Positions 1 to 38,461 of a DNA stretch of 38,461 bases are shown piece after piece. Source of the DNA: Phycisphaerae bacterium (lineage in GTDB: Bacteria > Planctomycetota > Phycisphaerae > Sedimentisphaerales > Anaerobacaceae); the NCBI GenBank assembly GCA_011776225.1, contig JAABXR010000374.1, positions 1 to 38,461 of the forward strand, given 5' to 3'. The position numbers and the translations under genes are program-made. The notes beneath the pieces were generated by a model. That model saw nothing but the letters and a program-made list of their open reading frames with translations, was not told where the DNA came from and did not search any database. Position 1 is the first letter of the stretch. Each line of letters starts with the position of its first letter.

Positions 1-1
1 C

Positions 2-607
2 TCTATCGACCATATCTCTCGCCGGCACTTTCTGGGCAGGACTATAAAGCTCGGAACAGCGGGCTTTGCCGCTTCCTGTATAACAACATCACCCGCATCA
101 GCCACAAAAGAATCAACCTCCAGCGGCCCCTGGCAGATTGGCTGCTACACACGTCCCTGGGGCCGGTATGATTACCGCGTTGCACTGGATGCCATTGCTG
201 AAGCTGGCTTCAAATATGCCGGCCTGATGACTACCAAGTCCAAAACGGGCCTGGTAATTTCGGTCTCCACTACAATCGAAGAGGCTGAACAGGTCGGCGA
301 GGAAGTAAAGAAACGCGGTTTGTCCATCCCTTCAGTATACGGCGGTGGTATCCCGGTAGCGAAGTCACTTAAAGAAGGTATCGAGGGTCTTAGAAAACTC
401 ATAGACAATTGTGCCGCCTGCGGTGCGAAGAACCTGCTGATGGGCGGAATCGGCAACGAAAAGCTCTACAAGACTTATTACAAAGCCATCGCCGAATGCT
501 GCGATTACGCCGCTGAGAAAGGCATCGGCATCAGTGTCAAGCCGCACGGCGGCCTGAATGCCACAGGGCCCCAGTGCCGCAAGACCGTTGAGATGGTCGG
601 TCCATAA
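2..607 (+). CDS. Sugar phosphate isomerase/epimerase-like (xylose-isomerase-like TIM barrel) domain, 5' partial, with Tat-like N-terminus; ends at an apparent frameshift
   Basis: Frame 2 is open from the window edge: SIDHISRRHFLGRTIKLGTAGFAAS...WQIGCYTRPWGRYDYRVALDAIAEAGFKYAGLMTTKSKT..., continuous with ORF 227..607. SRRHFLG is Tat-like. The continuation KNFRIWYDPGNIFYYSNGELDP lies in frame 3. Confidence 0.75.
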   Translation, partial: SIDHISRRHFLGRTIKLGTAGFAASCITTSPASATKESTSSGPWQIGCYTRPWGRYDYRVALDAIAEAGFKYAGLMTTKSKTGLVISVSTTIEEAEQVGEEVKKRGLSIPSVYGGGIPVAKSLKEGIEGLRKLIDNCAACGAKNLLMGGIGNEKLYKTYYKAIAECCDYAAEKGIGISVKPHGGLNATGPQCRKTVEMVGP

Positions 608-2291
608 AAATTTCCGCATCTGGTATGACCCGGGCAACATCTTCTACTACTCCAACGGCGAACTCGACCCGGTCGTCGATGCCGCCACCGTGGATCGGCT
701 CGTGGTTGGTATGTGCATTAAGGATTACAGACACCCCAAGGACGTCTTGGTAACGCCTGGGAACGGAAAGGTTAATTTCCCCGCAGTTCTTGCCCGCCTT
801 AAGAAAGGAGGATTCACCCGCGGCCCACTGGTCGTAGAATGCCTTGAGCGAGGAGACCTGAAAAAAACCCTCGCCGAGGCCTCAAAGGCCCGACGGTTTT
901 TAGAGGAACTTACCGGGCAAAAGGCCTCCGCTGCCGCACCGACACCTATGACCTCTGCAGCACAACTGAACGCAGGCATAGCATCCATCGACATCACACC
1001 GCCGATCGGTTACCGTATGAGCGGATACTTTCGCGAGCGACTAAGCACCGGCATAGCAAACCCACTGAACGCCAAGGCTATCGTCCTTCGTCAGGGTAAG
1101 GAATCCGCGGCCCTGGTATCCTGCGATATCATAGGCCTATCGCCCGATGTTTCCTCTCGCGCCCGCAAGAAAGCCGCCGAAAAGACCGGTATTCCACCCG
1201 CGAACATCCTCATTGCCGCAACACACACCCACACCGGGCCTCTCTATTTTGGAGCGCTGAGAAAACACCTACATGACCTGGCGGTTGCAAAATATGGCAG
1301 CGATCCTTGTGAAAAGGTGGATTACCCCGCGGAACTTGTCAACAAACTCGTCAATGTAATAACAGAAGCAAATGCCTCGGTAAAACCTTTTCGCATGGAG
1401 GCCGGAATGGCCGAACAGCAAGGCCTCTCGTTCAACCGGCGATTCCACATGAAAGATGGAAGTGTCCGGTTCAATCCCGGCGTGTTAAACCCGGATATCG
1501 TCCGCACGGCAGGACCAATTGATCCTGAGGTAGGGATGGTTTCTTTCCGCGCCGTCGACACCGGCGGCATTGACGCAGCTTTAGTAAACTTCACCCTGCA
1601 CCTCGACACCGTCGGTGGAACTAAATACGCGGCGGACTATCCTTTCTACCTGGAGCAGTCACTGCGACAAAAATATGGCAACGAGTTCACTCTCCTGTTC
1701 GGAACGGGCACGTGCGGAGATATCAACCACATCGATGTTACGAAGAAGCAGCGTCTCAAGACAGACTACATTGGCAGGACGTTAGCCGAAACAGTGAAAG
1801 CAAAAGCGGAACATCTCAAAACCATTACGCAGCCCGCACTCGCCGTAAGAAGTGAGATAGTGAGCGTACCCCTTCAACATTACGGCCCTGAGAAGGTCGC
1901 CTTGGCACGCGAGAACATAAAGAAAGTCGGCACCCGAGAACTATCATTCCTCGAACAGGTCGAGGCGTACAAAATACTGGCGGTCGAAATGCGCCGCAGT
2001 GAGACGATTCCTCTTGAGGTCCAGGTTTTTCGCCTGAGCCGTGACGTGGCAATCGTCGGCTTGCCCGGTGAGGTATTCGTCGACTTTGGTCTCGCGATTA
2101 AACGTGCAAGTCCCTTCCCGACTACACTGGTCATTGAACTGTGCCAGGACGCACCCGGCTACATCCCAACGAAGAAAGCGTTTGCCGAAGGCAGTTACGA
2201 AACTGTCAATTCGAGGATCGCGCCGGGAGGCGGCGAAATAATGGCCGATGCAGCGATAAAACTCACTAAAATCGCATACAACAGCCGGTAA
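558..2291 (+). CDS. C-terminal part of the isomerase-like domain followed by a neutral/alkaline non-lysosomal ceramidase-like domain
   Basis: After the frameshift (~600): HKNFRIWYDPGNIFYYSNGELDPV...; from ~960: LNAGIASIDITPPIGYRMSGYFRERL...ALVSCDIIGL...ILIAATHTHTGP, typical of the ceramidase N-terminal domain. Real coding in this frame probably starts near 600, not at 558. Confidence 0.75.
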   Translation: MPQGPSAARPLRWSVHKNFRIWYDPGNIFYYSNGELDPVVDAATVDRLVVGMCIKDYRHPKDVLVTPGNGKVNFPAVLARLKKGGFTRGPLVVECLERGDLKKTLAEASKARRFLEELTGQKASAAAPTPMTSAAQLNAGIASIDITPPIGYRMSGYFRERLSTGIANPLNAKAIVLRQGKESAALVSCDIIGLSPDVSSRARKKAAEKTGIPPANILIAATHTHTGPLYFGALRKHLHDLAVAKYGSDPCEKVDYPAELVNKLVNVITEANASVKPFRMEAGMAEQQGLSFNRRFHMKDGSVRFNPGVLNPDIVRTAGPIDPEVGMVSFRAVDTGGIDAALVNFTLHLDTVGGTKYAADYPFYLEQSLRQKYGNEFTLLFGTGTCGDINHIDVTKKQRLKTDYIGRTLAETVKAKAEHLKTITQPALAVRSEIVSVPLQHYGPEKVALARENIKKVGTRELSFLEQVEAYKILAVEMRRSETIPLEVQVFRLSRDVAIVGLPGEVFVDFGLAIKRASPFPTTLVIELCQDAPGYIPTKKAFAEGSYETVNSRIAPGGGEIMADAAIKLTKIAYNSR

Positions 2292-2323
2292 CAACTAACA
2301 CAAAACCTACATCATATTAGATT

Positions 2324-5300
2324 CTATGGATTGGCGGCACCAGGCGAAGGTATAGCCGCTTCCCAATTGACCACGTCATTGCCGTAATCACTAGGCTCCT
2401 TACGCGAAAGCGATTTGCCAAGCCCATCAGCCTCTCTCGGCCATAAGTCTACTCCGCCGGGACAATCCTCAGGATGCCAGCCGTCACTGTAAGTCACCCT
2501 GTCGATGCGGATATAATGACGGTTACCTTGATTATCAATATCACCGGGCATAGCAATCTGTAACCTCTCGCCGGCGTTGCTCAACCTGCCGCTGTAACCT
2601 TCGAGAACCTGAACGCCCGGCGGCATGACGCCATACCTTGCAGTAAAGGCTGTAAGATCCCTGGTCAATATCAGATAACCATAAGCCTGTATCGTCACAA
2701 CAGGACCGCTCGAGAAAGTGTAATCAATACCATCGGTGAACTTCCACGGTGCGGATTTGTCATAGCGATATAACGTCACCAGTGCTCCGGTTATGTTGTG
2801 AAGCTCGATATATTCCTCATTCTGATTGCCGGTCGGCGGATTGTACATAATCTCGTTGATTACAACGGGACCGACTTTGGGATAAGCATTATTCGAATCC
2901 GGCGTATTGTAGTCCATCGCCACAAAGTTGAAATTGCCGGTGCTGCTCTTGTAGTAACGACCAAACGATACGTTGGTCTGCGAAGCCCCAAAATCCTCCA
3001 CCTGGCGGTAGCCGGTCAGGAAACCATTCGGGTCCAGATATGAGGAAATACATGCCTCCTCACCGTTCTCGCTTAATGCAAAAGGTATAAGGCAGCCTGG
3101 ATCTCCAGGATTATTGAAATCCGTGTCCTGATAGAAGACCACATAATCGTTGCCGCCAATCGTTGTTCCATCGGCAATCCTGTATTTGGTAAGGTTTGGC
3201 TCATCCCTGTTATTGTCACTGAGGAACCAGCCGCCGATGTTGATAGGTTCGCTCGTGGTGTTGTGCAATTCAATCCAGTCCGGCCCGGCATTCGAATGCG
3301 CCATAACTTCGTTGACTACTATAGCACCGGGATTTGGAAGAATGCCGCTATCATCGGCGCCGGGTGTGCCGTTGCGGTAGACACTCGTACGCCAGGAGTC
3401 TTTCTTGCTCCAGCGTCCCATCGGGTTGGCTATATCCTGAAATTCACTTTCGCTTACTGCCCGATTATAGATGCGAACATCATCAATTAAACCGTTGAAA
3501 TAAAGTGAAGAAGAAGGTTCAAAACCAATATAAGCATTGCTGCTAACCCCTAAAAAACCGGTTGAATTATCACTGTCTTTCAGTTGGCCGTCAACGTAAA
3601 GCTTCAGGTTGGAACCATCATTGGTCCCGGCAACATGGTACCATTCGTTTGGATTAATTGTGTCTGGTGAAATCGCCTGGACATAAGCGGCACCTACAAC
3701 AATGTAAAATGCAGGCCTGCCACTGGAAATATAGAAATAGTAACCATTACCGGCATTTTGAGTCAGTACGGGATTCCATATTCCCCCGAACTCGCTCGTA
3801 CGTATCCATGCCTGTGCAGTTACGGTATTGCCTATTAAAGGAGCGACAGGGCCAACAGAGACATAATCTTCGGCACCATCAAAGTTCAAAGCTCCGTTAA
3901 TTCGGCCGGCTGTCCAGGTTGGGTCTCCATATAAGGTCCCGTGGTTAATACCCGCGCTGTCTGTCGCAGTGTTTCCGGAGCCGTCATCAAACTTCCAGTG
4001 CGCAACCAGACCTTCCGAACTATAAATGGCGCTATCGCCGGGCTCTATGATAGTCAGTGAAAAGCCATCGCCGTCGGCGATTGGACGCCAGCCATCCTTG
4101 TACTCAAAATCCAGAATCGTTCGGCCGATAACATCCTCCAGTCTAATTCTTTCACCATTGTTGGCCAGGCTGCCTGTGTATTGGCCTGCCGTATTGACTG
4201 ATGTGCCGTATTGTGCTTCAAATGCACTCTGGTTTTTCACAACTACAACGCATTCTTCGGGATCAAGCTCTATATCAGGGAAGGTGAAATGGATTCCTTC
4301 AGTGAACTTTACCAGATTCAGATTCAGTGTACTTTCTCCGATGTTTTTCAGTTCAATGAATTCCTCGTTCGGATCATTTATATTGCCCGTATTCCTTGGA
4401 TGGTACATAATCTCGGTGATGCGAAGGTTCTCGACGAGCGGACCGATGGAAAATATCGCCTCGTTCAGTGCGCTCCATGCGCCGCCATCCAGAACACGAG
4501 ACTTAACATGTGTGCTCTTGTTTAGTGTTATCGGATTGGGGGGAGTATATTGCGTCCCCACAGCATTGCCGGTCACGGGCTGGCGTGGATCGCTGCCGTC
4601 AAGGGTATAATAGATGGTACCGGACCCGTTGGGATTACTTATGGTCATGTTAAATCCGCCGGGAACCTCGCCGCCGTGTTGGTTGAAAGTGGGCGGATCC
4701 ACATCAGGATACCAATCCACATTTCTCAACTGCTGAAGAACAACTCCTACTCGGGGCGTCAGGTGCCTGCCGTCTGCAGTATCATAGAGCAGATCGTCAA
4801 TTTCGGGCACCCAATGGTCATCTTTTGTAAAAGGAGTTGTCCGCTTGGCATCGCCCCACCGCGCCGAATGTGCAATGATTGCCATATCGATTTGATTGGC
4901 ACGGTTTAGGACACGATTTCGGCATTTCTCGATGGTAAGAAGGCCGTCATTGAAAAAGTGGCGATACACATGGTCAGCAAAATGAAGGCTGTAATCGACA
5001 TTGGAAAACATGAGCTGTTCATGCAGCCAGTGCGCAGCGAAGTATTCCCTTTGACTAAAGAGGGTTTTGCTCGAGGTAAAAGGCGTAACCATATTCAACT
5101 CGGCGCTACCGGCACCGAGGGTATGCTCGTTATCATGGTGGAACCATATAAAACCATCCGGATTAACCCGATTAAAAATAACCCATGTGTTGTTTGGCTT
5201 ATCACCGAAACGCGAGCCGGGTCCGTCTCTGTCACCCGTGTAGTATTCGATTATCATAAAATCAATCAGGCCATCAACATCAAGTAATTTCTCATAGGTC

Positions 5301-8300
5301 GGATTGGGCGTGCCGTCGAGGTTTAATCCCTGCACTCGATAATACCTTCCGTAATTATCGAAACCCGCTATTGTCTCGTCGTAGAGCCGGTCAAGGGCCT
5401 CTCGGTTACCGTCTGTAGGTACCATTCTTCGGCCGGCGCTATAGTTCGATGATATGACGTCGTAATCATCCTTATCACCGCCAAAATAAGTCTCACCGAA
5501 CGAGGCCTCAGAGCGCTCCTGCGTCTGGAAAATCCCCCAATAATGACCGTTTATATAAAGATGGTAGTAGCGGCTTCGAGTATACGGATGGCCTGTCTCG
5601 CCTTGTACGTCACGGGACCACACCTCACGAACCAAGGTATTTGCGCTGCTGTTCTGGAAAGCCCAGGAGTAGTTCTGACTTGTGCGCAGGTCTATATGAT
5701 CAAATTCGTCGACACCTTCATCGGAGAACAAAGGGTATCTTAGTCTGCCGGCGCCATATACGGCCCGGAAGAAAAATCGGAATGCATGTTTGGGATTGCT
5801 GTCGCTGACGCTGAAGCCGCCACGAATCCGCATGCCGGCATCTATCTGGAAACCGTCACGCATATCAGCGGGTAATCCCAAACGTACTCCTCCCTGACTA
5901 TTAGGTACCTGCACCATGTCGGGAAAGCCCGGGCCCTGCGGATTAGGTGGATAAATCAATTCTATTGAAACGGGTCTCTCCCACGCCCTGCCTTCATGTC
6001 CCGCATTGACGTAAATTCCAATTGAGGGATCAAAAAGATTAGCCAAATCAGTCACCATCGAGATCGTAGGAATCGAAAGTAATGCATTGTCAACCATACC
6101 AAAATACCGCGGATCATTAACGACGACATCCGGATCCATACCATAATCAATCATTTGGCCGTTGACACTACCTGTGGGCCAACCGGGGCCGGGCGCTTCA
6201 CCATTAGGCGACTGTGTTATCACGTCGTTGACAAAGATATAAGTGTGTGTTTCCACTTCTGAGTCCAGCCAGCCAGGCTTGACCGCTATGGCACGAATGG
6301 TGGTAGTCCCATTCACATTGAGCGGGCTGATGTAAGTACTTCCATGTGTTATGGTGGGCTCTGAACCATCAAGAGTGTAATGTATCTCAGCACCTTTGGT
6401 CCCGGTGGACAAAGTTAACTGAAATCCAGTGTCATAAAAACCACGCTCATGACTGAACCAAACCTCATCAACAGCACCCAGTGCACCTGAGACGTTGAAC
6501 GCCCTCGGTGTCGGCGTTGTGAAGTATTGAGGAACACTCATGTTGCTGGCGGCGGTCAGTTCAGGCAAGATAAGGAAATTTGGGTCGCCGGCGTTGTCAT
6601 TAAGCCCGTGAATAGCCAGCACGTTCTTACCGGCCTGCAAAACGCCCAAATAGGCGGTAAGGTTAATAACCTCGAAGACCGAAGCATCCTGAATCGGACG
6701 ATTGGAATCAGCTGTTGAGTTCCACTGCAATGAGCCCGGTGCATTGCGGCTGCAAACTTGTTGGCCATTAAGGTAAGCCACAAAACCATCCTCGTACTTC
6801 ATCCGCAATATTAATTTATCAAAAAGCTCCGGCTCCCCTAATTCGAGATTAAACTCGCTGCGCATCCATAGAGAGGCGTTGGAACCTAACATATCGTTCT
6901 TAACATCGGTGCCGCTGAAACCTCCCTCAAGCTTGAATACGTCAAAGGAATACGCCTTGCGACCATCGGTAGCACTTGGATCGGCCTCGGCCCGAACCGA
7001 AAAGCTGCCATCGGCCGCTGTAATACCGGTCCAGCGTGCTACGTATCCTTCGTTGTGATTGTCGCCGGTGTTGAACTGCACCTTGTTTTCAGCGAGGACG
7101 ACTACGCCGGGAGTGCTGGCATTTGTATAAGTATCGGCGCCGCTAAGAGTATAATTCGTGAACCGGCCGGTGTAATTGCTGCGAGCAGCCGATGTGGCAA
7201 AGGTGTACTCGGTCGACGGATCCAGACCCGTGAATGTTAAGTTGACCTGCCAGCCTGCACTGCCATAAGTAAGTACGCCGGTCATATCGGTAATTCCGCC
7301 GAACGTATTGTGGGCATCGGTGCCAACGGCGCAGTCACCTCCACCGGTAGAAGTGCTCGGCTGCCAACTGACGCCGCCGCTCTCTGTCAGCGTTGCCGTT
7401 ATACCTGTGTTTTCACCTGTGGCCTGATCCAGCAGCGGCCCGTAAGTAGGACCAGGATTCCCGCTGCCAATACAATAGGTTGTAACGTTTTCGGCGATGT
7501 ACTGACCACTGGCATAGATAACATCATTGTAGGCTACGCTCGGCTCGCCCCCAACTCCGAAACCAATCCCGGTTTTTCCCGTATCCCATGTTGAGTCGTC
7601 GAAATCAACATCAGCCCAATCGGTACCCAAACCCGCATCACCGCTGGTGGGAACATAATATGAAGCGCTCGCACCTCTTGGTACGAGCGTTGCGCCATAT
7701 TGTGTCAGACCGTAAGAAACATCAGTTAACTGTCGTGGATATTCCGGTGAATATTCGTGTACGACAGCCATGCCGTCAGGTGCCACAAGGGCAAGATAAT
7801 CTCCCTCCTGGTTGAGTTCGAAGTTGGTGTGTAGCTCGTTCGGGTCCAATCTGTTCTTTCCCGATGCGAATACTATCAGGAATTCGCCCGGATCAACCTG
7901 AACACCGCCTGGAAACTGCCACTTGGTAAGATTGGAATCATTGTCGGTCAGATACCAGCCGTCCAGATTGACTGTTGTGTCCGTCGGATTGTAAATCTCA
8001 ATCCAGTCGGAGGAATCCCCGTCAGAATCCAGCAGGTCGCCTTCCTTCGGTGGCAGAGGCGGCTTGTTGCTGGCGTTACTGGCCAGGAACTCGCTGATGA
8101 CTATGTGGGGATTAACCACCTGCCAGTTATTTGCCAACAGGGCAAAGTCGGCCATATTTACCCCGTCAGCACCATCCAGGTCGGCAATGCAATTAGAGAC
8201 CAGACAGTCAGGATCCAACCATTGAAAGGCATACATCCGCAGGTCTTCGGAATCTACCCTGTAGTCCCTATTCAAATCACCTACGGCAAAAGATTGGGCT

Positions 8301-8392
8301 TCGCTCAAACCGGTCAAAGATACTATCAATAGCACTGATAACGCCGTAAGGCGTACCCAAACGGAAAATAAGGTTTTCTCAAATATGGGCAT
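2324..8392 (-). CDS. Very large secreted multidomain protein: signal peptide, dockerin-like repeat, four lamin-tail-like (LTD) regions, CotH-kinase-like domain, two chitobiase/hexosaminidase C-terminal-like segments, LamG/ConA-like domain
   Basis: 2022-aa ORF. Dockerin-like GDLNRDYRVDSEDL...ADLDGADGVNMADFALLANNW; LTD motifs VISEFLASN..DWIEIYNP, RITEIMYHP..EEFIELKN, VVNEVMAHS..DWIELHN, VINEIMYNPP..EEYIELHN; CotH-like GMRIRGGFSVSDSNPKHAFRFFFR...YGAGRLRYPLF; IHYTLDGSEPT and IYYTLDGSDPR; LamG-like GLVAHWKFDDGSGNTATDSAG. Confidence 0.85.
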   Translation of the reverse strand: MPIFEKTLFSVWVRLTALSVLLIVSLTGLSEAQSFAVGDLNRDYRVDSEDLRMYAFQWLDPDCLVSNCIADLDGADGVNMADFALLANNWQVVNPHIVISEFLASNASNKPPLPPKEGDLLDSDGDSSDWIEIYNPTDTTVNLDGWYLTDNDSNLTKWQFPGGVQVDPGEFLIVFASGKNRLDPNELHTNFELNQEGDYLALVAPDGMAVVHEYSPEYPRQLTDVSYGLTQYGATLVPRGASASYYVPTSGDAGLGTDWADVDFDDSTWDTGKTGIGFGVGGEPSVAYNDVIYASGQYIAENVTTYCIGSGNPGPTYGPLLDQATGENTGITATLTESGGVSWQPSTSTGGGDCAVGTDAHNTFGGITDMTGVLTYGSAGWQVNLTFTGLDPSTEYTFATSAARSNYTGRFTNYTLSGADTYTNASTPGVVVLAENKVQFNTGDNHNEGYVARWTGITAADGSFSVRAEADPSATDGRKAYSFDVFKLEGGFSGTDVKNDMLGSNASLWMRSEFNLELGEPELFDKLILRMKYEDGFVAYLNGQQVCSRNAPGSLQWNSTADSNRPIQDASVFEVINLTAYLGVLQAGKNVLAIHGLNDNAGDPNFLILPELTAASNMSVPQYFTTPTPRAFNVSGALGAVDEVWFSHERGFYDTGFQLTLSTGTKGAEIHYTLDGSEPTITHGSTYISPLNVNGTTTIRAIAVKPGWLDSEVETHTYIFVNDVITQSPNGEAPGPGWPTGSVNGQMIDYGMDPDVVVNDPRYFGMVDNALLSIPTISMVTDLANLFDPSIGIYVNAGHEGRAWERPVSIELIYPPNPQGPGFPDMVQVPNSQGGVRLGLPADMRDGFQIDAGMRIRGGFSVSDSNPKHAFRFFFRAVYGAGRLRYPLFSDEGVDEFDHIDLRTSQNYSWAFQNSSANTLVREVWSRDVQGETGHPYTRSRYYHLYINGHYWGIFQTQERSEASFGETYFGGDKDDYDVISSNYSAGRRMVPTDGNREALDRLYDETIAGFDNYGRYYRVQGLNLDGTPNPTYEKLLDVDGLIDFMIIEYYTGDRDGPGSRFGDKPNNTWVIFNRVNPDGFIWFHHDNEHTLGAGSAELNMVTPFTSSKTLFSQREYFAAHWLHEQLMFSNVDYSLHFADHVYRHFFNDGLLTIEKCRNRVLNRANQIDMAIIAHSARWGDAKRTTPFTKDDHWVPEIDDLLYDTADGRHLTPRVGVVLQQLRNVDWYPDVDPPTFNQHGGEVPGGFNMTISNPNGSGTIYYTLDGSDPRQPVTGNAVGTQYTPPNPITLNKSTHVKSRVLDGGAWSALNEAIFSIGPLVENLRITEIMYHPRNTGNINDPNEEFIELKNIGESTLNLNLVKFTEGIHFTFPDIELDPEECVVVVKNQSAFEAQYGTSVNTAGQYTGSLANNGERIRLEDVIGRTILDFEYKDGWRPIADGDGFSLTIIEPGDSAIYSSEGLVAHWKFDDGSGNTATDSAGINHGTLYGDPTWTAGRINGALNFDGAEDYVSVGPVAPLIGNTVTAQAWIRTSEFGGIWNPVLTQNAGNGYYFYISSGRPAFYIVVGAAYVQAISPDTINPNEWYHVAGTNDGSNLKLYVDGQLKDSDNSTGFLGVSSNAYIGFEPSSSLYFNGLIDDVRIYNRAVSESEFQDIANPMGRWSKKDSWRTSVYRNGTPGADDSGILPNPGAIVVNEVMAHSNAGPDWIELHNTTSEPINIGGWFLSDNNRDEPNLTKYRIADGTTIGGNDYVVFYQDTDFNNPGDPGCLIPFALSENGEEACISSYLDPNGFLTGYRQVEDFGASQTNVSFGRYYKSSTGNFNFVAMDYNTPDSNNAYPKVGPVVINEIMYNPPTGNQNEEYIELHNITGALVTLYRYDKSAPWKFTDGIDYTFSSGPVVTIQAYGYLILTRDLTAFTARYGVMPPGVQVLEGYSGRLSNAGERLQIAMPGDIDNQGNRHYIRIDRVTYSDGWHPEDCPGGVDLWPREADGLGKSLSRKEPSDYGNDVVNWEAAIPSPGAANP

Positions 8393-8679
8393 CTATATAA
8401 TCCTTCCTCACTGATGTTTTACGTTAATAATCGCGTTTTTTACCTTTGCGGGTCCCCATTTTGACTACTATTGTGAGGTGGGGACTATGTAACCTGCGGG
8501 CCTTAAAATCACAATTACAGAACACATAATTCCGTATTTTAACATATTTCAACGGGCTAAATCAACCTTATTTTACACAAATCATCCTTACAAAGATTAT
8601 GTGCGTATTTTTCGAATTTGCTCTGGTGGGGACTATTAAACCCAATTTATGCCAAAACTGCCGCCGGCTTAGAGCCGTA

Positions 8680-8708
8680 TTGACCGAAGCATTGCTTTGG
8701 TGTAGGAT
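8680..8708 (+). promoter_or_regulatory. Candidate sigma70-type promoter for the DUF362 gene
   Basis: TTGACC (8680..8685), 17-nt spacer, TAGGAT (8703..8708), 54 nt upstream of the ATG at 8762. Confidence 0.4.
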
Positions 8709-8761
8709 GTTTTTTGCCCCGGGGGCACGCCCCTGGGAGCTGATTTAGTGGTCAAAATTTA

Positions 8762-9553
8762 ATGAGTATAGTAGCTAAAATCAAATTTATCGACTATGAA
8801 ACGAGCGTCTCAAAGGCCCTCGACTTGATAAAAGCAGCCGGCAAGTTACCCCAAAAAGGGCTGGTCATTATCAAGCCGAATCTCACTAATTCCAATCCTC
8901 CACCCGTAACAACCAACGTCAAAGCCGTTGAGGCGGTTTATAAGTATTGCAAGTCACACAGCAAAGCTACAATTGCTATCGGCGAGGGATGTGGCGATGG
9001 TATTACTATAGACACCTTCACGGCCAACGGCTATACAGATCTGGCCGAAGAATATGGAATAAGATTGATCGATTTTAATGAAGAAAAAGCCATTGTGCTG
9101 AAAAGAAAAGATACTCTGCAGTTGAAAAAACTTTATATCCCGGAGATTGTCAAAGATGCTTTCATTATTTCCCTTCCGGTACTTAAGGACCACTGTTTCA
9201 CGGCAACCACTGTAGCCATGAAGAATATGTTTGGAATTGCCCCGGCTCCCTATTACCGAGGTTCCTGGAACAAATCAAAATTGCATTCTCCCTCAACTCA
9301 CAAGTCGGTCGTAGACATTTGCCTGTACAAAAAACCCGACCTTAGCGTCGTGGATGCTTCGGTCGCCCTTGCAGGTTCGCACCTGTCGGGTGAAAGCAAA
9401 AACTTCGGGCTTATACTCGCAAGTTTCGACGCGGTGGCAGTCGATGCCGTAAGCAGTGAACTATTAGGTCATGACCCAAAAGATATCCAGTATCTTACAC
9501 TTGCCAACAACGTGTTAGGCAGCTTAGACAGTATCGAGATTCTTCATGGTTAA
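8762..9553 (+). CDS. DUF362 domain-containing protein
   Basis: 263 aa; LVIIKPNLTNSNPPPVTTNVKAVEAVYKYCK...PVLKDHCFTATTVAMKNMFGIAP...VVDASVALAGSHLSGESKNFGLILASFDAVAVDAVSSELLG is DUF362-like. Confidence 0.8.
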   Translation: MSIVAKIKFIDYETSVSKALDLIKAAGKLPQKGLVIIKPNLTNSNPPPVTTNVKAVEAVYKYCKSHSKATIAIGEGCGDGITIDTFTANGYTDLAEEYGIRLIDFNEEKAIVLKRKDTLQLKKLYIPEIVKDAFIISLPVLKDHCFTATTVAMKNMFGIAPAPYYRGSWNKSKLHSPSTHKSVVDICLYKKPDLSVVDASVALAGSHLSGESKNFGLILASFDAVAVDAVSSELLGHDPKDIQYLTLANNVLGSLDSIEILHG

Positions 9554-9647
9554 AGAAAATATCAATTATCCCGAACATATCAAGCCGGGAGAGGCTATCT
9601 CTATATGTGACAAGAATAACAATTTGATTTTTTAGGTATTATATGCC

Positions 9648-10250
9648 ATGTTAGCTGACCGTCTATCCTTTTTATTTGTTCTTCCTATAGTTCTTGTGTC
9701 TTTAACCATTCACGAATATGCACACGCATGGATGGCCTACAAATACGGCGACGATACGGCTAAGAATCTGGGACGCTTAACACTGAATCCTTTGGCGCAC
9801 ATTAGTTTGTTCGGGACGATCATTCTGCCCCTTCTTGTACGTTTTGGCTGGGCAAAGCCCATTCCTGTCAACTTTTCCATTCTGACCAAAAAGCAAATCT
9901 TTGGAGTGGCGGTCGCCGGCCCCCTTGCGAATATAATGCTGGCTCTTATTTTAACCGTCGCTTTCCACCTCTTCCGTCTGGGCAAGCTGCCGCTCCTAAG
10001 CGATTTTGTATTGTTGGCTATAATAATTAATATTATCCTGGCTTTGTTTAATCTAATTCCGATACCACCGTTAGACGGCTCACGCTTAGTATATGCTCTA
10101 TTGAAGTCCCCCCGGGCAGTGTACCTGTATAACAGGTTTGCCCGGTACGGAATCTTTGTATTTATTGTGTTTTTGCTGCTCGGAGGATTTGAGATAATTA
10201 TATTGCCATTGGTCGCTTTATTATATTATTTACTCGGGCTGCCTACATGA
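9648..10250 (+). CDS. Site-2 protease family (M50-like) membrane metalloprotease
   Basis: HEYAHAWMAYKYGD (HExxH-type) and NLIPIPPLDGSRL (NPxPPLDG-type) motifs; multiple hydrophobic helices. Confidence 0.88.
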   Translation: MLADRLSFLFVLPIVLVSLTIHEYAHAWMAYKYGDDTAKNLGRLTLNPLAHISLFGTIILPLLVRFGWAKPIPVNFSILTKKQIFGVAVAGPLANIMLALILTVAFHLFRLGKLPLLSDFVLLAIIINIILALFNLIPIPPLDGSRLVYALLKSPRAVYLYNRFARYGIFVFIVFLLLGGFEIIILPLVALLYYLLGLPT

Positions 10251-10309
10251 ACATAAAATATAAATGCCATAAGAATGAACAATGTAAATAGCAAGGAGAG
10301 GACGAAATT

Positions 10310-10870
10310 ATGATAAATAGAACAAAAAAATCCTGCTGGAAATTATCTTTTTGTCAAAAATCAATATCAGCCCAAAGAGGAAGTGTGGATGTTGGAAAGC
10401 TCATTGGTATTGTTATCTCCCTTATTGTTCTTGGTCTTATCGGCCTCGGAATTGCGTGGATTGTTAAAAGCATGGGAGAAGCAGGCAGCCAATATACCGG
10501 GGCAATGGTAAACACAAAACGCAGGGCCGTAGCCCTACAGTGCCAAATGAACCTGAGTAATATTCGGCAGAACTTAAGAATGTATGAAATAGAAAAACAG
10601 AGCTTTCCGCCTTCGCTGAAAACATTGGTAGACTGGGGTGCTGACTCGCAACTATTGCGTTGTCCGGCACCGGATGGTGGAGAATACCTTTATATCCCCG
10701 GCCAGAATGAGAACATGACCGGCCAAAACGTATTAGTCTACGAACTAAAAGCCGCCCATGATGGACGCTGCCACCTGTTGCGAGTGAATGGACAGGTTGA
10801 TTTGCTTACACCCGAACAGGTGCAGGCCGAAGCAAACAAAACAAATATCAGGCTCAGGGAAAGACGTTGA
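10310..10870 (+). CDS. Hypothetical single-pass membrane protein, possibly pseudopilin-like
   Basis: 186 aa; one N-terminal TM segment (LIGIVISLIVLGLIGLGIAWIV) then an extracytoplasmic domain with NLSNIRQNLRMYEIEKQSFPPSLKTLVDWG...LLRCPAPDGGEYLYIPGQ. Confidence 0.6.
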   Translation: MINRTKKSCWKLSFCQKSISAQRGSVDVGKLIGIVISLIVLGLIGLGIAWIVKSMGEAGSQYTGAMVNTKRRAVALQCQMNLSNIRQNLRMYEIEKQSFPPSLKTLVDWGADSQLLRCPAPDGGEYLYIPGQNENMTGQNVLVYELKAAHDGRCHLLRVNGQVDLLTPEQVQAEANKTNIRLRERR

Positions 10871-11003
10871 AAACCGGATTTTTGTACATTAATATTGACA
10901 ATAGAATAGATAGTCTAAAATTAAAAAATTCTTGTAAGACCGGTAGGCACTGCAATAGGGAATCCGTAAGGAGCAGGCACGAAATCGGAAGGAGATTTGA
11001 TAA

Positions 11004-12032
11004 ATGAAGGCAATGATCCTAAAGAAAGTTGCACCCATTGAAGAAGAACCTTTAAAACTGGAGGAAATACCTGCCCCTCAACCCGGTCCGAAGCAGATTC
11101 TTGTAAAAATTTCGACCTGCGGGATTTGTCACACAGAGCTTGATGAAATTGAAGGAAGACTTCAGCCGAGCCTGCCGATAATTTTGGGACACGAGATTGT
11201 CGGAAGAGTGGAAAGTCTCGGTCCCAAAGCTGCTAAATTTAAATTAGAAGACCGGGTAGGCATTGCCTGGATAAATTCCGCCTGTGGAAAATGCGATTTT
11301 TGCCGCAGGGGAAATGAAAATCTGTGCCCGGACTTTCTCGGCACCGGCTGTAACGCAAATGGCGGCTATAGTGAATACACTGTAGTCTCTGAGGATTTTG
11401 CATACCCGATTCCCGATGGATTTTCGGACTCAACGGCAGCTCCCCTCTTGTGTGCCGGGTCCATTGGTTACAGGGCTTTGAAACTAACCGGGCTCCACGA
11501 CGGTCAAATTCTCGGTCTATTTGGTTTTGGGGCCTCGGCTCACATTGTCATTCAAATAGCCAAACACAAATATCCAAACTGTAAAGTCTTTGTCTTTACA
11601 AGACCAAAGCAAAAAGATCATCAGGAACTGGCCACAAAATTAGGCGCCGACTGGGTTGGAGCAACCGGAGAAACTCCACCGGAAAAACCGAACTGCGCGA
11701 TTGATTTTACACCTGTATGGAACCCGGTCGTCGAAGCCATGAAAGTCATGGAAAAAGGAGGAAGGCTTGTTATAAACGCTATCCGAAAGGAAGAAAGAGA
11801 TAAAGATAGCCTGCTGAAATTAGATTACCCGGCCCATCTGTGGCTGGAAAAGGAAATAAAAAGTGTGGCTAATATTACCAGAGCAGACGCCGAAGAATTT
11901 CTGCCTCTGGCGGCCGAAATCCCGATTGCGCCCCAGATCCAGGAATTTAAGTTAGAAGAAGCAAATAAGGCCCTGATTTTGCTCAAGCAGGGCAAAATAC
12001 AGGGTGCTGGAGTTTTAAAAATTTCCGAGTAA
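11004..12032 (+). CDS. Zinc-dependent alcohol dehydrogenase (MDR family)
   Basis: GICHTELDEIEGRLQPSLPIILGHEIVGRV and CGKCDFCRRGNENLCPDFLGTGCNANGGYSEY, classic Zn-ADH motifs. RBS GGAAGGAG upstream. Confidence 0.9.
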   Translation: MKAMILKKVAPIEEEPLKLEEIPAPQPGPKQILVKISTCGICHTELDEIEGRLQPSLPIILGHEIVGRVESLGPKAAKFKLEDRVGIAWINSACGKCDFCRRGNENLCPDFLGTGCNANGGYSEYTVVSEDFAYPIPDGFSDSTAAPLLCAGSIGYRALKLTGLHDGQILGLFGFGASAHIVIQIAKHKYPNCKVFVFTRPKQKDHQELATKLGADWVGATGETPPEKPNCAIDFTPVWNPVVEAMKVMEKGGRLVINAIRKEERDKDSLLKLDYPAHLWLEKEIKSVANITRADAEEFLPLAAEIPIAPQIQEFKLEEANKALILLKQGKIQGAGVLKISE

Positions 12033-12105
12033 ACGAAAATTACTATTACTATTCTTACTCTAATAGAGTATACATATCCCGAAAGACCGGAAAGGAGACA
12101 GGATA

Positions 12106-13041
12106 ATGGGAATCAAATTTTACAAAGAGCCTGAACTTAAAAATCCTGTTATGTTCTGTGGCTGGCCGGGCATTGGAAACATCGGGATAAACGCGATAGA
12201 AAGTTTAAGAGTGGTGTTAAAGGCTCAGGAATTCGCAGAGATTGAACCATGGGACTTCTTTAATCCTCGAAAAGTTACAATACAAAAAGGACTGTTGAAA
12301 GATTTAGAGTTTCCATACAGCAAATTTTACTCTAAACGAATTAGAAATCATGACCTGATATTCTTCATTGGCCAGGAGCAGCCTTCCGAAGGAAGAATAA
12401 GATATGCCGAAGGGAAAAAGGCATACAAGATAGCTAACCTGGTTTTGGATGTGGCGGAAAAATACGACTGCAAAAGAGTCTATACTTCCGGAGCAGCCGT
12501 AACTCAAATTCACCACACTGCAAAACCGCGGGTCTGGGCGGTCCCAAACAGGCAGAGCTTAATAGAGGAAATAAAGAAATATCAAAACACGATTCTGATG
12601 TCAGGAATTGAAGGAAGAAATAGCAGTCAGGGCAGTATCACCGGCCTTAACGGCCTTCTGCTGGGAGTAGCAAAAAAAAGAGGCTTGGAAGCTGTTTGTT
12701 TAATGGGTGAAATTCCATACTATCTCCAGGGAGCGCCCTGGCCCTATCCAAAAGGCTCAAAATCAGTCCTTGAAGTTTTGGCTAAAATCCTGGATGTTAA
12801 GTTCGACCTCAGTCAACTGGACGAATTAGCCGAAACAGTCGATGAAAATATTGAAGAGTTCCTGGAAAGCCTTTATGCGGCGGAGGCAATACCCCCACAG
12901 GTAAAAGATGAAATAGAGAAATTAAGGGACGCCAGGCCGACTGAGCCGGGACCAATAACAAAAGAGGAACAAAATGAAATGATGAAACATCTCGATGAAC
13001 TTTTCAGGGAAGGAGGCCGACAGGATGAAAAACATTTTTAA
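12106..13041 (+). CDS. PAC2 (proteasome assembly chaperone-like) family protein 1
   Basis: NPVMFCGWPGIGNIGINAIESLRVVLKAQEFAEIEPWDFF...VYTSGAAVTQIHHTAKPRVWAV...GLNGLLLGVAKKRGLEAVCLMGEIPYYLQG, typical PAC2 layout. RBS AAAGGAGA. Confidence 0.82.
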   Translation: MGIKFYKEPELKNPVMFCGWPGIGNIGINAIESLRVVLKAQEFAEIEPWDFFNPRKVTIQKGLLKDLEFPYSKFYSKRIRNHDLIFFIGQEQPSEGRIRYAEGKKAYKIANLVLDVAEKYDCKRVYTSGAAVTQIHHTAKPRVWAVPNRQSLIEEIKKYQNTILMSGIEGRNSSQGSITGLNGLLLGVAKKRGLEAVCLMGEIPYYLQGAPWPYPKGSKSVLEVLAKILDVKFDLSQLDELAETVDENIEEFLESLYAAEAIPPQVKDEIEKLRDARPTEPGPITKEEQNEMMKHLDELFREGGRQDEKHF

Positions 13042-13837
13042 CTTCACAGAGCGTCCCGAGTTTGAAAATCCATCTCTGATTGTCGGCTGGGACGAGGACA
13101 GCGGCAAACTAAGCCCGAAGGTAATTGAATATCTAAACAAAAAGATAAAATTTAAAAGTTTCTGTGAAATCGAACCGGCCGGCTTTTTCTCCTTAGCGTC
13201 AGTGGCGATTGAAAACAATATCGCCCGGTTCCCCGAAAATAAATTTTACTATGGCCAAAGAAACGACCTCGTGATATTCAAAGGCAGTGAGCCTCAAATC
13301 GAACGATACGGTTTTCTGAATGCGATTGCAGATTTCGCTCAAAGTTACTGCAAAATCAAAGATTTGTATACTATTAGCGGCACTATTTCTCCAGTTGCCC
13401 ATACGAACCCGCGACTAATATCGGCGGTTTATAACCAAAAGGCAATCCGGGAAAAACACCGGGGCTACGGGCTCCACGATTTGAACTGGCAAGGGCCGCC
13501 TGCCATCAATAGTTATCTTTTGTGGGTGGCAAAAAACAAAGGCATCCCCGGCGCCAGTCTCTGGCCTCAAATACCTTTTTACCTGGCAGCCTCCGAAGAT
13601 TACCATGCGGTAAAGCTGGTCCTTTCATTTCTGGATAAAAAATTTAACCTGGACCTGGATTTCGGAGAACTGAATGAGAACATCAGGGACCAAAATATAA
13701 AGATAGACCGGCTAAGAGATGAGGATTCGGAAATCAACAAATATATGGGAATGTTGGAAAGCGAGCTTTCATTAAGTGAAACCGAACAAATGAAATTAAC
13801 TATGAAGGTAACCGAAGTTCTTGAAAACAAAGACTAA
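13025..13837 (+). CDS. PAC2 family protein 2 (divergent tandem paralogue)
   Basis: NPSLIVGWDEDSGKLSPKVIEYLNKKIKFKSFCEIEPAGFF...LYTISGTISPVAHTNPRLISAV...SYLLWVAKNKGIPGASLWPQIPFYLA aligns by eye to the upstream PAC2 protein. ATG at 13025 with GGAGG upstream; overlaps the previous gene by 17 nt. Confidence 0.78.
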   Translation: MKNIFNFTERPEFENPSLIVGWDEDSGKLSPKVIEYLNKKIKFKSFCEIEPAGFFSLASVAIENNIARFPENKFYYGQRNDLVIFKGSEPQIERYGFLNAIADFAQSYCKIKDLYTISGTISPVAHTNPRLISAVYNQKAIREKHRGYGLHDLNWQGPPAINSYLLWVAKNKGIPGASLWPQIPFYLAASEDYHAVKLVLSFLDKKFNLDLDFGELNENIRDQNIKIDRLRDEDSEINKYMGMLESELSLSETEQMKLTMKVTEVLENKD

Positions 13838-13839
13838 AC

Positions 13840-13881
13840 AGGACCTGACAGAAAAACAGTGTGTTTGTCAGATTAAGTCCT
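13840..13881. terminator. Candidate bidirectional terminator between convergent genes
   Basis: Nested inverted repeat AGGAC-CTGACA...TGTCAG-....-GTCCT between the PAC2-2 and DUF4340 stop codons. Confidence 0.45.
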
Positions 13882-13907
13882 TTATCTCAGATAAATCACC
13901 ATTTCTA

Positions 13908-15047
13908 CTAAACTGAATTAGGCTCAACCGGTTGAATCTCACTTACCGAATTAGGCTCCTCCGGCCCTTTGACCTCCTCAGGTTTCTCCTCGTCCTCTAC
14001 TAATTCCGAAAGTTCCTTCGTCAGGTCCTTCGCCTTCCAGTCGGCGATTTCATACTTCCATCCCTTATGTTTAGCAGCGAATTTCTGGGCCTTTTCCCAG
14101 GCAAGCAGCTTGGCTTCCTTCTCTTTCAAGACCTCTTCCGGTTCCACTTTCGTCATATCTTTTTTAGGAACCTCCCCTGTATACTCTGCCGTACAACTAA
14201 CATAAGTCTTGTCATCTTTCTTGGCAATCTCCAGGGTATAGACCGTCGAATCATTGAGTTTACACACATATCGCCTGTCGAAGAGCAAGCCGGTCGATTG
14301 CGCTCTGACATCATCGAATCTCAGATTCGATAAAGCGCCGAAAACACTGTCACATTCACTGCTCTTGGCCTTTTTACCTGCCTGAATATTCACCAAAGTT
14401 ATGTCCTTGCTGCCCTCCTTTGGCTTAAGCGTATAATCACCACCTGGATAACTCACTGTTACCGAGTTAATATCGTCGCGATTGACAGAAACAAGCTCCT
14501 GCTCAATGTAATCCGTCGCCTGGCTTTTAATAAAGGGCACATTCGATGTCACGTAAACCTTATCACTTGCAACCTTGTCGTCCGAAATCAATCTGACGTA
14601 TGTACCCTCGCCTAATTCCCTGGACTTGCCGACTACAACCCCTGCAAGAACTGCCGAATTCGGCTCAGGCGTCATAAATTTCACAACGCTGCGTGCTTTT
14701 TCCTCCGTTACCTCAAGGTCTTCGTGATATGTCGATTCATCCGTATACAGTTCGGCCGTCTTAATATCAAGACACGTTGTTATCAGCTCACTTATTGTGC
14801 TCGTAACCGCAGGATAATTGTCCTTGTTGGTAACCACAAAATCTCTTCCCCTCCGCTTCAGGGTCACTGAATCTTCACCTGTACCCACCACGATGCTGCC
14901 TATACCGGTTGTGTCAAGTCCGGGGATAAGATAAGACAGCGCCTCCGGCCCCGACCTCGGCATGCTCGAAACACGTGACTGAACCACCGCCCATATCACC
15001 ATCAATATCGTAACTATGCCTAATATTGTAAGGTTTTTATTGCTCAT
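13908..15047 (-). CDS. DUF4340 domain-containing protein
   Basis: MSNKNLTILGIVTILMVIWAVV N-terminal TM; IGSIVVGTGEDSVTLKRRGRDFVVTNKDNYPAVTSTISELITTCLDIKTAELYTD is DUF4340-like; adjacent to a GldG-like gene. Start ATG 15047 preferred (RBS GAGGAG). Confidence 0.78.
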   Translation of the reverse strand: MSNKNLTILGIVTILMVIWAVVQSRVSSMPRSGPEALSYLIPGLDTTGIGSIVVGTGEDSVTLKRRGRDFVVTNKDNYPAVTSTISELITTCLDIKTAELYTDESTYHEDLEVTEEKARSVVKFMTPEPNSAVLAGVVVGKSRELGEGTYVRLISDDKVASDKVYVTSNVPFIKSQATDYIEQELVSVNRDDINSVTVSYPGGDYTLKPKEGSKDITLVNIQAGKKAKSSECDSVFGALSNLRFDDVRAQSTGLLFDRRYVCKLNDSTVYTLEIAKKDDKTYVSCTAEYTGEVPKKDMTKVEPEEVLKEKEAKLLAWEKAQKFAAKHKGWKYEIADWKAKDLTKELSELVEDEEKPEEVKGPEEPNSVSEIQPVEPNSV

Positions 15048-15116
15048 TATAAAACTCCTCGTTCGTATCTCACAAAGCATGTCTCCTGTTTTGCTTAATG
15101 CTTTGCGGAGTACAAA

Positions 15117-17114
15117 TCAAGCATCACTTTTGTGGCTGATATAATGTCTCTTTCTTATACTGCGGCGGACACCAACTACTATGGCAATTATCAGAATAAC
15201 CGCCGGAGCTATCAACGTATTAGCCCTCTGCAGCTTTCCGCCTAAACTATCAATCCTTTCGCGCCTTTTCATCTGGATTACACGTTTCTCGCTGTTGGCC
15301 CGTTGTATCTCCAGTTCAAGTTCGCGTCTTTTCTGCATTATCGAACTGCCGATAACCTCTTCCTCACCCTCTTTGGCTTTGGCGAGAATTGACTGTAGCT
15401 CCCTGTTGAAGCCCGCAATTTTTAACTCAATTGCCGCTAATTCCTTGGCGGTCTCGGCTTCCGCCTCCTTCTCAATCTTGTCAACAACAACAAATGGACG
15501 TCGAAAGTTCCCGCGCGACCTGATTGAAATCAAGTCACTTGAACCACCCAAATCATCAATTGTATTAAGGATTAAAGCCGCATTGTCGCCATTCGGAACT
15601 TTACCGAAAACAAAAAAGTCACGGTACGCCAGCATATCACTTATAAAATCAACATCTGCAAAAACTGCAACGGCACAGACTTCCTTCGCCTCTTTTAGTT
15701 CCGGCATCAGCCTTATGGTTTTCTTGTCATTCGGATCTTTTCCTTCTTCCGAAGGCCCCTCCGCGCTCGAGTCGACTTCTATCTCAATACCTTCGGGGAA
15801 ACTGCTCTTAAAACGCCCGGTGACCACATAGGCCATGTGCACAGGCTTATCACCTGGAATAAATTTGTCCGTTAAGCTCTTTGGATTCATAAGCATCAAC
15901 TCATATGGGCTGCCGGCCTTCCAGCTATTGCCTCGATTAGTTGTCATCAAAAGCGGCGTCCGCCGGATCTCAGCCCCGCCTTCCTCCTCATCCGTGCCCA
16001 CAAACTCCTTCAGTACACCGGCGAACAATATATTCACCTGGTTAAGCTGGGCGGTAATAACACTTTCGTTATTAAAACAGTTCCAGTTGGGGGTCAAATT
16101 AAGAAAACTAATAAGGTTCTCCGGCCGCCGGTTGGGGCCACCGGGCCATGCCAACATCAGATTCGTATCACCGGCAAATGTATCCTCCGGCATCTCAAGA
16201 CCCCAGGTCCGCAGTAGCACATTCAGGTTCGACTTCTGTGATGGTGGTCTGCCCATTTGCATTGCCATTCTATCGGGCCTGTCCACCATACAATGAGGAT
16301 CAACACATACAATCGTCTTGCCGCCTTTAAGCACAAACTGGTCTATCGCAAATAACGCCTGCTCCGGCAGTTCTTTAGGATGGATTACCAGCAAAATATC
16401 GACATCAGTAATCTCGTTAACATCTGGAGCAACACTTTTGACTTCATACTTCTTTCGCAATTGCTCGATGATGGTCCAGGGCGGGGTCGGCCGCTGGTTC
16501 TGCATCCGCATCATTTGGGCCATGTAGGGGCTGATGTCCTGGCCCATTACAGGCAGCGAACTCATGACACCTATATTCTTCTTCTGGCGGGTAATGGCCG
16601 TATCAATCAAATAGCTTATGTCGTACTCGACAAAATTCTGCCGGTCCGGTGAAAAAAAAGGTATCGCCTTCTCAACTCCAAATGGCGTCCGAACTACTAA
16701 TCCGAAGAAAAAGCTTTCTTCTTCCGTTATGGAAAATCGTTTCAGGCCGAACTGCAATGCATCGACCTCGTCCTGAGAAAAAGGCCTCGGATCAATTATT
16801 TGCAGCTCAATCATACCTTTTGCCGTTGCCACGTATTCTTCCAATAACGACTTAACAAACTCGTAATAATTATTGAAAAACTTAATCTGGTCCGGCCCTT
16901 TCAAAGCTGCGGTCTTGGCGTAATAAAGCTTTATCACAATCTTTTGATGAAGCCTGGACAAAATCGCCTTGCTCCCGTCCGAAAGCGTATAAAGCCTCTG
17001 GTCGGTAACATCAACTTTAAACGACTTGCCTACATTTTGAGAAATGCTTATCGCGCAGAAAGCTATTATCAAAATACAAACCGCACCTATTATTGCTCTT
17101 ATTGTCCGGTTCAT
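15117..17114 (-). CDS. GldG-like ABC-type transport auxiliary protein
   Basis: 665 aa; KVDVTDQRLYTLSDGSKAILSRLHQKIVIKLYYAKT... and C-terminal TM LIAPAVILIIAIVVGVRR; stop/start abuts the permease gene at 17114. Confidence 0.82.
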   Translation of the reverse strand: MNRTIRAIIGAVCILIIAFCAISISQNVGKSFKVDVTDQRLYTLSDGSKAILSRLHQKIVIKLYYAKTAALKGPDQIKFFNNYYEFVKSLLEEYVATAKGMIELQIIDPRPFSQDEVDALQFGLKRFSITEEESFFFGLVVRTPFGVEKAIPFFSPDRQNFVEYDISYLIDTAITRQKKNIGVMSSLPVMGQDISPYMAQMMRMQNQRPTPPWTIIEQLRKKYEVKSVAPDVNEITDVDILLVIHPKELPEQALFAIDQFVLKGGKTIVCVDPHCMVDRPDRMAMQMGRPPSQKSNLNVLLRTWGLEMPEDTFAGDTNLMLAWPGGPNRRPENLISFLNLTPNWNCFNNESVITAQLNQVNILFAGVLKEFVGTDEEEGGAEIRRTPLLMTTNRGNSWKAGSPYELMLMNPKSLTDKFIPGDKPVHMAYVVTGRFKSSFPEGIEIEVDSSAEGPSEEGKDPNDKKTIRLMPELKEAKEVCAVAVFADVDFISDMLAYRDFFVFGKVPNGDNAALILNTIDDLGGSSDLISIRSRGNFRRPFVVVDKIEKEAEAETAKELAAIELKIAGFNRELQSILAKAKEGEEEVIGSSIMQKRRELELEIQRANSEKRVIQMKRRERIDSLGGKLQRANTLIAPAVILIIAIVVGVRRSIRKRHYISHKSDA

Positions 17115-17845
17115 TAGCTCGCCTTCCTTTCATCCAAAACAATACTGCTGGCGGCAATCCAGCCGACTATCAGCAAAACAAAATAAGAGAGGTCCTTAAA
17201 CTCCAGCACTCCCTTCTGGATTGACTCAAAGTGAGTCTGAAAACTCATGGTCTCTATCGCCGACACGAAGCCCGCGGGAAAAAACGTCGAAAGATAATTC
17301 AGCGTTGTCGGCCTGCCTGCAAAAACAAGCACCGCACAGGCGACTACCGAGAGAACAAAACTTATGACCTGGTTTTTGCTCACCACCGAAAAGAAACATC
17401 CGATGGCAAGAAATCCGCCCGCCATCAACAGGCTGCCCAGGTAACCGGTAATTATCAAACCGATATCAGGATTACCAAGGTAACAAACCGTTATCGGCAT
17501 AGGGAACGTTAAAACCAATGCAATCGCAAGGAAAAGCCATGCGGCAAAAAATTTGCCCAGAACCGCCTGCGTCACCGTAATCGGCAAAGTAAACAGCAGT
17601 TCGATTGAACCGACCCGCCGTTCCTCGGCCCAGAGACGCATCGCCGCAGAGGGTACCATAAAAACAAACAGCAACGGCAGATTCATAAAGAACGCCCGCA
17701 TGTCCGCCTGACGCATTTCAAAAAAGCCCTGCTTGAATGTCAGGTACCCCGAGAAAAAAAGAAATATTACAAGAAACACGTATGCAATAGGGGTTGTAAA
17801 ATAGCTTTTTAGCTCCCTTTTGAATACTGCCCAAAAGCTATGCAT
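17114..17845 (-). CDS. ABC transporter permease (GldF/ABC-2 type)
   Basis: 243 aa, six hydrophobic helices; FKRELKSYFTTPIAYVFLVIFLFFSGYLTF and MRLWAEERRVGSIELLFTLPIT. Confidence 0.85.
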   Translation of the reverse strand: MHSFWAVFKRELKSYFTTPIAYVFLVIFLFFSGYLTFKQGFFEMRQADMRAFFMNLPLLFVFMVPSAAMRLWAEERRVGSIELLFTLPITVTQAVLGKFFAAWLFLAIALVLTFPMPITVCYLGNPDIGLIITGYLGSLLMAGGFLAIGCFFSVVSKNQVISFVLSVVACAVLVFAGRPTTLNYLSTFFPAGFVSAIETMSFQTHFESIQKGVLEFKDLSYFVLLIVGWIAASSIVLDERKAS

Positions 17846-17897
17846 TTTTGTACTCCTGTGAAAATATCATATTATTTTCCCGAACTAAAAACAAAAC

Positions 17898-18626
17898 CTA
17901 AGCAACCTTGGTCTTCGTAATCTTACGAAAGACCTCATCAAGACTGCACTTGTACTCCTCTTTCAATTCCTTGGGCGTTGAATCAACAAGTATTCGCCCC
18001 CTGGAAATAATTATTGTCCTCGAACACACGGCCTCAACTTCTTCGAGAATGTGGGTGGAAACAATTATACACTTGTCCTTGGCCATACTATTTATAAGCT
18101 CCCTCACCTCATGCTTTTGATTAGGATCCAGGCCATCGGTAGGCTCATCAAGAATAAGCACATCAGGATCGTGAATCAACGCCTGGGCCAGTCCCACACG
18201 CCGCCGATATCCCTTCGACAATGTCTCGATTGTCTGGTGATATACAGATTCGACAGAACACATCGGAACAACTCTATCAAGTGCTTTCTTGCGATCACCC
18301 CCCTTAATCTGTCTGACATCGCAAACAAAGTCTAAAAAACTACCTACCGTCATCTCGTTATACGCCGGCGAATTCTCGGCCAGGTATCCAAGCGTTCGCC
18401 TTACTTCAACGGGATTCTTCAAAATATCCTGCCCGCATATGGTAGCTGTCCCGCTGTCAGGCTTCAGAAAACACGCTAACATTCTCATTGCCGTTGTTTT
18501 ACCGGCCCCGTTAGGCCCAAGAAGGCCCAGCACCTGCCCCTTTTCGACATCGAACGATATGCCGTCAACAGCAACGATTGGCCCGAAACTTCGCCGCAAT
18601 TCCTTCACACTTATCATATATGCCAC
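17898..18626 (-). CDS. ABC transporter ATP-binding protein (GldA-like)
   Basis: Walker A GLLGPNGAGKTT, signature-like LSKGYRRRVGLAQALIHDPDVLILDEPTDGLDPNQ. Confidence 0.92.
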   Translation of the reverse strand: MAYMISVKELRRSFGPIVAVDGISFDVEKGQVLGLLGPNGAGKTTAMRMLACFLKPDSGTATICGQDILKNPVEVRRTLGYLAENSPAYNEMTVGSFLDFVCDVRQIKGGDRKKALDRVVPMCSVESVYHQTIETLSKGYRRRVGLAQALIHDPDVLILDEPTDGLDPNQKHEVRELINSMAKDKCIIVSTHILEEVEAVCSRTIIISRGRILVDSTPKELKEEYKCSLDEVFRKITKTKVA

Positions 18627-18842
18627 CTATGAAAAACTCATAATTATCGGTTGCGATAATCTCTGTAAGCTACTGATAATAATACATTAAGATTCACTAT
18701 CTATGCTTTTTTTGAAATATGGTGGAGAATTATATAAATTCTCCGAAAGTAGTCAAGAGGCTATCTAAATAAAATTTTTACCATCCCTAAAACAGATGAT
18801 CTCTTCAAATCCCAAGAAAAACAAGCATCTTGACTCATAAAA

Positions 18843-20735
18843 CTACTGTGAAAGAACAAATTCAGCCAAATCGCCAATCTCGCCCTTGGTCAGATTGGAT
18901 GTTGCACCATGTTTATCTCCGGGATTATACTTTGTCAGCACTTCTTCAATGGTCAGAGCCCGTCCATCGTACAGATAGGGTGCCGTCCGCCAGATTTCCA
19001 CCAGGGTAGGTGTGTCGAATTCCCGCCCCTCATCTTTGCCTTCACCTATACCTATATCGTATTTCTGCAAATCCGTATATAACGACCCCGTATGACAACG
19101 GACGCATCCGGCCTTTTCAAATACCTTCTGACCTCGTTTGGCCGATTTGCTCAGTTTGCCCTTGACCAGATAGGGACTCGGAACAGGTTTGAGCGACTTA
19201 AGATATGCATCCATTGCAAGCGCTTCCTCCTCCGGCCGAACAACGAACAGAATGTGCTTGATTCCTGTACGAACAGCCGCCTCGGCACTGTCACGAACAC
19301 CCGTAACCATGGCCGGCGGGGTCTTGTGCGAAAGAAGAAGGCTCTTTGTATTCTTGGGATTGCCTATACCATCGTTAAGCAGATCCCAGTTCATGCCGTC
19401 GGTACGTCCCTGGCCGGGATGACAGCTCGCGCAGCTATGCCACTTCTGAAAACAAATCGTGGCATCGTTAAAAAGCATTTCTCCTTTCCGTTCTTCGCTC
19501 AATCTCGCCTTTGGACCAAGGGACAAGCTAACAGTTTTAGGTCTCGGTAACTTATCCAAATCAACTAACGTCAAGCTGTCTGTAAAATATTCCGCTACGT
19601 AAACTTTAGAACCAACAATCGCAAGCGCGCGCGGGCCCTTGCCGTTAAGCATGATGCGATGTCGAACACCATAGAGAAAACTCAATTCATTCTCAACACC
19701 TGAAGATGTAGATAATGCCGAACCATAACCTCCGGATCCATATTGTGGTTCCCCCCCGCCCTTGGCCTTTTTTTCACTGTAAAAATTCTTAATTTTTTCC
19801 AGCAGAGCAGCCGTGTCGATAACGCTCAATTCATGAGTTCCGGCATGGGTTACACAAACATACTTACCATCTTTCGTGCAGCAAACACCCCATGGATTAG
19901 CGGCCCCATAATCAACATCGTCCAGAAGAACGGTATCAAACAGCTTCTTACTACTTACATCGATTATACTGAGTGCATTGGTATTCACCCATCCCCGTTC
20001 TAACTGTGTAGTGGGAACCGTATAGCGGGCAAGTATGTGAGAAACATATACATACTTTCCGTCAGGAGAAACAACAAGGCCGTGAAGACCTGTACTTCCA
20101 TTGGGCAGAGATATAGAAGCACCAACCTGCCTTGTTTTTGTATTGATAACACAAACCCTGGAAGCAACGAAGTCTGCACTTGCCGGCCCGTAGGGAAGAT
20201 GATTCCCAACAAAAAGCCACTTTCCATCAGGCGTAATATCAGCAGCGAACGTTTCACGCAATAAACCAATCCTGGCAATTTGCTTGTTTTTCTGAGTATC
20301 TATCACTGAGACATCATTATTGAAACGATTACATACATAGAGCGTATTTCCATCGCCGCTCAGTACAGGAGAGCGCGGGCTGTGTCCAACTTCAATGCGC
20401 TTAATAATCCTGTTTTTATCAGTCCTGATAACACACACAAGCCCTTTCGGCCCTGCACAGGTAACATAGAGGCGTTTTCCGTCAGCGGATAGGTCGAGAC
20501 CTGTCGGCTCGGCGCCAACAGCTATTGTCTTTATAACCTTACCCTTGTTGGTATCAAAGACCGCTACCTGCTCTGCGCTGCCATGAGCAATATACAACAG
20601 GTTTCCATTCTCCGATGAAACAAGTGCCTGTGGAGAAAGATAATCCACAGCGCCGGAACAATCCGTAGTAATGGGCGTAAATCCTGTCAATCCCAGTAAA
20701 ACCGTCATCAAAAATATATCTTTCATAAACTTCAT
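18843..20735 (-). CDS. YVTN beta-propeller repeat protein with C-terminal c-type cytochrome/MauG-peroxidase-like domain
   Basis: Repeated propeller blades (VAVFDTNKGKVIKTIAVGAEPTGLDLSADGKRLYVT...; VSVIDTQKNKQIARIG) followed by haem motifs CASCH and CVRCH. Start MKFMKD at 20735 preferred over the ORF start at 20813. Confidence 0.82.
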   Translation of the reverse strand: MKFMKDIFLMTVLLGLTGFTPITTDCSGAVDYLSPQALVSSENGNLLYIAHGSAEQVAVFDTNKGKVIKTIAVGAEPTGLDLSADGKRLYVTCAGPKGLVCVIRTDKNRIIKRIEVGHSPRSPVLSGDGNTLYVCNRFNNDVSVIDTQKNKQIARIGLLRETFAADITPDGKWLFVGNHLPYGPASADFVASRVCVINTKTRQVGASISLPNGSTGLHGLVVSPDGKYVYVSHILARYTVPTTQLERGWVNTNALSIIDVSSKKLFDTVLLDDVDYGAANPWGVCCTKDGKYVCVTHAGTHELSVIDTAALLEKIKNFYSEKKAKGGGEPQYGSGGYGSALSTSSGVENELSFLYGVRHRIMLNGKGPRALAIVGSKVYVAEYFTDSLTLVDLDKLPRPKTVSLSLGPKARLSEERKGEMLFNDATICFQKWHSCASCHPGQGRTDGMNWDLLNDGIGNPKNTKSLLLSHKTPPAMVTGVRDSAEAAVRTGIKHILFVVRPEEEALAMDAYLKSLKPVPSPYLVKGKLSKSAKRGQKVFEKAGCVRCHTGSLYTDLQKYDIGIGEGKDEGREFDTPTLVEIWRTAPYLYDGRALTIEEVLTKYNPGDKHGATSNLTKGEIGDLAEFVLSQ

Positions 20736-20769
20736 CTTTTTACCTCTTAGTATGTTTTCGATTCTGCGT

Positions 20770-21651
20770 CTATACTCTCGGCGGAAAAACGCCACGCAGG
20801 TACTTGGTATCATATCGTATACTGTCCTCCAGTCCCAGCGGCATTTTCACGCCTTCCATAACTATCCAACCGCGATAGCCGATATCATCCATCGCCTTCC
20901 GGACTTCCTCGAAAGCAATCGTACCCTTACCGTAGAGGTCGTCATAGTCTTTGGCATGAAACTCGCAGATTTGCTTTCCGAGCAGGCGTATCTCCTCATA
21001 AATGTCGTAACCGGCTTTATGCGAGTTAGCCACATCGTAATAAACCTTGACGGCGGGCGAGCCGACACGCTCGATGATATCCATGTGTTGCTCGGCACTG
21101 AGCCAGCTTTCGAAGCCGAGAAAAACGCCTGCATCTTCCGCTTTCGGCGCTACCTTCCTGAGCCGCTCGACGACAACGTCGGCCCCTTTAGGATCATTTT
21201 GCAGGTCACCTTTCCCGAAAAAGGCCAAAAGCACAATATTTACGTCCATCGCCTTGCAGACGTCAATACTCTCCGAGACCCATCTTTCAGCGCGAGGGTC
21301 GCTCTTGTAGGGAATATTATTGAGTGTTGCAAGGGCCAGCGACGCAATTTGAACATCATGTTGTTTCACTGCCTCGATATATGTCTTTTGCAGCTCAGGA
21401 TTACATAAAGGCAGGTCATTTTCTCCGCTTCCAAGGTCTACCTGCACGCCGTCAAGTCCAAGCCGCTTGGCCATCTCAATCGAAGCAGGGTTGGTCCTCT
21501 TGCCAATCGTCCAGTCGCAGACGCCAATCTTGAAACCTCGACTACTCGACAAAGGCCCTAAAGAGCGGCATGATGTAGTCAACGCAAGCCCGGCTATTGC
21601 TCGGGCGCTATTAACCATCATCTCACGGCGGCTCATAAGAGAAAACTTCAC
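20770..21651 (-). CDS. Sugar phosphate isomerase/epimerase (TIM barrel)
   Basis: FKIGVCDWTIGKRTNPASIEMAKRLGLDGVQVDLGSG...VYYDVANSHKAGYDIYEEIRLLGKQICEFHAKDY; Tat/lipoprotein-like N-terminus. GTG start at 21651 preceded by GGAGG. Confidence 0.83.
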   Translation of the reverse strand: MKFSLMSRREMMVNSARAIAGLALTTSCRSLGPLSSSRGFKIGVCDWTIGKRTNPASIEMAKRLGLDGVQVDLGSGENDLPLCNPELQKTYIEAVKQHDVQIASLALATLNNIPYKSDPRAERWVSESIDVCKAMDVNIVLLAFFGKGDLQNDPKGADVVVERLRKVAPKAEDAGVFLGFESWLSAEQHMDIIERVGSPAVKVYYDVANSHKAGYDIYEEIRLLGKQICEFHAKDYDDLYGKGTIAFEEVRKAMDDIGYRGWIVMEGVKMPLGLEDSIRYDTKYLRGVFPPRV

Positions 21652-21696
21652 TTTGACACCTCCATAAACAATTTGAAATAAACAGAGCAATCCATA

Positions 21697-22950
21697 CTAT
21701 GCCTTCAAACCTTTAAGATTTGCATCCAGTTTCTTCTTACTATTGATAATCTCTTTCCAGGTCACCTTCCGCCTCTCGTAGGCAGCGGTGCGCCCCAGTA
21801 TTGTAATAAGATTGCTCCGGACGCTCGGCGCAACCGTGGGATTATCGTAATTCTTATCTGTAATGTCCTTGTGGAACGTCGCGATGTTGGCAACGGCACC
21901 TTCTTTATATATCCCGGGACTCCTGCCGCCGCGATAAAAGTTCTCGCCGCGAATGATTACCTGGCCGCCATATTGAGTCTCGAGAACACCTTTGGACCCG
22001 AACATTCGATTTCTAATTCCCTCGGGCTGAGTACCATGACCATCGATTTGCCTTGAGCTGAACGTAATACCAACATTATTAGGATATTCAAATAGAATCG
22101 CGAAATGGTCCCAGCATGTACCTACGGGCCGTACCGTTCTCCCGCCGGTCCCCACCGCCCAAAGCGGTTCCTCATCCATTATCCAGCTCATTACGTCGAG
22201 CGTATGAATGTTCTGCTCTGTAATAATGTCACCGGAAAGTATCTTGTCCAGCCCCCAGGCCCGCAATCGATTCTCTGAATCCTCCGGCCCCTCCTGCCAG
22301 CTCTTGTACATACGCTTAAATGGACAATTCGCGTGGTAGGTCGATTCACCAAAAGTAAATTCACCAAGAGCCCCGTCATGGACGCGCTTTAGTGCCTCAA
22401 TATAAAACTTGTCGGCACGCGTCTGAAAATCAACAAGGAAACACAGCTTTTTGGCCGCGGCCTTTTTACCGCTGTCACCAATACTCAGGCACCCGGGCGC
22501 ATCCACCGCGATCGGCTTGGCGACATAAACATGACAGCCGGCGTCAACCGCATCGGCGGCCTGCTGAGGATGAAAATACGGAGGACTCTCAATCGCCACC
22601 GCGTCCACTTTTTCCAGCAGCTTGCGATATCCAAATATTCCCGTATAACGATGTTCATTGTCCACGCCCAGTTTACCGCCGCAGCCATCCACCCTGTCCT
22701 GGAAATAGTCCGCCACGGCCACAACATTGTACCCGCCGTGCTGAGCAAAAAGCTCTGCGATCCATGTCCCCCTGCCGCCGCAGCCGATCAATCCTAAATC
22801 CACCTTCGAGTTAGCTTCTGTCCCGCGAACAAGCTTGGGTTTAATCACGGCAAACGACAGTGCTGTAGCGCCGGCCCCGGTCATAAACCTGCGACGCGTG
22901 ATTTGCCCACGGCTTTTGCCTGCTATTGAAATTTTTCCACTTTCGGTCAT
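21697..22950 (-). CDS. Gfo/Idh/MocA family oxidoreductase with Tat signal
   Basis: ITRRRFMTGAGATALSFAV (Tat), VDLGLIGCGGRGTWIAELF (nucleotide binding), HVYVAKPIAVDAPGC (EKP-like, here AKP). RBS AAGGAGGA before ATG 22950. Confidence 0.88.
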   Translation of the reverse strand: MTESGKISIAGKSRGQITRRRFMTGAGATALSFAVIKPKLVRGTEANSKVDLGLIGCGGRGTWIAELFAQHGGYNVVAVADYFQDRVDGCGGKLGVDNEHRYTGIFGYRKLLEKVDAVAIESPPYFHPQQAADAVDAGCHVYVAKPIAVDAPGCLSIGDSGKKAAAKKLCFLVDFQTRADKFYIEALKRVHDGALGEFTFGESTYHANCPFKRMYKSWQEGPEDSENRLRAWGLDKILSGDIITEQNIHTLDVMSWIMDEEPLWAVGTGGRTVRPVGTCWDHFAILFEYPNNVGITFSSRQIDGHGTQPEGIRNRMFGSKGVLETQYGGQVIIRGENFYRGGRSPGIYKEGAVANIATFHKDITDKNYDNPTVAPSVRSNLITILGRTAAYERRKVTWKEIINSKKKLDANLKGLKA

Positions 22951-23220
22951 TCCGTAATCCTCCTTCTTTGGTACTCCTGAATCTTGCACAACGTCGCATA
23001 CTCCGGAGCTATTCTAATCATATTAAAAATACATTATTTTCGGTGCCCACTTGATTTAAGGGGCTGCCCTCAACCATTGAATAATGAAAAAAAGCACCTT
23101 ATATAAGCATCAGCGATTGGAGAAAAAGGATACTCTTAATGACTCATGCAGTCAAGCATCATTTTTAAAGGTCAAAAACCTCATTTTCACAATACGATTG
23201 ATACGAGCAACAAAAAATCA

Positions 23221-23874
23221 CTAATAACTATATGGCTCTTTACCCTGCTTTATCCGGCTTTCCGTTTGCATCCGGCGAAGCGTAACCGTCATAAGTTCCG
23301 CTAATTCCTTATCACTCATGCTCGCGACCTCGCCGGCAGGTATCGCTTTGCCATAGCACACCTCAATCGGACCGGTTGAAAATATCTTCTTATGCCTCGG
23401 CCAACACTCAAAAGCGCCGTCAATCATAACCGGCACAACCGCCGCCCCGCCCCGCCGGCATAGAAGACCGAAGCCGGGCTTAAAGGCCACAATTTTTCCG
23501 TCACTCGTTCGGGTACCTTCTGGAAAAAGACAAACGCCCCAGCCTTCTTTGAGTTTACTAATAACCTTCCTCATCGCCGACAAATCACCCTTGTCCGGCT
23601 TGACCGGTATAGTATTGACTGAAGTAATAAGCCGGCCGAAAAACCAATTCCTCCACAGTGAATCACGGGCAAGAAAATACAAAGGCCTTTGCAAAGGAAT
23701 TCCGCAAAATACAGGATCAAGATAGCTCTGGTGGTTACTGATGAGCACAAAAGCACCTTCTTCGGGGACATTCTCGCTACCGAAAACATGCATCCGAAAA
23801 AAAAGTCTGCAAAAAATCCTGCACAATAAGCGTGCAAACCGAAACCATCTCATCTTTGCTTTCTCTTCAGGCAT
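23221..23874 (-). CDS. plsC: 1-acyl-sn-glycerol-3-phosphate acyltransferase
   Basis: ISNHQSYLDPVF (NHxxxxD) and LFPEGTRTSDG (EGTR) motifs. Confidence 0.9.
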   Translation of the reverse strand: MPEEKAKMRWFRFARLLCRIFCRLFFRMHVFGSENVPEEGAFVLISNHQSYLDPVFCGIPLQRPLYFLARDSLWRNWFFGRLITSVNTIPVKPDKGDLSAMRKVISKLKEGWGVCLFPEGTRTSDGKIVAFKPGFGLLCRRGGAAVVPVMIDGAFECWPRHKKIFSTGPIEVCYGKAIPAGEVASMSDKELAELMTVTLRRMQTESRIKQGKEPYSY

Positions 23875-24541
23875 TTTCTTCCACGAAACAAAAAAGTTTT
23901 TCTACGACCTCTTCGATACTCAAATTGGTGGTGTCGACAACAATAGCATCTTCAGCAGGCTTTAAAGGTCCGACCGCCCTGTCCTCGTCGCTTTTGTCTC
24001 TTTCTTCTATGGCTTTTTGTATCTGCTCAAGATTCTCACTACTGCCCTTGGCCCTCAATTCAATCTGTCTTCTCTTCGCTCTCTCGGCCGCATCAGCTAT
24101 AAGATAAAATTTTATATTGGCATCGGCAAATGCCACGGTGCCCTGGTCTCTTCCCTCGGTAACTATTTTTTTCTCTCTTGCTGCAAATTCCCTTTGCATT
24201 TCCACTAACTTTTCCCGCAGCCTCGCCGCCGATGCAACATATCGGGCATTGGCCGTAACTTCCTGCCGGCGTATCCGCTCGGTAACATCAACTCCATCGA
24301 TGCAAACCGCCATCCTGCCTTCTCTGACAGTAAACTGAAACTTCCGATTATTCAAAACACTAAGCAGCTTCTCCTCATCACTCATATCGACGCAGGCCTC
24401 AATTGCTGCCAGCGTAACCGCCCGATACATCGCGCCCGTATCAAGGAAACTCGCCCCGAGCCTCTCGGCCAGCAGCCGGGCTACAGTGCTCTTGCCACTT
24501 GCGGCGGGACCATCAATTGTAATAACAAAATTCGCCATCAC
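23867..24541 (-). CDS. cmk: Cytidylate kinase
   Basis: ITIDGPAASGKSTVARLLAERLGASFLDTGAMYRAVTLAA, TEGRDQGTVAFADANIKFYLIADAAERAKRR. Confidence 0.93.
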   Translation of the reverse strand: MMANFVITIDGPAASGKSTVARLLAERLGASFLDTGAMYRAVTLAAIEACVDMSDEEKLLSVLNNRKFQFTVREGRMAVCIDGVDVTERIRRQEVTANARYVASAARLREKLVEMQREFAAREKKIVTEGRDQGTVAFADANIKFYLIADAAERAKRRQIELRAKGSSENLEQIQKAIEERDKSDEDRAVGPLKPAEDAIVVDTTNLSIEEVVEKLFCFVEENA

Positions 24542-24563
24542 AAAAAATAATCTACTTCATAAC

Positions 24564-25841
24564 CTACGGCTTTACCGGCTTGCCGACTTTGACACCAATA
24601 ATACTCGTATCATCACGCTGACTGGCAAGTCCCACAAAACGCCTTCTATACCCTAAGATACTTTTAACCATCTGCTCCGCGGAACCTTCAGTAAACATCT
24701 TCGCAGTTTCGAACAGCCTCTCCTTGCCCCAGAACTCACCGTCAAAGTTGGCTGCGTCAACCAGTCCATCTGTATAGAACAGCAAATAATCGCCGTCTTT
24801 TAGTCCGACGGTTTCAATTTCGTACTCGGCTTGTGGATCAACACCGAGTACAAGCCCCCCCTTTTGCAATTCCATAACTTGCCCCTCTCGTATCAGCATC
24901 GTTGGCTGGTGTCCGCAATTACAATAGGATACTGTCATTTCTCCAACGCAAATAACCGCAAAAAAGAACGTGATAAACTCTCCATCCCTGCATTCACCAC
25001 AAGCCAGCTTATTTATTTTATTAATAATATCTTCAGGCGCAACATTTTTGGAAGTCTCAGTGTCAGCGTAAGCCTGCACGGCACCTCGAAACGAACTCAT
25101 CATAAGCGCAGCAGGAATCCCTTTGCCTATCACATCGGCAATCGCAACAATAATACAGTCGTCACCTATTTGATGAAAATTGTAAAGGTCGCCGCCGATA
25201 TCATAACAGGGAATATAGGCAGCCGCTAAATCTAAACCCGGCACCAGCGGAGCCTTCTCAGGAATCATTCTACGCTGAACAATCCCCGCTAAACGCATCT
25301 GTTCGGCGATACGGGCCCCTTCAATTGCCTCCGAATACAGCTTGGCGTTTGTTATCGCAACTGCACACTGAGAAGCTACCGCTCTGGCAATACCAACATC
25401 ATCATGGTCAAAGTGTTTGGGCTTTGGACTATAAAGTCGAAGCACGCCGATTGCTTCACCCTTGAATTGCATCACAACGGTAAGCTGGCTGACAAGACCC
25501 TCTCTGATTGTCGCCTCTTTATATTTCACCCGCCCATCAATCCGCATATCATCCAGAACCACCGCTTCGCCCGCAAACGCAGCCTTAACCACCGGGTCAT
25601 TTTTTGAAACAACTCCCTTGTTACGGTATTCTTCGCTAAGCCCGTACGTACTTCGCATCTTCAAATCGCCCGCATCTTCATCCAGAAGACGAATCGAGCA
25701 GGCCTTGACGCCGGTTATCTTAACAGCCGCTTCCGCCAGCTTATCCAGAACCTCCTGAAGCGAAACATCACCCGCTACAAGCGTCGTAAGCTGATAAATC
25801 TGCTCGTCTCTCTCTATTTGTTGTTTTGTACTTCTTTCCAT
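24564..25841 (-). CDS. GAF domain-containing PP2C/SpoIIE-type protein phosphatase
   Basis: GAF-like N-terminal half (ITGVKACSIRLLDEDAGDLKMRSTYGLSEEY...) then SpoIIE-like IPCYDIGGDLYNFHQIGDDCIIVAIADVIGKGIPAALMMSSFRG...DYLLFYTDGLVDA. Confidence 0.9.
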   Translation of the reverse strand: MERSTKQQIERDEQIYQLTTLVAGDVSLQEVLDKLAEAAVKITGVKACSIRLLDEDAGDLKMRSTYGLSEEYRNKGVVSKNDPVVKAAFAGEAVVLDDMRIDGRVKYKEATIREGLVSQLTVVMQFKGEAIGVLRLYSPKPKHFDHDDVGIARAVASQCAVAITNAKLYSEAIEGARIAEQMRLAGIVQRRMIPEKAPLVPGLDLAAAYIPCYDIGGDLYNFHQIGDDCIIVAIADVIGKGIPAALMMSSFRGAVQAYADTETSKNVAPEDIINKINKLACGECRDGEFITFFFAVICVGEMTVSYCNCGHQPTMLIREGQVMELQKGGLVLGVDPQAEYEIETVGLKDGDYLLFYTDGLVDAANFDGEFWGKERLFETAKMFTEGSAEQMVKSILGYRRRFVGLASQRDDTSIIGVKVGKPVKP

Positions 25842-25977
25842 AATTAGCAGGCACTTCCGAAACAGCGGATTATACTCGAATTTATGCCCGCAGTGAACCT
25901 TAATCTCTTTCGCTATTGCCTATAGCCAAAATACACGCTTGCAGCAGGAAACGACAGGGATTAATATAAAATGGAAA

Positions 25978-26253
25978 ATGAGCCAGACTGCAAAACATAT
26001 AATTTTCGTCGGCCGGGTACAGGGTGTCGGTTTTCGCTACACCGCTTTTCACATAGCCAACCGTCACAGGCTGACCGGTTTTGTCCGAAACTGTTCTGAT
26101 GGTACCGTGGAAATGCTCGCCCAGGGCCCGGTAGATGAAATTACTGCCTGCATACGGAACATCGAGGAATCCTTCCCCGGCTACATAAGAGAGAACAAAA
26201 TCGAAGAAATCCCCATCGACCCCCGATACAACGAATTCAAGATTACCTTCTAA
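25978..26253 (+). CDS. Acylphosphatase
   Basis: HIIFVGRVQGVGFRYTAFHIANRHRLTGFVRNCSDGTVEMLAQGP, acylphosphatase signature. Confidence 0.92.
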   Translation: MSQTAKHIIFVGRVQGVGFRYTAFHIANRHRLTGFVRNCSDGTVEMLAQGPVDEITACIRNIEESFPGYIRENKIEEIPIDPRYNEFKITF

Positions 26254-26275
26254 AAATCATCATCCAAAAACAAAA

Positions 26276-26297
26276 AGGCCTGCCAAAAGACAGGCCT
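26276..26297. terminator. Bidirectional terminator-like hairpin
   Basis: AGGCCTG-CCAAAAGA-CAGGCCT, 7-bp perfect stem flanked by A-rich sequence, between convergent stop codons. Confidence 0.6.
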
Positions 26298-26326
26298 CTC
26301 CAATCTTTCACGTTAATATTTCACCG

Positions 26327-28336
26327 CTAAGGCCGAAGGAATTCGTCTTCATCATCTCCAACATCGACAGGCTCTTCAATCTCGAAAATATCATCTTCCA
26401 CATCCCTCATCAACCGCTCGGCCTTCGATATCAAATCAACAAGTTCGATTACATCGCCGTCTCCTTCGAATTCCCTGCTGAGCTGCTGGGCGCGCTCAAG
26501 CACTCTATCGAGTGTTGCCCCTTTGGCCCAGTAACTCTTACGAAGAATCTCTGCGAACTCGGCTACTGTCGCGGCAAGCTTAAACTCGCTGCTTGAACTA
26601 TCAAGGCTCCTGTTAAAATCTTCAACAGCAACAGGACTCTTAAATTCCGTTACCGCGCTTGTATCAGCATGTTTATAGCGAACGTAAGTGGTCGCGACTG
26701 TCCCTTCCCTGTCGGGCCACAACTTCAATTCATAAAGGGCCGTTACCGAATGCCCCGCTCCTATTTCACCACCGTCATACTTATCGTCTCGGAACTTCTC
26801 ATCCGGTACATCGCGGTTCTCGTAGCCAATCAGCCGGTAGCTTCGCACAACCTCAGGATTGAAATCAACCTGTACCTTGACGTCCCTGCCGATCACCTGC
26901 AAAGTGCCGGTAAGGTTGTCCTCGAATACCCTCCTTGCCTCGGCAATAGTATCAATATAAACGTAATGCCCATTACCCTTGTCGCCGAGTCTTTCCAGAA
27001 GCACATCGTTATAATTGCCCATCCCAAAACCGATGGCCGAAAGCGTAATCCCTTTCTCTGCCTTTTTCCTGATGACCTCTAAAATATCATCGGCTCCTGT
27101 CCTGCCTACATTGGCTACGCCGTCCGAACAAAGTATGACCCGGTTGATATATCCCCTTTTATAGGCATCCTCCGCCATTTCATAACCGATGCGAATGCCT
27201 TCCTCGGCGTATGTTGAGCCCTGGGCTTGAAGTGATTCGATTACCCCAAGAACCTCGCCCTTTTCATAAAGTCCCCGATGGTCCATCACTTTCCTGCCTC
27301 GGCTCCCGTAAACTGCAATCCCTATCCGGTCTTCTTCTCTTAACCTCTCCACCAGCATCCGAAGGCTTCGCTTGACCAATCCCAACCGGTTTTCACGTCT
27401 CATAGACCCCGAAACATCGATTACAAAGGTCAAAATCGCCGGCTTACGGTATTCCTCGCTAACCTGCTTACCCTTCAATCCGAGCCGAAGCAGATAGCTG
27501 TTCTTGCGACCCGTCCCGAAACTCCACGGTGCAGCTTCTGCGTAAACAGCAAAATCGTCTTCCTGCGGTGCGGCATAATGATAGTTGAAATAATTGACAA
27601 ACTCTTCCACCCTCACAGCCTTTTCCGGCGGCAGATGGCCATCATGCAGATACCGCCGAACAACCGTATAGCTGCCCGTATCGACATCCGTCGCAAAAGT
27701 GGACAGATGGTCATCTTCGGTATCGACAAACGGATTAACGCCGTAGTTCTTAAAGAACATCGCATCCACATCTTCGCCGTTCGGCGGCGTAGTACCTCCG
27801 TGCGCCATCGGAGGATAATTCCGCTTTCCCGGCTCCAACTTGCGGGCGACAATCAAACCCGCTTCCGGTCTACCCACCCTTAACGCAACTTTATGTTCTT
27901 CCTTAGCGTCTTTAAGTGCCATAGGCTTATTGGTACTCATCGGTGTCCCTACAAAATGTGCTTTCCGTTTGGGTGGTTGAGGCGATGTGTTCAGGCCACT
28001 TACTTCCTTGGAATTGGAAACTTGATACTCCAACGGAGCCATCTTTCTCGCCATCAATGGGCGTGCTTTCCTTTCACACGCACGCTTAAGACTTGGCAAC
28101 GTTAAAGTAATTACCAGAATAAGAATGGATGCCGCATAAGCGAATCCCTTTACCCATTTACTTTTTGTGGTTTTGCCGCTCTTCTCTTTCTTGGCGCCAG
28201 TGCCCGGTGTCTTGAGTTCATCAAGAGCACCATCCATCACCGAATCAACAAACTCACTACTTGGTTTATCTGCATCGCCGGCCAGTTTCACCAGCCGTGA
28301 GATATTTTGTTCTAAATTGTCTTCTTTAGGTTTCAT
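26327..28336 (-). CDS. VWA-domain membrane protein (YfbK/DUF3520-like) with putative anti-sigma-like N-terminus
   Basis: One N-terminal TM; DDHLSTFATDVDTGSYTVVRRYLHDGHLPPEKAVRVEEFVNYFNY; FVIDVSGSMRRENRLGLVKRSLRMLVERL (MIDAS-like). Lies 6 nt downstream of a sigma factor gene. Confidence 0.85.
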   Translation of the reverse strand: MKPKEDNLEQNISRLVKLAGDADKPSSEFVDSVMDGALDELKTPGTGAKKEKSGKTTKSKWVKGFAYAASILILVITLTLPSLKRACERKARPLMARKMAPLEYQVSNSKEVSGLNTSPQPPKRKAHFVGTPMSTNKPMALKDAKEEHKVALRVGRPEAGLIVARKLEPGKRNYPPMAHGGTTPPNGEDVDAMFFKNYGVNPFVDTEDDHLSTFATDVDTGSYTVVRRYLHDGHLPPEKAVRVEEFVNYFNYHYAAPQEDDFAVYAEAAPWSFGTGRKNSYLLRLGLKGKQVSEEYRKPAILTFVIDVSGSMRRENRLGLVKRSLRMLVERLREEDRIGIAVYGSRGRKVMDHRGLYEKGEVLGVIESLQAQGSTYAEEGIRIGYEMAEDAYKRGYINRVILCSDGVANVGRTGADDILEVIRKKAEKGITLSAIGFGMGNYNDVLLERLGDKGNGHYVYIDTIAEARRVFEDNLTGTLQVIGRDVKVQVDFNPEVVRSYRLIGYENRDVPDEKFRDDKYDGGEIGAGHSVTALYELKLWPDREGTVATTYVRYKHADTSAVTEFKSPVAVEDFNRSLDSSSSEFKLAATVAEFAEILRKSYWAKGATLDRVLERAQQLSREFEGDGDVIELVDLISKAERLMRDVEDDIFEIEEPVDVGDDEDEFLRP

Positions 28337-28342
28337 AATTAT

Positions 28343-28915
28343 TTATCCCTTCTTATCCGCCGGTGCCATTCTCTCAAGCTCCCGGCGAAGTGAAATCCTC
28401 GCCCGATATAACAAGCTGTGCACAGCCTTTTCTGTAACTCCCAACCGCCGGCCAATATCACGCGCTGAGAGTCCTTCGATATACTTGGCCCTCAGCGCTG
28501 CTTGCTCTTTACTTGCCAATCCGGCCAATGCCGCCTTGACAATTGCTGCCGTTTCTTTCTGTTCGAGCACCTCGTCAGGCAACGGCTCATTGTCAATCGT
28601 CTCCATGTAGCCGCTGATATCACCGTCAACACTGGGCCGGCTCGCTCGCTTTCTAATCTCCAGGCGGATATTATTCCGTGCGATACCGAATATCCATTCT
28701 TCACCGCTGCCCTTCGTCGGCTCATAGCTGCTGCGTCCACGTACAGCGTCAAAAACCGTCTTTTGAACCAGTTCTTCAGCCAGCGCAGGATTCGGCCACC
28801 GCCGCATAAACATACCGTAAAGCCGTGGTATCTCCCTGCTCAGGAATTCCCGCCACATATCTGCATCGCCCGCAGATATCCACGCCCAATCCTGTTTGTT
28901 AGACTGATCAGCCAC
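28343..28915 (-). CDS. ECF-type RNA polymerase sigma factor
   Basis: 190 aa; PALAEELVQKTVFDAVRGRSSYEPTKGSGEEWIFGIARNNIRLEIRKR and LASKEQAALRAKYIEGLSARDIGRRLGVTEKAVHSLLYRARISLRREL. Confidence 0.9.
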   Translation of the reverse strand: MADQSNKQDWAWISAGDADMWREFLSREIPRLYGMFMRRWPNPALAEELVQKTVFDAVRGRSSYEPTKGSGEEWIFGIARNNIRLEIRKRASRPSVDGDISGYMETIDNEPLPDEVLEQKETAAIVKAALAGLASKEQAALRAKYIEGLSARDIGRRLGVTEKAVHSLLYRARISLRRELERMAPADKKG

Positions 28916-29140
28916 TTTTACAGACTCGCGATTCTGTTACCGGTTTCTACTATGTATTATGCGCGAAGAATGCAAATTACTCACACATTTTTAATATTTC
29001 TTAACCTGACACCGGATCCGAACAACAGGATATTTTCCTCAACCAAACTTGACATAAAAGGACTGCAACGATAGACTCATGCCGGACGTTCGATATTAAA
29101 AACGAAAACAAGACGTGATAAATCAAAAAGCAAGGTCGCT

Positions 29141-29245
29141 ATGCTTGGTGTATTGTTCGGTCAGGGTGAAGTACTGGTAATCGTTATAGTTACGGCGCTC
29201 GTGGTCTTTTTAATCCTCCGCCGTCACCGCCGCAAAAAACGCTGA
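29141..29245 (+). CDS. Candidate 34-aa single-pass membrane microprotein
   Basis: ATG..TGA encodes MLGVLFGQGEVLVIVIVTALVVFLILRRHRRKKR: hydrophobic helix plus strongly basic tail; AAGG about 5 nt upstream. Below the length cut-off of the supplied ORF track. Confidence 0.5.
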   Translation: MLGVLFGQGEVLVIVIVTALVVFLILRRHRRKKR

Positions 29246-29297
29246 CTTACCCATTCCCCCGCAATCTCCCTCCGAATTTATTCCAACCCCCTGCTCT

Positions 29298-29744
29298 TCA
29301 CGCAGCCCTTAACTTCTCACCCACCAACGTATCCAAAATACAAACAAAGGCAAGTACAAGCACCAGCGCAAGAATCGTATACAATTGCCACTCACTCCTG
29401 ATAGCCTCTATCGATATAGACTCACCGATGCCGTCAACCAATGCTCCCCCACGCTCTGCAAAGCCGGCCGCAATACCTCGAAGAATCCCCGCAATCCTCC
29501 CCGGAAAAACCACAATCCCAACGGCCGCCAGAACGCCGAATACAATACACCCCGCAAGAGAAAGCCTTTCCTGCAAAACCACCCGGGCCAGAATCCGCCG
29601 CTGTTCCGCCTCTTCAATCTGTCTCAACATCCTCTCGGTAAAATCAGCCGGCACCGGCTCCGAATGTCTCCGCAAAGACTTTCCTAACATCTCATCAAAT
29701 TTATCTTCATTTAATTTGCCGGCCATCATCGACATCCTACTCAA
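29298..29744 (-). CDS. Putative anti-sigma factor-like membrane protein
   Basis: 148 aa; soluble N-terminus (LNEDKFDEMLGKSLRRHSEPVPADFTERMLRQIEEAEQRR) and two hydrophobic segments; overlaps the upstream ECF sigma gene by 8 nt. Confidence 0.6.
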   Translation of the reverse strand: MSRMSMMAGKLNEDKFDEMLGKSLRRHSEPVPADFTERMLRQIEEAEQRRILARVVLQERLSLAGCIVFGVLAAVGIVVFPGRIAGILRGIAAGFAERGGALVDGIGESISIEAIRSEWQLYTILALVLVLAFVCILDTLVGEKLRAA

Positions 29745-30303
29745 AAGTTGTTGCTAATAATTGTTTTAATTTATTACGACCTCTAAACAAATATGTTTTA
29801 ACTGTATTTTCCTTTATTTGCATGATCTTTGCAACATCAACGATACTTTTTTCTTCTCGATAGTATAGTATAACCGCCATTGCCCAGAGTCGCGGCAGCC
29901 GTTCCACCGCTTCCCAGACAACCTGCTCAGTTTCTCTGCTCTGCACCGCTTCGGCCGGCCCTTGCTCCTTGCTGTCACCAATTTGTTCGCCCGCTTCAGC
30001 TTCAAGCTGCCATTCTTTTCGGTTCTTTCGCAGGTAATTTATCCCCTGCCTGTAAGCTATACTCCAAAGCCACGTGCTTAATTCAGACCGGCCGCTGTAC
30101 CCCCCTATCGCCTTGTAAGCTGCCAGAAACGTCTCGCTCGCAACATCCTCGGTCTCTTCCTCGCTCAATCCAAGTCTCCGGCTGCACAAAAAAACCGTCT
30201 CTTTATATTTGTCAATGAACTCACCAAAAGCATCATGGTCACCGCTGCGAAGCAGTCGTAACCACTTTTTCTCTTGCCGTTTTTGCCATATCTTTTCTAC
30301 CAA
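29737..30303 (-). CDS. ECF-type RNA polymerase sigma factor
   Basis: 188 aa; AFGEFIDKYKETVFLCSRRLGLSEEETEDVASETFLAAYKAIGGYSGRSELSTWLWSIAYRQGINYLRK...VAKIMQIKENTVKTYLFRGRNKLKQLL. Confidence 0.93.
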   Translation of the reverse strand: MVEKIWQKRQEKKWLRLLRSGDHDAFGEFIDKYKETVFLCSRRLGLSEEETEDVASETFLAAYKAIGGYSGRSELSTWLWSIAYRQGINYLRKNRKEWQLEAEAGEQIGDSKEQGPAEAVQSRETEQVVWEAVERLPRLWAMAVILYYREEKSIVDVAKIMQIKENTVKTYLFRGRNKLKQLLATTFE

Positions 30304-30527
30304 AAAAGGCTCCTTCTATTGTTAGTCGAATAGAAAGCCCAACAAGTTTCAGATTTCCTAAAACTATTATAGAAAATACGCCAAAAATTCACAGCACCGA
30401 TATTCTACACAAAAATTAGGAAAAAATCGTATATTTCTTGAAACCTGCCCCCCCTTACCAGCGACTAACCGGCAAAAGACAACAAAAACTAAAAAAAAGA
30501 AATTAAATAATTCAGGAATATAAAACG

Positions 30528-30713
30528 ATGAAAACAAACTGTTATCTAAAGCCGGCATGGACACACAATGGTTCCATAAGAACAGACCTGCCCTTGATCG
30601 TAATCTCAAAAACAAGCAAAACCAAACTTATGCAAATGATACGGCCGGGCCAACTCTGCTGCGTAGGAAAAGTATACCTCAAAACAAACAACTGCCTGGT
30701 AAGAATAAAATAG
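30528..30713 (+). CDS. Possible small hypothetical protein
   Basis: 61-aa ORF with CAGGAA upstream of ATG; no recognisable motif. May be spurious. Confidence 0.2.
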   Translation: MKTNCYLKPAWTHNGSIRTDLPLIVISKTSKTKLMQMIRPGQLCCVGKVYLKTNNCLVRIK

Positions 30714-30758
30714 TGGATTCAGTTCTTTAACATTAACTTAAATTTGAAAGGAAAAAAA

Positions 30759-31169
30759 ATGGATGATATTTTGCAAGGCTTAACGGCGGCGGTAATAATA
30801 CTGAGTTTATGCAGCCCTGTCATTGCTATCGGCGTTTTTTACTATCTTAAGAAACGCCTCGAACACAAACAGATTATGACGGCCATCGAAAAAGGAACGC
30901 CACTGTCCGAAATTGTGCCTCCAAAACCAAAACCGGCAGGACCCGCCTGGATAAAATATGTCTCCGCAGGAATTATGCTGATTATCATCGGGCTCGGCTT
31001 TACCTTTCTTAATCCTATGCATACGAATGATGTCGGAGCTTTGATATTTGTGATTCTCTGCGGCGTAGGTGTCGGCCTGCTTGTTCGCGGCCTACTGCAC
31101 CGAAAGTACTACATGAAAAACGAGCTTTCGGCAAATAACAACTCCACAGAAAAGGAAAAAACACCCTAA
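30759..31169 (+). CDS. DUF6249-like membrane protein
   Basis: MDDILQGLTAAVIILSLCSPVIAIGVFYYLKKRLEHKQIMTAIEKGTPLSEI...; two further C-terminal TM helices; AAAGGA RBS before ATG 30759. Confidence 0.65.
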   Translation: MDDILQGLTAAVIILSLCSPVIAIGVFYYLKKRLEHKQIMTAIEKGTPLSEIVPPKPKPAGPAWIKYVSAGIMLIIIGLGFTFLNPMHTNDVGALIFVILCGVGVGLLVRGLLHRKYYMKNELSANNNSTEKEKTP

Positions 31170-31201
31170 TCGCCGCTCCGAATACTATCCAACAAAATCA
31201 A

Positions 31202-31229
31202 CAGGGGCGATTCGAGTGAATCGCCCCTG
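31202..31229. terminator. Strong palindromic hairpin between convergent genes (terminator or palindromic intergenic repeat)
   Basis: CAGGGGCGATTC-GAGT-GAATCGCCCCTG: perfect 12-bp stem with a 4-nt loop. Confidence 0.6.
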
Positions 31230-31355
31230 CATCTTTCCGCTTCCCACTTTTTCCTATACCCAATATGATATAAGAATATTATTTCCCTAAATCCCGGTTA
31301 ACGACATATCGCATCGCATGTGATGTGCAATCTCGACCGTAAATGAGGATAGTTC

Positions 31356-31751
31356 TCACACTTCTACAGTCTCAAGCACTTCCTCAACGCCGAATTCACT
31401 TTCGCCTTCAGTTTGTTCGCCCGGCCTGAAAGGAAGCGGCTCTGCAAATTGAATAACAACCCGGCGTGAGTAGTTATTGACCTCATCGACCCTCGAAATA
31501 TGACCGGAACGTGTAAAATTCTCCATATCGAAGGATTCTTCCGGACCAAGCCGAGGTATACTAAAGCGAGTGGTTATATGCTGGCCGAGGTAGGGGCAAC
31601 TGCCGTCGTCATAGCAGGTAAATGCCGCACCTCTGCTCGAAATATCTACCATTTGACCCTGTGAAAGTACATCGTTGAAATCCTCGGCGAACCAGACCGG
31701 CCAACAATAACGAAGTCTCTGCTCTGTCCTTCGCTCAGTTGTTTCATCCAT
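31356..31751 (-). CDS. PilZ domain-like protein
   Basis: TERRTEQRLRYCWPVWFAEDFNDVLSQGQMVDISSRGAAFTCYDDG...ITTRFSIPRL...SGHISRVDEVNNYSRRVVIQFAEPL: RxxxR and DxSxxG-like PilZ signature. Confidence 0.75.
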   Translation of the reverse strand: MDETTERRTEQRLRYCWPVWFAEDFNDVLSQGQMVDISSRGAAFTCYDDGSCPYLGQHITTRFSIPRLGPEESFDMENFTRSGHISRVDEVNNYSRRVVIQFAEPLPFRPGEQTEGESEFGVEEVLETVEV

Positions 31752-32065
31752 TGTAAATCCCCTTAAACTCAAATAACCATCACTTATTATGCTGTCCAAA
31801 TCGACAGATTTAGGGGGCCACTTTACCAGCCAACGCCGAAAAAATCGCCGCTGATTGAGTTGATAAGCCGGATTTAACCGGTTTTTGCCTCTCAGCCAAA
31901 GTTTTATACAATCATGCTTTTTACAACTTTCTCACCTTTTTTAATTTCCCGACAAATATATTCCTATAATCAAGAAACCGATTAAAAAACGTGCCCGCCA
32001 ATACCCCGAAAAAGTAATCCACTTCTTAAGAAAAAAGTCGGAAAATTTCAAAAAAACCTGTCAAC

Positions 32066-32094
32066 TTTTGATGTTCAGAATCGTCACTTATAAT
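32066..32094 (+). promoter_or_regulatory. Candidate promoter for the structured leader/32319 gene
   Basis: TTTTGA (32066..32071), 17-nt spacer, TATAAT (32089..32094). Confidence 0.4.
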
Positions 32095-32100
32095 AGAAAT

Positions 32101-32318
32101 ATGTAAAAACAGGACCAGATCTGTCGACTTTACGCTTGAGAATTGGCCCGGGACCAGACTACGGGCTTATCCCGGCCTGTTGTGTGCGATTTTTAAGCTA
32201 AAAATCCCGGCGTCGACGGTATAGGCTCTCACTGGCGGTTTAATCCTGACGTTTCGGGCCGCCGGCGAAGGCCCTCAGCAAAAGAGCTGATTTTTATGCG
32301 ATAAGAAAGGTGATCATT
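32101..32318 (+). promoter_or_regulatory. Long structured 5' leader ending in a terminator-like hairpin (candidate riboswitch/attenuator)
   Basis: CTGTCGAC...GTCGACGG closing stem; GGCCCGGGA...TCCCGGCC; GATTTTTA-AGC-TAAAAATC; TCAGC-AAAAGA-GCTGA-TTTTT (32275..32295), 23 nt before ATG 32319. Confidence 0.45.
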
Positions 32319-33005
32319 ATGAATATGCTCAAAAAGTATAGGTTCGTTATCGTTGCCGCCCTCGTCCTTTGCGCGGTGTATTCCGTATATGCGCTGTATG
32401 AAGTGACTAATGAGGGAGCATGGCCGAAGAACTGGCCAAAACAATTGGAGCCGTTGCGAAAACAAGCGCACACAATGGTACATTCTCAACGAGGTGCCAT
32501 CCATGTAATTCCATTTACCAGTCGGGCAGAATTTGAAGCTGCCTGGCCGCATATTCTCTCGGTAAAGAGCAGCAAAGCCCCGCTAATACTATTGAGAAGC
32601 CCTGACAAAAGTCTGGGCGAAATCAAAGCCGGCGTTCGCATCTTCTCTCCCCTAACGGGAACACTAATCACCCCCAAAGGCACACAGTACCCTCCGGGAG
32701 CAGAAGCGCATATCCGCGATGGTAAATTCCTCAAAATCGGCCCACCCTGGCCCGATCACGTAAAGTCCGAATCCGGTGCCCTGCCCAAATTTGTTCTTTA
32801 CGAAAATGATAAATGGACCCCTTACACAAAGAAGAAGGCAAAGGAATATTCTGATAAAAGGCTGCATCATATCAGAAGGGCCCGAACCGAAATTGAATTG
32901 GTGGTTGATGGAGATATCGTTGATTTAAATCGTATCCCCTTGCCCCTCGATACCCCCATTATCGACAAAAGGTTCAGGGACGTGAAAATTGACCCGCTGT
33001 TCTAA
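32319..33005 (+). CDS. Hypothetical secreted/membrane-anchored protein
   Basis: MNMLKKYRFVIVAALVLCAVYSVYALYEVTNEGAW...; AAAGG upstream of ATG 32319; no family recognised. Confidence 0.65.
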   Translation: MNMLKKYRFVIVAALVLCAVYSVYALYEVTNEGAWPKNWPKQLEPLRKQAHTMVHSQRGAIHVIPFTSRAEFEAAWPHILSVKSSKAPLILLRSPDKSLGEIKAGVRIFSPLTGTLITPKGTQYPPGAEAHIRDGKFLKIGPPWPDHVKSESGALPKFVLYENDKWTPYTKKKAKEYSDKRLHHIRRARTEIELVVDGDIVDLNRIPLPLDTPIIDKRFRDVKIDPLF

Positions 33006-33014
33006 AATTTGCTG

Positions 33015-33260
33015 ATGCCGCCAAAAAAACTCGGCAACCGATCTCAAAAAGCCCTTCAAGTTCTGTACAATCACCCTAAGCCGGATAGCGTCGATGTCTG
33101 GTGCTTTACTACTACTCCGTTCGCTCTTAATAATGGCGGCTCTACTAACTTCAAAGATTATCCAATACCTTCAAATTACAGGTAAAAGACCGGCCCAATC
33201 CCCCCGGCTGATTTTCTTAAAAAGGATGCTGTCGACTATAAGGATTTAAGAATAAAGTAG
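33015..33260 (+). pseudogene. Possible degenerate coding remnant in frame with 32319..33005
   Basis: Same frame reads MPPKKLGNRSQKALQVLYNHPKPDSVDVWCFTTTPFALNNGGSTNFKDYPIPSNYR-TAA-KTGPIPPADFLKKDAVDYKDLRIK-TAG; interrupted by TAA codons. Confidence 0.25.
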
Positions 33261-33317
33261 ATGAGGATGATTCCCACTTGAACGGTTCCCGCTTGAGCCG
33301 CACTTTACCTAATTGGC

Positions 33318-34544
33318 TTATTTGCGGATCTTAATTCTTCGCTGTGAAGCTACTTTGCCGTAAAGCTTCTGCGTTTCATAGGTCACTGTTACGGTCAGTT
33401 CTTCTTCATCGCCCTTAAGTTCCAGATCGTCCGGTACACGCCACGTGTACCCGCAGGTTCCTGCTCACCCAAACGGCATGACACCCTCGGCCACGATACT
33501 GCCATCGGACCGCGTAATGACCACATTCGGATCGAGCGACTTATTCACTTTCATGGTGTGAATCACCTTGCCGTCTTCATCTTTGTACTCTTTTTCGATT
33601 TTGACCGACGTATCATCCAGCCCGCGGATCATGATATCCAGCTTCGGATCCACCAGTACGGCGGCGAACTTGATCTTATCGCCACGTCTGAACGTGGTCT
33701 TGTCTTTACCGGGCTCATCAAAGACAACTGCCGGTTTGCTGGAGAAGTCAAGCACATAAGGTCCATCTTTGCGAATCGTGATACCATAAACGGTCTGCTT
33801 TTCCTCTTCGGATTGCCCTTGTGCGTTCGTGTGATAGTTGTTCGAGATGCTGATATTCAGATTATCATAGGTGATGTTCAGGAGATATGGCGTGTAGTCA
33901 CCCACCGGCACCTTGCATTCGGTAACTGCATCGGGCCAGCGTTCCTTTATGGTTCCTACCGGCACTGAGACGTAACCCGCTTGTTTCAATGAGCCTTTGA
34001 ATTCGGCTTTTTCGAGTTGCCGGTTACCTTTGCCGGTTCTGAACACACCCAATTCGCCCTTGTAAGGGAGAACACCCAGTTTGGTTTCCCCTTTGAGGGT
34101 CGTGAATTGATAATACTTGTCGTCGATCATGTGATAAGAATACAGGCTCCATGAGCCCCACCAGTAGGGGCCGAATTCATTTTCGACGTCATGCAGGTAA
34201 AATTCCCGTTCCGGCCTCTCTCCCAACAGTACCTTAAATGGGCGGCCGGCGAAGGTGATCTCACCTTCTTTCACATCTTCCCTCTTTTCCCGCTCCATCC
34301 TCCGGACAAATGAAGGCCGATGTTTTTCCGCAAGATCGATCTCCGAGATTGTGCTTTCTTCAAGCTTGCAACTCACCAGATTTGGATCTGACAGGAATTC
34401 CTTCTCCCTTGCAGCCTGCTCTTGCCTTGATCTCGGTGACGTTCTCCTGGTCGGGGCTGCTTTTTTACAGCCCGGCAGGAAAAAGCCAACTGTCAGAATG
34501 AGCAACAATAATATACAACTTGCTTTAAGACATGATGTTTTCAT
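33318..34544 (-). CDS. Putative selenoprotein lipoprotein with Ig-like C-terminal region: ORF 33465..34559 read through an in-frame TGA (33465..33467)
   Basis: Lipobox-like SCILLLLILTVGFFLPGCKK; ...SDGSIVAEGVMPFG-[TGA]-AGTCGYTWRVPDDLELKGDEEELTVTVTYETQKLYGKVASQRRIKIRK-TAA. Stem-loop GGTACACG-TGG-CGTGTACC lies downstream of the TGA. Confidence 0.6.
33433..33451 (-). promoter_or_regulatory. SECIS-like stem-loop candidate
   Basis: GGTACACG-TGG-CGTGTACC: perfect 8-bp stem; apical loop starts 22 nt after the last base of TGA (21 intervening nt); G in the second loop position. A second short hairpin GCAGG-AA-CCTGC lies directly after the TGA. Confidence 0.5.
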
Positions 34545-34712
34545 GGCATAGATACTCACTTTCCTTGAAAAGCGTTCCCTAAAATGCCCGAATGATCACA
34601 TTTCGAGTAATATACTTAAAATCTCTGAGATTGTCAAAATAAAGTCTCCAAAAAGACTGAAAAAATGCCGTAGACCAATTCTAAATTCTCAATTCACTGG
34701 CTCATTAGAAGT

Positions 34713-34728
34713 AGGCGCCAAGGCGCCT
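34713..34728. repeat. Short perfect hairpin AGGCGCC-AA-GGCGCCT
   Basis: 7-bp inverted repeat, 2-nt centre, in an intergenic region. Confidence 0.5.
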
Positions 34729-34774
34729 GTTTACTTTCTAACTGGGCTCAATTCTAACATTTACATTCTCCCTT

Positions 34775-34818
34775 CGCATTTCTACCTCCGGTTCGCATTC
34801 TCTCTATTCACTCCGGCA
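34775..34818 (+). repeat. Intergenic repeat family A, copy 1 (partial)
   Basis: CGCATTTCTACCTCCGGTTCGCATTCTCTCTATTCACTCCGGCA, ~42/44 identical to 37882..37925. Confidence 0.75.
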
Positions 34819-35198
34819 CTGTCGTGACTGTATGGTGTCGTGTCAATCACAATCATCATTAATCATTTCCTTTGGGTGGCAGACTCAAAGCCGAAGGCTT
34901 TGGGGATGGTAATTTTCAACGTTATTCTGAACGCAGAGAAGAATCTACAAAAATTAGTCAATAATCATTCATCCTTAATCATTTATTTAGCTTGCCCCGA
35001 TCTGTTTGGGAGGGCAGGGATTTACGCATCCCACCTTTTTTATTTGGAATAGCAAACTTCACTTCGAAATGCTTCAAAGTTCTTTAGCAAAAAGGCCGAA
35101 GACAATATATCAGCCCGGCTCTACGAGATAACTTGATTTCATGGCAATGCTTGGCTATTCATGGAATTTTAAATTCCTGATGTCGTAGGGGGAAAATC

Positions 35199-35252
35199 AT
35201 GTTTTTTAAACGTCTAAATAGGAAACGTCAGATTAAGAGAAGGATTTTATGA
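35199..35252 (+). CDS. Candidate 17-aa leader peptide/uORF
   Basis: MFFKRLNRKRQIKRRIL; TAGGGGG upstream of ATG; its TGA overlaps the ATG of the next gene (ATGA, 35249..35252). Confidence 0.4.
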   Translation: MFFKRLNRKRQIKRRIL

Positions 35253-35809
35253 AGAAACAAAAAGCAAAGAAAAAACGGTTGCTCTTGAAAATACTTATTT
35301 TGGTGTCTTTTATATTGCTGTGTTTGACGGGCTCTCTTTTTTATCTTGCGTACAGGATAATAGAATTGTTTCCGGTAAGGGTCGAGATGAGTGACCCTAA
35401 AATTGCTCCTTTGTTGAATGCTGCAGAATCTTTTGAACGTGTAAAATACGGTTTTTCACCCCTTCCGGAAAAGGCTGATGTTCGACTCGAATCGCGTCCG
35501 ATGAGACAAGCATATGACGCAATGCTTCACATATCTTCAAAGACATCAAGAACCATCGCCTTCAGGAAAACTGACAAGGGTTATCGCTGGATAGGGGAAC
35601 AAGAAACGTTTCGGGGACCAAATCGGTATAAGACGGTTGATGGAACTTTCTACGAAGAGATAACCCTAACATTTCATATAGAAAAGGTCTCGGGTCATCC
35701 GACAAATAGGTTGAATGTTTCGTATTTTGGAGAAGACCCACGGCTTGCAAATCTTCGAAAACTCACTATCAAAGATGTTCAGCCGATTCTTAGAGAATGG
35801 GGATATTGA
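35249..35809 (+). CDS. Hypothetical membrane-anchored protein
   Basis: Basic N-terminus plus TM (LLLKILILVSFILLCLTGSLFYLAYRII) then a 150-aa extracytoplasmic region; AGAGAAGGA upstream. Confidence 0.65.
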   Translation: MKKQKAKKKRLLLKILILVSFILLCLTGSLFYLAYRIIELFPVRVEMSDPKIAPLLNAAESFERVKYGFSPLPEKADVRLESRPMRQAYDAMLHISSKTSRTIAFRKTDKGYRWIGEQETFRGPNRYKTVDGTFYEEITLTFHIEKVSGHPTNRLNVSYFGEDPRLANLRKLTIKDVQPILREWGY

Positions 35810-35822
35810 TGGTTTAGAAAGA

Positions 35823-37640
35823 ATGATTATGTTTCTTAAGCGTTTAAATGAGAAATGTCAGCTAAAGCCGTTTATGAGGGTTTTCGCAGTACTTGCGATA
35901 TTGACTGCAGTAAACCTGATCCCTTCCAATTCGAACACGGCTATTGCCAAAAGCACTCCGGAAACTGCATCCATTTCTAAAGATAAAACAGAGACAGTGG
36001 AGTCTTTGATAAAGCAGTTGAATGGAAGTTGGAGAGGTTACGGAGGTCGGGGAAGTTGGCGTGTCCACGAAGACGCCGTTAAGGAGCTTATAAAAATAGG
36101 AGAACCGGCGATAGAGCCGCTGATAAAAGCGCTGGGGGATAAAGATATGTCTGTCCGTTCAGATGCCCTTGAGGTGCTTGTAAGAATAGGAGAACCGGCG
36201 ATAGAGCCGCTGATAAAGGCGCTGGCCGATAAAGATCCGAATGTCCGCGAATACGCCGCTGTTGCGCTGAAGTGGATAGGTGATGACAGGGCGGTAGAGC
36301 CGCTGATAAAGGCGCTGGCCGATAAACATCCGGATGTTCGCCAAAGAGCCGCTGAGGCGCTGGGGGATATAGGTGATACAAAAGCGGTAGACCCGCTGTT
36401 ACAGGCGTTTAAAAATAATTATATCTGCCACTACGCTGCTATTGCGCTGGGCCAGATAGGAGATACAAAAGCTGTAGAGCCGATGATAAACGCGCTGGGG
36501 GATAGAAAATCGAGTATCCGCGCTGCCGCCTCTACGGCGCTGGGATTGATAGGTGATACAAAAGCGGTAGAGCCGCTGATAGAGGTGCTGGCCGATAAAA
36601 ATCTGGATGTCCGCGAAGCCGCCGCTCGGGCGCTGGGTATGATAGGTGATGCCAGGGCGTTGGAGCCGCTGATAAATGTGCTGGCCGATATGAATAAAAA
36701 CAATGATTTCCGCCAGGACGCCGCTTGGGCGCTGGGCAGGATTGGTGATACAAAAGCGATAGAGCCGCTGGTAAACGCACTGGGGGATAAAGATTGGTTT
36801 GTCCGCGATCACGCCGCTGAGGCACTGGGAAATATAGGTGATTCAAAGGCAGTAAAGCCGCTGATAAAGTTGCTGGGTGATGAAGATAAGTATATCCTCC
36901 GTTCAGTCGAAGATAGCTATATCGTTCGTTCAACCGCCGCTGAGGCGCTGGGCAAGATAGGTGACAGGCGAGCGATAGAGCCGCTGATAAACGCGCTGGG
37001 GGATGAAGAAGGGCGTGTCCGCAAGGCAGCCGCTGAGGCGCTGGGAAAGATAGGCGACAGGCGAGCGATAGAGCCGCTGGTAAACGCGCTGGGTGATAAA
37101 GATTGGTCTACCAACATAACTGCCGCTGAGGCGCTGGGCCGGATAGGTGATAAAAAAGCGGTAAAGCCGCTGATAAATGCGCTGGGATATGGGGATTGGT
37201 CTATCCGCAGAGCCGCCGCTCGGGCGCTGGGCCGGATAGGCGATACAAATGCTGTAGAGCCCCTGACAAAGTTGCTGGGTGATGAAGATATGTATCTCCG
37301 CATAGCCGCCGCTGAGGCGCTGGGCCGGATAGGTGATACAAAAGCGATAGAGCCGCTGATAAAGGCATTGGGGGATAAAAAATGGCACGTCCGCAAAGCC
37401 GCCGTTCTGGCACTGGGCAATATAGGTGATGTAAGGGCGGTAAAGCCGCTGATAAACTTGCTGGGTGATGAAGATAGAGATATCCGCAGGGCCGCCGCTG
37501 GGGCGCTGGGCCGGATAGGTGATACAAAAGCGGTAGAGCCGCTAATAGAGTTGCTGGGTGATAAAGATAAGTATATCCACGAAGCCGCCGCTGAGGCCCT
37601 TGAGAAATTAAACTACAAGCCGGGAATCCATGAAAAGTAA
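35823..37640 (+). CDS. Secreted HEAT-repeat (PBS lyase HEAT-like) protein with ~16 repeats
   Basis: Repeated AAEALGRIGDTKAVEPLIKALGDKDxxVR units, ~31 aa each. Signal peptide MRVFAVLAILTAVNLIPSNSNTAIA after MIMFLKRLNEKCQLKPF. The ORF start at 35715 lies inside the previous gene, so 35823 is preferred. Confidence 0.85.
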   Translation: MIMFLKRLNEKCQLKPFMRVFAVLAILTAVNLIPSNSNTAIAKSTPETASISKDKTETVESLIKQLNGSWRGYGGRGSWRVHEDAVKELIKIGEPAIEPLIKALGDKDMSVRSDALEVLVRIGEPAIEPLIKALADKDPNVREYAAVALKWIGDDRAVEPLIKALADKHPDVRQRAAEALGDIGDTKAVDPLLQAFKNNYICHYAAIALGQIGDTKAVEPMINALGDRKSSIRAAASTALGLIGDTKAVEPLIEVLADKNLDVREAAARALGMIGDARALEPLINVLADMNKNNDFRQDAAWALGRIGDTKAIEPLVNALGDKDWFVRDHAAEALGNIGDSKAVKPLIKLLGDEDKYILRSVEDSYIVRSTAAEALGKIGDRRAIEPLINALGDEEGRVRKAAAEALGKIGDRRAIEPLVNALGDKDWSTNITAAEALGRIGDKKAVKPLINALGYGDWSIRRAAARALGRIGDTNAVEPLTKLLGDEDMYLRIAAAEALGRIGDTKAIEPLIKALGDKKWHVRKAAVLALGNIGDVRAVKPLINLLGDEDRDIRRAAAGALGRIGDTKAVEPLIELLGDKDKYIHEAAAEALEKLNYKPGIHEK

Positions 37641-37780
37641 ATAATCCCTACCTGTTCACCGGGCCGAAAACGCTGGATATGCCGACGGCTTGAATCAATA
37701 AATGTGTGTATAATGCTATAATTATCTTCATGTAATAAAGCCTTCCCTGTAAAAAATTAGAAAGCCATCACGCAGCGATT

Positions 37781-37841
37781 CCACAATTTTACACTTTGAG
37801 TTGTGGTTTTAAACTTTTCACTTTCAACTTTAAACTGTTTC
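37781..37841 (+). repeat. Intergenic repeat family B, copy 1 (61 nt)
   Basis: CCACAATTTTACACTTTGAGTTGTGGTTTTAAACTTTTCACTTTCAACTTTAAACTGTTTC; 6 mismatches to 38401..38461; internal CCACAA..TTGTGG stem. Confidence 0.8.
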
Positions 37842-37882
37842 AAGCCCCTTTCACCCATGTATCTATAAATCCACGCATCTAC

Positions 37883-37980
37883 GCATTTCTACCTGCGGTT
37901 CGCATTTTCTCTATTCACTCCGGCCCGAACGGGCCTACGTGATACTGTACGATGCGAATCGCGGCCTACGGTAGAAATGC
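37883..37980. repeat. Imperfect long inverted repeat (MITE-like) including family A copy 2
   Basis: Left arm GCATTTCTACCTGCGGTTCGCAT (37883..37905), right arm ATGCGAATCGCGGCCTACGGTAGAAATGC (37952..37980); outer 11 bp perfectly complementary; central GGCCCG-AA-CGGGCC. Confidence 0.65.
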
Positions 37981-38025
37981 TCCATTTCCCCCCACGCTAT
38001 ACAAGACATGAGCCTCGAGAATCCA

Positions 38026-38060
38026 ACTTTAGCTCACTTTAGGCACTTTAGACACTTTAG
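38026..38060. repeat. Short tandem repeat ACTTTAG-N2-3 (4 copies)
   Basis: ACTTTAG at 38026, 38036, 38045 and 38054. Confidence 0.7.
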
Positions 38061-38129
38061 CTCACTCTTAACTAACGAGAATTGAGCATCCAGAATCGAT
38101 TAAATTTTCTTAAAAAAGTTCATTTTTTA

Positions 38130-38158
38130 TTGAACATTTAATGACCGTTTGGTATAAT
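38130..38158 (+). promoter_or_regulatory. Consensus-like sigma70 promoter for an intergenic RNA
   Basis: TTGAAC (38130..38135), exactly 17 nt, TATAAT (38153..38158). Confidence 0.6.
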
Positions 38159-38164
38159 TACAAT

Positions 38165-38288
38165 CGCCACAGAAGTGGCAGATAGCGGAGAACCGCAAGT
38201 TTAGCCCTGTACCATTTAGGCGTTAGCCTGAGCAAAATTGGTTCAGGGCGCAAAAAAACCAATATTTGTCGATAAACGACAAGTTTTT
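38165..38288 (+). ncRNA. Candidate structured small RNA of unknown family (or riboswitch-like leader)
   Basis: GCCAC-AGAA-GTGGC (38166..38179); GCGG-AGAA-CCGC (38185..38196); GCCCTG...ACCA..AGGC-GTTA-GCCT..TGGT..CAGGGC (38204..38249); terminator TTGTCG-ATAAA-CGACAA-G-TTTTT (38266..38288). Confidence 0.55.
38266..38288 (+). terminator. Intrinsic terminator of the candidate ncRNA
   Basis: TTGTCG-ATAAA-CGACAA stem followed by G then T5. Confidence 0.6.
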
Positions 38289-38400
38289 GAACATTTTCTT
38301 GCCCCGTTAGATAGCGAAGCGTTATCTAACTGGGTGGTCTATAAATGACAAAAAACAACCGTTTTACGCCGGCTAAAATAAGAGTCCGCCCGAAGGCCCT

Positions 38401-38461
38401 CCACAATTTTGCATTTTTAGTTGTGGTTTTACACTTTTCAATTTCAACTTTTAACTGTTTC
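38401..38461 (+). repeat. Intergenic repeat family B, copy 2, reaching the window edge
   Basis: CCACAATTTTGCATTTTTAGTTGTGGTTTTACACTTTTCAATTTCAACTTTTAACTGTTTC; ~55/61 identical to 37781..37841. Confidence 0.8.

Follow-up and report, generated by a model that had tools for sequence, protein, structure and literature searches.

A putative promoter-leader repeat interspersed in Phycisphaerae genomes

Introduction

Close to the end of the window, i.e. the whole stretch of 38,461 nt analysed here from contig JAABXR010000374.1 of a Phycisphaerae bacterium, a promoter-like sequence is followed by a series of hairpins and a T-run. The question raised by this locus is whether it encodes an independent small RNA, forms the leader of a downstream gene or belongs to a larger unit. 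The initial annotation, restricted to positions 38130-38288, had proposed an autonomous sRNA of about 124 nt or, as a second option, a leader for the ORF opening at 38345. Comparison with related genomes, all of them draft metagenome assemblies, indicates that this locus represents a single copy of an interspersed element of about 0.5-1 kb that is specific to the lineage.

Results and Discussion

Copies of the element and their distribution

A search of the own genome with positions 38110-38461 returned 54 matches, in pieces, and upon alignment these proved to be mosaic copies of one element. Its parts are arranged in the order of promoter and first hairpins, changing hairpin modules, variable word-like stretches, a translation start, a CTCTACAnnTGTAGAG palindrome and a MQNKANFRKSQMNVNKVLTKDYE...QTQFKPKQTQF module. 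A covariance model comprising the promoter together with hairpins 1 and 2 (R1) gave 19 matches in the own genome (55% complete), 13, 17, 28 and 53 matches in four congeners, and 8 and 18 in two other genera. Overall, 17 of the 89 family genomes contained R1 matches, some of the weakest of which are probably due to chance. Elsewhere in the class the element is rare; of 198 genomes sampled across it, 4 contained the 3' module. When named relatives were searched by pattern, 58 of 59 matches belonged to Phycisphaerae/Planctomycetota MAGs.

No copy of the element was found in the phage, plasmid and IMG/VR collections, and a phage or plasmid origin was rejected on this basis. The 5' and 3' consensus sequences share no terminal inverted repeats. 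At the dnaK locus described below, the flanks are rearranged and offer no clean empty site for target-site duplications. A search of the open-access literature yielded no description of such a repeat in Phycisphaerae, and a description elsewhere is possible.

Extent of the window copy, promoter and 5' hairpins

The features of the window copy are listed in Table 1.

Table 1. Features of the element copy at the 3' end of the window.
Feature	Positions	Strand	Remark
AT-rich 5' edge of the repeat (T-run/A-run block, UP-element-like)	38101-38129	+	information jump, 76 copies
Sigma-70-type promoter TTGAAC-N17-TATAAT with extended -10	38130-38158	+	boxes kept, spacer variable, 76 copies
Hairpin 1, GCCAC-AGAA-GTGGC	38166-38179	+	predicted RNA position +2, predicted start near 38165
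Hairpin 2, GCGG-AGAA-CCGC (family form GCGG-AGNN-CCGC)	38185-38196	+	pairing across copies
Three-tier stem GCCCTG/CAGGGC, inner ACCA/TGGT and AGGC-GTTA-GCCT	38204-38249	+	interchangeable palindromic module
Terminator-like hairpin TTGTCG-ATAAA-CGACAA (38266-38282) and GTTTTT	38266-38288	+	private to window copy
Separate palindromic insert CCCCGTTAGATAGCGAAGCGTTATCTAACTGGG	38298-38334	+	missing from most copies
SD-like GGTG(G) and leader ATG	38333-38347	+	TGG(T/A)nTATAAATG word common to sister copies
Leader frame MTKNNRFTPAKIRVRPKALHNFAFLVVVLHFSISTFNCF..., ATG 38345	38345-38461	+	open at contig end

An information profile was calculated from 76 copies, which were picked without an exact-pattern constraint on the hairpins. 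Information per position is close to zero upstream and reaches up to 1.9 bits at the 5' edge. From this sharp rise, 47 nt 5' of the GTTTGG box, the window copy is estimated to begin near 38100. The initial annotation had located the individual features correctly but missed the extent of the element, which starts near 38100 and continues on its 3' side beyond the contig end at 38461.

The promoter described initially is present, with the -35 box at 38130-38135, a spacer of 17 nt, the -10 box at 38153-38158 and the extended -10 TG at 38150-38151. Across the 76 copies, information amounts to about 1.5 bits at each base of the -35 box and to about 1.6-2 bits in TGGTATAAT, compared to 0.2-0.6 in the middle of the spacer. 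Five sigma-70-like sites, the window promoter among them, were counted in the region against 1.8 expected. Since the -35, -10 and extended -10 sequences are kept across copies and the spacer is not, this promoter is regarded as more than a chance occurrence. One genus carries TTGACT in place of TTGAAC, with nearly unchanged spacing.

Both AGAA-loop hairpins are likewise found at the places first reported, just 3' of the promoter, and are conserved. Hairpin 1 starts exactly 7 nt 3' of the -10 box in 76 of 76 copies, which corresponds to the predicted 5' end of the RNA. All five pairs are formed in 66 of the 76 copies; as fifth pair, 61 copies have T-A and 10 have C-G. Hairpin 2 has all four pairs in each of the 67 copies where it was found, with loops of the type AGNN and one compensatory change from C-G to T-A. 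A covariation analysis among the copies, which had been recommended at the outset, revealed compensatory stem changes, with 7 cells showing two-sided changes against 1.8 in shuffles; invariant pairs are uninformative in the mixed alignment used, because it was partly derived from a pattern that fixes several stem bases.

The leader reading frame

Most copies contain a long open frame 3' of the hairpins, on the + strand only. In sister copies the leader frames continue into an MQNKANF... module, and other copies possess a better Shine-Dalgarno sequence than the window copy, namely AAGGTG or AAGG. Within the core, anchored at MQNKANF, frame 0 shows 0.4-0.8 stops per 100 codons versus 2.5-12.8 in the other + frames, and the difference fades outside the core.

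Because the copies are related, substitutions were counted along a minimum spanning tree of 99 core modules, excluding the anchor words. The 432 substitutions obtained are distributed 124/153/155 over the three codon positions. In frame 0 only 3 of them create a stop, against 24.8 expected (P about 5e-8), a value to be read with the crude tree in mind, with an expectation that ignores rate differences between columns and with a single module alignable at length without gaps. The corresponding numbers are 29 against 25.1 for frame 1 and 20 against 29.5 for frame 2, while a second, shorter block gave 0 stop-creating changes against 4.0 expected. The synonymous fraction is 0.196, compared to a neutral expectation of 0.210. 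A conserved peptide in the leader was rejected on the basis of the nearly equal use of the three codon positions and this near-neutral fraction. The depletion of stops in frame 0, combined with the even codon positions, points to a leader with apparent selection against nonsense but not against missense. It appears that translation of the leader matters and that the peptide does not. The second option of the initial annotation, in which the ORF at 38345 has this region as its leader, agrees with the stop-depleted frame behind the hairpins. From +120 to +180 of the MQNKANF anchor, the base composition is 27.9% C and 10.3% G.

Three loci (L143 3179+, L121 1711+ and L204 511+) encode a protein of about 200 residues, starting with MATKDQIIANRLNAQKSTGP, in the leader position, and a decayed version of 43 residues, MTTEAQILPNCRNAPNSTGP, is present at L106. 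Neither the leader products nor the 202-residue NAQKSTGP protein matched a Pfam or NCBIfam family above cut-off. Within the window, positions 37780-37841 and 38400-38461 are 90% identical (TCCACAATTTT...AACTGTTTC); the frame open in the latter is interrupted by a stop in the former, which lies outside the element.

Genomic context and the dnaK locus

Copies of the element are intergenic, and 7 of 41 typed gaps are convergent. With genes predicted by a home-made caller, 37 of 51 copies have their next downstream gene on the same strand (p 0.002); a stricter cut leaves 36 of 51. Tandem gaps favour the gene direction by 16:5. The bias is modest, because a few of the '+' calls (at L140, L143, L156 and L194) are the element's own frames.

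The element precedes dnaK in three genomes (G000, G001 and G004), and its 3' part does so at a contig end in G002, four species in all sharing this position; G022 and G026 lack it there. Between the element and dnaK, a native promoter of the sigma-54 type (TGGCACG-N5-TTGC) is retained. The inner modules differ strongly between these orthologous copies, which hints at sequence exchange among copies and not at new insertions. The idea that leaders generally run into their genes as continuous fusions was discarded, since native 5' regions and promoters intervene at orthologous loci. The same sigma-54 type promoter stands before dnaK across several genera of the family (L198-L203); promoters of this type are unusual for a chaperone gene.

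Taken together, the feature is probably (at roughly 60%) one copy of a Correia/BOX-like interspersed promoter-leader cassette directed at the neighbouring gene. This reading draws on sequence comparison: the number of copies and their sharp 5' edge, the fixed geometry of promoter and hairpins, the pair changes, the depletion of stops in one frame, the orientation bias and the shared position at dnaK. An effect of the element on neighbouring genes is inferred. Several observations speak against the cassette reading. In about a quarter of the copies the gene ahead lies on the other strand, so that a leader role fits most copies and not all; native promoters persist between element and gene, which therefore need not depend on the element; and some frames are broken by stops or shifts (L006 and L024).

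Moreover, a selfish repeat needing a promoter and an open frame when active would look alike. In such a repeat, MITE-like or otherwise, promoter and frame would serve its own spread, with incidental effects on neighbours. The multi-copy, mosaic and lineage-restricted nature of the element agrees with this, as do its occurrence in either orientation to genes and the MATKDQIIANRLNAQKSTGP... protein encoded in the leader position of some copies. We nevertheless consider it rather doubtful in view of the missing terminal inverted repeats, the lack of copies in phage, plasmid and IMG/VR collections, the bias in orientation towards the downstream gene and a position at dnaK that is stable across species while the inner modules change.

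Exchangeable stems and the small RNA reading

The three-tier stem exists where it had been placed initially, and some other copies carry it as well. By blastn, 48 homologous stretches were found, some of them outside any copy of the element, and the module shows 7 two-sided changes against 2.0 in shuffles. To judge from these matches, it is one of several interchangeable palindromic modules. A palindrome related to it, CCGCACCAAAACGACGTGAGCCGAAGCTCTTTTGGTGCGG, is located between the sigma-54 type promoter and dnaK at a locus where the element is absent (L201, G026).

For the annotated intrinsic terminator, hairpin and T-run could be recovered, but the site is weak, being unlisted on the + strand by one scan and listed by a laxer one, and it is unique to the window copy. 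A conserved terminator was sought in the next 230 nt: any terminator-like site occurred in 3 of 73 copies, which equals the shuffled level, and that of the window in no other copy. The palindromic insert following it (query positions 189-225) is skipped by homologous copies and matches alone elsewhere in the genome.

The private terminator, the exchangeable three-tier stem and the separate insert together take away the grounds for proposing a 124-nt autonomous sRNA. Like an sRNA gene, the window feature has a promoter of its own; its RNA is predicted to fold strongly (-49.5 kcal/mol for 38161 to 38290, z -7.2 versus dinucleotide shuffles), and a terminator-like hairpin is present in this copy. 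However, the hairpins past hairpin 2 are swapped between copies, the conserved frame starts where the sRNA should end, and the conserved unit is a repeat entering a stop-depleted frame, which makes such an sRNA, or a small family of them, very unlikely. No family of the Rfam 15 covariance models reached its gathering score for the window feature, in line with the original remark that no known riboswitch or housekeeping RNA could be recognised. The best low-threshold matches (BTnc060, 17.6 bits against a gathering score of 228.9) were dismissed as chance, and a tRNA/tmRNA search found none.

In a subgroup of the G004 copies (L204-L208), ACATG-TAGA-CATGT close behind the -10 box replaces hairpin 1; the presence of a 5' hairpin is thus maintained while its sequence changes. 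That an equally sized but unrelated hairpin can take the place of hairpin 1 argues against sequence-specific recognition and leaves hardly any credit to a put-like antitermination RNA, as in phage HK022, whose 5' hairpins would act on RNA polymerase to cause read-through of terminators towards the gene, even though the two hairpins that open the RNA at a fixed distance from the promoter, together with a long leader ahead of a gene, would suit it.

Proposed mode of action

If the element is a promoter-leader cassette, its strong sigma-70-type promoter would produce a constitutive RNA with a hairpin at the very 5' end, followed by a modular string of short hairpins and then by a translation start and a stop-free leader frame running towards the neighbouring gene. 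The 5' hairpins may shield this RNA from 5'-end-dependent decay, a hairpin-capped 5' end being a stabilising feature of bacterial mRNAs (reviewed in PMC7509114). Ribosomes on the stop-free frame could cover the C-rich, G-poor 3' end and in this way keep Rho from terminating before the gene; Rho entry sites are C-rich and G-poor (PMC9426467). A stop in the leader would then cause early termination, and for this reason openness of the frame may be selected and the peptide not. Overall, this would add constitutive transcription in the direction of the neighbour.

Promoter-bearing interspersed repeats as such are already known. In a more far-reaching version, which we put forward only tentatively, promoter cassettes of this kind form a genome-wide set in which the leader is selected for being translated, whatever it encodes, and translation protects against Rho or decay. 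The hairpin cap at the 5' end would be exchangeable, and modules at fixed sites would be shuffled by a process resembling gene conversion. If true, a repeated leader in which nonsense but not missense is selected against would offer a clear natural example in which translation serves as a regulatory state. Gene callers would be expected to predict odd low-complexity 'hypothetical proteins' (MQNKANF..., QTQFKPKQTQF) in these genomes, and these would find an explanation too, some of the predictions being false N-terminal extensions of real genes.

Comparison with known elements

The Correia elements (CREE) of Neisseria occur in more than 100 interspersed copies at positions mostly common to strains, carry sigma-70 promoters, form RNA hairpins acting on mRNA stability and are sometimes situated upstream of a native promoter (PMC2649163). 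The present element resembles them in its interspersed copies with a sigma-70 promoter and RNA hairpins, in shared positions and in a native promoter downstream. In contrast to CREE, which measure 69-157 bp, end in inverted repeats and have no long leader frame, it is much longer, lacks terminal inverted repeats, has a complete internal promoter and includes a leader frame.

BOX elements of Streptococcus pneumoniae are, in the part of the source considered, modular and interspersed, with hairpin RNA and variable inner modules, and the open frames of their long forms pass the element end (PMC3049150). The present element is similarly modular, with hairpin RNA and open frames running past it, a likeness of description between unrelated organisms and not of compared sequences. 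That part of the source describes no promoter of BOX itself and an over-representation between convergent genes, whereas the present element has its own promoter and few convergent gaps (see above); nor does it show selection on the BOX open frames, whereas here stops are depleted in one frame.

RPE of Rickettsia are interspersed repeats compatible with a reading frame (PMC10969869), but they often lie inside genes and have a conserved peptide, while the present element lies between genes and its peptide is unconstrained. Assignment to the Rickettsia palindromic elements was rejected in view of the synonymous fraction given above and the intergenic copies. As in REP/REPIN, inner modules such as the three-tier stem and the GTTAG palindrome are dispersed palindromes also found alone; unlike these simple palindromes, the whole element is an oriented promoter-leader unit. 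For bp2923/cruR of Bordetella, a translated upstream ORF and a C>G bubble ahead of the gene have been reported as a Rho-gated arrangement (PMC9426467). The element shares with it a putative translated leader and, as the sole sign of Rho gating, the C>G skew of its 3' part, but bp2923/cruR is a single regulated operon with a ligand, whereas the leader considered here is repeated genome-wide. By analogy, the element would work most like the Correia and BOX elements and may be called a new variant of interspersed regulatory repeat.

Other reading frames in the window

Just upstream of the element, positions 35715-37640 contain an ORF of 641 codons, the second half of which contains many near-identical HEAT/PBS-lyase-like repeats. 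A very long ORF of 2022 codons is located on the - strand at 2324-8392.
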